Source: an uncultured Eubacteriales bacterium | GTDB taxonomy: Bacteria; Bacillota; Clostridia; Oscillospirales; Acutalibacteraceae | Direction: 5' to 3' | NCBI GenBank assembly: GCA_949296825.1 | Contig: CASFQZ010000020.1 | Coordinates: forward strand, 1-43,916 | DNA: 43,916 nucleotides | Shown: piece after piece, positions 1-43,916 of the stretch | How the letters are laid out: every line of letters starts with the position of its first letter | Position numbering within the stretch: the first letter of the stretch is position 1 | The notes under the pieces: generated by a model | The model's database searches: none | What the model saw: only the letters and a program-made list of their open reading frames with translations | Told to the model about the DNA's origin: nothing | Position numbers and translations under genes: made by a program

Positions 1-66
1 TCCAGCCAAAGTCGAACGAACTGCCGCTTTGGGGCGGACGCTCTATCCTGCTGCGCTGCCGGCGCA
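1..66 (-). other. tRNA-like remnant (degenerate, edge-truncated)
   Basis: Read on the minus strand, this segment carries tRNA-like blocks in the right order: a D-arm-like AGCAGGATAGAGCG, an anticodon-arm-like CCGC/GCGG stem closing a 6-nt loop, and a T-loop-like TTCGACT. The pieces do not fold as a normal tRNA. The anticodon loop is one base short, the T stem pairs at only about three of five positions, and the 3' acceptor lies beyond the window edge. It is either a decayed tRNA (closest in look to arginine tRNAs) or coincidence. Confidence 0.3.
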
Positions 67-151
67 TCGTACCATCAACGGATTCACCGCTCGGAAAAAC
101 AGCTTCTTTAGTGTATCAGACAAGCGCCCTTTTGTCAACCGACAGACGATG

Positions 152-176
152 AAAAAGCGCCGGGAAATCCCGGCGC
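152..176 (-). terminator. murA intrinsic terminator
   Basis: A perfect 8-bp stem GCGCCGGG/CCCGGCGC (157-164 with 169-176) has an ATTT loop and is followed on the minus strand by TTTTTC. It lies 15 bases past the murA stop codon. Confidence 0.9.
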
Positions 177-191
177 ACAGCGGTGTTTTAG

Positions 192-1481
192 TTACAGCGA
201 GCTTGCCATCGGGACAAGGCGGACGGGATCGTCGTCCTCATCCTGAATGCGGGTAATATCCGCGCCCAGGGCGGTGAGCTTCCCCAGAATATTCTCATAT
301 CCGCGCTCGATCAGGTGGATATCCTCAATGGTGGTTTCGCCGCGGGCGACCAGACCGGCAATAACCATTGCCGCCCCCGCGCGCAAATCATCAGCGCGGA
401 CCGGCGCACCCTTCAAAAATGACACGCCCTCAATGATGGCAGCCTTACCCTCGACCTGAATGGAGGCGCCCATGCGCAGCAGCTGCTCGACATAGCGGAA
501 CCGGTTGTCCCAAATACCCTCGGAGATAATGCTTGTTCCCTCTGCAATGGCAAGCATCGCGGCGAACTGCGGCTGCATATCCGTCGGGAAGCCCGGATGG
601 GGCATGGTTTTGATATTGCATTTCAAGGGACGGCCATGGGCGACAACATGGACGCTGTCAGCATATTCCTCGACCTCGACGCCGCTTTCCACCAGCTTGG
701 CGCTGATGGAATCCAAATGCTTCGGAATCACATTGCGCACCCAGACGTCACCGCCGGTCGCCGCTGCGGCAACCATATAGGTCCCCGCCTCGATCTGATC
801 CGGGATAATGGAATAATCGCAGCCGTGCATGGTCTCGGCGCCGCGAATCTTAATCACATCGGTACCTGCGCCGCGCACATCCGCGCCCATCAGATTCAAA
901 AAATTCGCCAAATCAACAATATGCGGCTCTTTGGCTGCGTTCTCAATGATGGTCATACCCTTGGCGCGCACCGCCGCAAGCATTACATTGATCGTCGCGC
1001 CGACGCTGACCAGATCGAAATACACCGAGCCGCCCAACAGCTCCCGGGAGGTTGCCTTAATGACTGCGTTTTCGGTCTTGACCCGCGCGCCCAGCGCTTC
1101 AAAGCCCTTGATGTGCTGGTCGATGGGGCGAACGCCGAAATTGCAGCCGCCGGGCATGGCGACCTCCGCCCTCCCCGATCTGCCGAGAAGAGCGCCGATA
1201 AAATAATAGGACGCGCGCATTTTCCGCGCCATGGCATCCGGCACGGTATGCGAAGAAATCGAAGTTGTGTCAATTTCATAGGTGTTCGGACTCACGCGGC
1301 GCACCGAAGCGCCCAGATGACGAATGATGTCCATCATCAGCCGCACATCCCGAATATCCGGGATGTTCTCAATCCGACAGGACCCTTTGGCAAGCAGTGT
1401 CGCAGGAATAATCGCCAGCGCCGCGTTTTTCGCACCGCTGATTTCAACATTCCCAACCAGACGTTTGCCGCCGTGTATCAT
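192..1481 (-). CDS. murA: UDP-N-acetylglucosamine 1-carboxyvinyltransferase (MurA/MurZ)
   Basis: First committed step of peptidoglycan synthesis in the cytoplasm: transfers enolpyruvate from PEP to UDP-GlcNAc. The 429-residue length fits the family. Visible motifs are SGAKNA near residues 15-20 (the substrate-binding lysine is K18), PGGCNFGVRPIDQH with the catalytic, fosfomycin-target cysteine at C113, and the GFPTDMQPQ block holding the catalytic aspartate. The frame stays open upstream to 1613, but the start at 1481 is chosen because the protein there begins at the canonical N-terminus (MIHGGKRLVG) and has a GGAAAAG ribosome site four bases upstream. It is transcribed alone, with its own terminator, behind an unusually long structured leader (1482-1920). 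Many Firmicutes carry two MurA paralogues; which one this is cannot be settled here. Confidence 0.96.
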   Translation of the reverse strand: MIHGGKRLVGNVEISGAKNAALAIIPATLLAKGSCRIENIPDIRDVRLMMDIIRHLGASVRRVSPNTYEIDTTSISSHTVPDAMARKMRASYYFIGALLGRSGRAEVAMPGGCNFGVRPIDQHIKGFEALGARVKTENAVIKATSRELLGGSVYFDLVSVGATINVMLAAVRAKGMTIIENAAKEPHIVDLANFLNLMGADVRGAGTDVIKIRGAETMHGCDYSIIPDQIEAGTYMVAAAATGGDVWVRNVIPKHLDSISAKLVESGVEVEEYADSVHVVAHGRPLKCNIKTMPHPGFPTDMQPQFAAMLAIAEGTSIISEGIWDNRFRYVEQLLRMGASIQVEGKAAIIEGVSFLKGAPVRADDLRAGAAMVIAGLVARGETTIEDIHLIERGYENILGKLTALGADITRIQDEDDDPVRLVPMASSL

Positions 1482-1636
1482 AAACTTTTCCAAAAAGCAG
1501 CACTTCCTTATAAATTTTGACGACATTTGAAGCGAATCTTCGACGAAAAGAAAAAGAGTCGTCAACCCGCACGCCAGCAGAAAAGAAGAAAATACCGGCG
1601 TGGAAACACCCAATGTAAGCTCTGTGCATGGTATAC

Positions 1637-1705
1637 CTAAATCCTCCCCCCGTCAGGGGACAGCGGCGCAGCCGCGCCTTTGCCGAAGGCAAAAAAGGAT
1701 TTATG
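1637..1705 (-). repeat. Hairpin module proximal to murA
   Basis: On the minus strand, AAATCCT and AGGATTT form an outer stem. It encloses three hairpins: TTGCC/GGCAA (loop TTC), GGCGC/GCGCC (loop GGCT) and CCCC/GGGG (loop TGAC). The plan resembles the two neighbouring copies, but the primary sequence differs. Confidence 0.6.
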
Positions 1706-1802
1706 ATACAATGTTCTCAAACGGGCGCGAGGCGCCCGTCACCGCAAAGCGGGGACAAATCCGCTGACAAGAGGATTTTAACCTGAGGTTATTCTACCAT
1801 GC
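1702..1802 (-). repeat. ~101-bp tandem repeat, copy A
   Basis: About 85% identical by eye to copy B 129 bp away. Minus-strand folding gives an outer CTCAG/TTGAG stem (one G-U pair), an AATCC/GGATT hairpin, CCGC-TTT-GCGG, and an 8-bp ACGGGCGC/GCGCCCGT hairpin. Its end reads GCATGGTAGAAT, a weaker version of the terminus of copy B. Confidence 0.75.
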
Positions 1803-1830
1803 GTGCGAGGCGGGAATCGTCGCCGAGCGA

Positions 1831-1931
1831 TATGATACAATGTTCTCAGGTGGGCGCAAAGCGCCCGTCACCGCAAAGCGGGGACAAATCCGCTGTTAAG
1901 CGGATTTTAATCTGAGATTATTATACCATGC
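1831..1931 (-). repeat. ~101-bp tandem repeat, copy B
   Basis: Same plan as copy A with better pairing: outer TCTCAG/CTGAGA, perfect AATCCGC/GCGGATT, CCGC-TTT-GCGG and GGGCGC-TTT-GCGCCC. Differences from copy A fall mainly in loops or keep the pairing (G-C versus G-U in the outer stem), which suggests an RNA-level structure. Its outer end contains the TATAAT of the putative murA promoter. Confidence 0.75.
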
Positions 1932-1948
1932 TTCCCCCTCATTGAAAA
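1920..1948 (-). promoter_or_regulatory. Putative sigma-A promoter for murA
   Basis: On the minus strand, TTTTCA (1943-1948), a 17-bp spacer and a perfect TATAAT (1920-1925). The -10 box sits in the terminal repeat of the array, so the transcript would carry the whole array as a leader of roughly 430 nt. The -35 matches only four of six positions. Confidence 0.5.
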
Positions 1949-2204
1949 GTATTTTTTTACAATTCTTTTATTTTGGTGACATTTTTGTAAGAATTGTCAA
2001 AATGTTTCACGGCGCATTGGTGTTTCTTCCAAATTTGAGCGAACAAATATTCTGAAATTTTATTACATAAGAACATTGCCACAAAATAGCGCGGTATCTT
2101 AACGCAAGCCCACAAGGTATCGGGTTCGCTTGGCGGTTTGCTGCCGCAGTTCCGGGCTGCGACTGTTTCGCTTTTTTGTGGGCATCCTATCGACAGGCGC
2201 CTTT
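1949..2204. other. Non-coding AT-rich spacer with a long-range inverted repeat
   Basis: No supported gene. GCCCACAA at 2108-2115 and TTGTGGGC at 2176-2183 are perfect 8-bp complements that bracket a GC-rich core. The core can form CGCAG/CTGCG or, alternatively, GCGG/CCGC hairpins. 1950-2100 is AT-rich and otherwise featureless. Confidence 0.5.
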
Positions 2205-2245
2205 TTTTCAAAAAAACTGCCGCCGCCTGGGCGGGGCGGCGGCAG
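2205..2245 (-). terminator. Terminator after the rhamnosidase gene
   Basis: A perfect 11-bp stem CTGCCGCCGCC/GGCGGCGGCAG (2217-2227 with 2235-2245) is followed on the minus strand by seven T. It starts 10 bases after the stop codon and ends the fakA-recG-luxS-rhamnosidase unit. Confidence 0.92.
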
Positions 2246-2254
2246 AACCGTGCG

Positions 2255-4465
2255 TTATGCCGGATCGGGTACGCTGAAACGGTTTTCGCCCGTCTGCAGC
2301 GCATAGGTTTTACCAAAAATCCTCGCTTCCGCCTCACACCCGGCGGGAACCGTCAACACAAATTCCCATGCACCGTCCGTGCGCCGATATTCGCTTTTGA
2401 CTTCGCCGTGGACGGTATCGATACCGCATCGGACCCACTCAATCCGCCGGTCCGGCGCGGGCGCAAACAGAATTTTTTGATACCCCGGCTTTTCCTCGCA
2501 GGTATTGATCCCGCCCAGCCGGCAGAACATCCAGTCAAAAACCACGCCATAGGCGTAATGGTTAAAGGAATTCATATGCTTGCTGGCAAAATGTCCGTCG
2601 GGATGAATGCCGTTCCAGCGCTCCCAGACCGTGGTCGCGCCCATGGTCACCGGGTACAGCCAGGAGGGATAGCTTTCCTTCAGCAGCAGATCTACCGCCA
2701 GATCGTCTCTGCCCGCCAGGCTCAGCGCGTGCAAAAGATACGCCGTGCCGACAAAACCGGTGGTCAGCTGCCCCGCTCGCTGGACATATTCCGTCAGCTG
2801 GGCGCCGGTCGTCTCCGGAGCGTCGGTCAAGCCGAAATACAACGCCAGCACCGGCGCGGTCTGCGTGTCCTGTATCGTTCTGCCGTCACGCATATATTCT
2901 GCGCGGAAAAAGGCGACGGTATCCTCGTAAAGTTTTTCATAATAGGACATATCTTCGCCAAACAGGCTGCCGGCTTTGATCAAAATCCGCAAATCCAACG
3001 CCAGATATGCCGTGGCAATCAGCCCCTTGTCGGTCCTGCCGTTGGAATCCTCCGGATCAGGCTGATCCAGTGCCAGCCAGTCGCCGTAATGGAAGCCTTT
3101 TTTCCATGGATGAACGAACTCTTTTTCGGTGCCTTCCGCATTTTTTTCGCAGCAGGACGCCATAAAATCCACATATTTTTTCATCATCGGATAGGCTTTT
3201 TTCAAATGCTCCAGATTGCCATACGCCAGATACATCTGCCAGGGAATGATCAGCGCCGCGTCGGACCAGGCGGCGCTGGACATGCGGACGTTAAACTGTC
3301 CGCGCGGACAGATACAGGGGATTTCCCCGTCCGGCGCCTGCTCCGCCGCCAAATCGGAGAGCCATTTATCAAAAAACCGTCCGACGTCGAAATTGATTGC
3401 CGCCGTGCGGCAGAAAACCTGCGCGTCGCCCGTCCAGCCCAGACGCTCGTCCCGCTGCGGACAATCGGTAGGCACATCCAGAAAGTTTCCCTTCTGCCCC
3501 CAGATCACATTATGGTACAACTGGTTGAGCAGCTCATGCGAACAGGCAAAGGAGCCGGTGCGCCGGATGTCGGAATATACCGCCACCGCTTCAAAATCTT
3601 CGGGCTTGACCTCCTGCACCCCCAGAACCTGCACATACCGGAAGCCGTAGAAGGTATAGTGCGGCTGATAGTCAAAGGGCTCGCCGCTTAAAATCAGCCG
3701 CAGCTCCTGCTTGGCGGAGCGAAGATTTTCAGTATAGACATTACCCTCCTTATCCAGCATTTCAAAATGGCGCAGCACCATCGTTTCGCCCTTTTCTCCC
3801 CGGACATGAATGCGCAGATAACCGGTCAGCTCCTGACCAAAATCCAGTACCTTTTCGCCCTTGGGCGTCACAATCAGCTTCGGGGAAGAAAATACCTCGT
3901 GCTCCCGGATCCGTTCGCCCTGCAAGGGGATCAGGATCTGCTTGGAATGCTGGAAGCAGACCGCCGGATAGGATTTGCCCTCTCTTTTGGTCGCGTCGTA
4001 CGCCTCGCCGTTGTACATATCATTGTACACCGTGCGGGTCTTGCGCACAGACCAGCTCTCGTCCGACAGGATCACCTCGCTGCTGCCGTCCCGGTAAAAA
4101 ATTTCCAGCGCGCACAGCAGCGCCGTCCCGTCGGCGGGAATCTGCTTGGAGCCCCACTCCTTGACCTTGTGGAACCGCCAGCCGCGCCCGACGCAGACGC
4201 TCAGACAATTCCTTTTGCCCAGCAGCGCTGTCACATCATAGCTCAGATATTGCAGCCGGTGAGCGTAACTCGTCCAGCCCGGCTCCAGCACATCGTCGCC
4301 GATTTTTTTTCCGTTGAGCTCCGCCCAATACACCCCCAGCGCGGTGATGTGCAGCTCGGCACGTTCGACCTCCCCGGACGTTTCAAAGGTTCGCCAGAAC
4401 TCCGGTACACAGGGATTCCAGTTTTTCGGTGGTTTGATCCACCGGGCGTCATAGATTCTGTTCAT
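2255..4465 (-). CDS. Alpha-L-rhamnosidase, GH78 family
   Basis: Probably removes terminal alpha-L-rhamnose from plant glycosides or polysaccharides by inversion. The 736-residue protein has N-terminal beta-sandwich domains (about 1-310) and then an (alpha/alpha)6-barrel with GH78 signatures: DVPTDCPQRDERLGWTGDAQ near residue 340, GDWLA, and TTVWERWNG. A small C-terminal beta domain follows. No signal peptide is seen, so it should act in the cytoplasm on imported glycosides. The start at 4465 has GGAGGG seven bases upstream; an in-frame ATG at 4516 lies inside luxS and lacks a site. Only 23 bases separate it from luxS, so the two are probably co-transcribed. The natural substrate is unknown. 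Confidence 0.92.
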   Translation of the reverse strand: MNRIYDARWIKPPKNWNPCVPEFWRTFETSGEVERAELHITALGVYWAELNGKKIGDDVLEPGWTSYAHRLQYLSYDVTALLGKRNCLSVCVGRGWRFHKVKEWGSKQIPADGTALLCALEIFYRDGSSEVILSDESWSVRKTRTVYNDMYNGEAYDATKREGKSYPAVCFQHSKQILIPLQGERIREHEVFSSPKLIVTPKGEKVLDFGQELTGYLRIHVRGEKGETMVLRHFEMLDKEGNVYTENLRSAKQELRLILSGEPFDYQPHYTFYGFRYVQVLGVQEVKPEDFEAVAVYSDIRRTGSFACSHELLNQLYHNVIWGQKGNFLDVPTDCPQRDERLGWTGDAQVFCRTAAINFDVGRFFDKWLSDLAAEQAPDGEIPCICPRGQFNVRMSSAAWSDAALIIPWQMYLAYGNLEHLKKAYPMMKKYVDFMASCCEKNAEGTEKEFVHPWKKGFHYGDWLALDQPDPEDSNGRTDKGLIATAYLALDLRILIKAGSLFGEDMSYYEKLYEDTVAFFRAEYMRDGRTIQDTQTAPVLALYFGLTDAPETTGAQLTEYVQRAGQLTTGFVGTAYLLHALSLAGRDDLAVDLLLKESYPSWLYPVTMGATTVWERWNGIHPDGHFASKHMNSFNHYAYGVVFDWMFCRLGGINTCEEKPGYQKILFAPAPDRRIEWVRCGIDTVHGEVKSEYRRTDGAWEFVLTVPAGCEAEARIFGKTYALQTGENRFSVPDPA

Positions 4466-4488
4466 AAACAACCCTCCATAAGAGAATT

Positions 4489-4941
4489 TTAATACCCCAG
4501 TTGATCGGCGGTCCAATGCTGAATCACCGATAGAAAACGGACCGCCTCCTGTTTCGCTCCTCTAAGGGAATGTTCGCGCCAGTTCCCGCACTCGGCGGCT
4601 GTGGCGCCGGGAATTTCTCCCTCATAGGCGGCGATATCGGCAAATATACGGCGGATCAGGGCGACGGCGTCCGCCTGCGCCATATCCCGCACCAGAAAAT
4701 AGCAGCCGGTGCGGCAGCCCATGGGACCGAAATAAATGATTTTATCGGCAGCTTCGCTGTTGCGCGCAAAGGTCGCAAACAGATGCTCGATGGTGTGCAG
4801 CGACGCGTTGTCGATCACCGCCTCCCGGTTCGGACGGCGCATCCGGATATCATAGGTCGCAATATCCCCGTCCTGCCGGGACAGATAAATGCCCGGCAAT
4901 AATGTATTGTGGTCCACCGTAAAGCTCGCAATTTTTTCCAT
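4489..4941 (-). CDS. luxS: S-ribosylhomocysteine lyase LuxS
   Basis: Cleaves S-ribosylhomocysteine to homocysteine and the AI-2 precursor DPD; part of the activated methyl cycle in the cytoplasm. The 150-residue length is typical. The metal site is visible as HTIEH (residues 47-51) plus the cysteine of AAECGNW near residue 120. The catalytic cysteine lies in FGPMGCRTGCYF. Two ATGs are close together (4947 and 4941). AGGAG sits one base before the first and seven before the second, so 4941 (MEKIASF, the family N-terminus) is chosen. It lies between recG and the rhamnosidase with short gaps. No pfs (mtnN) gene is in this window. Confidence 0.96.
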   Translation of the reverse strand: MEKIASFTVDHNTLLPGIYLSRQDGDIATYDIRMRRPNREAVIDNASLHTIEHLFATFARNSEAADKIIYFGPMGCRTGCYFLVRDMAQADAVALIRRIFADIAAYEGEIPGATAAECGNWREHSLRGAKQEAVRFLSVIQHWTADQLGY

Positions 4942-5005
4942 GTCCATTCTCCTGCTTTCTGCGCCGTCGGGCGCTTTTTTAAGATCTGCCTCTTGCCTCG
5001 GATGT

Positions 5006-7042
5006 TTATGCGCCGGTGCTGCGGAACATCTCAACAACGGCGTCGCGCAGACGCCGGTTTTCTTCCTTTTGCAGGGCGGGGTCCTCCGCCAGCAGCTTTT
5101 CCGCAATCTCCCGCGCCGCCCGCAGGATACGCGTATCCTCACACAGGTCGGCGATTTTCAGCTCCGGCAGTCCGTGCTGGCGCTGCCCGAAGAAATCACC
5201 GGGACCACGCAGCCGCAAATCTTCGTCGGCAATACGGAAGCCGTCGGTTGTCGCGCAGAGAATGGCCAGCCGCTCCTGGGTCTTCGGGCTCCGGCTGCCG
5301 CTGATCAGCACGCAGGTTGAGCTTTCCTGCCCGCGCCCGACCCTGCCGCGCAGCTGGTGCAGCTGCGACAAACCGAAGCGGTCGGCGTTTTCAATCAGCA
5401 TCACCGTCGCGTTGGGGACATCGACACCAACCTCCACCACCGTGGTGGCCACCAGACAATCCAATTCCCCTTCGCTGAACTGGCGCATGACCCGCTCCTT
5501 TTCCGCCGGTTTCATTTTGCCGTGCAGCAGTCCGAGCCGCCGGTCCGGAAAAACCTCCCGCTGCAAATACGCATAATATTCCTCGGCGGGCATCAGCAGC
5601 GATTCCTGCCCGCCCTGCTCGACCAGCGGGCAGATGATATACCCCTGCTGTCCTTTGGCGAAATGTTTTTCCAAAAAACGATATAGCCTTGGACGGTACG
5701 ATTCGTCCACCAGATAGGTCTTGACCGGCTTGCGCCCTTTTGGCAGCTCGTCTAAAATCGACAGGTCCATATCCCCGTAAATAATCAATCCCAGTGTGCG
5801 GGGGATCGGCGTGGCGGACATGACCAGAAGATGGGGGTCCGCGCCCTTATTCGCCAGCGCCGCCCGCTGCCCGACACCGAAGCGGTGCTGCTCGTCGGTA
5901 ATCACCAGCCCCAGCCGATGGAACACCACATCCTGTTGAATCAGGGCGTGGGTGCCGATCACGCAGTCGATATGCCCCTCGGCAAGCTGCTGTTTGACCT
6001 CATCCTTGCTCTTTTTGCTCATGGAGCCGGACAAAATGGCGGTGCGGATCTCCGTGTTTTCAAAGAATTTCAAAAAGGTGCGAAAATGCTGACCCGCCAG
6101 CACCTCGGTGGGCGCCATGACCGCCGCCTGACAGCCGCTTTTGACACAGGAGTAGACCGCTGCCGCCGCCACGGCAGTTTTGCCGGAGCCGACGTCGCCC
6201 TGTAACAGCCGCCGCATCACGCCGCCGCTTGCCATATCCGCCGCCAGCGTCTGCACGGCACGCACCTGCGCGCCGGTCATGGTGAAGGGCAGCAGCGCTT
6301 CAAACGCCGCGCTGTAATCGCCGATCACAATTCCCTTCTTTTCTTTCTCCCGCTGCATCAGCAGCCCCGTTTCCAGCGTCAGCAGCTCCTCAAACGCCAG
6401 CCGTCGCCGGGCTGCCGCCACATCCGCTTCGCTGCGGGGAAAATGAATCGCTTCCAGCGCCGCTTGAAGCGGCAGCAGCTTATATTTTTCCAGTATCCAG
6501 GACGGCAGCGTCTCCGGCAGCAAATCGCCCGCCGTATCCAGCGCCGCGCGCACGCAGCGGGCAATGGTCTTGCTGGGCAGCTTATCGGTCTGGTGATAGA
6601 TTGGCTGCATGGAAAGCGGCGCCGCGCCTTTTTTCCGGTACTGGGGCGAAATCATCTGCCGCTGACCGGAATAGGGGTCACGCTCCGTTTTGCCGTAAAA
6701 CAGATACGCCTCCCCCTCCCGCAGCGCATCCGCCGCGTAGCGGTTGTTGAAAAACACCAGCCGCAGCAGCGTCTCGCCGTCGGTTGCCTCCGTTTTGACC
6801 AAAAGCCGTCCGCCGCCGATGCGCCGTTCCTCCGGCGGCTCGGCGATGATACCCTCAACGCAGCAGACCTCGCCCTCCGGCGCGTCCGCCATCGCATGGA
6901 TATGGCTCCAATCCTCATAAGCGCGGGGATAAAAACGCAAAAGAGCCATAAGAGTGTCCACCCCCAAGCGCCGGAAGCGCTTGGCACGGACCTCCCCGAC
7001 TCCTTTGACGTATTGGATATCCCTGTCGACTTTTTCGTTCAT
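5006..7042 (-). CDS. recG: ATP-dependent DNA helicase RecG
   Basis: Branch-migration helicase that regresses stalled replication forks and processes recombination intermediates. The 678 residues match the family. The order is an N-terminal wedge (OB-fold) domain within about 1-230, helicase domain 1 with Walker A GDVGSGKT (282-289) and the RecG-type DEQH box (383-386), then helicase domain 2 with SATPIPRTL and QLRGRVGRG. The gene starts three bases after the fakA stop, as in many Firmicutes where fakA (yloV) and recG are neighbours. Its ribosome site is weak (GGAA), which suggests translational coupling to fakA. Confidence 0.97.
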   Translation of the reverse strand: MNEKVDRDIQYVKGVGEVRAKRFRRLGVDTLMALLRFYPRAYEDWSHIHAMADAPEGEVCCVEGIIAEPPEERRIGGGRLLVKTEATDGETLLRLVFFNNRYAADALREGEAYLFYGKTERDPYSGQRQMISPQYRKKGAAPLSMQPIYHQTDKLPSKTIARCVRAALDTAGDLLPETLPSWILEKYKLLPLQAALEAIHFPRSEADVAAARRRLAFEELLTLETGLLMQREKEKKGIVIGDYSAAFEALLPFTMTGAQVRAVQTLAADMASGGVMRRLLQGDVGSGKTAVAAAAVYSCVKSGCQAAVMAPTEVLAGQHFRTFLKFFENTEIRTAILSGSMSKKSKDEVKQQLAEGHIDCVIGTHALIQQDVVFHRLGLVITDEQHRFGVGQRAALANKGADPHLLVMSATPIPRTLGLIIYGDMDLSILDELPKGRKPVKTYLVDESYRPRLYRFLEKHFAKGQQGYIICPLVEQGGQESLLMPAEEYYAYLQREVFPDRRLGLLHGKMKPAEKERVMRQFSEGELDCLVATTVVEVGVDVPNATVMLIENADRFGLSQLHQLRGRVGRGQESSTCVLISGSRSPKTQERLAILCATTDGFRIADEDLRLRGPGDFFGQRQHGLPELKIADLCEDTRILRAAREIAEKLLAEDPALQKEENRRLRDAVVEMFRSTGA

Positions 7043-7045
7043 CTT

Positions 7046-8701
7046 TTATTCCACGGAGATCAGATAATGATAAACCGGCTGCCCGCCGTTGACTGCGACC
7101 ACCTCGGCGGCAGAATACCGTCCGGCGATTGCGTCAGTCAGAGCCTGGGCCTTTTCCGGCGTAATGCTGTCGCCGTAATAGACCGTAATCACGGAAGCGG
7201 AGCGCCTCGCTACCCGCCGGACGGTCCGCAGCGCCGCGTCGTTCGGATCGTCGGAAACCACGGTGATGCTGCCGTCCTCAAGACCCATGCACTGTCCTTT
7301 TTTGATATTCAGACCGCCGGCAAAGCTGTCACGCGCCGCGTAGGTCACCGAAACGGTCCGCACCCGTCCCATGGCTTCCGTCATGGCGGCGGTGTTTGCT
7401 TTATCCTCCTCGTCCGGATCAAAGGCCAGCATGGCGGCAATGCCCTGCGGTACGGAACGGCTCTCCAAAATCACCGTCCGCCTGCCCTGGGAAAGCGTCG
7501 CCGCCTGCTTTGCGGCGAGGATGATATTTTTATTGTTGGGCAGCACATAAATCATTTCGGCGGGTACGCGCAAAATCGCGTCCAAAAGCTCCTCGGTGCT
7601 CGGGTTCATCGTCTGCCCGCCGCTGACAATCTCGTCTGCGCCCAACTGGGAAAACAGATCGTGAAAGCCCTCGCCCGCCGCCACGGCAACAAACCCGTAG
7701 GGCTTTTTCGGCTCGACAGGCGCGACGACCTGCTCCTGCTGCGCCTGCCCGGCAGCGCCCCAATGGGCATTGCGGTGCTGCTGCTTCATATTTTCCACTT
7801 TGACCGACAAAAACTCGCCGTACACCTGCCCGGCGGTCAGAACGCTGCCCGGCTCGTTGGAATGGACATGAACCTTAATGATCTCCTCGTCCTCCACCAC
7901 CACCACGCAATCGCCGATGGTCTGCAAATAAGCTTTGAGCTCGTCGGCGGTTTTGGTCAGACCCTCTTTTTTCTTTACAATAAATTCATTGCAATAGGCG
8001 AAACGGATCTCTTCCGCCGCAATCACCTCGCCGGTCATGACCGGCGTCTCTTCCGGCGCCGCCTCTTCCCCTTCGGCGCAGGGAATGATCTCGCCGCTGC
8101 GGAAGACGCTGAGCATTCCCAAAAGAATATAGCAAAGCCCCTGCCCGCCGGCGTCCACAACCTTGGCTTTTTTCAGAACGCTGAGCATTTCCGGCGTTTT
8201 TAAAAGCGCCTGAGACGCGCCCTGGTAGGCGGCTTCAAAGGTATCCGCCGCGTCAATGTCCACCGTGCAGTTGCTGCGCGCCGCCTCCGCCGCCGCCCGG
8301 ATCACCGTCAGGATCGTACCCTCGGTGGGATTGGAAACCGACTGATACGCCTTATTGCAGCCCTGCTGGAGCGCCGCAGCGAGGGTCGCGCCGTTGGCGC
8401 TTTCACAGCCGGTCAGACCGTCGGCGAAGCCGCGAAAAATCAGCGATAAGATCACGCCGGAGTTGCCTCGCGCGCCGCGCAGCATGGCAGACGCCGCCAG
8501 AGAGGCGACCGAAGAGGCGTCGGCGTCGTCGGTGACGGTCTCCATGGCTTTTTTCGCCGCTTGCATGGTCATGCTCATATTAGTGCCCGTATCGCCATCG
8601 GGCACGGGAAAAACATTCAGCGCGTTGACCGCGTTTTTATAATTCAAAATATTGTTAGCGGCGGAAATCAAACCGTCGCGCAGCGCGATGCCGGTAATCA
8701 T
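7046..8701 (-). CDS. fakA: Fatty acid kinase catalytic subunit FakA (YloV/DAK family)
   Basis: Phosphorylates fatty acids held by DegV-type FakB carriers so that exogenous acyl chains can enter phospholipid synthesis. The 551-residue protein has an N-terminal DhaL-like nucleotide domain with the metal motif PDGDTGTNM (34-42), a middle domain, and a DegV-like C-terminal half. The start at 8701 is supported by GGGAG seven bases upstream; an upstream in-frame ATG at 8749 overlaps the promoter. First gene of the fakA-recG-luxS-rhamnosidase unit. No fakB is in the window. Confidence 0.93.
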   Translation of the reverse strand: MITGIALRDGLISAANNILNYKNAVNALNVFPVPDGDTGTNMSMTMQAAKKAMETVTDDADASSVASLAASAMLRGARGNSGVILSLIFRGFADGLTGCESANGATLAAALQQGCNKAYQSVSNPTEGTILTVIRAAAEAARSNCTVDIDAADTFEAAYQGASQALLKTPEMLSVLKKAKVVDAGGQGLCYILLGMLSVFRSGEIIPCAEGEEAAPEETPVMTGEVIAAEEIRFAYCNEFIVKKKEGLTKTADELKAYLQTIGDCVVVVEDEEIIKVHVHSNEPGSVLTAGQVYGEFLSVKVENMKQQHRNAHWGAAGQAQQEQVVAPVEPKKPYGFVAVAAGEGFHDLFSQLGADEIVSGGQTMNPSTEELLDAILRVPAEMIYVLPNNKNIILAAKQAATLSQGRRTVILESRSVPQGIAAMLAFDPDEEDKANTAAMTEAMGRVRTVSVTYAARDSFAGGLNIKKGQCMGLEDGSITVVSDDPNDAALRTVRRVARRSASVITVYYGDSITPEKAQALTDAIAGRYSAAEVVAVNGGQPVYHYLISVE

Positions 8702-8737
8702 AGAGGCACTCCCAACAGATGCAAAATCTTCTAAATC

Positions 8738-8766
8738 AGTATACCGCAACCGGGCGCATAACGCAA
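8738..8766 (-). promoter_or_regulatory. Sigma-A promoter for fakA-recG-luxS-rhamnosidase
   Basis: TTGCGT (8761-8766), 17-bp spacer, TATACT (8738-8743) on the minus strand, about 40 bases before the fakA start. Confidence 0.75.
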
Positions 8767-8874
8767 GATTCTTTTTACAGATTCATCAAAAATTGACCGT
8801 TTCTTTGTAAATTGTTTTCGCCCTTCGCTTTTTTGTAAAAACTTTAGAATTCCTGCTGAAAAAACCAGCCGCCC

Positions 8875-8903
8875 TTGCAATCGGCTCCGTTCCATGATAC
8901 ACT
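8875..8903 (+). promoter_or_regulatory. Putative promoter for the GPH symporter gene
   Basis: TTGCAA (8875-8880), 17-bp spacer, TACACT (8898-8903), with a TG one base upstream of the -10. It lies 50 bases before the start codon at 8953 and diverges from the fakA promoter. Confidence 0.55.
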
Positions 8904-8952
8904 GGATCCGTCCAAAATAGAATCCGGTTCCATAGAAATTCTGGTGAAAAAT

Positions 8953-10665
8953 ATGAAGCAGGGAAAAGAGAAAAAATCGCTGCCCGCCATGGCGAAGGGC
9001 CTCGCAGGCAAGCTGAAAACCTACTGGAAGACCCCGCCGGAGGGCTATCAGGCAAACTACCGGGAGGTGGCGACCTTTGCCGCCGGCGCCGGCAGCTCCA
9101 CCCTGATGGGCATCCTGTCGCAATACACAACCATCGCCACCAGTGTGCATCTGATGATCTCCTATTTCCGGATGTCCACCGGCATGGCGTGGATCCTCGG
9201 CATTTTGGCTGCGGTCTGCGCCGTCGTGCGCTCGCCGATTCTCTCGATGATGATCGACAATTCCAACGGCAAGCGAGGCAAATTTAAGCGTTTTCTGCTG
9301 CCCGCCGCCATCGGCGCAGCGATCAGCTTTTCCTTTGTACCCTATATCCCGGAAGGCTGGCTGGACATCGAGCTGTTTTGTCTGACGCTGCCCGCCATCC
9401 CGCTGATGGGCGTGCATGAAACATCCGCGCTATCGTTCAATGTGGGGATTCTGCTGGCATTTTTACTGATCCAGATCGGCTCGTTTTTCCTGACGCTGAT
9501 GAATCAGTGCATCACCGGGCTGGAACAGACCATCACCCCCGTCGCCCAGGAGCGGGCGAATATCAGCTCCATCAAGGGGCTGGTCTCCGGTTTGCCCAGC
9601 TCTATTGTCAACATTATCCTGCCCATCCTCGCCGGCTCGGTCTTTGCCGCCCAGGGCGGCTGGAACGCCGTAGAGATGTACCGCATCGCCTTCCCGGTCT
9701 GCGGGGTCGGCGCGGTGCTTCTGGTCTCGGTGCTGACCAAAGGCGTGCAGGAGCGCATCGTCGTGCGGCAGGATTATGTCGCGAAGGTTCGCTTTTCGGA
9801 GGGCATGAAAATTTTAAGCAAATGCAAATATTTCTGGATCATCACCCTGTTCAATGCGCTCAATACCGTGCGCGCGCTCTCCAATATCACCGCCTGGATC
9901 ACCCAATACAGCTTTACGTCCAATACGGCGAAAACCATCGTCGGATTGTATTGCTCCACCCTTTTGATGAATGCCATCGCCATCGCGCTGTTCTGCGGTC
10001 CCTTCCTGATCAAAAAGCTCGGCAAGCGCAACCTGATGCTGGCGACCTGCGTCTGCTACGCGGTCATGATCGGCTTGCAGCTGATTTTTTATCAGCATCC
10101 GGTGGTGATTCTGATTGTATCCTTCTTCCAGCAGTTCTGCGGCGGTTACTATTACCTGTCCGGGCTGATGACCTCCGACGCGCTGGATGAATTACAGCGA
10201 AAAACCGGTAAACGGCTGGAGGGCTTCTGGCAGAATTATATGGCGATCATTACCACAGTGATCGGCATTTTTACCAGCGTTTTAACGCCGCTCTTCCTCT
10301 CCTTCGGCGGTGTCGGTTTTTCCGATGATATTTCCGTGGCGCTGCAAAACGACACGCTGCGAGGCAATATTTTTTTCTACCAGTCGCTGCTGTCGCTGTT
10401 GGGTGCGGTGGTTCTGGCGATCCCCTTCTTCTTCTATGACCTGACCGAAAAAAAACACGCCTCCGTCATCCGCGCTCTGCGCTTCCGGGCGGCAGCAGAC
10501 AACCTGCAAACCGACACGGCAAGCGCCGAGGATCTGGACACCCTGCGGGAGCTGATTGTCTATGCCGACGAAAACGAAGACCCCCTCCTGCGCCGGGAAA
10601 TCGCGCAGTATTCAGCCCTGTCGGAAAAACTCACCCCGGCAAGCCGGCAAATGCGCCGGGAATAA
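8953..10665 (+). CDS. MFS transporter, GPH (glycoside-pentoside-hexuronide) symporter-like
   Basis: Predicted 570-residue inner-membrane protein with about 12 hydrophobic segments. The C-terminal FFFYDLTEKKHASVI block, where the last transmembrane helix meets a cytoplasmic tail, is typical of GPH cation:sugar symporters. The segment after helix 2 (SPILSMMIDNSNGKRGKFKRF) is a variant of the family's D-x-T-x-x-x-G-K/R loop. The loop regions are longer than usual. The start at 8953 has GGTGA six bases upstream. It is monocistronic: divergent promoter on one side, shared terminator on the other. The substrate cannot be read from the sequence; no enzyme is encoded beside it on this strand. Confidence 0.8.
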   Translation: MKQGKEKKSLPAMAKGLAGKLKTYWKTPPEGYQANYREVATFAAGAGSSTLMGILSQYTTIATSVHLMISYFRMSTGMAWILGILAAVCAVVRSPILSMMIDNSNGKRGKFKRFLLPAAIGAAISFSFVPYIPEGWLDIELFCLTLPAIPLMGVHETSALSFNVGILLAFLLIQIGSFFLTLMNQCITGLEQTITPVAQERANISSIKGLVSGLPSSIVNIILPILAGSVFAAQGGWNAVEMYRIAFPVCGVGAVLLVSVLTKGVQERIVVRQDYVAKVRFSEGMKILSKCKYFWIITLFNALNTVRALSNITAWITQYSFTSNTAKTIVGLYCSTLLMNAIAIALFCGPFLIKKLGKRNLMLATCVCYAVMIGLQLIFYQHPVVILIVSFFQQFCGGYYYLSGLMTSDALDELQRKTGKRLEGFWQNYMAIITTVIGIFTSVLTPLFLSFGGVGFSDDISVALQNDTLRGNIFFYQSLLSLLGAVVLAIPFFFYDLTEKKHASVIRALRFRAAADNLQTDTASAEDLDTLRELIVYADENEDPLLRREIAQYSALSEKLTPASRQMRRE

Positions 10666-10673
10666 CCCCATGC

Positions 10674-10706
10674 AAAAAAGCGCTTCCTGCCACGGAAGCG
10701 CTTTTT
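10674..10706. terminator. Bidirectional terminator between the GPH gene and pyrI
   Basis: A perfect 9-bp stem AGCGCTTCC/GGAAGCGCT (10679-10687 with 10694-10702) is flanked by A6 on the left and T5 on the right, so it can stop both the plus-strand symporter transcript and the minus-strand pyr operon. Confidence 0.92.
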
Positions 10707-10708
10707 GC

Positions 10709-11140
10709 TTAGTCCAATGTTTTGTTCTTCGCCTTGCTTTCGCAATAAATGCAGCGGTAAATGCGCTTTTCCCGATCCGCCAGTTTGAAAATATGGGGCA
10801 GCTCCTGCTCGGTGGAGGTAATACAGCGCGGGTTGGTGCAGCGGATCACGCCTTCGACCCGTTCGGGGATGTCCAAATGCTTACGCTTGACCAGCTGCCC
10901 ATCGCGGATAATATTGATGGTTACATCGGGGTCGATATACGCCACCGCATCGAAATTCAGATCGATGACCCGGTCGATTTTGATGATGTCCTTTTTGCCC
11001 ATTTTAACGCTGTCCGCGTTTTTGATAATTGCCACGGAGCAGTCCAGCTGCGCCAGATTCAGAATATTATACAGTGTCATGCCTTTGCCGGCTGTAATAT
11101 GGTCAATGACAATACCGTTGCTGATGGGATTGATAATCAT
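10709..11140 (-). CDS. pyrI: Aspartate carbamoyltransferase regulatory subunit
   Basis: Binds nucleotide effectors and holds catalytic trimers together in a PyrB6-PyrI6 assembly. The 143 residues comprise an N-terminal allosteric ferredoxin-like domain (about 1-97) and a C-terminal zinc domain with the four ligands C101, C106, C130 and C133 (CTNPRC and CIYC). AAGGGGG precedes the start by seven bases. Last gene of the pyr operon, 12 bases after pyrB. Its presence suggests allosteric control of pyrimidine synthesis at the protein level, unlike Bacillus, whose enzyme lacks this subunit. Confidence 0.95.
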   Translation of the reverse strand: MIINPISNGIVIDHITAGKGMTLYNILNLAQLDCSVAIIKNADSVKMGKKDIIKIDRVIDLNFDAVAYIDPDVTINIIRDGQLVKRKHLDIPERVEGVIRCTNPRCITSTEQELPHIFKLADREKRIYRCIYCESKAKNKTLD

Positions 11141-11152
11141 GGAAGCGCCCCC

Positions 11153-12064
11153 TTACTGAATATCCAAAAGCCAGAGGATCAGCGCCATACGGATATATTT
11201 TCCGTACAGCGCCTGACGGAAATAACAGGCCCGCGGGTCGGCGTCCACCTGCACGGAAATTTCATTGACCCGCGGCAGCGGATGGAGGATCGAAAGATCT
11301 GCCCGGGCGCTTCTGAGCTTTTCCGGCGTCAGGATATAACTGTCACGCAGACGGATATAGTCCGCCTCGTTAAAGAACCGCTCGCGCTGCACCCTTGTCA
11401 TATACAGGATGTCCAGCTCCGGCAGGGACTCCTCCAGATTCTGGGTCTCGCGGAAACAAACGCCTTTGGTCTGCATCTCATGGCGCAGGTATTCCGGAAT
11501 GCGCAGCTCGTCCGGCGAAATCAGCACAAAGCGAACCTTGTCATACCGGGACATGGCGTTAAGCAGCGAATGGACGGTCCTGCCGAATTTCAAATCGCCG
11601 CAGAAGCCGATGACCAGCTCGTTCAACCGTCTCTTTTCCTTCTGGATCGTCAGCAGGTCGGTCAACGTCTGGGTCGGGTGGTTATGTCCGCCATCCCCGG
11701 CGTTGATCACCGGAACGGATGCGTGCAAAGAGGCGACCAGCGGCGCGCCCTCCTTAAAATGGCGCATGGCGATGATATCGGCATAGCAGCTGATGATCCG
11801 CGCCGTGTCGGCAACGCTCTCGCCCTTGGATGCCGAGGAGCTCTGTGCCTCGGAAAAACCCAGCACCTGCCCGCCCAGCTCATACATCGCCGCCTCAAAG
11901 CTCAGGCGCGTGCGGGTGGACGGCTCGTAAAACAGCGTCGCAAGCTTTTTACCATGGCATTTGTCCGCATAACGGTCCGGGTGGGCAATGATATCGTTGG
12001 CAGTCCCGATCAGCCCGTCAATCTGTTCGGTGGTCAAATCCAGAATATCGATCAGATGTCTCAT
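11153..12064 (-). CDS. pyrB: Aspartate carbamoyltransferase catalytic subunit
   Basis: Condenses carbamoyl phosphate and aspartate to N-carbamoyl-aspartate. The 303-residue protein shows the carbamoyl-phosphate motif PSTRTR (48-53), HPTQT (129-133) and the late HPLPRVNEI motif, which are aspartate- rather than ornithine-carbamoyltransferase signatures. The ribosome site is weak (GAGAGAG). It lies between pyrE (47-base gap) and pyrI (12-base gap). Confidence 0.97.
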
Positions 12065-12111
12065 GCACTCTCTCTTTTCTTTATGGAAATTACCGTATTA
12101 CGTCGAAACCC

Positions 12112-12747
12112 TCAGCCGTGAATCCAGCTTTCGTCGGACGGATTGTCCCGGAAAGCGCGCAGCCGCGCCACATCCTCTTTGGCAATATAGCCGGTTTCGG
12201 CGGCGACTTCGGCAATGACATCAAAATTGGTCAGGCTGATATTTTTAACCCCGGCGTTTTCCAGCCGCTCCAGCCCTTTCTTCATGCCGTAAGTAAAAAT
12301 GCTGACGATACCCAGCACCTCAGCCCCTGCCTCGCGCAGCACATCTACCACTTCCAGCACGCTGCCGCCGGTGGAAATCAGATCCTCGACAACCACGACC
12401 TTCTGCCCTTTTTCGAGCTTGCCTTCAATCTGATTGCCTCTGCCGTGATCCTTATGCCCCGAGCGCACATAGCCCATCGGCAGGTCGAGAATATGAGCGG
12501 TGATCGCCGCATGGGCGATGCCGGCGGTGCTGGTACCCATCAGCACCTCACAGTCCGGGTATTCGCGCCGGATCGTCTGCGCCAGGGCATTTTCCACGTC
12601 GCTGCGCACCGCAGGCGCGGTCAGCGTCAGGCGGTTGTCGCAATATACCGGGCTTTTGATGCCGCTCGCCCAGGTAAAGGGCTCATTGGGACGGAAAAAC
12701 ACCGCCCGGATCGACAGAAGGTCTTTTGCAATTTGCTTTTCAAACAT
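12112..12747 (-). CDS. pyrE: Orotate phosphoribosyltransferase
   Basis: Makes OMP from orotate and PRPP. The 211-residue protein has the PRPP-binding motif VVVEDLISTGGS (118-129), the flexible loop KDHGRGNQIEG (99-109), and the N-terminal FTWASGIKSPVYCDNR block. AAGGAG lies eight bases before the start. It follows pyrF by 12 bases in the operon. Confidence 0.97.
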   Translation of the reverse strand: MFEKQIAKDLLSIRAVFFRPNEPFTWASGIKSPVYCDNRLTLTAPAVRSDVENALAQTIRREYPDCEVLMGTSTAGIAHAAITAHILDLPMGYVRSGHKDHGRGNQIEGKLEKGQKVVVVEDLISTGGSVLEVVDVLREAGAEVLGIVSIFTYGMKKGLERLENAGVKNISLTNFDVIAEVAAETGYIAKEDVARLRAFRDNPSDESWIHG

Positions 12748-12759
12748 TTAATATTCTCC

Positions 12760-13458
12760 TTATTCCACAAAATCCTTCCAGCAGCGGCGATAGGCAGCCA
12801 CCGGATCGTCCGCCTGGGTAATCGGTCTGCCGACCACGATATAGTCGGAGCCGATTTCTCTGGCAAGAGCGGGAGTCGCCACCCGCTTCTGGTCGCCGAT
12901 CTCCCCGTCGGCAAAGCGCACACCGGGTGTGACGGTCAAAAAGCCGCTGCCGCAGACGTCATGGACCTTGCCAGCCTCCAGCGGCGAGCAGACCACACCG
13001 TCCAGACCTGCCTTCTTCGCGTTTTCGGCATAGTGCATCACCACCTCGTCGATGGGACGGTCGATCCACAGATCCTTCTGCATATGCGTCTGGTCGGTAG
13101 AGGTCAGCTGCGTGACGGCGATCAGCAGCGGACGGCTGCCGTCCGGGCGCGTCAGCCCCTCGAGCGCCGCCTCCATCATCGGAATCGTGCCGCCGGCGTG
13201 TAGGTTGCACATATCCACCTCCAGCCGCGAGAGCACCGCCATGGCTTTTTTCACCGTATTGGGAATATCGTGCAGCTTCAAATCCAAAAAAATTTTATGT
13301 CCTCTTTGCTTGATCTGACGCACAATCGCGGGACCTTCGGCGTAAAACAGCTCCATGCCGATTTTCACAAAGGGCTTTTCCTCCTGAAACCGGTCCAGGA
13401 ACGAAAGCGTCTCCTCCCTGCTCGAAAAATCGCAGGCAATGATCACATCTTTACCCAT
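12760..13458 (-). CDS. pyrF: Orotidine 5'-phosphate decarboxylase
   Basis: Decarboxylates OMP to UMP, the last step of de novo UMP synthesis. The 232-residue TIM barrel has the catalytic DLKLHDIPNT motif (59-68; D59, K61, D64). The start at 13458 is chosen from AAAGGTGA five bases upstream. A longer frame to 13509 would overlap the end of pyrD without a ribosome site. Confidence 0.96.
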   Translation of the reverse strand: MGKDVIIACDFSSREETLSFLDRFQEEKPFVKIGMELFYAEGPAIVRQIKQRGHKIFLDLKLHDIPNTVKKAMAVLSRLEVDMCNLHAGGTIPMMEAALEGLTRPDGSRPLLIAVTQLTSTDQTHMQKDLWIDRPIDEVVMHYAENAKKAGLDGVVCSPLEAGKVHDVCGSGFLTVTPGVRFADGEIGDQKRVATPALAREIGSDYIVVGRPITQADDPVAAYRRCWKDFVE

Positions 13459-13501
13459 ACGCGTCACCTTTCTTTTTTTGATAAACATGGGAAAGGGGCG
13501 G

Positions 13502-14416
13502 TCACCCATGTGAAGCGCCCCTGATTTCAGACAAATCGGAAATGCCCAGCGAAGCCATCAGCCGGGGCAATTCCTCTACGATTGTTTTGCAAACCATCGG
13601 TTCGCGCAGATTCGCCGCGCCGACCTGCACGGCGGTTGCCCCCGCCAGGATCATTTCCAGCACATCCCGGGCGCTCTGCACGCCGCCCATGCCGACGATC
13701 GGAATCTTTACCGCTTCCCAGACCTCGTAAACCATGCGCAGCGCCACAGGAAAGACCGCCGGCCCGGAAAAACCGCCGGTTTTATTGGCTAAAATGGGCT
13801 TACGCCTTTTCAGATCGATACGCATTCCCAGCAGCGTATTGATCAGACTGACGCCGTCCGCCCCCGCCGTTTCGCAGGCGGCGGCGATCTCGGCGATATT
13901 GGTTACGTTGGGGGATAATTTCATGATCACCGGCTTTTTGCAGACAGCCTTGACCGCTGCGGTCACCTCAGCAGCCGCTGCGGGCGAGGTGCCGAAGCTC
14001 AGTCCCCCGCCATGGACATTGGGGCAGCTGATATTAACCTCAATCCAGCCGACATTATCCGCCCCGTCCGCTTTTTTGGCGCAGTCCACATATTCCTCCA
14101 CCGAGAACCCGCCGATATTGGCGATGACCGGCTTATGAAAATAAGCTTTCATCTGCGGCAGGATGGTGCCGACCACCTCGTCGATACCTGGATTTTGCAG
14201 CCCGACGCTGTTGAGCATCCCTTCGCTGCATTCGGCAATGCGCGGCGTGGGATTGCCAAACCGCGGCTCGCGGGTCGTTCCCTTAAAGGAAAAAGAGCCG
14301 AGCATATTGATATCATACAGCGCGGCAAATTCCTCGCCGTAGCCGAAGGTCCCGCTGGCGGGAATCACCGGATTGTCCAATTCCAGTCCGCAGAGAGTGA
14401 CCTTTGTGTTTACCAT
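13502..14416 (-). CDS. pyrD: Dihydroorotate dehydrogenase B (NAD+), catalytic subunit
   Basis: FMN-containing TIM barrel that oxidises dihydroorotate to orotate and passes electrons to PyrK. The 304-residue protein has the class 1B catalytic cysteine at C131 in VNISCPNVHGGG, the glycine-rich GMGGVQSARD phosphate loop, and N-terminal NPVIPASGTFGYG. Its ATG lies inside the 3' end of pyrK (7-base overlap), with AGGAGG seven bases before it, so translation is probably coupled. An inverted repeat CATGGG/CCCATG (13486-13510) spans its stop codon. Confidence 0.96.
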   Translation of the reverse strand: MVNTKVTLCGLELDNPVIPASGTFGYGEEFAALYDINMLGSFSFKGTTREPRFGNPTPRIAECSEGMLNSVGLQNPGIDEVVGTILPQMKAYFHKPVIANIGGFSVEEYVDCAKKADGADNVGWIEVNISCPNVHGGGLSFGTSPAAAAEVTAAVKAVCKKPVIMKLSPNVTNIAEIAAACETAGADGVSLINTLLGMRIDLKRRKPILANKTGGFSGPAVFPVALRMVYEVWEAVKIPIVGMGGVQSARDVLEMILAGATAVQVGAANLREPMVCKTIVEELPRLMASLGISDLSEIRGASHG

Positions 14417-15144
14417 GCGATCTCCTCCTTTTCCAGAACCGGACCATCCTTACAGATGCGCTTGCTGCCGTATTTGGTCTTGCAGGTGCATCCCATACAC
14501 GCGCCGAAACCGCAGCCCATACGTTCCTCAAAACTGTATTGCCCGCCGACATCCGCTGCGTCGTAAACCGCGTGCAGCATCGCCTCCGGTCCACAGGCGT
14601 AAACATAGGTATATTCTTCCATATCCCGCAGCACATCGGTTACCAGTCCCTTTTCGCCGAAGCTGCCGTCCGCCGTGCAGACACGCACCTCGTAAGCGAT
14701 GCGGGCAAATTCATCGATGCAGAACAGCTCCGCCTCGGTATTGAAACCCAGGATCACCGAGGGTCTTTTTCCCTCGTTTTTCAGCTTCAGACAAAGCTGA
14801 AAGAGGGGCGGGATGCCCGAGCCGCCGCCAACCAGCACCGGGCGGGTACCGCATTTGTCGGTGGCAAAGCCATTGCCCAGCCCCGTCAGCAGATCCAGCG
14901 CCGCGCCGCGCTCCAGATGCGCCAGGGCGCAGGTGCCCTCACCGACAACTTTATAAATCAGCGTCAGGGTGTTGCTGTCATAATGATGCACCGACATCGG
15001 GCGGCGCAGATAAAAGCCGTCCAGCCGGATATTGACAAACTGCCCCGGCGCAGTGATGGCGGATGTATCCCCCAGAAGGGTCATTTTATAAAGATCTTTA
15101 GCGATGCGGAAATTTTCCGCAATGGTATACAAACCCTGTTTCAT
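14410..15144 (-). CDS. pyrK: Dihydroorotate dehydrogenase B, electron-transfer subunit
   Basis: FAD and [2Fe-2S] subunit linking PyrD to NAD+. The 244-residue protein has an FAD-binding domain (about 1-95), an NAD domain starting at VLVGGGSGIPPLF, and the C-terminal iron-sulfur cluster cysteines C211, C216, C219 and C231 in CGFGACMGCTC and CKDG. The start at 15144 is supported by GGAGGG six bases upstream and by the ATGA overlap with the pyrC stop. A longer frame to 15207 runs into pyrC. Confidence 0.95.
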   Translation of the reverse strand: MKQGLYTIAENFRIAKDLYKMTLLGDTSAITAPGQFVNIRLDGFYLRRPMSVHHYDSNTLTLIYKVVGEGTCALAHLERGAALDLLTGLGNGFATDKCGTRPVLVGGGSGIPPLFQLCLKLKNEGKRPSVILGFNTEAELFCIDEFARIAYEVRVCTADGSFGEKGLVTDVLRDMEEYTYVYACGPEAMLHAVYDAADVGGQYSFEERMGCGFGACMGCTCKTKYGSKRICKDGPVLEKEEIAW

Positions 15145-16406
15145 CGGCAGCCCTCCGTTTCTATGGCGCTGTAAGCGATCTCGCCGCCCAAAACGGTCAT
15201 CATGCATTGTCCGGTGACCCGCCGCCCGGCAAAGGGCGTGGCTTTTCCCATGGAGCGCAGCCGCTCCGGCGTGATCGTTACTTCATGCTCTATATCAAAT
15301 ACCGCCGCGTTGCCTTCGTTGGCAATGCCGAAGCGCCGGTTGGGTGCAAGACTCATCAGCTCCACCAGCCGCGGCAGGGAAATCACTTCTTTTTTCACCA
15401 GCTCCGTATACAAAAGCGGGAAGGCGGTTTCGATGCCGGTGATGCCCATCGCGCTCTTTTCCAGCCCCCGCGCCTTTTCTTCGGCGCTGTGGGGCGCATG
15501 GTCGGTGGCGATCATATCGATGGTGCCGTCCCGCAGCCCTTCCAGAAGCGCCAACCGGTCCTCCCGGGTGCGCAGCGGCGGGTTCATTTTGAAGCGCCCA
15601 TCCTCCTGCAAATCGTTTTCGTCCAGCAGCAGGTAATGGGGCGCGGTCTCGCAGGTGACATCGACCCCCTGCGCCTTCGCCTGCCGGATCAGCGCAACAC
15701 TTTCTTTTGTTGAGATATGGCAGACATGATACCGGCAGCCGGTCTGCCGCGCCAGCGCCAGATCCCGCCGGATCGGACCCCATTCGCTTTCCGAACAGAT
15801 ACCCCGGTGATGGTGGGCGCGGGCATAGGCGCCGTCGTGGATATACCCGCCGTGCAGCAGGGCGTTGTCCTCGCAATGGGCGGCGATGATCTTGCCGAGG
15901 GCCGCGGCTTTTTCCATGGCGGCGCGCATCATCTCTTCGCTCTGCACGCCCCTGCCGTCGTCGGAAAAGGCAATCGCCTCTGTCAGCTGCTCCATGGGCG
16001 AGAGCGCCTCACCTTTTTCCCCCCGGGTAATAGCAGCATAAGGAAAGACCCGAACCGCCGCGTCGCGGCGAATCAGCGAAATCTCTTGCGCCAGATGTGC
16101 CGGGCTATCGGGTACGGGGTTTAGGTTCGGCATGGCGCAAAGTGCGCCGTAGCCGGACGCCAGCGCCGCCGCCGTTCCGCTTCGGATGGTCTCTTTATAA
16201 GAAAAACCCGGCTCCCGAAGATGCACATGGACATCGGTAAGCGCGGGTAAAATCAGCCATCCGTCGCCCGGAACACGAAAGACATCGCCGGCGTCGGCAA
16301 AAGGACCGTCAAAGGAAAAACGGACCTCACCCCCGCCCAGCCGCGCGCAGCCGCGCCTTAGCGAGCCGTGATCGTAGATCCATACATTCTCAAACAGTAC
16401 CTTCAT
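15141..16406 (-). CDS. pyrC: Dihydroorotase
   Basis: Cyclises N-carbamoyl-aspartate to dihydroorotate; zinc amidohydrolase. The 421-residue length fits class I dihydroorotases. Metal motifs are DVHVHLREPG (H60, H62), AAHCEDN, CHIS and ATDHAPH. AAAGGGG lies five bases upstream of the start at 16406. First gene of the pyr operon, directly behind its promoter; its stop overlaps the pyrK start as ATGA. Confidence 0.96.
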   Translation of the reverse strand: MKVLFENVWIYDHGSLRRGCARLGGGEVRFSFDGPFADAGDVFRVPGDGWLILPALTDVHVHLREPGFSYKETIRSGTAAALASGYGALCAMPNLNPVPDSPAHLAQEISLIRRDAAVRVFPYAAITRGEKGEALSPMEQLTEAIAFSDDGRGVQSEEMMRAAMEKAAALGKIIAAHCEDNALLHGGYIHDGAYARAHHHRGICSESEWGPIRRDLALARQTGCRYHVCHISTKESVALIRQAKAQGVDVTCETAPHYLLLDENDLQEDGRFKMNPPLRTREDRLALLEGLRDGTIDMIATDHAPHSAEEKARGLEKSAMGITGIETAFPLLYTELVKKEVISLPRLVELMSLAPNRRFGIANEGNAAVFDIEHEVTITPERLRSMGKATPFAGRRVTGQCMMTVLGGEIAYSAIETEGCR

Positions 16407-16450
16407 ATGAGCCCCTTTCAAAATGGTTCCGGGTTTTCTTGACCTGGTAT

Positions 16451-16479
16451 ATGGTATCATGCCCGCCGCCGCTTGTCAA
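16451..16479 (-). promoter_or_regulatory. Sigma-A promoter of the pyr operon
   Basis: Perfect TTGACA (16474-16479), 17-bp spacer and an extended -10, TG-A-TACCAT (core 16451-16456), on the minus strand. The leader to pyrC is only about 40 bases, with no room for a PyrR anti-antiterminator/terminator set, and no UMP-sensing hairpin is seen. Confidence 0.85.
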
Positions 16480-16491
16480 GTCCGACCGGCA

Positions 16492-16526
16492 CACAATAAG
16501 CGGCGGGGACGCCGCCGCTTCTTGTG
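16492..16526 (-). terminator. Hairpin terminator after the TIM-barrel operon
   Basis: A 9-bp stem AAGCGGCGG/CCGCCGCTT extends through one mismatch into CACAA/TTGTG, giving a long hairpin just 10 bases after the stop of the 16537-17502 gene. The T-run is poor (ATTGTG), so termination may be incomplete. Confidence 0.65.
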
Positions 16527-16536
16527 CAAAATGTTC

Positions 16537-17502
16537 TTATACCCACCACATGGCGCCGGGCTGCTCGTTCATCAGGCAGCGCTTGAGCATATGGACAGCG
16601 CGCTCCAGGCCTTCGCTCTTGCTCATCAGCGAATCCTCATGCTCGATGGAGATGGCGTAATCGTAGCCGACCATGCGCAGATTGCTGATAATATCCTTCC
16701 AATACAGCTCGTCGTTGCCGTAGCCCACCGAACGGAAGACCCAGGAGCGATGGATCTCGTCCTTATAGGGCTTGGTATCCAATACGCCGTTGACCTGCGT
16801 ATTGTACTTGTCCACGCGGGTATCCTTGGCGTGGAAATGGAAGATCGCCTCGCCCAGGGCGCGGATCACCGCCACCGGCTCCATGCCCTGCCAGATCAGA
16901 TGGCTTGGGTCCAGATTGGCGCCGATCTCCTTACCGATTTCCCGGCGGATGCGCAGCATGGATTCGGTATTATAGACGCAGAAGCCCGGATGCAGCTCAA
17001 AGGCGATTTTATCCACGCCGTGCTCTTTGGCAAAGGACACAAATTTCGCCCAATAGGGCAGCAGCACATCGTTCCACTGATAGTCCAAAATTTCACCGAA
17101 ATCATTGGGCCAGGGGCAGGTCACCCAGTTGGGATATTTGGAATTGGGCGAGTCGCCGGGGCAGCCGGAAAAGGTATTGATCTGATGAACGCCCAGCTTT
17201 TCCGCCAGAAGCACCGCATCGCGCATTTCCCGGTCAAATTTCTCCGCCACCGCCGCGTCCGGATGGACCGGATTGCCGTGGCAGCTGATGGCACTGATCT
17301 GCACATTGTATTTCTGAATGGCATCCTTAAATTTCTGCAGCTCCGTCTCGCTGTGCAGCAGCACCGCCGGGTCGGCGTGCTGTTTGCCCGGGAAACCGCC
17401 CGCGCCGATCTCCACCATCTCAATGCCCAGAGATGTAAAGTATTTCAGCGCCTCCTCCAGCGGCAGCTCGCCGAGCATATTGGTCAAAACACCTAATTTC
17501 AT
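16537..17502 (-). CDS. Xylose-isomerase-like TIM-barrel protein (sugar isomerase/epimerase family)
   Basis: A 321-residue member of the AP-endonuclease-2/xylose isomerase-like superfamily. Likely divalent-metal ligands are visible: FELHPG (Glu), ANLDPSH (Asp, His), FHFHAKDT (His) and ISIEHED (Glu). It resembles inositol- or keto-sugar isomerases and epimerases. It is larger than its two neighbours, with an insertion after FHAKDT. AAGGAG lies eight bases before the start, and it is 20 bases after the preceding gene. Last gene of a four-gene unit led by a Gfo/Idh/MocA dehydrogenase. The substrate is unknown; a cytoplasmic sugar or keto-sugar is likely because no signal peptide is seen. Confidence 0.85.
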   Translation of the reverse strand: MKLGVLTNMLGELPLEEALKYFTSLGIEMVEIGAGGFPGKQHADPAVLLHSETELQKFKDAIQKYNVQISAISCHGNPVHPDAAVAEKFDREMRDAVLLAEKLGVHQINTFSGCPGDSPNSKYPNWVTCPWPNDFGEILDYQWNDVLLPYWAKFVSFAKEHGVDKIAFELHPGFCVYNTESMLRIRREIGKEIGANLDPSHLIWQGMEPVAVIRALGEAIFHFHAKDTRVDKYNTQVNGVLDTKPYKDEIHRSWVFRSVGYGNDELYWKDIISNLRMVGYDYAISIEHEDSLMSKSEGLERAVHMLKRCLMNEQPGAMWWV

Positions 17503-17522
17503 TGGATTCTCTCCTTGCCTGA

Positions 17523-18254
17523 TTAAAAATTCTTTTTCAAATATTGAATACTGCGGGTCACATCGGAAATCCCGTCGGGTACCGGGTCATCGTTTTCAAC
17601 AATGATCCACTCCATGCCGATTGCCTCCGACGCCTCCATGACGGCGGCGATATCGTTCTGCCCTTCGCCGATGGCGCAGGGCTTGCCGTCGTTGCCGTCT
17701 TTCAGATGCACCAGGCAGATCCTGTCGGCATTGTCCTTCAGGAAGGCTTTGTTGTCAATGCCCGCATAGAAGCTCCAATAGGTATCGATTTCCAGATAAC
17801 AGACCTCTTTCAGCCGGTGGATGATCCATGCATCGCTTTTCGAACCTTTCGCCGGAGCAAATTCATGGGTATGATTATGAAAATAGACCTTCATGCCCGC
17901 CTCTTCGCAGACCTTTTCGGCATTTGCAAGGATTTTCAACGCTTTTTCCAGCTTGCGCTCGCTGAAAATATCCGCGCCACCGATGCCGATCTGACGGCAG
18001 CCCAGCGTCCGGTAATAGGCAATGGTCTTCGCCAGGTTTTTTTCCTCATAATTTTCCAGTCCGATATGGGTGCCCACCACAGTAAGTCCCAGCTCATCCA
18101 GACGGGCTTTCAGAACGTCGGCAGGCAGGTCCTGCACGCCGGCAAACTCCACGCCCTCATAACCGGCTTGGCGCACCTTACCCAGCGCGGCAAGCAAATC
18201 GTCGCCGTTTTTGATGCCGTCGCGGACCGAATACATTTGCAGCGCGTATTTCAT
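17523..18254 (-). CDS. Xylose-isomerase-like TIM-barrel protein (second paralogue)
   Basis: 243 residues. Superfamily metal motifs are clear: YFHNHTHEF (His/Glu), LEIDTYW (Glu, Asp), CLVHLKDG (His) and IVENDDP (Glu). The N-terminus MKYALQMYSVRDGI is that of the common sugar phosphate isomerase/epimerase group. AGGAGG is seven bases upstream, and the ATG overlaps the preceding stop (ATGA), so translation is coupled. It is only distantly similar to the proteins on either side, so the three probably do different steps. Confidence 0.87.
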   Translation of the reverse strand: MKYALQMYSVRDGIKNGDDLLAALGKVRQAGYEGVEFAGVQDLPADVLKARLDELGLTVVGTHIGLENYEEKNLAKTIAYYRTLGCRQIGIGGADIFSERKLEKALKILANAEKVCEEAGMKVYFHNHTHEFAPAKGSKSDAWIIHRLKEVCYLEIDTYWSFYAGIDNKAFLKDNADRICLVHLKDGNDGKPCAIGEGQNDIAAVMEASEAIGMEWIIVENDDPVPDGISDVTRSIQYLKKNF

Positions 18255-19069
18255 GCGTTGTCCTCCTCGCCTTCTCGATACAGCATTTCGTTAAAATAGC
18301 GAATGGTATAGCGAACGCCCCAGTCGCCGAGCTTCCCCTTCCACACGCCGGAATGGGGCTCGATGCTGAGCATACCATCATATTTTTTGGCATACAGCAG
18401 CCCCAGGACCGGCTGCCAACGGATGCAGTCCAGCCCGGCAGGCGGATCGTCCACATGGTGACCGGCGACATTGATTGTGCCCTTGAGGTGGAAATGCAGG
18501 ATCCGGTCGCCCCAGCGGTCGATCTCCTCCAGATATTTCCCGCTGCCGCAGTTGACGCAGTGCGACGGGTCATACTTGATGCCCAGCGCCGGGATTGCAC
18601 CATGGATCAGCTCCCACTCTTTGGGGGTTCGCACAAAATTATCCCAGTCGCAATTGACCGTGGCAACCTTTACGCCCCTGGTTTCGGCGTAAGCGACGGT
18701 TTTTTCCAAAAACTCTCTGGCACATTCGATATTGGTCAGATAAGGCAGGGATTTGATATAGTTCACACCGGTATTGAAAACCGGCGCGCCCAGCGCGGCG
18801 GCAATGTCAATCAGACGGCAGGTATTCTCCCACTCCGACTCGATGATTTTGCCCTCCTCGTCAATCTTAAAGGCGCCCCAGCGCCCCAGTGCGCCGAGCT
18901 TGACGCCGTATTCGCGGTAAGCGTCTAAAAGCTCCGGCACGGCTTTTTCCAGCAAGGAAACATCCTTGCCGACATTATAACAATATTCCACATAGCCGAG
19001 CCCTTTTTCCGCCGTCTGGCGGACGTCTTCCACCGTCGGTTCGGCAATGATCCCTAATTTCATCGCCAT
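18251..19069 (-). CDS. Xylose-isomerase-like TIM-barrel protein (third paralogue)
   Basis: 272 residues. Motifs are VNCDWDNF, KYDPSHCVNCGSGKY (Asp, His), LHFHLKG (His) and SIEPHSG (Glu). The KYDPSH and FHLKG pattern is that of the group often annotated sugar phosphate isomerase. AAAGGAG stands eight bases before the ATG at 19069; the ATG six bases further in is less well spaced. Second gene of the unit, 20 bases after the dehydrogenase gene and overlapping the next gene by four bases. Confidence 0.85.
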   Translation of the reverse strand: MAMKLGIIAEPTVEDVRQTAEKGLGYVEYCYNVGKDVSLLEKAVPELLDAYREYGVKLGALGRWGAFKIDEEGKIIESEWENTCRLIDIAAALGAPVFNTGVNYIKSLPYLTNIECAREFLEKTVAYAETRGVKVATVNCDWDNFVRTPKEWELIHGAIPALGIKYDPSHCVNCGSGKYLEEIDRWGDRILHFHLKGTINVAGHHVDDPPAGLDCIRWQPVLGLLYAKKYDGMLSIEPHSGVWKGKLGDWGVRYTIRYFNEMLYREGEEDNA

Positions 19070-19089
19070 GACAAAAGCTCCTTTCGCGC

Positions 19090-20178
19090 TCAATCGTCAA
19101 AATAGACAGGCTGTCCGGTCTTGGCGGAAGTATAGATCGCCTCAAGAATTCTGGTAACAGTATACGCCTGTTCGGGATAAACGCACTGCGCGCCCTTCCC
19201 CAGACAGGCATCGATCCAAATGCGCGCATCCAGGAAGGACGGGTCGGAATCATCCGCGCCGTCATAGAATGCCACGCCGCCCGCCTTCATATCGGGCTTT
19301 GCGATGACCTGTCTGCCGTTTTTGACATAGTTAACGGTCACGCCGTCCAACGTATCCAATCCGCCCTTGTCGCCGCAAAGCAGAAATTTCGCCTCGTTGG
19401 ACTTGGAGATGTTCAGCGCCCAACTGGACTCCAGCGTAATGACCGCGCCGTTCTGCATCACGATATAGCCGAACGCCGAATCCTCCACGGTGAACTCCTT
19501 CGGATCCCAATCGCCCCATGCGTTGGCGGTGTTCTTCTGCTCCGCCAGCTTGCGGAAGGTATTGCCGACAACCATCTTCGGCTTATAATTGTTCATCATC
19601 CAGAGCGTCAGATCCAGCGCGTGGGTACCGATGTCAATCAGCGGACCGCCGCCCTGCTCATATTCATTCAAAAATACGCCCCAGGTCGGCACGGCTCTTC
19701 TGCGCAGGGCAAAGGCCTTCGCAAAGTAAATATCGCCCAGCTCGCCGTCCTCGCAAAGCTGCTTGGCATAGCGGTTGGTCGCCGCCTGCCGGTTCTGGTA
19801 TCCGATCGAAAGCAGCTTGCCGGTGCGTTTGGCAGCGTCACACATGGCTTTTGCCTCTTCGGCGGTTTTTGCCATGGGTTTTTCGCACATTACGTGCTTG
19901 CCGGCTTCCAGCGCGTCAATGGTGATAAAGCTGTGCGAGCGGTTCGGCGTGCAGACATGAACCACATCAATGCTCTTATCCTTTAACAGCTCCTTGTAAT
20001 CCTCATAAACGGCAGCGTCCGGGGTGCCGTAGTCCTCCTTTGCTTTTTCGGCGCGCGCAACAATAATATCGCAGAACGCAACCATCTCCACCTCCGGAAT
20101 CTTTTTCAGCGAAGGCATATGCTTGCCGTTGGCAATGCCGCCGCAGCCGATGATACCGATTTTCAACTTCTTTTCCAT
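19090..20178 (-). CDS. Gfo/Idh/MocA family NAD(P)-dependent oxidoreductase
   Basis: 362-residue sugar or inositol dehydrogenase-like enzyme. A Rossmann domain with GIIGCGGIANGKH (8-20) is followed by the family's EKP motif (E99-P101, catalytic lysine at K100) and the active-site DIGTHALDL (D181, H185) in the C-terminal domain. AGGAGG precedes the start by ten bases. First gene of the unit containing three TIM-barrel proteins. In known systems this family oxidises ring hydroxyls, for example C3 of glycosides, and TIM-barrel partners isomerise or cleave the keto product. Its actual substrate is not deducible. Confidence 0.92.
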   Translation of the reverse strand: MEKKLKIGIIGCGGIANGKHMPSLKKIPEVEMVAFCDIIVARAEKAKEDYGTPDAAVYEDYKELLKDKSIDVVHVCTPNRSHSFITIDALEAGKHVMCEKPMAKTAEEAKAMCDAAKRTGKLLSIGYQNRQAATNRYAKQLCEDGELGDIYFAKAFALRRRAVPTWGVFLNEYEQGGGPLIDIGTHALDLTLWMMNNYKPKMVVGNTFRKLAEQKNTANAWGDWDPKEFTVEDSAFGYIVMQNGAVITLESSWALNISKSNEAKFLLCGDKGGLDTLDGVTVNYVKNGRQVIAKPDMKAGGVAFYDGADDSDPSFLDARIWIDACLGKGAQCVYPEQAYTVTRILEAIYTSAKTGQPVYFDD

Positions 20179-20235
20179 AATAAAAATACCTCCTGTAAAG
20201 CCTCTCCGTAGAGAAAATTTTCCTCTATCATTTCA

Positions 20236-20263
20236 ATTATACGATACCCCCGCCGGATTGCAA
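20236..20263 (-). promoter_or_regulatory. Sigma-A promoter of the dehydrogenase/TIM-barrel unit
   Basis: TTGCAA (20258-20263), 16-bp spacer, perfect TATAAT (20236-20241) on the minus strand, about 60 bases before the start codon. Confidence 0.8.
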
Positions 20264-20271
20264 GAAAAATA

Positions 20272-20308
20272 TAAAAAAACAAGAGCCGAAAATCAGCCCT
20301 TGTTTTTG
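20272..20308. terminator. Terminator after the second GPH symporter gene
   Basis: An 11-bp stem with two wobble pairs, ACAAGAGCCGA/TCAGCCCTTGT (20279-20289 with 20293-20303), is flanked by A7 and T5. On the minus strand it ends the 20368-21960 transcript just upstream of the next promoter. Confidence 0.85.
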
Positions 20309-20367
20309 TTGAAAATATACAAATTTTAGCTTGACGTATGTCAATTTCTCTAAAAACCGCAGGTTGT

Positions 20368-21960
20368 TTACAGCTCCTGCTTCTTTTCGCCGATTGCCAT
20401 TTGCTCCTTGGCAAGCTCCGCCATATCCTCCGCGCTGCCGCTGGTAGCGATTTTGGAGAGCTTGGCGCGGCGCTCCAGGAGCTCGGAATACATCCGCTCC
20501 TTCTTTTTGCCGTCCAGATCATAAAACAGCATCGGGATACAGGAAATGACCGTAGTCACCATCGGGATCGCCGAATACATGGCGAAGATATAGAACTGGG
20601 TCTTGTCGCTCTGCTTCTGTCCCTGGACATAGAGCGTCTGATCATAGCCGATCAGCTCTTTGATTTTCAGGGTCAGGGCGTTGGTGAAAATACTCGCCAG
20701 CTTAGTCGCCAGCCCCTTCGCCACGCCGGTCATCGCCTCGGTGCGGTAGCCGTTTTTCCACTCGCAGTAGTCCATGGCTTCGTTGTTCATCTCCGTGGGA
20801 ATGACCTTACGCACCCCATAGAACAACATAAAGACAATTTCCCAAATCGTCAGCGCGATACCCATAGGTACGATTCGCTTATACATCCCGTTATGCACGC
20901 CGCCGATACAGCCGAACAGGAATACCAGGAACAGCACCACATCGCCGATGTGCTTGCCGGCGATATACAGGAACCGGGAGGAATACTTACGCCGGAACCA
21001 CGGCACAATCAAATAGGACACCGGATGAATGATCGACCCGGGGATGCCGGTGATCATGCCCAGCGACGCGAAGTTCAGCACGTCGATGAAATAGTCCGAC
21101 TTGCTGCCGCCCAGACTGAAGCTGCCGAGAATATTCTCCAACGTCATCAAAAGAATCGGCTTGTTGGTCACGATGGATTTAATTCCCTGTCGGATGCTCG
21201 GGCGCTCCACGGACTGCATGACCCGCTCCCGGGCGATGGTATTAAACCAAAGGGACGCACCGCCGCTGACGACGGAGGTGAACACACCCATGCCCACGAA
21301 AATCGTCAGGTACATATCGTTGATGGTCTTGCCGGCGCCAGGCTTTAAGATATTATTGCCGACCAGGTCGATGATTACTGTCATGATCTGCTCGGGCAGC
21401 TTTTCGCCCAAAAAGCCGGAGAAGAAATTCGCCAGCGTAATCAGCCGCGTTCGATCCACCGGATGGGGAGTGATTGTGGCAATCAACCCCGTCTGGGCAA
21501 TGGACTGGAAGGTGCCGATTCCCTCACGCACCAGCCCCAGCACCATATACGCGATAAACTTCGGTATGCTCGCGGGCGCGGCATGGGGGAAGAACAGCGG
21601 CAGCAGCCAGTAAATACAGGTCAGAATGGTGCCGGGACCGGCAAGCAGCACCAGATAGGGCTTGAATTTACCCCAACGGGTGCGGGTCTTATCGACAATG
21701 GCGCCGGTAAAGACATCGTTCACCACATCCCAGATACCATTGATGATCGTAAAGATCTGCTGCAAGTTGAAATCAATCTGCAAAATATTGGTCACGAACC
21801 GCGCGTTATAGGCGTTGATATTAAAGGATTGCGCCATGTCCCAAATGACATAGCCCACGGTTTCCTTTCTGCCGACGTACCGCCGGTTTTCCGCCACATA
21901 ACTATGACCGTCCGCATCGGTCACCCGTACTTCGGGGGTCGCGTGTTCCTGATCCGCCAT
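20368..21960 (-). CDS. MFS transporter, GPH symporter family
   Basis: 530-residue polytopic membrane protein. The GPH signature is clear: GIWDVVNDVFTGAIVDKTRTRWGKFKPY contains the D-x-T-x-x-x-G-K loop. The C-terminal FYDLDGKKKERMYSELLERRAKL marks the tail. A hydrophilic N-terminal stretch of about 40 residues precedes helix 1. GAGGAGG lies eight bases before the ATG at 21960; another ATG six bases upstream is too close to it. It lies upstream of the dehydrogenase/TIM-barrel unit in the same orientation but has its own promoter and terminator. It may import that unit's substrate, but this is inference. Confidence 0.87.
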   Translation of the reverse strand: MADQEHATPEVRVTDADGHSYVAENRRYVGRKETVGYVIWDMAQSFNINAYNARFVTNILQIDFNLQQIFTIINGIWDVVNDVFTGAIVDKTRTRWGKFKPYLVLLAGPGTILTCIYWLLPLFFPHAAPASIPKFIAYMVLGLVREGIGTFQSIAQTGLIATITPHPVDRTRLITLANFFSGFLGEKLPEQIMTVIIDLVGNNILKPGAGKTINDMYLTIFVGMGVFTSVVSGGASLWFNTIARERVMQSVERPSIRQGIKSIVTNKPILLMTLENILGSFSLGGSKSDYFIDVLNFASLGMITGIPGSIIHPVSYLIVPWFRRKYSSRFLYIAGKHIGDVVLFLVFLFGCIGGVHNGMYKRIVPMGIALTIWEIVFMLFYGVRKVIPTEMNNEAMDYCEWKNGYRTEAMTGVAKGLATKLASIFTNALTLKIKELIGYDQTLYVQGQKQSDKTQFYIFAMYSAIPMVTTVISCIPMLFYDLDGKKKERMYSELLERRAKLSKIATSGSAEDMAELAKEQMAIGEKKQEL

Positions 21961-21979
21961 GGTCATCGCCTCCTCAAGG

Positions 21980-22006
21980 AAATGATACAAAATGATTTTA
22001 TCATTT
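21980..22006. promoter_or_regulatory. Inverted repeat (candidate operator) over the symporter -10 region
   Basis: Perfect 8-bp arms AAATGATA (21980-21987) and TATCATTT (21999-22006) cover the -10 box and the likely start site. Binding of a dimeric regulator here would repress the symporter gene. No regulator gene is seen nearby. Confidence 0.5.
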
Positions 22007-22023
22007 CTTTCTACATTTTTCAA
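21995..22023 (-). promoter_or_regulatory. Sigma-A promoter of the second GPH symporter gene
   Basis: TTGAAA (22018-22023), 17-bp spacer, TAAAAT (21995-22000) on the minus strand. Confidence 0.75.
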
Positions 22024-22101
22024 GTATTTTTCAGAAGATTTGTATGTTATTTTCCTGCAAATTGATTTTTTTACCTGCCTTGCGGCGCAGGAAAGAATAG
22101 C

Positions 22102-22130
22102 TTGACGAAAAAAAAGTTTCGCAGTACAAT
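22102..22130 (+). promoter_or_regulatory. Sigma-A promoter of azlC-azlD
   Basis: TTGACG (22102-22107), 17-bp spacer, TACAAT (22125-22130), 34 bases before the azlC ATG. Confidence 0.85.
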
Positions 22131-22163
22131 AGCTTTCTGACAGAACGAAAGGACGGTGAAGGT

Positions 22164-22886
22164 ATGCTCGGGACGCATAAACAAAACTTCCTAAAGGGCG
22201 CGAGGGACGGGCTCCCGATTTTTCTGGGCTATTTCGCGGTGTCGCTGACACTGGGCATCGCGGCGAAGGCGTCGGGCATAACGGCGTTCCAAGCGATGCT
22301 GGCAAGCCTGACGAACAATACCTCCGCCGGAGAATTCATCGGCTTTACCCTGATCGCCGAGGGCGGCAGCTATCTGGAAATGGTTCTGATGGAGCTGATC
22401 GCCAACGCCCGCTATCTGCTGATGTCCTGCGCCCTCAGCCAGAAAATGGAACCCAAAACGCCAACCTGGCAGCGACTGCTAATGGGACACGGCGTGACCG
22501 ATGAGATTTTCAGCCTTTCCATCCGCGTGCCCAGCAAGCTGGACCCTTTTTATACCTATGGAGCCATCGCCGTGGCGGTGCCCGGCTGGACCAGCGGCAC
22601 CTTTTTAGGCGTGATTCTGGGCAATGTGCTGCCCGCCTCGCTGGTCAGCGCGCTGGGCGTCGGTCTTTTCGGCATGTTTGTCGCCGCCTTCATTCCTGCC
22701 GCAAAAAAAGATAAGGTTGTTGCCGGCACAGTAGCGGCAAGCTTCGCGCTAAGCTATCTCATCAATCGGCTGCCGGTTTTCGATTTTTTGTCCTCCGGCA
22801 TGAAAACCGTTCTTCTGACAGTGCTGATCGCCGGTGCGGCGGCGCTTCTGTTCCCGCGAAAGGAGGAGGCTGCCGATGGAGCATAA
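22164..22886 (+). CDS. azlC: AzlC family branched-chain amino acid exporter, large subunit
   Basis: 240-residue membrane protein with about six or seven hydrophobic segments. The family motifs GLPIFLGYFAVSLTLGIAAKASG and ELIANARYLLMSCALSQKM are present. With AzlD it forms a two-component exporter (LIV-E type) for branched-chain amino acids or analogues. The ribosome region is GGTGAAGGT directly before the ATG. Its 3' end overlaps azlD by 11 bases. Confidence 0.92.
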   Translation: MLGTHKQNFLKGARDGLPIFLGYFAVSLTLGIAAKASGITAFQAMLASLTNNTSAGEFIGFTLIAEGGSYLEMVLMELIANARYLLMSCALSQKMEPKTPTWQRLLMGHGVTDEIFSLSIRVPSKLDPFYTYGAIAVAVPGWTSGTFLGVILGNVLPASLVSALGVGLFGMFVAAFIPAAKKDKVVAGTVAASFALSYLINRLPVFDFLSSGMKTVLLTVLIAGAAALLFPRKEEAADGA

Positions 22887-23193
22887 TATATACATCTACA
22901 TTGCCCTGATGGCGGGCACAACCTACCTGATCCGCATCCTGCCCCTGACATTGATCCGGCGGGAAATCAAAAATCGCTTTATCCGCTCCTTTCTCTACTA
23001 TGTGCCCTATGTCACGCTGGCGGTTATGACCTTCCCTGCCATCCTGGACGCAACCCAGGAGCCATTGGCAGCGGCGCTGGCGCTGGTGGTTTGTATCCTG
23101 CTGGCGTATTTCGGCAAAAGCCTGTTTTTGGTCTCGGTGCTGGGCTGCGTCACGGTCTTTATCACCGAATGGATCATGCATCATCTGCTTTGA
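22876..23193 (+). CDS. azlD: AzlD family branched-chain amino acid exporter, small subunit
   Basis: 105-residue protein with four predicted membrane segments and the family pattern TYLIRILPLTLIRREIKNRFIRSFLYYVPY. The start at 22876 has GGAGG nine bases upstream, inside the azlC end; a longer frame from 22834 lacks a site. Partner of AzlC. Confidence 0.92.
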   Translation: MEHNIYIYIALMAGTTYLIRILPLTLIRREIKNRFIRSFLYYVPYVTLAVMTFPAILDATQEPLAAALALVVCILLAYFGKSLFLVSVLGCVTVFITEWIMHHLL

Positions 23194-23231
23194 CTTGCCG
23201 CGTCTTTTTTCGCCGTTTTTTCTTCCTTTTT

Positions 23232-23263
23232 GACCGGACAGAGGCTTCTGTCCGGTCTTTTCT
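23232..23263 (+). terminator. Terminator after azlD
   Basis: A perfect 11-bp stem GACCGGACAGA/TCTGTCCGGTC (23232-23242 with 23247-23257) with GGCT loop, followed by TTTTCTTT. The stretch to the next hairpin (23264-23438) shows no gene. Confidence 0.9.
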
Positions 23264-23438
23264 TTATATATAGCTCTTCGATAAGGCGCTCTGTTCGGTG
23301 CCTTTCGCCCTTTTACCTCTCCCCGCATTCTCGCAGCCCCATTGATCCTTTTGCGACAGGCGCCCGCAGCATCTTTACGGCAGGAACCGCCCGTCTTCCG
23401 TCTATAGCGCCGCTTCATTTTATAAGCTGCCCAATCGC

Positions 23439-23476
23439 AAAAAAAGACGCCGGACAGATGGATCTCTGTCCGGCGT
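23439..23476 (-). terminator. Terminator after the dockerin-lipase gene
   Basis: A perfect 12-bp stem ACGCCGGACAGA/TCTGTCCGGCGT (23447-23458 with 23465-23476), followed on the minus strand by C and seven T, 14 bases past the stop codon. Its core is the same CCGGACAGA as in the azlD terminator. Confidence 0.92.
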
Positions 23477-23490
23477 AAGGCAGGTTTGTA

Positions 23491-25290
23491 TTATTCTTTT
23501 TCTTCCAACGGGAAGTAATCCAGCAGCTTGACCGCATAACGCAGGATATAGCGCGCATCGGTGGAATTGATGATGTTGTTGCCGTCCACATCCGCATTGG
23601 TGGCGGCAGCGCCGGTCAGCGTTACCAGATTGACCGCCGCGCGAAGCGCCAGCCGGGCGTCCGCGGTGTCTACATCGCCATCCAGATCCACATCGCCCAA
23701 AAGATCATAATCGGGCGCCTTCAGGAACCGGTCGTTGAAGCGATCATACTCAATGAACTGCGGATAATAGCCGTTGTCACGGATCGTGCGCTGCTCGTCG
23801 GCAAAGACCAGCCATGAGACGAAATAATAGGAATCCTGACTGTAAGAATGCAGGTAATCATTCTTCAGCCCCTTGATAAACCAGGTATTTTCGGGCAAGG
23901 CGCAGGTAGACGCGTCCACGCCGATCATAAAGGTATCGCTGACCTGCCAGTCGGTGTGATTGTGCCCGTCGTCGATCGCCTGCTCGGGAAGGGGCTTGCC
24001 GACCCAGACATCATTCAGATAAGCGCAGGTCGCGCCGAAGCTGGAATACTTGGTATCGACGGCGCCGTCCGACGTTTCGGAAGCACCGGTGTTGCCGTCC
24101 AGACCGTCATACAGCGGCAGCATCTGGATGTTATAGCCGGAAACCACAGCGACCTTGACGCCCTCCTTCTGGGCGTTCTGCAGCGTTGCACCGGCGGTGC
24201 GCTGGACTTCATGATACTCATCGATCTTGCTTTCCAGCCGACTGTTCATGTGCAGACCTTCACCATCGCCGTTGGTGTACATGAACTCTTTCGCGTCTTC
24301 AAAGATCTCGTCGTCCTCCGTCCAGGGAACCAAAGCCCACAGACCGGCGTTGTTGCACAGAATCTGACGGAAATACTGGTCATACAGCCGATCCAGCTCA
24401 TGGATCAGGTAGGTATCAATGGTCGCCACAAAGTGGTAAAGCTCCCATTCCTTGTTTAAAATATAGTTGACCAGCCACGAGGCGAACGCCACGGGGATAT
24501 TGTCGGGCTGATCATTGAGCCAACGAACCACACCATTGGGATCCAGATCGATCTGACCGGTATACAGCGCGCCGATCGGGGAAGAACCCTGGGCGGTGGA
24601 ATTGATCAGAACATAGTTGTCGATCAAATCAAAATTACGCGGCTCCTGATATTTCTTCAGGTAAGCGGAAGCAACGTTCGCGCCCATGCCCTCAGCAAGG
24701 ATATTGACTTTATCTTCACCGGTTTCTTCCAAGACGACATCCACGATGAAATCATCCAGCTCGCTCGCCAGATCCATCGGGGACAGGCGCCAGTCATAAG
24801 AGAATACATAGACGCGGTTGTACCCGGCTTCGGCAGCGCAGATCTTGCCCAGCTCGCCGGCGACGGAATCGATCAGCTCGGTATTCTTCTGATAATACGC
24901 CAGAGAGTGCGTCAGCTTCTTGACGCCGACATTGGTCTTGGGCGTACCGTCGTTGTTGCAGGGGATATATTTGAAGTAAGTCGCAATCTTATCGCCGATA
25001 TAATCGGTGTTCTCCTCAAAGTACCCCTCGCCCATCATCACATAATTGACAATGCTCTCCGCCAGGGCAATGGTGGTATTGATCTCCGGCGGAAAAACCT
25101 TTTCGGCACGGGTAGATTCGGGATTGATATACAGAGCGTTGTTCTGCATACCGTTAATGACAACAACAGGGTTCGCCCCGTTCGCCGTGATCAGCGTCGG
25201 CGCGGTAGCGGCAGCTGCCGTCAAAGGAAATATCATCAGCATCGTCAGACAAAGGACAACGCAAATGACCTTTTTAAGGGTACCTTTCAT
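23491..25290 (-). CDS. Secreted LCAT/lipase-like alpha/beta hydrolase with C-terminal dockerin
   Basis: 599 residues. A Sec signal peptide (about 1-28, ending TAAAATA) suggests export. The body resembles lecithin:cholesterol acyltransferase-type hydrolases, with VVVINGM near 42-48 and VYVFSYDWRLSP near 160-171. At the nucleophile elbow, where GxSxG is expected, the sequence is AEGMGA (199-204), so glycine (G201) replaces serine. The last 70 residues (530-599) are a type I dockerin with two calcium loops, GDVDLDGDVDTADARLALR and ADVDGNNIINSTDARYILR. AAGGAGG precedes the start by nine bases. The dockerin suggests attachment to a cohesin-bearing partner elsewhere in the genome. Catalytic activity is doubtful. 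Confidence 0.85.
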   Translation of the reverse strand: MKGTLKKVICVVLCLTMLMIFPLTAAAATAPTLITANGANPVVVINGMQNNALYINPESTRAEKVFPPEINTTIALAESIVNYVMMGEGYFEENTDYIGDKIATYFKYIPCNNDGTPKTNVGVKKLTHSLAYYQKNTELIDSVAGELGKICAAEAGYNRVYVFSYDWRLSPMDLASELDDFIVDVVLEETGEDKVNILAEGMGANVASAYLKKYQEPRNFDLIDNYVLINSTAQGSSPIGALYTGQIDLDPNGVVRWLNDQPDNIPVAFASWLVNYILNKEWELYHFVATIDTYLIHELDRLYDQYFRQILCNNAGLWALVPWTEDDEIFEDAKEFMYTNGDGEGLHMNSRLESKIDEYHEVQRTAGATLQNAQKEGVKVAVVSGYNIQMLPLYDGLDGNTGASETSDGAVDTKYSSFGATCAYLNDVWVGKPLPEQAIDDGHNHTDWQVSDTFMIGVDASTCALPENTWFIKGLKNDYLHSYSQDSYYFVSWLVFADEQRTIRDNGYYPQFIEYDRFNDRFLKAPDYDLLGDVDLDGDVDTADARLALRAAVNLVTLTGAAATNADVDGNNIINSTDARYILRYAVKLLDYFPLEEKE

Positions 25291-25305
25291 GGAAAAATCC
25301 TCCTT

Positions 25306-25326
25306 ATGATATACATCCGGTATCAT
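25306..25326. promoter_or_regulatory. Inverted repeat downstream of the lipase -10
   Basis: ATGATA (25306-25311) and TATCAT (25321-25326), nine bases apart, lie just past the -10 box. The half-site matches the core of the repeat at 21980-22006. Candidate operator, weak evidence. Confidence 0.3.
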
Positions 25327-25353
25327 TATACAATACCCCTTTCAAATTTTCAA
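25325..25353 (-). promoter_or_regulatory. Sigma-A promoter of the dockerin-lipase gene
   Basis: TTGAAA (25348-25353), 17-bp spacer, perfect TATAAT (25325-25330) on the minus strand. Confidence 0.82.
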
Positions 25354-25392
25354 CTGTTTTATCATGGAAACGCAAAAAAATTCATAAATCCT

Positions 25393-25421
25393 TTGCGCTT
25401 TTGCTTCAGGTATGGTATATT
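25393..25421 (+). promoter_or_regulatory. Possible promoter of the DUF554 gene
   Basis: TTGCGC (25393-25398), 17-bp spacer, TATATT (25416-25421). The -35 is weak; an alternative is TTGCTT with TACTAT a few bases downstream. Confidence 0.4.
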
Positions 25422-25472
25422 TTACTATAGTTTTATTAAAATCGATATCCTTTTTTCTTCGGAGATGAAATT

Positions 25473-26159
25473 ATGCTTGGTGTTTTGGTCAATACGCTGA
25501 CGGTGCTGATCGGCTCCGCCCTCGGACTTTTTCTAAAAAAAGGGATTCCCGAGCGCATCGCCGACACCTTAATGAAGGCAATCGGCTTGTGTACGGTCTG
25601 CATCGGCTTCGCTGGCGTTATCAAGGGCGAAAACACGCTGATCATGATCCTGTCGGTCGCTGCCGGCGGGCTTTTGGGGTGCCTTCTACATATCGACGAC
25701 GGACTGAACCGGTTTTCCGTTTTTTTAGAAAAAAAGATACAGAAGCGCAGCAAAAAGGGAGAGCTTTCGCTGTCGCGGGGCTTCATCAGCGGCAGCCTGC
25801 TGTTCTGCGTCGGAGCAATGACCGTGGTCGGCTCGCTGAACGCGGGGCTGACCGGCGACAACGAAATGCTTTATACCAAAGCAATCCTGGACCTGATCTC
25901 TTCCTGTGTTCTCTCGGCAACTCTCGGCGCCGGAGTGATGCTGTCGGCGGTCTTCGTACTGGTCTTCCAGGGCGCGATTGCCCTGGCGGCGTCCTTTGCC
26001 GCGCCCTATCTTTCCGATGCGGTGATTGCGGAAATGACCTGCGCCGGGTCGGTGCTGATCGTCGGGCTGGGACTGAACCTGCTGAACCTGACCAAAATCA
26101 AGGTTGCGGATTACCTGCCCGCAATCTTTTTGCCGATCCTGCTCTGCCTGTTTTTATAA
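25473..26159 (+). CDS. DUF554 family membrane protein
   Basis: 228-residue integral membrane protein with about six or seven hydrophobic segments. It matches the DUF554 (YdfK-like) pattern: N-terminal GVLVNTLTVLIGSALGLFLKKGIPERI and the internal FCVGAMTVVGSLNAGLTGD motif. The molecular function of the family is unknown to me. GGAG is eight bases before the ATG. A short AAAAGC/GCTTTT hairpin with a T-run (26158-26174) follows the stop and may be a weak terminator before the next promoter. Confidence 0.88.
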   Translation: MLGVLVNTLTVLIGSALGLFLKKGIPERIADTLMKAIGLCTVCIGFAGVIKGENTLIMILSVAAGGLLGCLLHIDDGLNRFSVFLEKKIQKRSKKGELSLSRGFISGSLLFCVGAMTVVGSLNAGLTGDNEMLYTKAILDLISSCVLSATLGAGVMLSAVFVLVFQGAIALAASFAAPYLSDAVIAEMTCAGSVLIVGLGLNLLNLTKIKVADYLPAIFLPILLCLFL

Positions 26160-26194
26160 AAGCAGCGCTTTTTCCGTTTTTCCCAAAGAAAGCA

Positions 26195-26223
26195 TTGCAT
26201 TCCGCGCTCCTTTCCTGTATAAT
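26195..26223 (+). promoter_or_regulatory. Sigma-A promoter of the pentapeptide/HD gene pair
   Basis: TTGCAT (26195-26200), 17-bp spacer, perfect TATAAT (26218-26223). Transcription would start near 26230, leaving a leader of only about 13 bases that consists of the ribosome site. Confidence 0.85.
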
Positions 26224-26242
26224 AGCCATACAAGGACGAATG

Positions 26243-26860
26243 ATGATGGATTTTTTTATCAGTCTTGCACAATATCGGCAAAATGAGCAAAAACAGCGGC
26301 GCGTGACTTTTGAAAAGGTCCGCGCCGGCGGCATAGACGCATCCGGCGTGGAATATGAAAACGCCCTTTTCACCGGCTGCAAGTTTTCGGGAACGGATTT
26401 ATCCGGCGCATCCTTTCAGCAAGCCGAATTCACCGACTGCGACCTGTCCAACGCCCTGTTGGCGGACTCATTTTGGGAAAATTGCCGCCTGATCCGCTGC
26501 CGGCTGGTTGGCGCGGATCTGAAAAACGCGCTGCTGCGCGGCGTAACGCTGCAGGACTGCAAAGGGACAGACTGCTGCATGGACGGCGCAAGCCTAAAGG
26601 ATGTCACGGCAACAGCCTGTGATTTCACCGGCGCCAGTCTGCGGGAGGTCCGGTGGAAAAACTTCCGGATTCATGACTGCGTCTTTCGCACCAACAATTT
26701 TTTCAAATCCTCCCTGGCGGGTTTGGATTTTTCCGACTGCATCCTGGAATCGCCGACCGTATCCACCCCGCCGACCGAGCTGATGGGGGTGCGCGTCAGC
26801 GCAGCACAGGCGGTCGATCTGATCCAACTATTCGGCGTAATAATCGCGGAATCATCATAA
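26243..26860 (+). CDS. Pentapeptide-repeat protein
   Basis: 205-residue protein made largely of A(D/N)LxX-like pentapeptide repeats, such as FSGTDLSGASFQQAEFTDCD and LVGADLKNALLRGV. These predict a right-handed quadrilateral beta-helix. Cysteine is frequent at repeat positions. Three ATGs in a row (26240, 26243, 26246) follow AAGGA; the middle one gives a 6-base spacing and is chosen. Some relatives (Qnr, MfpA, McbG) mimic DNA and protect gyrase, but many have no known role, and nothing here proves gyrase binding. Followed after 25 bases by an HD hydrolase gene. Confidence 0.85.
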   Translation: MMDFFISLAQYRQNEQKQRRVTFEKVRAGGIDASGVEYENALFTGCKFSGTDLSGASFQQAEFTDCDLSNALLADSFWENCRLIRCRLVGADLKNALLRGVTLQDCKGTDCCMDGASLKDVTATACDFTGASLREVRWKNFRIHDCVFRTNNFFKSSLAGLDFSDCILESPTVSTPPTELMGVRVSAAQAVDLIQLFGVIIAESS

Positions 26861-26885
26861 AACCAAAGCAGAAAGGATGAGCGTT

Positions 26886-27452
26886 ATGACACGTTTCGAC
26901 AAAGCCGTGGAATTCGCGGTAAAGACCCACTCCGGTACCGTCAGAAAGGGTTCCACGAATCCCTATATCCTCCACCCCATGGAGGCGGCTGCCATTGCGG
27001 CAAGCCTGACAACCGACGAGGACATCCTGATCGCGGCGCTGCTGCACGACACCATCGAAGATGCGGGGAGGACCGCCGAGGAGGTCAAGGAAGCCTTCGG
27101 CGGCAGAGTGCTTTCGCTGGTGCTGGCAGACACGGAAAAAACCGACCCCACCCGTCCGGAGATCGACACCTGGATGGAACGAAAAAATGGAATGCTCGAA
27201 TATCTGAAAGAAAGAGCAACCAAGGACGAAAAAATCGTCATCCTTTCCGACCGTCTTGCCAACCTGCGCAATATCCACAGCGATATGCAGACGATGGGCG
27301 AGGACGTCTGGTTCCTGTTTCACACCCAAACCGATAAGAGCGTACAGGGCTGGTATTACCACAGCATCGCCGACGCCATGACCGAATTTAACGGCACCGC
27401 CGCCTTTGCGGAATATCTGGAGCTGCTGGACGAGGTCTTCGGCGCCGTCTGA
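26886..27452 (+). CDS. Stand-alone RelA/SpoT-type HD hydrolase (small alarmone hydrolase-like)
   Basis: 188-residue single-domain protein with the metal-dependent HD motifs of SpoT/MESH1 hydrolases: H30 (ILHPMEAA), HD and ED at 54-59 (LLHDTIEDAG), and D122 with DRLANLRNI. No synthetase, TGS or ACT domain is present. The likely role is hydrolysis of (p)ppGpp or a related nucleotide such as NADPH; this is family inference. AAAGG stands nine bases before the ATG at 26886 and touches the ATG at 26877, so the later start is preferred. It shares a transcript with the pentapeptide gene. Confidence 0.87.
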   Translation: MTRFDKAVEFAVKTHSGTVRKGSTNPYILHPMEAAAIAASLTTDEDILIAALLHDTIEDAGRTAEEVKEAFGGRVLSLVLADTEKTDPTRPEIDTWMERKNGMLEYLKERATKDEKIVILSDRLANLRNIHSDMQTMGEDVWFLFHTQTDKSVQGWYYHSIADAMTEFNGTAAFAEYLELLDEVFGAV

Positions 27453-27507
27453 GTCTCCTGCAAAAAAACAGGGCTTCCGCCCGTAACCAACCGGGCTTTT
27501 GCCTGTA

Positions 27508-27547
27508 AAGCGGACCGCTTCCCTGCCGGGCAGCGGTCCGCTTTTTG
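27508..27547 (+). terminator. Terminator after the HD hydrolase gene
   Basis: A perfect 12-bp stem AAGCGGACCGCT/AGCGGTCCGCTT (27508-27519 with 27532-27543) followed by TTTTG. It may also act weakly on the minus-strand mannosidase transcript, whose stop is 10 bases away. A second, weaker GC hairpin region lies at 27470-27506. Confidence 0.88.
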
Positions 27548-27553
27548 CTGTTT

Positions 27554-30500
27554 TTATTTTTTTTCAGGAAAAACGAAGTCGAATTCTTCCTTTTCCAGCT
27601 GATCGTACAGCGGCTGCAAGGCGCCCTTCGGCGGTTCGCTGTCAAAGGCGACGGCGGCAAAGAGCAGCACATCCGGGTCATGGGGCAGGGTCAATTCTCC
27701 CGTGGCGGGCACATCCACCCGGAACAACCAGCACTGTTTGGCAACGGCGTTGCCCTCCGCCGTGTGGGTATGGGTGATTTCATGCGCCAGGGTACAGGGC
27801 TTGACATAGCCCTTTTCCTTCATACCGTACAGATCCCACGCGCCGATGGCTTCCATGCAGTCCGGCACAAAGACCGTCGTGCTGCTTTCGCCCGAGCGGA
27901 AGGTCACATTCTTGTCGCCGCCGGCGCTGGTCAAAAGCAGTGCCACCGACCGGGTCCCCTCGGGCAGAGCAATGGTCTGACCGTTGGCGGCAAGGGCATT
28001 TTTCCCCTTTTCCGGCAAGGCAAAGACCGCGTTTTTGCAGGTCACGGTTCGCGGGAACAGCTCCCGGGGCAGGGTGTGTCCGTGAAGCACGCCATTGCGG
28101 CGATGATGATCGAAGGAAGTGACCACCATATCATAGGGCAGCGCAACCCTTGTCCCGGCGTTCGGCAGAACGCGCTGCGAAAAAGCTTTCAGCGTCAGCG
28201 CAAAGGTCTTCGGCGCATAGGGCTCGATGGAGAAAACCAGCTCACCCTTTTTTACCGTCGCCTCCGCCTTGAACTCCTCCAGGGCGTTGACCTCCGCCGC
28301 TGCGGCGATGCCGTCGCCCATGCGCAGACGGATATTTTTATGTGCCTTACCCTCGCCCTCCTGGACGCGGACAATGATGCGGCTGCCGTTCAGCTCTTTT
28401 TTGATTGCCTTGATCAGAACGCCGCTGTCGCTGAGCCCCGCAAAGGAATATTCGGCAGGCAGGGGTCCCTCGTTGCCGGGGGTGGCGGCAAAGGCGCACA
28501 GGGGACGCTGGAACGCCGCGCCTGCCTGCTGGGTAGCGGCAAGCTCGCTGCCCTTATGGGCAAAAATACCGAAAGCATAGCGGTTTTTTCCCAGGTCCAT
28601 CAGGCTCTGCTTGCTGTCGCGGCGGTAATCCTTTGCCGGGGTGTGGATGCCGGTCAGCCGCAGCGTATCCGCCGTCGGATGATCCCAGCCGTATTTGCAT
28701 TCGCTGAGGATGGAAACGCCCCAAGCCTCGCCGCTGATATCCGCCCAGTTCTGCCCGGGTACCTCGTAAAGCTTTGGCGTGCTCAGCCCCCGGCGAATCA
28801 CGCCGAGACCCAGGTCAAAGGACGCCTCCTCGTTCTCGACCCGCAGCGTAAAGGGAGTTTTCAGCAGTTTTTTCAAGCCCCGCCACTCGATCTCGTTTTC
28901 CACGCGGATCACATCGCTGTTCTCACCCAGCAGAATCGTCTGAGTAAAGACCGACGCGCCGTAGCGGCGGACGGTTTTCAGCGCGGCGCAAGCGGCGCCG
29001 CAGACCGGCTCGAAGAAAACCGGGTCGCTCGCCTTCCCCTCGGGGGCGGCGGAAACCTCGGGATAGTCCAGTTCCCACGCCGGCCAGAGGATGCTGCCGT
29101 CGTAGGTAAAGATATCCATACTGACCGGCGCTTTCAAAAGCTCCTCGCCCAGCTCCTTATCGAAAATCGACGAAATATCACCGTTGTCGTTGAGCTTTAC
29201 GATATATTTTCTGTTTTCCAGCCCATGGATTGAGGCGGAAAGCCCCGTTTCCTTGCCGTAGGGCTTGGCGGCAGGCAAAATGGTATAAACCGCGTAGCCG
29301 TTGCCGGGCACCGAAGCGGTAAAGACCGCTTTGCCATCCCGGTACTGGGACGGCACCTCCTTGCCGGCGCTGTTTCTGACTTTGATAAATTCCGTCCCCT
29401 CGGGCAGAGAAATCGCGCATTCTACCCAATCGGTCAGGTCGCTGTCCACGGTGTTGCTGACCAGAACGGCTGCGCCCTTGGTCTTGGGCACTGTGACCAG
29501 CGAGGCGACCGAGGCAGCCGCGTTCTCATAAACGGAGGCGAACTGGTTGAGAGAAAGCATATATTCGTTCCAGCTTCTCTTATAGGCGCGCTGCACGGAG
29601 GTACCGGGCAGATCATCGTGGAACTGATGGGCAATGACCCGCTTCCACGCCGTATCCAGCACCCCGTCGGGGTATTTCTGGACGCCGAGCCAGGAGGCGA
29701 AAACGCTGGTGCGCTCTGCCGCGTCCGCCAGCTGCTCGTTGCGCTTGTTCCAGCGTTTGCCGATGGCGCGGGAGGTATAGCCGCCGACACCGTGGTCGGT
29801 AGAAACCAGCTCGTTGTTCCAGACAGGCAGCTTCGCCTTCTGCTCGTCAGTCAGCCGGTTCATCTCACGGAAGACATTGTCCACGCTCTCGATGGAAACC
29901 TCAACATCCTCCAATGTATTCCTGCCCTTTTCCTGCACGGTGGTTTTGACCGAGCGGTCGGAGGGAGAGCCGCCGATATCGCCGGTGCCGTGCAGCACAT
30001 GGGTCATCGGCAGATCGAACTGCCGGAGGTTATTTTCCAGCTTCGTTTTGATTTTTTCGTTTTCGCGCACTTTCCGCAGGGTCTGGTTATAGCTCAGTGC
30101 GTTCAGCGAAGCAAAGACCTGCGCGCCGTCCACACCCTGCCAAATGCCCAGATCGAAGGGGATGCCATAGGCGGAGCTCCAGGTCAGCTTCTGGGTCGTA
30201 AAGCCCAAAAGATCCGCGTGCTTCATGATGGAGGGCAGCGCCCAGCCGAAGCCGAAGCAGTCGGGCAGATAGATGTCCACGCTCTTTTTGCCGAATTTTT
30301 TCATAAAATAATCGGTGCCAAACAAAATATTGCGGAACAGCGCCTCCGGCGAGGGAACATTGACATCGCCGTTCTCATAGGCGCTGCCGGTGACAAACCA
30401 ACGCCCGTCGGCGATGTATTTTTTCAGCCGCTCAAAGCGGATCGGATAATATTCCTCCATCAGCTCGTACCGGCGGCTGCCCTCAAAGCTGAAAACATAG

Positions 30501-30649
30501 TCCGGATATTTTTCAAACAGCCGGAAATTCATCACCAGCGTATCGCGGATATACTGGCTGACGGTGGTCTCAAAATCCCAGTTCCAGATCGTGTCCAGAT
30601 GGGCGGTCGCCGCGGTGCGGATGACCGGTTTTTTCTCAATGGATGCCAT
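27554..30649 (-). CDS. Alpha-mannosidase, GH38 family
   Basis: 1031-residue glycoside hydrolase predicted to release alpha-linked mannose, for example from N-glycans, with retention. The N-terminal catalytic barrel has AHLDTIWNW (zinc ligands H17, D19) and YLPDCFGFGWALP with the nucleophile D130. A three-helix domain follows (about 290-380), then long beta-sandwich domains. No signal peptide is visible, so imported oligosaccharides are the likely substrate. AAAGGAG lies seven bases upstream of the start. Last gene of the six-gene operon, 29 bases after the zinc-ribbon gene. Confidence 0.94.
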   Translation of the reverse strand: MASIEKKPVIRTAATAHLDTIWNWDFETTVSQYIRDTLVMNFRLFEKYPDYVFSFEGSRRYELMEEYYPIRFERLKKYIADGRWFVTGSAYENGDVNVPSPEALFRNILFGTDYFMKKFGKKSVDIYLPDCFGFGWALPSIMKHADLLGFTTQKLTWSSAYGIPFDLGIWQGVDGAQVFASLNALSYNQTLRKVRENEKIKTKLENNLRQFDLPMTHVLHGTGDIGGSPSDRSVKTTVQEKGRNTLEDVEVSIESVDNVFREMNRLTDEQKAKLPVWNNELVSTDHGVGGYTSRAIGKRWNKRNEQLADAAERTSVFASWLGVQKYPDGVLDTAWKRVIAHQFHDDLPGTSVQRAYKRSWNEYMLSLNQFASVYENAAASVASLVTVPKTKGAAVLVSNTVDSDLTDWVECAISLPEGTEFIKVRNSAGKEVPSQYRDGKAVFTASVPGNGYAVYTILPAAKPYGKETGLSASIHGLENRKYIVKLNDNGDISSIFDKELGEELLKAPVSMDIFTYDGSILWPAWELDYPEVSAAPEGKASDPVFFEPVCGAACAALKTVRRYGASVFTQTILLGENSDVIRVENEIEWRGLKKLLKTPFTLRVENEEASFDLGLGVIRRGLSTPKLYEVPGQNWADISGEAWGVSILSECKYGWDHPTADTLRLTGIHTPAKDYRRDSKQSLMDLGKNRYAFGIFAHKGSELAATQQAGAAFQRPLCAFAATPGNEGPLPAEYSFAGLSDSGVLIKAIKKELNGSRIIVRVQEGEGKAHKNIRLRMGDGIAAAAEVNALEEFKAEATVKKGELVFSIEPYAPKTFALTLKAFSQRVLPNAGTRVALPYDMVVTSFDHHRRNGVLHGHTLPRELFPRTVTCKNAVFALPEKGKNALAANGQTIALPEGTRSVALLLTSAGGDKNVTFRSGESSTTVFVPDCMEAIGAWDLYGMKEKGYVKPCTLAHEITHTHTAEGNAVAKQCWLFRVDVPATGELTLPHDPDVLLFAAVAFDSEPPKGALQPLYDQLEKEEFDFVFPEKK

Positions 30650-30678
30650 ACGTGCGCTCCTTTGCTGTCAAAATTTTA

Positions 30679-30954
30679 TTACTCCGAAGGTGTTTCTTCG
30701 GTTGTTTTTTCCTGTTTGCCGCCGTTTTTGGCTTGCTTTTTTGCTTCCTGCTTCTGCTGATGGCGAATCAGGGGACCGAGAATGCGGTTGATCAGGGCGT
30801 ACAGACGGTCGTATTCCTGCTTCGCCTGTTTTGCGTCCTCCTCCATACGGTTTTCCATGTCGTAATACAAAAGATTACAGCCGCATTTGTCGCATTCCTG
30901 CTTGACGTAGAAAATACTTAATTTCCTGCCGCAGTTCGGGCAATTATTCTCCAT
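30679..30954 (-). CDS. Small zinc-ribbon protein of unknown function
   Basis: 91 residues. The N-terminus has a CPNC (C5, C8) and CDKCGC (C21, C24, C26) zinc-ribbon pattern. Behind it come an acidic/charged helix and a Lys/Gln/Glu-rich tail. The gene overlaps the symporter gene by 11 bases, with GGAGGG seven bases before the ATG, so it is real and translationally coupled. It may be an RNA- or protein-binding accessory of the operon. I do not recognise a specific function. Confidence 0.75.
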   Translation of the reverse strand: MENNCPNCGRKLSIFYVKQECDKCGCNLLYYDMENRMEEDAKQAKQEYDRLYALINRILGPLIRHQQKQEAKKQAKNGGKQEKTTEETPSE

Positions 30955-32446
30955 CCTTCATCCCTCCGTCCTGCTGCCCACCGGCGGTGGCGGCAGCGCT
31001 TTTGGTCCGCATTTCCCGATGGATCCGCATTTCCTCGCGAATCTGCTCTAACTTTTTGCCTTCCAGATCATAAAAGGCATAGGGAATCAACGAAATCAGT
31101 CCCAAAATCGGCGGGATGGCTGTCATCAGCGCCCAGAGCCAGAATTTGGTTTCGCTGTCTACAATTGTGGTGGCGGTATTGTCCACATGAATGTTATTGA
31201 TGTCGATCTGATCCAGATGCACCAGCGGCAGGATCGCCGTCGCCAGCGCCGTACTCAAAGAGCCGGTCAGCTTGCTGATAAAGGTCAGCAGTGAGAAGGA
31301 CATCCCCTCGTTGCGCTCGCCGGTCTTCCACTCCATATAATCGACCGTATCGCCGATCATCTTGGTGGGAACCACCATCTTGATGCTGCTGATGGCGCTG
31401 GTGAAAATGCTCTGCACCGCCAGCAGCGGCACAATAACCAGCGGATTGGTATAATAGCGGCTGCCGATCAGGAAAACAACAATGGCAAGCGCCGTATTAA
31501 ACAGAGAACAGCCGATCACGATTTTTTTGGACGAAAACCGCTTTTCCACCGCAGGGATAAACAGATAAGAGAAAAATCCCGTAACGGTACCAGGGATCCC
31601 CGCCACCAGAGACAGACTCGCCATACCCAGGGAAAGGATATAGAAATACTGGCTGAAGGTGCTGCTGATCCCCTCCACCGTCGCCAGAATATTGGACGCG
31701 ACGATCAGAAGCAGCGGCTTGTTCTTGAACAGGTATTTGAAGCAGGCGAAAATACTCGGCTCCTTGCTGGACTGTACGACCCGCTCCTTGGTAAACAGAC
31801 CGGACAGGCTCATCAGCGCCGTACCCAGGATGCCGGCGATGCAGCCCATGAACAGGAAAACCTCCTGCATGTTCCAGGGGATGATATGCCGGGTGCTCAG
31901 ATCGATAAAAATCGGGATCATGGAATTGACGATGCCGCCAAGGATGGACGAGATCAGACGCGCCGAGGTAATGGCGGCGGAGCGGTCCGACGGCAGCGGC
32001 GAAATGGCGGCGGAAAGCCCCCAGAAGGGAATGTCGCCGATGGTATAGATAAATTCCCATATGAAATACACGATGTACATATAGGCGATTTTTGCCCCGA
32101 CGGACTGTACGCCGTTTAAAAATTCCGCGCCACCGAACAAAAGCACCGTAATGATTGCCAACGGGATCGGCACAAAAATCAAATAGGGGCGCAGCTTCCC
32201 GTAGCGGGTGCGGGTACGATCCACCACGCTGCCCATCAACGGGTCGTTAAAGGCGTCCCAAAGCCCCATAAAGAAGATCATCGCCGTGACCGCCTCGGCG
32301 GGGATGCCGAAGACGGAAACAAAATAGAAGGTCAATTGTCCGCGCACCAGGTTATAGCCCATGACCTGCCCGCCGTTGGCAACGCCGTACAGGATGGTTT
32401 CCTTAATGCCGACATAGTGTTTTTCCTTATTCTGCAAATACTGCAT
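30944..32446 (-). CDS. MFS transporter, GPH symporter family
   Basis: 500-residue polytopic membrane protein with the clearest GPH motifs of the three paralogues: FMGLWDAFNDPLMGSVVDRTRTRYGKLRPY after helix 2 and FYDLEGKKLEQIREEM at the tail. GGAG lies seven bases before the start. It starts 15 bases after the PHP gene and overlaps the zinc-ribbon gene. Context with the GH38 mannosidase suggests import of mannosides or mannose-containing oligosaccharides. Confidence 0.9.
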   Translation of the reverse strand: MQYLQNKEKHYVGIKETILYGVANGGQVMGYNLVRGQLTFYFVSVFGIPAEAVTAMIFFMGLWDAFNDPLMGSVVDRTRTRYGKLRPYLIFVPIPLAIITVLLFGGAEFLNGVQSVGAKIAYMYIVYFIWEFIYTIGDIPFWGLSAAISPLPSDRSAAITSARLISSILGGIVNSMIPIFIDLSTRHIIPWNMQEVFLFMGCIAGILGTALMSLSGLFTKERVVQSSKEPSIFACFKYLFKNKPLLLIVASNILATVEGISSTFSQYFYILSLGMASLSLVAGIPGTVTGFFSYLFIPAVEKRFSSKKIVIGCSLFNTALAIVVFLIGSRYYTNPLVIVPLLAVQSIFTSAISSIKMVVPTKMIGDTVDYMEWKTGERNEGMSFSLLTFISKLTGSLSTALATAILPLVHLDQIDINNIHVDNTATTIVDSETKFWLWALMTAIPPILGLISLIPYAFYDLEGKKLEQIREEMRIHREMRTKSAAATAGGQQDGGMKDGE

Positions 32447-32461
32447 AGGCTTTCTCCTCTC

Positions 32462-33430
32462 TTATACCGCGAATACCGCCGCCGCAGCGGCGATCAGCTG
32501 CTCTTTTTTCTCACCGATGCTGCCCCAGAGCTCCGCCGCATACCACTGCCCGGCTTCCAGAAGCAGCTGCGCTTCCCAGGCGGTCGGTCTTTGCTCCAAC
32601 GGCATTTCCAGCGCCGCCCTGCCGCCGTTGGTACGCACGATCAGCTTCTCGCAGACGATTGTCTCCGCATTCAGCCGGTCACTGCGGTCAAAGGACAAGG
32701 CAAAGGAAAACGTTCTTCTGCCCGCCCGCACCGTATCGCCGGGCGACTGACCGTCGTCGGTCGTATATACAAAGTGAGGACCGGCGCTGACCACCGTATG
32801 TCCGCTGCGTACGGCTGCCAGCATCGCTTCAGCAGTCAAACGATCCCGCGAGCAACCGAGATAGGTGCAGGCGGCGGGCAGTGGATTGTCCGTCGGACGA
32901 TGCCAGTCGCGCCCCATGGTCGGCGCGACGCGCAAGCCCTGATCCAGCCAGGAATGCCACAGGGCGATGGCGCGGCGGTTGGATGAATTCAAAAAGGGAC
33001 AGCCCTCGGACCAAATTTCAAGATAGGCAATCTGCGATTTGTCTTTCACTTCATAATCCCAATGTCCGCCGGTACAAATCGGCGTGCCCAGCTGAAAGGG
33101 ATGAGCAATGCCTGCCGTGCCGCCGGCTTCCTTGACCCGGCGCAGCAGCAGGTCCCCCTGCGCAGGCTTCAGATCCCGCCACTCAACCCAGCGGGAAGGA
33201 GCCAGCACTGGCATATGCCCGTAAAAAGTCGTCAGCTCCACCCCGGGCAGCAATACCGGCGCACCTTCGCTCTGCGCCTGCGGCACGCCCGCCATGGTAT
33301 TGTGGTCGGTCAGGGCAATGCCGTCCAGCAGCCGCTCCCGGGCAGTCTCCATCAGTGCTTCCGGCGTAAAATCGCCGTCGCTGTGACAGGTATGGCAGTG
33401 CAGCTCACAGGCAAACCAGTGTTCAGGCAT
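32462..33430 (-). CDS. PHP-domain metal-dependent phosphoesterase
   Basis: 322 residues. PHP metal motifs are ELHCHTCHSDGD (H11, H13, D18), LTDHNT (D42, H43), GVELTTFYGH (E65, H72), IAHPFQLG and MGRDWHRP. The C-terminal third (about 235-322) looks like a beta-rich domain. The start at 33430 lies inside the previous gene (8-base overlap); the frame is open further to 33475 but without a better site. The exact substrate of this PHP subgroup (phosphomonoester, nucleotide or sugar phosphate) cannot be told. Confidence 0.88.
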   Translation of the reverse strand: MPEHWFACELHCHTCHSDGDFTPEALMETARERLLDGIALTDHNTMAGVPQAQSEGAPVLLPGVELTTFYGHMPVLAPSRWVEWRDLKPAQGDLLLRRVKEAGGTAGIAHPFQLGTPICTGGHWDYEVKDKSQIAYLEIWSEGCPFLNSSNRRAIALWHSWLDQGLRVAPTMGRDWHRPTDNPLPAACTYLGCSRDRLTAEAMLAAVRSGHTVVSAGPHFVYTTDDGQSPGDTVRAGRRTFSFALSFDRSDRLNAETIVCEKLIVRTNGGRAALEMPLEQRPTAWEAQLLLEAGQWYAAELWGSIGEKKEQLIAAAAAVFAV

Positions 33431-33893
33431 CCGCCTCGCCTCTTTTCTTTCCTTCAATACAAATACGCGCCTCACAGCGGGAAGTCACCAGTCCGTGGAC
33501 GCTGACGGTCAGACAATAAGAGCCCCCGGGCAGCTTCCCGGCAAAAAAGCCCGGCGAAGCATCCGTTTCGCTGATCCAATGCTCCTGCCGGGGACTTTGA
33601 CGATGCGCCGCTCCCCGGTAGCCAAAGGGATCGTCCAACGATAAAGTTAGAAGATTCTTCAAGGGAAGAAAGGCTGCGGGATCATATTCCCTCCCCCAAT
33701 CCCCCGGCGCGTCCCGGCGAATGTTCTCTTCTGCCAGCGCCAGCTGTTTTTCCCGGTCGTCCGATGTTTTTGGCTCATAGAAAAAAAGAATATGCAGTGC
33801 CTCCATGTCCTCCGGCACAAAGAATGGAATCGGCAGATTCCTTTTGTTGTCCTCATCTGTCAGCGACAGCGTCATTTCCAGCAGCTTATCCAT
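33423..33893 (-). CDS. Unknown protein coupled to the PHP gene
   Basis: 156 residues, not recognised. It is rich in acidic residues, with two hydrophobic beta-like stretches (MEALHILFFYEP near 30-41 and GSYCLTVSVHGLV near 122-134), and reads like a small soluble beta-sandwich. AGGAGG with extra G stands before the start. It overlaps both neighbours by 8 bases, so it belongs to the operon. It may bind or assist the PHP protein, whose own C-terminus also looks beta-rich. Confidence 0.72.
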   Translation of the reverse strand: MDKLLEMTLSLTDEDNKRNLPIPFFVPEDMEALHILFFYEPKTSDDREKQLALAEENIRRDAPGDWGREYDPAAFLPLKNLLTLSLDDPFGYRGAAHRQSPRQEHWISETDASPGFFAGKLPGGSYCLTVSVHGLVTSRCEARICIEGKKRGEADA

Positions 33894-34872
33894 GCTCGTC
33901 CCCCTCCTGCCGCCCGGCGCGGGGCAGCGTCATGCGGATAAAGGCCTCGACCGCCTTGCCATAGCGCTGCGGGTCGGTATAATAGCTTCTCGCGTGAACC
34001 GCGCCGGGAACGGTCAGACAGTATTTTTCCGTCGGGCACGCCTCAAACAGAAGCCCCTGCATATACGTCGGCACAAAATCGTCCCGCCCGCCGTGAATCA
34101 GCAAAATCGGACATTTCGCAAAAGCAATGTCATGCAGCGGCGAAGCGTCGCGGAAGGAATAGCCGTATAACTTTTTGTTAACAAAATCCCAAATGGATAA
34201 CAGCGGAAACTCCGGCAGGTGGAATGACGCCTTCATCTGATAGGAAAACTCGTCCCAAATGGAGGTATAGGAACAATCGGCAATAATCCCGCAGATTTCC
34301 TCTCTGACCCGCGCCTCGCGGCTCATCATCAACACCGTCGCCGCGCCCATGGACACGCCCAGCAGGTAAATCCTGCGGCGCGGGAATCGTTTTTTTGCCC
34401 AATCGACCCACAAAAAGGTATCCGTTTTTTCATGGGTACCGTACCCCATATGATCGCCGTCGCTCTCGCCGCAGCCCCGGTGGTCGGGCAAAATCAGCGT
34501 ATAGCCTTTTTCATAAAAATCCGGCGCAAAAAAGCAGAACTCGCCCCTGCCGCTGCTGCGCGCGCCATGACAGGCGATGATCAAAATGCCGTTCGGCTCC
34601 CGGGGCGCAAGAACCCTGCCGCGCAGCTTCGCCCCGTCCGGCGCAGTCAGCTCAACTCTTTCTTCGGACAGGAGGTCAAAGCGCTTTTCCGCCTCGGCGG
34701 AGTCTTTTTCGTAGCGGTCGGGCATCCGATTGCCCTGAATCAGCCCAGACAAAAAGGAGGGGATCGGCAGCGGCTTGCGGCGTACCAGCGCAAGAACCGG
34801 CAGCACGCAGAGCATCGCCAGCAGCGCCAGAAGCAGCAGCGCAATCAGGAAAAAAATCAAAAAAGCTTTCAC
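33886..34872 (-). CDS. Membrane-anchored alpha/beta hydrolase
   Basis: 328 residues. One N-terminal hydrophobic helix (about 3-30) anchors a serine hydrolase domain with the nucleophile elbow GVSMGA (S174), the oxyanion block ACHGARSSGRGEF, the acid in HGGRDDFVP and a histidine in PGAVHARSYY. The order is that of the YqkD/BEM46-like serine peptidase or esterase group. A GTG start at 34872 is chosen: GAGGAGG stands six bases before it, and the upstream ATG at 34893 lies at or before the expected transcription start. First gene of the six-gene operon. Confidence 0.85.
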   Translation of the reverse strand: MKAFLIFFLIALLLLALLAMLCVLPVLALVRRKPLPIPSFLSGLIQGNRMPDRYEKDSAEAEKRFDLLSEERVELTAPDGAKLRGRVLAPREPNGILIIACHGARSSGRGEFCFFAPDFYEKGYTLILPDHRGCGESDGDHMGYGTHEKTDTFLWVDWAKKRFPRRRIYLLGVSMGAATVLMMSREARVREEICGIIADCSYTSIWDEFSYQMKASFHLPEFPLLSIWDFVNKKLYGYSFRDASPLHDIAFAKCPILLIHGGRDDFVPTYMQGLLFEACPTEKYCLTVPGAVHARSYYTDPQRYGKAVEAFIRMTLPRAGRQEGDEHG

Positions 34873-34878
34873 AAAAAT

Positions 34879-34885
34879 CCTCCTC
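34879..34885 (-). promoter_or_regulatory. Ribosome-binding site fixing the GTG start
   Basis: GAGGAGG on the minus strand, six bases before GTG at 34870-34872. It is in frame with an upstream ATG at 34893 that has no usable site. Confidence 0.75.
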
Positions 34886-34898
34886 GTAACCATCCTTA

Positions 34899-34927
34899 AT
34901 CATACAGGAAATTCCCACAAAAAGCAA
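34899..34927 (-). promoter_or_regulatory. Sigma-A promoter of the six-gene hydrolase-to-mannosidase operon
   Basis: TTGCTT (34922-34927), 17-bp spacer, TATGAT (34899-34904) on the minus strand. No other terminator or large gap is seen down to 27554. Confidence 0.78.
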
Positions 34928-35058
34928 GAGAAAATCCCAAATCGGCACGGCAAAATTCACAAGATTTTTCCCGACGGATTTCCGTAACCGTCTCACGATG
35001 GCGGTATATACTGTTACGGGACGAAAAGGTTCCCACCATCCAACAAAGGAGGCTGTTT

Positions 35059-36525
35059 ATGAATAAATACAGGAATATATTCGGCAGCTGCGACTGTGAA
35101 CAGGGGGAATCGGCACAGCCGCGCGTCGCTGCCGAGCAGGCGATCCGCGCCGCGCAAAACGCCATGCAGGCGGCGCAGGCGGTTAGCCGGGCTTACTGTC
35201 AGCAGCCTGCCGCGCCAAGCGCCAACTGCACCTGCGGCACATCCTGCCAGAGCGTGACCTGCTGCTGTCCGGCGGGTCCCACCGGACCCACCGGCCCTAC
35301 CGGACCCTTCGGCCCCACCGGCCCCCAGGGCGTTCCGGGCATTCAAGGGCTGCAAGGCTTCCCGGGATCCCCCGGTCCCACGGGACCTCAAGGTATCCCC
35401 GGTCCTGACGGAGCCACCGGACCTACCGGTCCTCAGGGCATCCCGGGTCCCAACGGTCCTCAGGGTAGAAGCGGCGATATCGGTCCCACCGGACCGACCG
35501 GTCCCCAGGGCGCCATCGGTCCGACCGGACCCACCGGTCCCCAGGGTGCAACAGGGGCAACCGGAGCTACCGGCGCCACCGGCGCAGCGGGCGCCATCGG
35601 CCCCACCGGACCCACCGGTCCCCAGGGTCCCGCTGGCACGGGAACCGGTGCGACCGGACCTACCGGTCCTACCGGTCCGCAAGGTGCCGCCGGAGCCACC
35701 GGGGCGACAGGTCCCACCGGGCCCACCGGTCCCCAGGGTCCCGCTGGCCCAGGAACCGGCGCTACCGGACCTACCGGACCTACCGGACCTACCGGTCCGC
35801 AAGGTGCCGCCGGTGCAACAGGTCCCGAGGGCGCTGCAGGCGCCGCCGGAGCCACCGGCGCGACAGGTCCCACCGGGCCTACCGGTCCCGAAGGCGCTGC
35901 GGGCGCCGCCGGAGCCACCGGCGCGACAGGTCCCACCGGGCCTACCGGTCCCGAGGGTACTGCGGGCGCCGCCGGAGCCACCGGCGCGACAGGTCCCACC
36001 GGACCCACCGGTCCCGAAGGCGCTGCGGGCGCCGCCGGAGCCACCGGCGCGGCAGGTCCCACCGGGCCTACCGGGCCTACCGGTCCCACCGGACCTGCCG
36101 GTTCCGTGGTAACCGCCGCCGTTTCCGCCGCCAATGAAGCGGCAGTAACCCCGACCTCCGCCGGCGAACCCCTCTCTTTCGCGGCGGTCAACACCAACCG
36201 GGGCTCGACCATCCTCCACGATACCGGCACGGCGGAATTTACCGTACAGCAAACCGGAACTTATGAGATCAGCTATTCGGCAACCGCTTCGGCAGCCGCC
36301 GGCACCGGCAGTGCATCCCCCTCGCTGACACTGCAGGTAAACGGCACACCGATTCCCGGTTCGGGCAGCAGCGCCTCCCTTTCGGACGCCAATCCTACCG
36401 CATCGCTGTCGAATTCGGTCATTGCCGACATCACCGCGCCGGGCGTCATTACCCTGAACGCCGGTGGCGCCGACGCTTCGTTCTCTTCAATCTCACTGAG
36501 CGTCAAGCACCTGACCGGTCTGTAA
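35059..36525 (+). CDS. Collagen-like surface protein with cysteine-rich head and BclA-like C-terminal domain
   Basis: 488 residues in three parts. Residues 1-72 form an Ala/Gln-rich head with nine cysteines, six of them in the cluster 57-70 (CTCG..C....CCC). Residues 73-348 are Gly-X-Y collagen repeats, mostly GPT, GAT, GPQ and GAA, with two short register breaks (near 193-197 and 230-234). Residues 350-488 are a Ser/Ala-rich beta domain resembling the trimerising C-terminal domain of BclA-type exosporium proteins. No Sec signal or LPXTG anchor is seen, which fits a spore-coat or exosporium protein placed from the mother cell. AAAGGAGG is six bases before the ATG. Threonine at Y positions offers many glycosylation sites. 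Followed after 27 bases by a glycosyltransferase gene. Confidence 0.9.
35821..36072 (+). repeat. Four tandem 63-bp coding repeats
   Basis: Units begin at 35821, 35884, 35947 and 36010, each starting GGTCCCGA and coding for a 21-residue [21 protein letters not shown]-like block (copy 3 has GT for GA, copy 4 GAA for GAT). The near identity suggests recent copy-number change. Confidence 0.9.
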
Positions 36526-36552
36526 TTCATTTCACATTCGGAGGAACTTGCC

Positions 36553-37644
36553 ATGGGGAAATACCACATCTGCGTATATGCCATCTGTAAAAACGAAGAA
36601 GACTGCGTGAAGCGCTGGATGGATTCCATGCGGGAAGCGGACGAAGTGTATGTGCTGGACACCGGCTCTACCGATCGCTCCGTTGCGCTTCTGCAAAAGG
36701 AAGGCGCGATCGTCCGACAGGCGGAAATTTCCCCGTGGCGGTTCGACAAAGCGCGGAACGAATCGATGGATCTCCTGCCGGAGGACTGCGATATCTGCGT
36801 CTGTACCGATCTGGATGAGGTGCTGCACCCCGGCTGGCGGACGGCGCTGGAGCAGGCGTGGCAGCCCGATACCCTGCGGGCACGCTACCGCTATACCTGG
36901 AATTTCAATCCGGACGGCAGCGAGGGCGTGGTCTTTTATACCGATAAGATTCACGCCCGCAGGGGCTTCCGTTGGGTGCATCCGGTCCATGAGGTCCTGC
37001 AATATGAAGGCGGCGACCACCCGATCCTGACCATTCCGGGCATTCAGCTTGATCACCACGCCCGCGCCAAAGCATCCCGCGCCCAGTATTTGCCGCTTTT
37101 AGAGCTGGCGGTGCGGGAGGACCCCGACGACGACCGAAACACCCACTATCTGGGACGGGAATATATGTTCCACGGGCAATACCGCAGCGCCATTGCAACA
37201 CTGGAAAAGCATCTGGCGCTGCCCCGGGCGCGCTGGCGGGATGAGCGCTGCGCCTCCATGCGCTATATCGCCCGCTGTTATGAAAATCTCAACGAACCGG
37301 ATCACGCCCTGCCGTGGTACCTGAAGGCAATCGCCGAAGCGCCCTGGCTGCGGGAGCCCTGGTGCGACGCGGCGCAGTTCTTTTATCGGCGGGAAGACTG
37401 GTATGCCATGGTCTTCTGCTGCGAAAAGGCATTGTCGATCCGCCAGCGCCCCGACACCTATATCACCGAAAGCGCCGCCTGGAGCGAGCTGCCGGACGAT
37501 CTGGCGGCGGTAGGGTATTACCGGACGGGAAATTACGCCAAGGCTCGCGAGGCAATCGACCGGGCGCTGGCAAAAAAGCCGGACAGCCAAAGGCTGCGGG
37601 AAAACCGCGCATGGATCGAAAAAAGCCTGCGGCAGACCCCGTAA
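36553..37644 (+). CDS. Family 2 glycosyltransferase with C-terminal TPR-like repeats
   Basis: 363 residues. An N-terminal GT-A domain (about 1-180) with AICKNEEDCVKRWMDSM, VLDTGSTDRS and the metal-binding DLD (86-88 in CTDLDEVLHPGW) belongs to the SunS/SPBc2-like glycosyltransferases that modify proteins. The rest (about 185-363) is made of helical TPR-like repeats (LGREYMFHGQYRSAIATLEK, AVGYYRTGNYAKAREAIDRAL) that could hold a protein acceptor. GGAGG lies eight bases before the ATG. Cotranscription with the collagen-like gene makes its threonine-rich repeats the likely acceptor. Confidence 0.9.
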   Translation: MGKYHICVYAICKNEEDCVKRWMDSMREADEVYVLDTGSTDRSVALLQKEGAIVRQAEISPWRFDKARNESMDLLPEDCDICVCTDLDEVLHPGWRTALEQAWQPDTLRARYRYTWNFNPDGSEGVVFYTDKIHARRGFRWVHPVHEVLQYEGGDHPILTIPGIQLDHHARAKASRAQYLPLLELAVREDPDDDRNTHYLGREYMFHGQYRSAIATLEKHLALPRARWRDERCASMRYIARCYENLNEPDHALPWYLKAIAEAPWLREPWCDAAQFFYRREDWYAMVFCCEKALSIRQRPDTYITESAAWSELPDDLAAVGYYRTGNYAKAREAIDRALAKKPDSQRLRENRAWIEKSLRQTP

Positions 37645-37650
37645 CAAAAG

Positions 37651-37690
37651 AGCACCGGAAGCCGCCTTTTGCGCTGCTTCCGGTGCTTTT
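37651..37690 (+). terminator. Terminator after the glycosyltransferase gene
   Basis: A perfect 12-bp stem AGCACCGGAAGC/GCTTCCGGTGCT (37651-37662 with 37676-37687) followed by TTTTTA. 37691-37850 is AT-rich, with no gene seen. Confidence 0.9.
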
Positions 37691-37853
37691 TATCAATCCT
37701 TACAAATTTTAATCCTTTACGCCGCATAAGTTTTCTGTCTTTTTTTCGAAAAGCCGATTCCTTTTCTTTTGGCGGTATGTTATGATATAACTAATGTAAT
37801 TATAAAGGAAAAACGGATTGTTACATTCCACCGGTCAAATTTTACATCATGGT

Positions 37854-37880
37854 TTGTTTTTCCGGCGAAAGGACTATACT
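37854..37880 (+). promoter_or_regulatory. Possible promoter of the radical SAM gene
   Basis: TTGTTT (37854-37859) and TATACT (37875-37880) with a short 15-bp spacer; shifting the -35 by one or two bases gives 16-17 bp but poorer matches. Confidence 0.4.
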
Positions 37881-37920
37881 TGTATTAAAAATGGTTCTCG
37901 AACCGGCGGAGGAATTTTTC

Positions 37921-39345
37921 ATGGCAGATACGCACAAGTTAACAAGAGCGGCGGCAGGCGCGATCCTGGACCAGACGCTGAAATATATCGATAAAAACCC
38001 CGAAGAAAATGTCATCAAGCTGGTGGAGCGTGCCTCCGGCATGATTAAAGGGATGTTCCCGCCCGAAAATTTTGAAAAAATCAAAGCCGGAATGCGCGAC
38101 CCTGACAATGTTTATCGTCAATTTGCGCTGGATATTATCCGAGACATTGATAAGAGGATCATCAAAAACATGATCCTCTCCATGGGCATCGAAGCGGCGA
38201 TGTACGGCACCAAAACCGTGCGAGAAAACCGCGACAAATATGACTGCAATATCCCCTGGCTGATCCTGTTCGACCCAACCAGCGCCTGCAATATGAAATG
38301 CAAGGGCTGCTGGGCAGCGGAATACGGTCATCAGCAGAACCTCTCCTATGAGGAGATGAAAAGCATCGTCACCCAGGGCAAAGCGCTGGGCACCCATTTT
38401 TATATGATGACCGGCGGCGAGCCGCTGATCCGCAAAAATGACATCATCCGTCTTTGTGAGGAAAATCCCGATTGCGCCTTTATGGCGTTCTCCAACGGTA
38501 CGCTGGTCGACCAGAAGCTCTGTGATGATATGCTGCGCGTGGGCAATTTCGCCCTGGCGCTCAGCGTCGAGGGCACCGAGGAGAGCAACGACGCGCGCAG
38601 AGGCGGCGGCGCTTACGGCAAAACGCTGGCGGCGATGGATCTCTTACGCAAAAACAAATGTCTCTTCGGCATCTCGGTCTGCTATACGCGCCAGAACGAC
38701 GCTTATGTCACCAGCGACGAGTTTTTGGATCTGATGGTTGATAAAGGCGCGAAATACGGCTTCTACTTCAATTATATGCCCGTCGGACACGACGCCGACG
38801 AGGACTTTATCCCCACCCCCGCGCAGCGCAAGTATATGTATGACTGGATCCGCCGGGTACGTAACGGCAAAACCGGCAAGCGGATGTTCATCTTCGATTT
38901 TCAGGACGACGGCGAATACGTCGGCGGCTGCATCGCCGGCGGTCGGCGGTATTTCCACATCAATTCCGCCGGCGATATGGAGCCCTGCGTCTTTATTCAC
39001 TATTCCGACTCCAATATCCGCACCCATACCATCCTTGAGGCGCTGCGCCGGCCGCTGTTTATGGCGTACCGCAAGGGGCAGCCCTTTAACGACAACCACC
39101 TGCGCCCCTGCCCGATGCTGGAAAATCCGCAGATCCTGCGCAAAATGGTCAAGGAGACCGGCGCCAAATCCACCGACCTTCTGGTGGAAGAGGATGTGGA
39201 TACCCTGTGCGGCAGATGCGACAAATTCGCGCTTGAATGGGCGCCCGTCGCCGAGGAGCTCTGGAACTCCCGCCCCCACAAAAAAACCCACACCCAGTAT
39301 TACCGCGACCGCCATCCGGAAGAATTCACCAACTCCGGAAAGTGA
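37921..39345 (+). CDS. Stand-alone radical SAM protein with C-terminal cysteine-rich (SPASM-like) region
   Basis: 474 residues. After a helical N-terminal extension of about 110 residues comes the radical SAM core with CNMKCKGC (C123, C127, C130) and GGEP (165-168). The C-terminal part carries more cysteines (GGCIAGG, MEPCVF, RPCPML, LCGRCDKF) in a SPASM/twitch-like arrangement that could bind auxiliary iron-sulfur clusters. GGAGG precedes the ATG by nine bases. No precursor peptide or transporter is beside it, so a peptide-maturase role is only one option. The target is unknown. Confidence 0.87.
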   Translation: MADTHKLTRAAAGAILDQTLKYIDKNPEENVIKLVERASGMIKGMFPPENFEKIKAGMRDPDNVYRQFALDIIRDIDKRIIKNMILSMGIEAAMYGTKTVRENRDKYDCNIPWLILFDPTSACNMKCKGCWAAEYGHQQNLSYEEMKSIVTQGKALGTHFYMMTGGEPLIRKNDIIRLCEENPDCAFMAFSNGTLVDQKLCDDMLRVGNFALALSVEGTEESNDARRGGGAYGKTLAAMDLLRKNKCLFGISVCYTRQNDAYVTSDEFLDLMVDKGAKYGFYFNYMPVGHDADEDFIPTPAQRKYMYDWIRRVRNGKTGKRMFIFDFQDDGEYVGGCIAGGRRYFHINSAGDMEPCVFIHYSDSNIRTHTILEALRRPLFMAYRKGQPFNDNHLRPCPMLENPQILRKMVKETGAKSTDLLVEEDVDTLCGRCDKFALEWAPVAEELWNSRPHKKTHTQYYRDRHPEEFTNSGK

Positions 39346-39377
39346 TGAGCTTTCCTTTGAAAATTATATTTCTTTTC

Positions 39378-39434
39378 CCCAAAAACCGAACCGCTCCGTT
39401 CTGAAAAAAGGACGGGGCGGTTCGGTTTTCTTTT
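39378..39434. terminator. Bidirectional terminator between the radical SAM and sirtuin genes
   Basis: AACCGAACCGC pairs perfectly with GCGGTTCGGTT (39384-39394 with 39417-39427), and the stem extends six more base pairs with wobbles. It has A-rich left and T-rich right flanks, serving both convergent genes. Confidence 0.9.
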
Positions 39435-39450
39435 TCTGTTCCTTTTTCTT

Positions 39451-40164
39451 TTACAGCGCTGCAAATACGGCGGAAATATCCTCATGCAGCACCAGATCGG
39501 CTTCCCGGTCATAGGGCGTCGGATCGTTATTGACAATGACCAGCTTCGCCTCCCTGCCGCGCATACGCACCAGCCCTGCCGCCGGATAGACCACCAGCGA
39601 GCTGCCGACAACCACCAGCAGGTCGCAGGAAGCAATGGCGGCAACGGCGCTTTGCCAGCAGCGCCCGTCCAGCCCCTCGCCATAGAAGACGATGTCCGGT
39701 CTTAAAATCCCGCCGCAGCTGCAATGGGGAATGCCCTCGCCTGCCTTGACATAGGCTTCCGAATAGGACTTCCCGCACCGCAGACAGGAATAGGTCAGGG
39801 TCGTGCCGTGAACCTCCAGCACATTCCGGCTGCCAGCCGCTGTATGCAAGCCGTCGATGTTCTGCGTAACAACCGCCAGCACCCGGTCGCCCAGCGCGGC
39901 GATTTTCTGATGGGCAATATTTGGTTTGGTATCTCCGACAATCAGAAACTCCTTATAATACCGGTAAAATTCCTCTGGATGCGCCATAAAAAAATCAATG
40001 GACAAAAGCGTCTCATAGGGAATGGGAGATTTGCGCTTTTCCAGCCCCTCCTTGCCGCGGAAATCCGCCAGCCCGCTGGCGGTCGAAATTCCCGCGCCGG
40101 TCAAAAAGACAATTTTTTTGCTTTGGGCGATCCACGTCCGCAGCGTCTGCACCCCTGTTGTCAT
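39451..40164 (-). CDS. Sir2-family NAD-dependent protein deacylase (sirtuin)
   Basis: 237 residues. Sirtuin motifs are complete: TGAGISTASGLADFRG (22-37), TQNIDGLH (100-107), the catalytic histidine H119 in LEVHGTT, four zinc cysteines (C127, C130, C148, C150) and VVGSSLVVYPAAGL. It is predicted to deacylate or mono-ADP-ribosylate with NAD+. The DFRGKEGLEK region is typical of the bacterial macrodomain-linked and class-U-like enzymes rather than CobB; the subclass is not certain. AGGAGG stands seven bases before the start at 40164, which overlaps the preceding stop as ATGA. Confidence 0.92.
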   Translation of the reverse strand: MTTGVQTLRTWIAQSKKIVFLTGAGISTASGLADFRGKEGLEKRKSPIPYETLLSIDFFMAHPEEFYRYYKEFLIVGDTKPNIAHQKIAALGDRVLAVVTQNIDGLHTAAGSRNVLEVHGTTLTYSCLRCGKSYSEAYVKAGEGIPHCSCGGILRPDIVFYGEGLDGRCWQSAVAAIASCDLLVVVGSSLVVYPAAGLVRMRGREAKLVIVNNDPTPYDREADLVLHEDISAVFAAL

Positions 40165-41249
40165 GCTTCTTCCTCCTGTTTCAGCCACGCCCGCAGCTCG
40201 TTTTTTTGCGCGGGCGATATTTTGCGGCTTTCACACGCCTTCTGCACGGTCTTGCGCTTCACCCAGTCGGAGAGCCGCCCCTCCGCCAGGAAGTCCATGG
40301 CTGCCTGCGGCTGTTTGACAAGGGCGGTCGCCAGATACCAGGCGATCATCAGATTGATATAATACTCCCCGCCCTGCGCCGAGGCTGCCAGCGCCAGATC
40401 CTCATATTGAAAGGCATCCTCCAGAAAATACCGCATCAAAATGCCAATGCCATAGCGCACGGTATAGGGATGGGACGAACGGATCCACGCTTCTGCCTTT
40501 TGGTGAAGAACCGGCAGATGCTTGCCGAAGACCTTCGGATTCATCTGATCGCAGGTTGCCCAGTTGTCCACATAAGGCAAAAACGATTCCGTCCTTGCCA
40601 GAGCGATGTCGAAATCTTTTTCTTTTTCCAAAAGAAACGCGTGCAGATTATTTTCCTCATAATAAACATGAGGCAGCGCGCGCAAAAATGGTTCTGCCTG
40701 CCCGCTCTTCCAAAGCTCTGCGGCATACCGGCGCAAAACCGGCGTGCGGACACCGAGCACCAGGCTTCCGTCCAACGTCGGCAACAGCTTCGCCTGAAAA
40801 CGCCGGTACGCCTCCTCCCGTTCCTCCAGCAAGCGGCGGCGAATGGCGCCAACCGGCTCCGGCGCGCCGTATTCCCGTTGGATTTTCTCCAAAATCTCCC
40901 CGTCGGCGGGACAGAACGAAAAATACGGGATCTCCTCCGGCGTAATCCACCGAAAAGCCGTGTGCTCTTTTCGCGTCGGTTCGCCGGTCATCTGCGCGCA
41001 AAACAGCGTCAGATGCACCGTCAAATCCTCATATTCATGCGCCGTCTCACAGAAAATATCGCCGGGCTGCACCTCGACGTTCAGCTCCTCCCGGCATTCC
41101 CGCCGCAGCGTCTCGGCAAGACTCTCCCTCGGCTCCTGTTTTCCGCCGACAAATTCCCACAGACCGCCTCTCGCCTTTTCCGGCGGCCGCTGCCCGATAA
41201 AGAATCTTCCGTTTCGAAAAATCAGCGCCGCCGCCACTTCTGCCTTCAT
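40161..41249 (-). CDS. Nudix hydrolase / AlkD-like DNA alkylation repair fusion
   Basis: 362 residues in two domains. Residues 1-125 are a MutT-type Nudix hydrolase: the Nudix box begins at G36 and has E42, R50, E51, E54 and E55 in place (GGKQEPRESLAETLRRECREE), with the usual late glycine replaced by N57. Residues 130-362 are an all-helical HEAT-like DNA alkylation repair domain with YVDNWATCD (W230, D234), matching the catalytic Trp/Asp region of AlkD. The fusion would join nucleotide-pool cleaning and alkyl-base excision. AGGAGG is seven bases before the ATG at 41249; the frame open to 41387 crosses the nagB terminator. The 4-base overlap couples it to the sirtuin. Confidence 0.9.
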   Translation of the reverse strand: MKAEVAAALIFRNGRFFIGQRPPEKARGGLWEFVGGKQEPRESLAETLRRECREELNVEVQPGDIFCETAHEYEDLTVHLTLFCAQMTGEPTRKEHTAFRWITPEEIPYFSFCPADGEILEKIQREYGAPEPVGAIRRRLLEEREEAYRRFQAKLLPTLDGSLVLGVRTPVLRRYAAELWKSGQAEPFLRALPHVYYEENNLHAFLLEKEKDFDIALARTESFLPYVDNWATCDQMNPKVFGKHLPVLHQKAEAWIRSSHPYTVRYGIGILMRYFLEDAFQYEDLALAASAQGGEYYINLMIAWYLATALVKQPQAAMDFLAEGRLSDWVKRKTVQKACESRKISPAQKNELRAWLKQEEEA

Positions 41250-41261
41250 ATCCGTTCCTCC

Positions 41262-41299
41262 TAAAAAAAGAAGCCGCCCCAAAGAAACAGGAACGGCTT
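41262..41299 (-). terminator. Terminator after nagB
   Basis: A 10-bp stem with two G-U pairs, AAGCCGTTCC/GGGGCGGCTT on the minus strand (41290-41299 with 41271-41280), followed by CTTTTTTT. Its T-run runs into the ribosome site of the Nudix-AlkD gene. Confidence 0.82.
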
Positions 41300-41311
41300 G
41301 CTCTTGCCTGC

Positions 41312-42034
41312 TTATAACTTGGACGCGGCGGCTTTGTCCATAAAAATTACCGCATCGGGATGCGTCTGCAAAATCGACGCCGGGCAATGGGGCGTGACCT
41401 CGCCGCGGATCATTGCGCGCATCGCGTCTGCCTTGCTCTCGCCGGTGGCAATCAGAACAATTTTTTTCGCGGTCATAATCGTCCCCACACCCATGGTCAC
41501 CGCATAATGGGGCATTTTCCCCTCGTCAAAATAAATACTGTTGGAGCGAATGGTGCTGTCGGTCAGCTTCACCTTGTAGGTACCCTCAGTAAAAGCGTCA
41601 GCGGGCTCATTAAAGCCGATATGCCCGTTGGTGCCAATGCCCAGAAGCTGCACATCCACGCCGCCAATATCGGCAAGCAGCCGATCGTACCGCCTGCACT
41701 CCGCATCCATATCCGCCGCGTTGCCATTGGGCAAATGGACATGCTCCTCTTTGATATTGATCTGGGAGAACAGATTCTCGTGCATAAAGGTATAGTAACT
41801 GTTTTTGTCCGCTCGGGGCAGGTCGCAGTATTCATCCAGATTATAGCTCGCGACCTCGGAAAAATCCAGGTACCCGTTTTCATATTGCGAAATCAGATAT
41901 TGATACATTTTCACCGGGGAGGCGCCGGTGGCAAGCCCCAGCTTCGCCTTTGGGTTCTCTTTAACCAACCGTACAAAAATTTCCCCCGCCGCGACGGCAA
42001 TCTGCTCCGGGGTATTTAAGATTCTGACATCCAT
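41312..42034 (-). CDS. nagB: Glucosamine-6-phosphate deaminase
   Basis: Converts glucosamine-6-phosphate to fructose-6-phosphate and ammonia, the entry of amino sugars into glycolysis. The 240-residue length fits the short Firmicute form without the E. coli allosteric tail. Motifs are LGLATGASPVKMYQ, NLDEYCDLP (catalytic D67) and GIGTNGHIGFNEP (H138), with Asn where E. coli has Asp, as in Bacillus NagB. GAGGTG is five bases before the start. No nagA or kinase is adjacent; it is transcribed alone from its own promoter. Confidence 0.95.
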   Translation of the reverse strand: MDVRILNTPEQIAVAAGEIFVRLVKENPKAKLGLATGASPVKMYQYLISQYENGYLDFSEVASYNLDEYCDLPRADKNSYYTFMHENLFSQINIKEEHVHLPNGNAADMDAECRRYDRLLADIGGVDVQLLGIGTNGHIGFNEPADAFTEGTYKVKLTDSTIRSNSIYFDEGKMPHYAVTMGVGTIMTAKKIVLIATGESKADAMRAMIRGEVTPHCPASILQTHPDAVIFMDKAAASKL

Positions 42035-42066
42035 AACGACACCTCATTTGCTTATTCTGCGGTTTC

Positions 42067-42095
42067 ATTGTAGCATGAACGGCAGGGAAATGCAA
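42067..42095 (-). promoter_or_regulatory. Sigma-A promoter of nagB
   Basis: TTGCAT (42090-42095), 17-bp spacer, TACAAT (42067-42072) on the minus strand, about 30 bases before the ATG. Confidence 0.82.
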
Positions 42096-42108
42096 CCGTC
42101 CAAACAGC

Positions 42109-42142
42109 AAAAACGCCCGGCGAAGAAAATTCTCCGCCGGGC
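42109..42142 (-). terminator. Terminator after the lipoprotein gene
   Basis: Stem GCCCGGCG/CGCCGGGC (42135-42142 with 42115-42122) with an AT-rich loop that can pair further (GAA/TTC), followed on the minus strand by G and five T. Confidence 0.88.
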
Positions 42143-42155
42143 AGACAGGCTCTGT

Positions 42156-43043
42156 TTACTCTTCCACGGGAACGGACGGATCCACCCAGTCGAAGGTGTA
42201 GTTATTGGCGCAGCGCAGCGTGAAATAGACGGTCAGCTCGCCATAGTCCGCCAGTTTGCCCACACCTCTGGCGTGGGCGGTCACCCGGATGACCGAAGTG
42301 TAATTGGCATAGTCAATCTGATCGAGGATGCGTTCGGAGGAAAAGCTGATGGTATTTTCCTCAAAAACCGCTTCATAGGAATCGAAAACGAAATAATCCT
42401 CCATTTTCGCCAGCTCCTGGCTGATCGCCGTCTCATCCGGGAAGGGGAAGATCGGCGTGATGATGCTGTTGGATGCCAGCGGATAATTTTCCGGACGGAA
42501 AGAGATATCGCCGTAATAGAAATTGGTATACACCAGCGGCTCGCCCTCTTCCTCGGTCGTTTCTTCGCCCATGGTCAGACTTGCATCCAAAACGCTTTCG
42601 GGGTCCGGGATGGTGTTCGGCGCCACATCGCCCCAGTCCTCGCCAAAGGCAACGGACTCGGTGGAGGACGCCACGGCGCGGGCAATAAAGGAACGGACCT
42701 CCTCGGCGGCGGCGTTCAGCACATCAAGCGCCGGATCGGACTGCTGATTGCCGTTTTCATCGGTCACACCCTCCATTGCACGGGGTACGATGTTCAGATC
42801 ATTGATCTCATACCGCGTCTCCCGGGAAACGCCCGCCTTTCCTTCCTTTGCCATCGTCAGCAGCTGGTCATAATACGAAGCGATCTTCTGTTTGGAATCC
42901 AGATCCTCGGTCCGGCTGGTGGAGAAGGGCAGCGTGGTTTCCTCCTCCGACTGAATCGTGCTGATCAGCGCATCGCACCCGGAGAAAAAGACTGTAATTA
43001 CCGCCAGAAGACCAGCAATCGTTGCCGCAATGACTTTTTTCAT
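42156..43043 (-). CDS. Predicted lipoprotein of unknown function
   Basis: 295 residues. A lipoprotein signal peptide (MKKVIAATIAGLLAVITVF) ends in a lipobox FSGC with C23 as the lipidated residue, so the protein should be anchored outside the cell membrane. The mature part is acidic and Glu/Asp/Ser-rich, with a linker (SEEETTLPFSTSRTE) and a C-terminal beta-rich region (about 225-290). I recognise no family. AAAGGAG lies ten bases before the ATG at 43043; the longer frame to 43199 crosses the promoter. Confidence 0.85.
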   Translation of the reverse strand: MKKVIAATIAGLLAVITVFFSGCDALISTIQSEEETTLPFSTSRTEDLDSKQKIASYYDQLLTMAKEGKAGVSRETRYEINDLNIVPRAMEGVTDENGNQQSDPALDVLNAAAEEVRSFIARAVASSTESVAFGEDWGDVAPNTIPDPESVLDASLTMGEETTEEEGEPLVYTNFYYGDISFRPENYPLASNSIITPIFPFPDETAISQELAKMEDYFVFDSYEAVFEENTISFSSERILDQIDYANYTSVIRVTAHARGVGKLADYGELTVYFTLRCANNYTFDWVDPSVPVEE

Positions 43044-43136
43044 AAGAAATAAACTCCTTTCTCCCCGCAAAAGCAAACAAAGAATACAGTTTCCACGCTT
43101 TGGCAGGAAAAAAACTGCGCAATATTTAACAAAGAT

Positions 43137-43165
43137 AGTATAGCACAACGCCTGCGCGCTGACAA
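43137..43165 (-). promoter_or_regulatory. Sigma-A promoter of the lipoprotein gene
   Basis: TTGTCA (43160-43165), 17-bp spacer, TATACT (43137-43142) on the minus strand. Confidence 0.83.
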
Positions 43166-43195
43166 GTTCTTTTTTTGGCAGCCCCGCGGAATTCC

Positions 43196-43762
43196 TCACG
43201 CCAGCGAAAACCGCTCACAAATGATCCTTGCCGTTTCTTCCGGTGATAAATTTGTATTGTCAATTCGCAAATAATTGTCAAACGGTATTTCTCCCGGCAA
43301 GCTTTCCAGACGGTAGGCGGCGTCATCAGCCAAAAGCCGGCGATTCGAGCTTTCCAAGTCGCGTTTAGACGCCTTGTTTTTCAGTCGGTTTTCGGTCGCG
43401 TTCCGTTCCAGCCGTACCTGCTGCGACGCAACAAGCTCCACATAATATAAGGTTGTATTGTAAGGCGCAAAAATTTCCTTCACTTGTTCAATATACGCCC
43501 AGTCCGACGGCTGATCGAACGCCCACATATATGTAAAAATCATTCCGTAAGCATCCGATTTGGCAAATTCCTCAAACACCGTCCGGCGCATCCGCCGGAT
43601 GGCTTCGCTGTGAAAATAACCGAAGATTTCCAAAACCGGCTCGATCATCATATGATTGTGAAACAACCGCAGGTCACATCGCTTCATCCGTTCCTGACCA
43701 ACGGTTATTTTCCCGACAGCCGCGTTTCCAATTAAAAATAAAAGTTTCAAAAGAGTCCCCAT
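43196..43762 (-). CDS. P-loop ATPase/kinase-like protein
   Basis: 188 residues from the ATG at 43762. The N-terminal P-loop LLFLIGNAAVGKITVG and the following LRLFHNHMMIEPVLEIF match a group of small P-loop proteins related to shikimate or chloramphenicol phosphotransferase-like kinases. The central part (EEFAKSDAYGMIFTYMWAF) and C-terminal RIDNTNLSPEETARII also fit. The substrate is unknown. The start is uncertain: no good ribosome site precedes the ATG, and an upstream terminator T-run ends only about ten bases away. The stretch is AT-richer and codes more rare-looking triplets than its neighbours, which may point to transfer. Confidence 0.75.
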   Translation of the reverse strand: MGTLLKLLFLIGNAAVGKITVGQERMKRCDLRLFHNHMMIEPVLEIFGYFHSEAIRRMRRTVFEEFAKSDAYGMIFTYMWAFDQPSDWAYIEQVKEIFAPYNTTLYYVELVASQQVRLERNATENRLKNKASKRDLESSNRRLLADDAAYRLESLPGEIPFDNYLRIDNTNLSPEETARIICERFSLA

Positions 43763-43772
43763 CTTTGCAGAA

Positions 43773-43820
43773 GCAAAAAAAAGACATCGGGATGATCCGA
43801 TCAAGTCATCCCGATGTCTT
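43773..43820 (-). terminator. Terminator of the gene entering from the right edge
   Basis: A perfect 15-bp stem AAGACATCGGGATGA/TCATCCCGATGTCTT (43781-43795 with 43806-43820), followed on the minus strand by eight T. Confidence 0.93.
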
Positions 43821-43829
43821 GCCATTCGT

Positions 43830-43916
43830 TTACTCGTCGTAGGACTCGCAAAGACCCTTTTCATCAAACAAATACGCAGTGGTAATCAGCACTTCTACGC
43901 CCTTTTCAATGGTCTT
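43830..43916 (-). CDS. C-terminal end of an unidentified gene (partial)
   Basis: An open frame enters from the right edge and gives 28 residues ending LITTAYLFDEKGLCESYDE and a TAA stop at 43830-43832. The strong terminator 10 bases further supports a real gene end. It is too short to identify. Confidence 0.6.
   Translation of the reverse strand, partial: KTIEKGVEVLITTAYLFDEKGLCESYDE

What the first reader, a model, noticed from the sequence alone, without database searches (positions are those of the whole stretch)
1637..1931. Three consecutive cloverleaf-like RNA modules in the murA leader
On the minus strand each of three modules has a closing stem around three hairpins. Two are ~101-nt tandem copies whose differences fall in loops or keep pairing (outer stem G-C versus G-U; loops CTC versus TTT on identical GGGCGC/GCGCCC stems). 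They sit between a TATAAT and the murA start, so they would form a leader of about 430 nt on a key cell-wall gene. This could be a tandem regulatory RNA not yet described, or a mobile repeat recruited as a leader.
Basis: partly seen in the sequence, partly recalled or inferred. Interest (0 to 1): 0.72.

Follow-up and report, generated by a model that had tools for sequence, protein, structure and literature searches.

The report
Mobile repeat that inserts into promoters
The folded repeats in front of murA look like copies of a small mobile DNA family that lands in the start signal of genes and leaves a working signal behind, so that the repeat would become the first part of the gene's RNA.

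Summary
In detail: three hairpin-rich modules lie in the murA leader, two of them 101-nt tandem copies. They are not a murA-specific regulator but a dispersed, non-coding, modular repeat: 14 strong A-units at 10 places here, 18 in congener G004, none in G001. Relatives have empty orthologous promoters, and the extra DNA begins at the -10 box; in 11 loci compared, left flanks match up to the -10, 8 beyond all shuffles. The TATAAT at the left edge lies behind a host -35, with a sharp peak at 17 nt over 46 flanks. Of 46 sites, 41 lie in sense before a gene, 1 antisense, 4 undetermined (partly by eye). The genes are unrelated. A strict pattern hits 8 of 394 genomes of the order, in 4 families, own included, and only the own genome among 398 of the phylum. 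Stems differ strongly between lineages, yet 17 of 17 chosen units from 14 genomes keep a closing stem around three hairpins. Best reading: a structure-defined, non-autonomous mobile element aimed at the -10 box. Its enzyme is unknown.

The parts
1943..1948 (-). host (native) -35-like hexamer TTTTCA, 17 nt before the TATAAT
   Evidence: 35 of the last 40 nt before the -10, this hexamer included, are shared with the empty site of G001
1920..1925 (-). -10 box TATAAT at the left edge of the insertion; the native -10 in G001, G004 and G005 is TATACT
1831..1929 (-). unit A, first copy: closing stem around three hairpins
   Evidence: R1 match 109.4 bits; fold and shuffles
1801..1830 (-). linker module C (GGCG..CGCC), also seen on G000 contigs C72, C32 and C103
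1702..1800 (-). unit A, second copy, beginning ATGGTAGAAT
   Evidence: R1 match 97.8 bits; 89% identical to the first copy
1638..1701 (-). unit B: AATCC..GGATT closing stem around three hairpins
   Evidence: by eye; B modules of other genomes folded
1630..1635 (-). right-hand -10-like copy TATACC, where native sequence resumes (TATACCATGCACAGAG against TATACTATGCACATAG in G001)
192..1493 (-). murA; start taken as the in-frame TTG at 1493 (or ATG at 1481)
   Evidence: NCBIfam TIGR01072 murA, 427.2 bits against cut-off 392.7; TTGGAAAAGTTTATG conserved in G001 and G004; longest frame starts at 1613

Best explanation
The modules are a non-autonomous, structure-defined mobile element. Its unit is TATAAT-A-X'-B (or C in place of B); A and B are each a stem closing three hairpins, X' is the A/B junction, and units can join head to tail. 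It inserts in sense at the -10 box of host promoters. The host -35 then works with the TATAAT at the element's left edge, so transcription goes on and the element becomes the 5' leader; the old -10 ends up at the right edge and often decays. At murA this would lengthen the leader from about 130 to about 420 nt. Shown by sequence: dispersed copies, empty sites, position, orientation, a fold kept while stems change. Inferred: mobilisation by a recombinase in trans that reads the folded single strand, and a preference for the -10 because it melts in the open complex or pairs with X' (ATTGTATCAT). The enzyme and the exact cut are not known.
For: Dispersed copies: 13 BLAST matches and 14 strong units in the own genome; 18 in G004, 1 in G002, none in G001, G003, G005, G006. 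Empty sites: 12 of 18 downstream genes queried (11 compared, one more, L050, read); flank identity up to the -10 beyond 200 shuffles in 8 of 11; no unit recognised in any of 39 fetched orthologous stretches (first part). Promoter position: of 46 left flanks, mean match to TTGACA 3.20 of 6 at spacing 17 against 0.87-2.13 at the other spacings from 8 to 44; at least 4 of 6 in 18 of 46 at spacing 17, at most 7 elsewhere. Orientation: 34 sense, 5 antisense, 7 uncalled of 46 by crude calls; 41 sense, 1 antisense, 4 undetermined after reading. The left copy is TATAAT where relatives have TATACT or TAARAT (murA, cca; less surely L066 and the rarA-like locus). Tandem arrays in G004, G617 and G471. Fold: 17 of 17 chosen units from 14 genomes; closing stem pairs 205 of 231 cells over 33 distinct rows, maximum 183 in 500 row shuffles.
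Against: No transposase or autonomous relative was found, and no copy was caught moving. The outer ends have no terminal inverted repeats. Whether TATAAT is duplicated or element-borne is unresolved. X/X' pairing does not exceed row shuffles (192 of 230 cells, shuffle maximum 192). In 3 of 11 loci the flank identity is within the shuffles. Four of 18 queried genes gave no alignable empty site and two only partial ones. One site (L051) is antisense to its gene, and two flanks (L064) lack a good -35. G001 is only 87% complete, so its zero rests on the loci read, not on the genome count alone.
Confidence: 0.85

Rival explanations
1. A regulatory leader RNA class (riboswitch-like or protein-sensing) with its own promoter, spread over a regulon.
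For: Nearly always in sense behind a promoter-like pair; strong fold and compensatory changes; in two congeners (G445, G527) the site before one gene is shared and its closing stem differs by compensatory changes.
Against: Downstream genes are unrelated; orthologous promoters lack it; hairpin sequences vary strongly between lineages; the transcribed strand folds better than its complement in only 8 of 63 units.
Confidence: 0.07
2. An ordinary TA-target MITE with no promoter preference; only insertions that kept a promoter alive survived.
For: TA is common to the breakpoints; MITEs with TA ends and with promoters are known (PMC2229807 and PMC10969869, passages).
Against: Survival alone hardly explains the 17-nt spacing and 41:1 orientation, and none of the 42 judged sites lies between convergent genes by my crude calls; no terminal inverted repeats. 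BOX, RUP and IS copies in pneumococcus are over-represented between convergent genes (PMC3049150, passages).
Confidence: 0.12
3. Single-strand transposition of IS200/IS605 type, with X' as guide to the TATAAT-bearing ends and target.
For: Hairpin-rich, insertion beside one short sequence, fixed orientation on the non-template strand; IS608 recognises its target by base pairing with a guide (PMC5934647, passages).
Against: A Y1_Tnp (PF01797) match is present in 7 of 15 carriers and 7 of 10 genomes without the element, and absent from G000, G451, G471 and G617; X/X' pairing is conserved rather than covarying.
Confidence: 0.2

Closest known systems
Bacterial MITEs (Correia elements, RUP)
   Same: short, non-coding, dispersed, structured; some carry sigma-70-like promoters (PMC10969869, passages)
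   Different: no terminal inverted repeats at the outer ends; sits at the -10 in sense; hairpin sequences vary strongly between lineages while the topology stays
BOX elements of Streptococcus pneumoniae
   Same: modular (A, B, C), partly tandem, dispersed, foldable
   Different: BOX is over-represented between convergent genes (PMC3049150, passages); here 41 of 42 judged sites lead a gene
Integron attC sites
   Same: recognised by fold with little sequence conservation, bottom strand favoured (PMC2727003 and PMC6393395, abstract starts in the listing); here too the bottom strand folds better in 54 of 63 units
   Different: no cassette gene; three-hairpin topology; sits in promoters
IS200/IS605 elements and non-autonomous derivatives
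   Same: hairpin-rich ends, insertion beside a fixed short sequence, possible guide pairing
   Different: no Y1 transposase match in several carriers
IS110 / bridge-RNA elements
   Same: no terminal repeats, structured RNA, promoter formed at the element junction (recalled)
   Different: IS110 transposase matched in only 1 of 15 carriers

Membership tests
MITE | many dispersed non-coding copies | tested here: met
MITE | terminal inverted repeats | tested here: not met
   no inverted pair of at least 12 nt joins the two ends of the element; outer ends AACCTC and TTTATGG are not inverted copies (by eye); the 10-nt pair at murA comes from the native -10
MITE | target-site duplication | tested here: inconclusive
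   TATAAT-like direct repeat at both edges, but the left copy is consensus where relatives have TATACT or TAARAT
MITE | shares ends with a transposase-bearing element | not tested
IS200/IS605 | Y1 transposase in the carrier genome | tested here: not met
   7 of 15 carriers, 7 of 10 non-carriers; none in G000, G451, G471, G617; an extinct or unrecognised enzyme is not excluded
IS110 / bridge RNA | DEDD transposase in the carrier genome | tested here: not met
   1 of 15 carriers, 2 of 10 non-carriers
Integron attC | fold kept without sequence | tested here: met
   17 of 17 chosen units
Integron attC | bottom strand favoured | tested here: inconclusive
   bottom folds better in 54 of 63 with RNA parameters, top in 20 of 63 with DNA parameters; alignment counts of GU against AC favour the top, 15 to 9; units are related
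Integron attC | R/L boxes and an integron integrase | not tested
   no search made
Riboswitch or leader-RNA regulon | same position before orthologous or related genes | tested here: not met
   one shared site in G445/G527
Any Rfam family | covariance-model match | tested here: not met
   0 at gathering for the window; 0 at E up to 1 for 1450-2100

The most novel reading that the evidence does not exclude
A new kind of mobile element whose folded single strand is the recombination substrate, and which is aimed at the melted -10 region of active promoters, nearly always in sense. It keeps the host promoter alive by supplying its own TATAAT, so that each copy is transcribed with its host gene.
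Probability: 0.35. Interest if true: 0.87.

Novelty: new variant of a known kind. Interest (0 to 1): 0.72.

Why it matters
Mobile elements usually break promoters or bring their own. This family appears to enter the most conserved promoter element without silencing it, which is a clean, testable case of target choice by promoter architecture. It would also lengthen the leaders of core genes with strong structure, and give a natural readout of where promoters open. If the enzyme is found it could serve as a promoter-tagging tool.

Tried and rejected
Rejected: murA-specific riboswitch (empty orthologues, unrelated genes). Rejected: phage origin. Seven IMG/VR stretches match the strict pattern, show no cloverleaf and are, by my own rough estimate, about what chance gives; no similar DNA in phages or plasmids at E up to 1e-5. 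Tried without result: Y1 transposase, IS110 transposase, Rfam. Considered: the two copies on contig C103 as ends of one larger element; between them lie an ECF-type sigma factor gene and a 396-aa frame that I did not identify, so dropped.

X/X' covariation seen by eye is not above row shuffles and carries little weight. Strand choice is left open: GU against AC counts favour the transcribed strand in one alignment (15 to 9), fold energies the other (bottom 54, tie 1, top 8 of 63; GU pairs in own folds 54 bottom, 34 top; top better in 20 of 63 with DNA parameters). The loose scan returned 140 rows, many of them chance; only rows at known units were read. In one search the gene calls are crude: I overruled L066, L067, L210 and L216a, added L063, L068 and L214 by eye, and left L065, L203, L208 and L216b undetermined. 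In one search, L207 is an inner unit, L064 counts twice with one flank, and G445/G527 share a site; none was removed from the 46. In one search the empty-site motif of each locus was picked by eye, and the L058 locus uses the left flank of L053, which I take to be the other end of the same array. Row shuffles do not keep relatedness. Units were chosen by me, one or two a genome.

Literature: nine searches listed no paper that I recognised as describing such an element; only listings, and passages of four papers, were seen.

Full report
What is there. On the minus strand the murA leader holds two 101-nt direct repeats (1831-1931 and 1702-1802, 89% identical) and a third, different module (1638-1701). 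The stretch folds far better than shuffles (z -6.9, 0 of 100). No Rfam family matches.

It is a repeat family. BLASTN of the leader against its own genome gives 13 matches, the query itself included. A covariance model of unit A (R1, from 14 own copies) gives 19 rows at E up to 0.1, of which 14 units above 50 bits lie at 10 places. Modules are A (about 99 nt), B (about 65 nt) and C (about 30 nt), joined by ATGGTATAAT-like boundaries. In G004, a congener whose contig C3 has the length of the named record CASFEZ010000003.1 (uncultured Eubacteriales) and carries the same array at the same place, A-B units form a 158-bp tandem array, 4.6 copies within the stretch held. Of 60 genomes searched, the own one included, 4 have R1 matches: G000 14, G004 18, G016 3, G002 1; of six congeners, G001, G003, G005 and G006 have none.

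Empty sites. I took pieces of 18 downstream genes and sought their orthologues in the seven genomes of the genus, then read upstream DNA. For 12 I could place the empty promoter: murA, a gyrB/parE-type gene, cca, ligA, a DnaD-domain gene, a rarA-type ATPase, and the genes behind L050, L056, L058, L066, L067 and L073. Eleven were compared by script: the last 40 nt before the -10 are alike in filled and empty sites beyond all 200 shuffles in 8 (by only one or two letters for ligA, parE and L073); in L067, rarA and L058 they are not, though a -35 and a -10 align by eye. L050 was read only by eye. L052 and L054 gave partial evidence; L057, L064b, L069 and L070 none. For murA, G001 reads TTTTCA-17-TATACT-ATGCACATAG; G000 has TTTTCA-17-TATAAT, then the element, then TATACC-ATGCACAGAG. 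So the element entered at the -10 box; here the left copy is consensus and the right copy keeps native letters. None of 39 fetched stretches, which include for each of the 18 genes the orthologue in the other of G000 and G004, carries a unit recognised by my pattern (first part); decayed copies could escape it.

Promoter position and orientation. For 46 left flanks from 15 genomes the match to TTGACA peaks at spacing 17 (mean 3.20 of 6; 18 of 46 with at least 4 matches), against 0.87-2.13 and at most 7 of 46 at other spacings from 8 to 44. Crude gene calls give 34 sense, 5 antisense and 7 without call; after reading sequences I count 41 sense, 1 antisense (L051) and 4 at contig ends. Downstream genes are unrelated. 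Best NCBIfam names for ten of them, several below cut-off because queries were truncated: murA, gyrB/parE type, CCA transferase, ligA, DnaD-domain, RarA-like ATPase, a weak sugar-isomerase match, an iron alcohol dehydrogenase, an ECF sigma factor, an arylsulfatase.

Fold kept, stems free. A strict pattern (TATAATAACCT, 55-84 nt, AGAACATTG) matches 8 of 394 genomes of the order, the own one included, in four families. In the phylum draw it matches 1 of 398, the own genome. R1 finds 6 of 300 genomes of the family, the own one and five other genera; with over 40 genomes the filters are stricter and weak copies may be lost. Stems differ strongly between lineages (for example G000, G002, G016, G445, G505, G617), while G016, G295 and G309 resemble each other. 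All 17 units tested, chosen from 14 genomes, fold as a closing stem around exactly three hairpins; 0 to 3 of 100 shuffles do so. The closing stem pairs in 205 of 231 cells over 33 distinct rows from 63 units (shuffle maximum 183). Of the B modules shown for 12 genomes, 11 fold as closed three-hairpin domains and G451 does not.

DNA or RNA? The left TATAAT cannot be in the transcript of a first unit, so any pairing of it with X' would be in DNA (inference). The non-transcribed strand folds better in 54 of 63 units, with 1 tie, and the transcribed strand in 20 of 63 with DNA parameters; but units are related and one alignment count points the other way. This leans towards a DNA-level role, as in attC sites, and does not prove it.

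Mechanism. The data fit insertion of a unit at a -10 hexamer in a fixed orientation, with tandem growth by repeated insertion into the TATAAT that each copy carries. Whether TATAAT is duplicated or element-borne is open; element-borne fits murA and cca better. Y1 transposases (7 of 15 carriers, 7 of 10 others) and IS110 transposases (1 of 15, 2 of 10) do not track the element. Regulation is a possible by-effect: the murA leader would grow from about 130 to about 420 nt (computed from the two -10 copies and the TTG at 1493).

Compared with what is known. It works like a MITE or an attC-type folded substrate, but not all tested defining features are met (see membership test). Passages read from three papers describe promoter-bearing MITEs; the passages seen do not describe sense insertion at the -10. 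Nine literature searches listed no such report that I recognised; the library is partial, so this is no proof of absence in print.

Noticed in passing
window 1954-1967 and 1989-2002: Inverted repeat AAGAATTGTCAAAA / TTTTTACAATTCTT just upstream of the murA -35, also visible in G001 and partly in G004; perhaps an operator of the native murA promoter.
   Followed up: partly
L064:54-114 and L064:2299-2359: Two elements on contig C103 share an identical 60-nt upstream flank without a good -35, before an ECF-type sigma factor gene and before a gene ahead of what look by eye like rimP and nusA.
   Followed up: partly
L053 (G004:C22 start) and L058 (G004:C50 end): Two contig ends seem to carry the two sides of one array before one gene; contigs end at such arrays elsewhere too (G617 C1 end, C5 start, C13 start).
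   Followed up: no
L160 and L214 (G445, G527): Insertion before the same gene in two congeners, with closing stems CCTCGGT/ACCGAG and CCTCAGCC/GGCTGAG: compensatory change after insertion, or replacement.
   Followed up: partly
L066:3450-3526 (minus strand) and L069:651-684: Decayed or collapsed copies: one A-only unit ending ATGGTATTAT, and one where the three hairpins are lost and the ends form a near palindrome.
   Followed up: no
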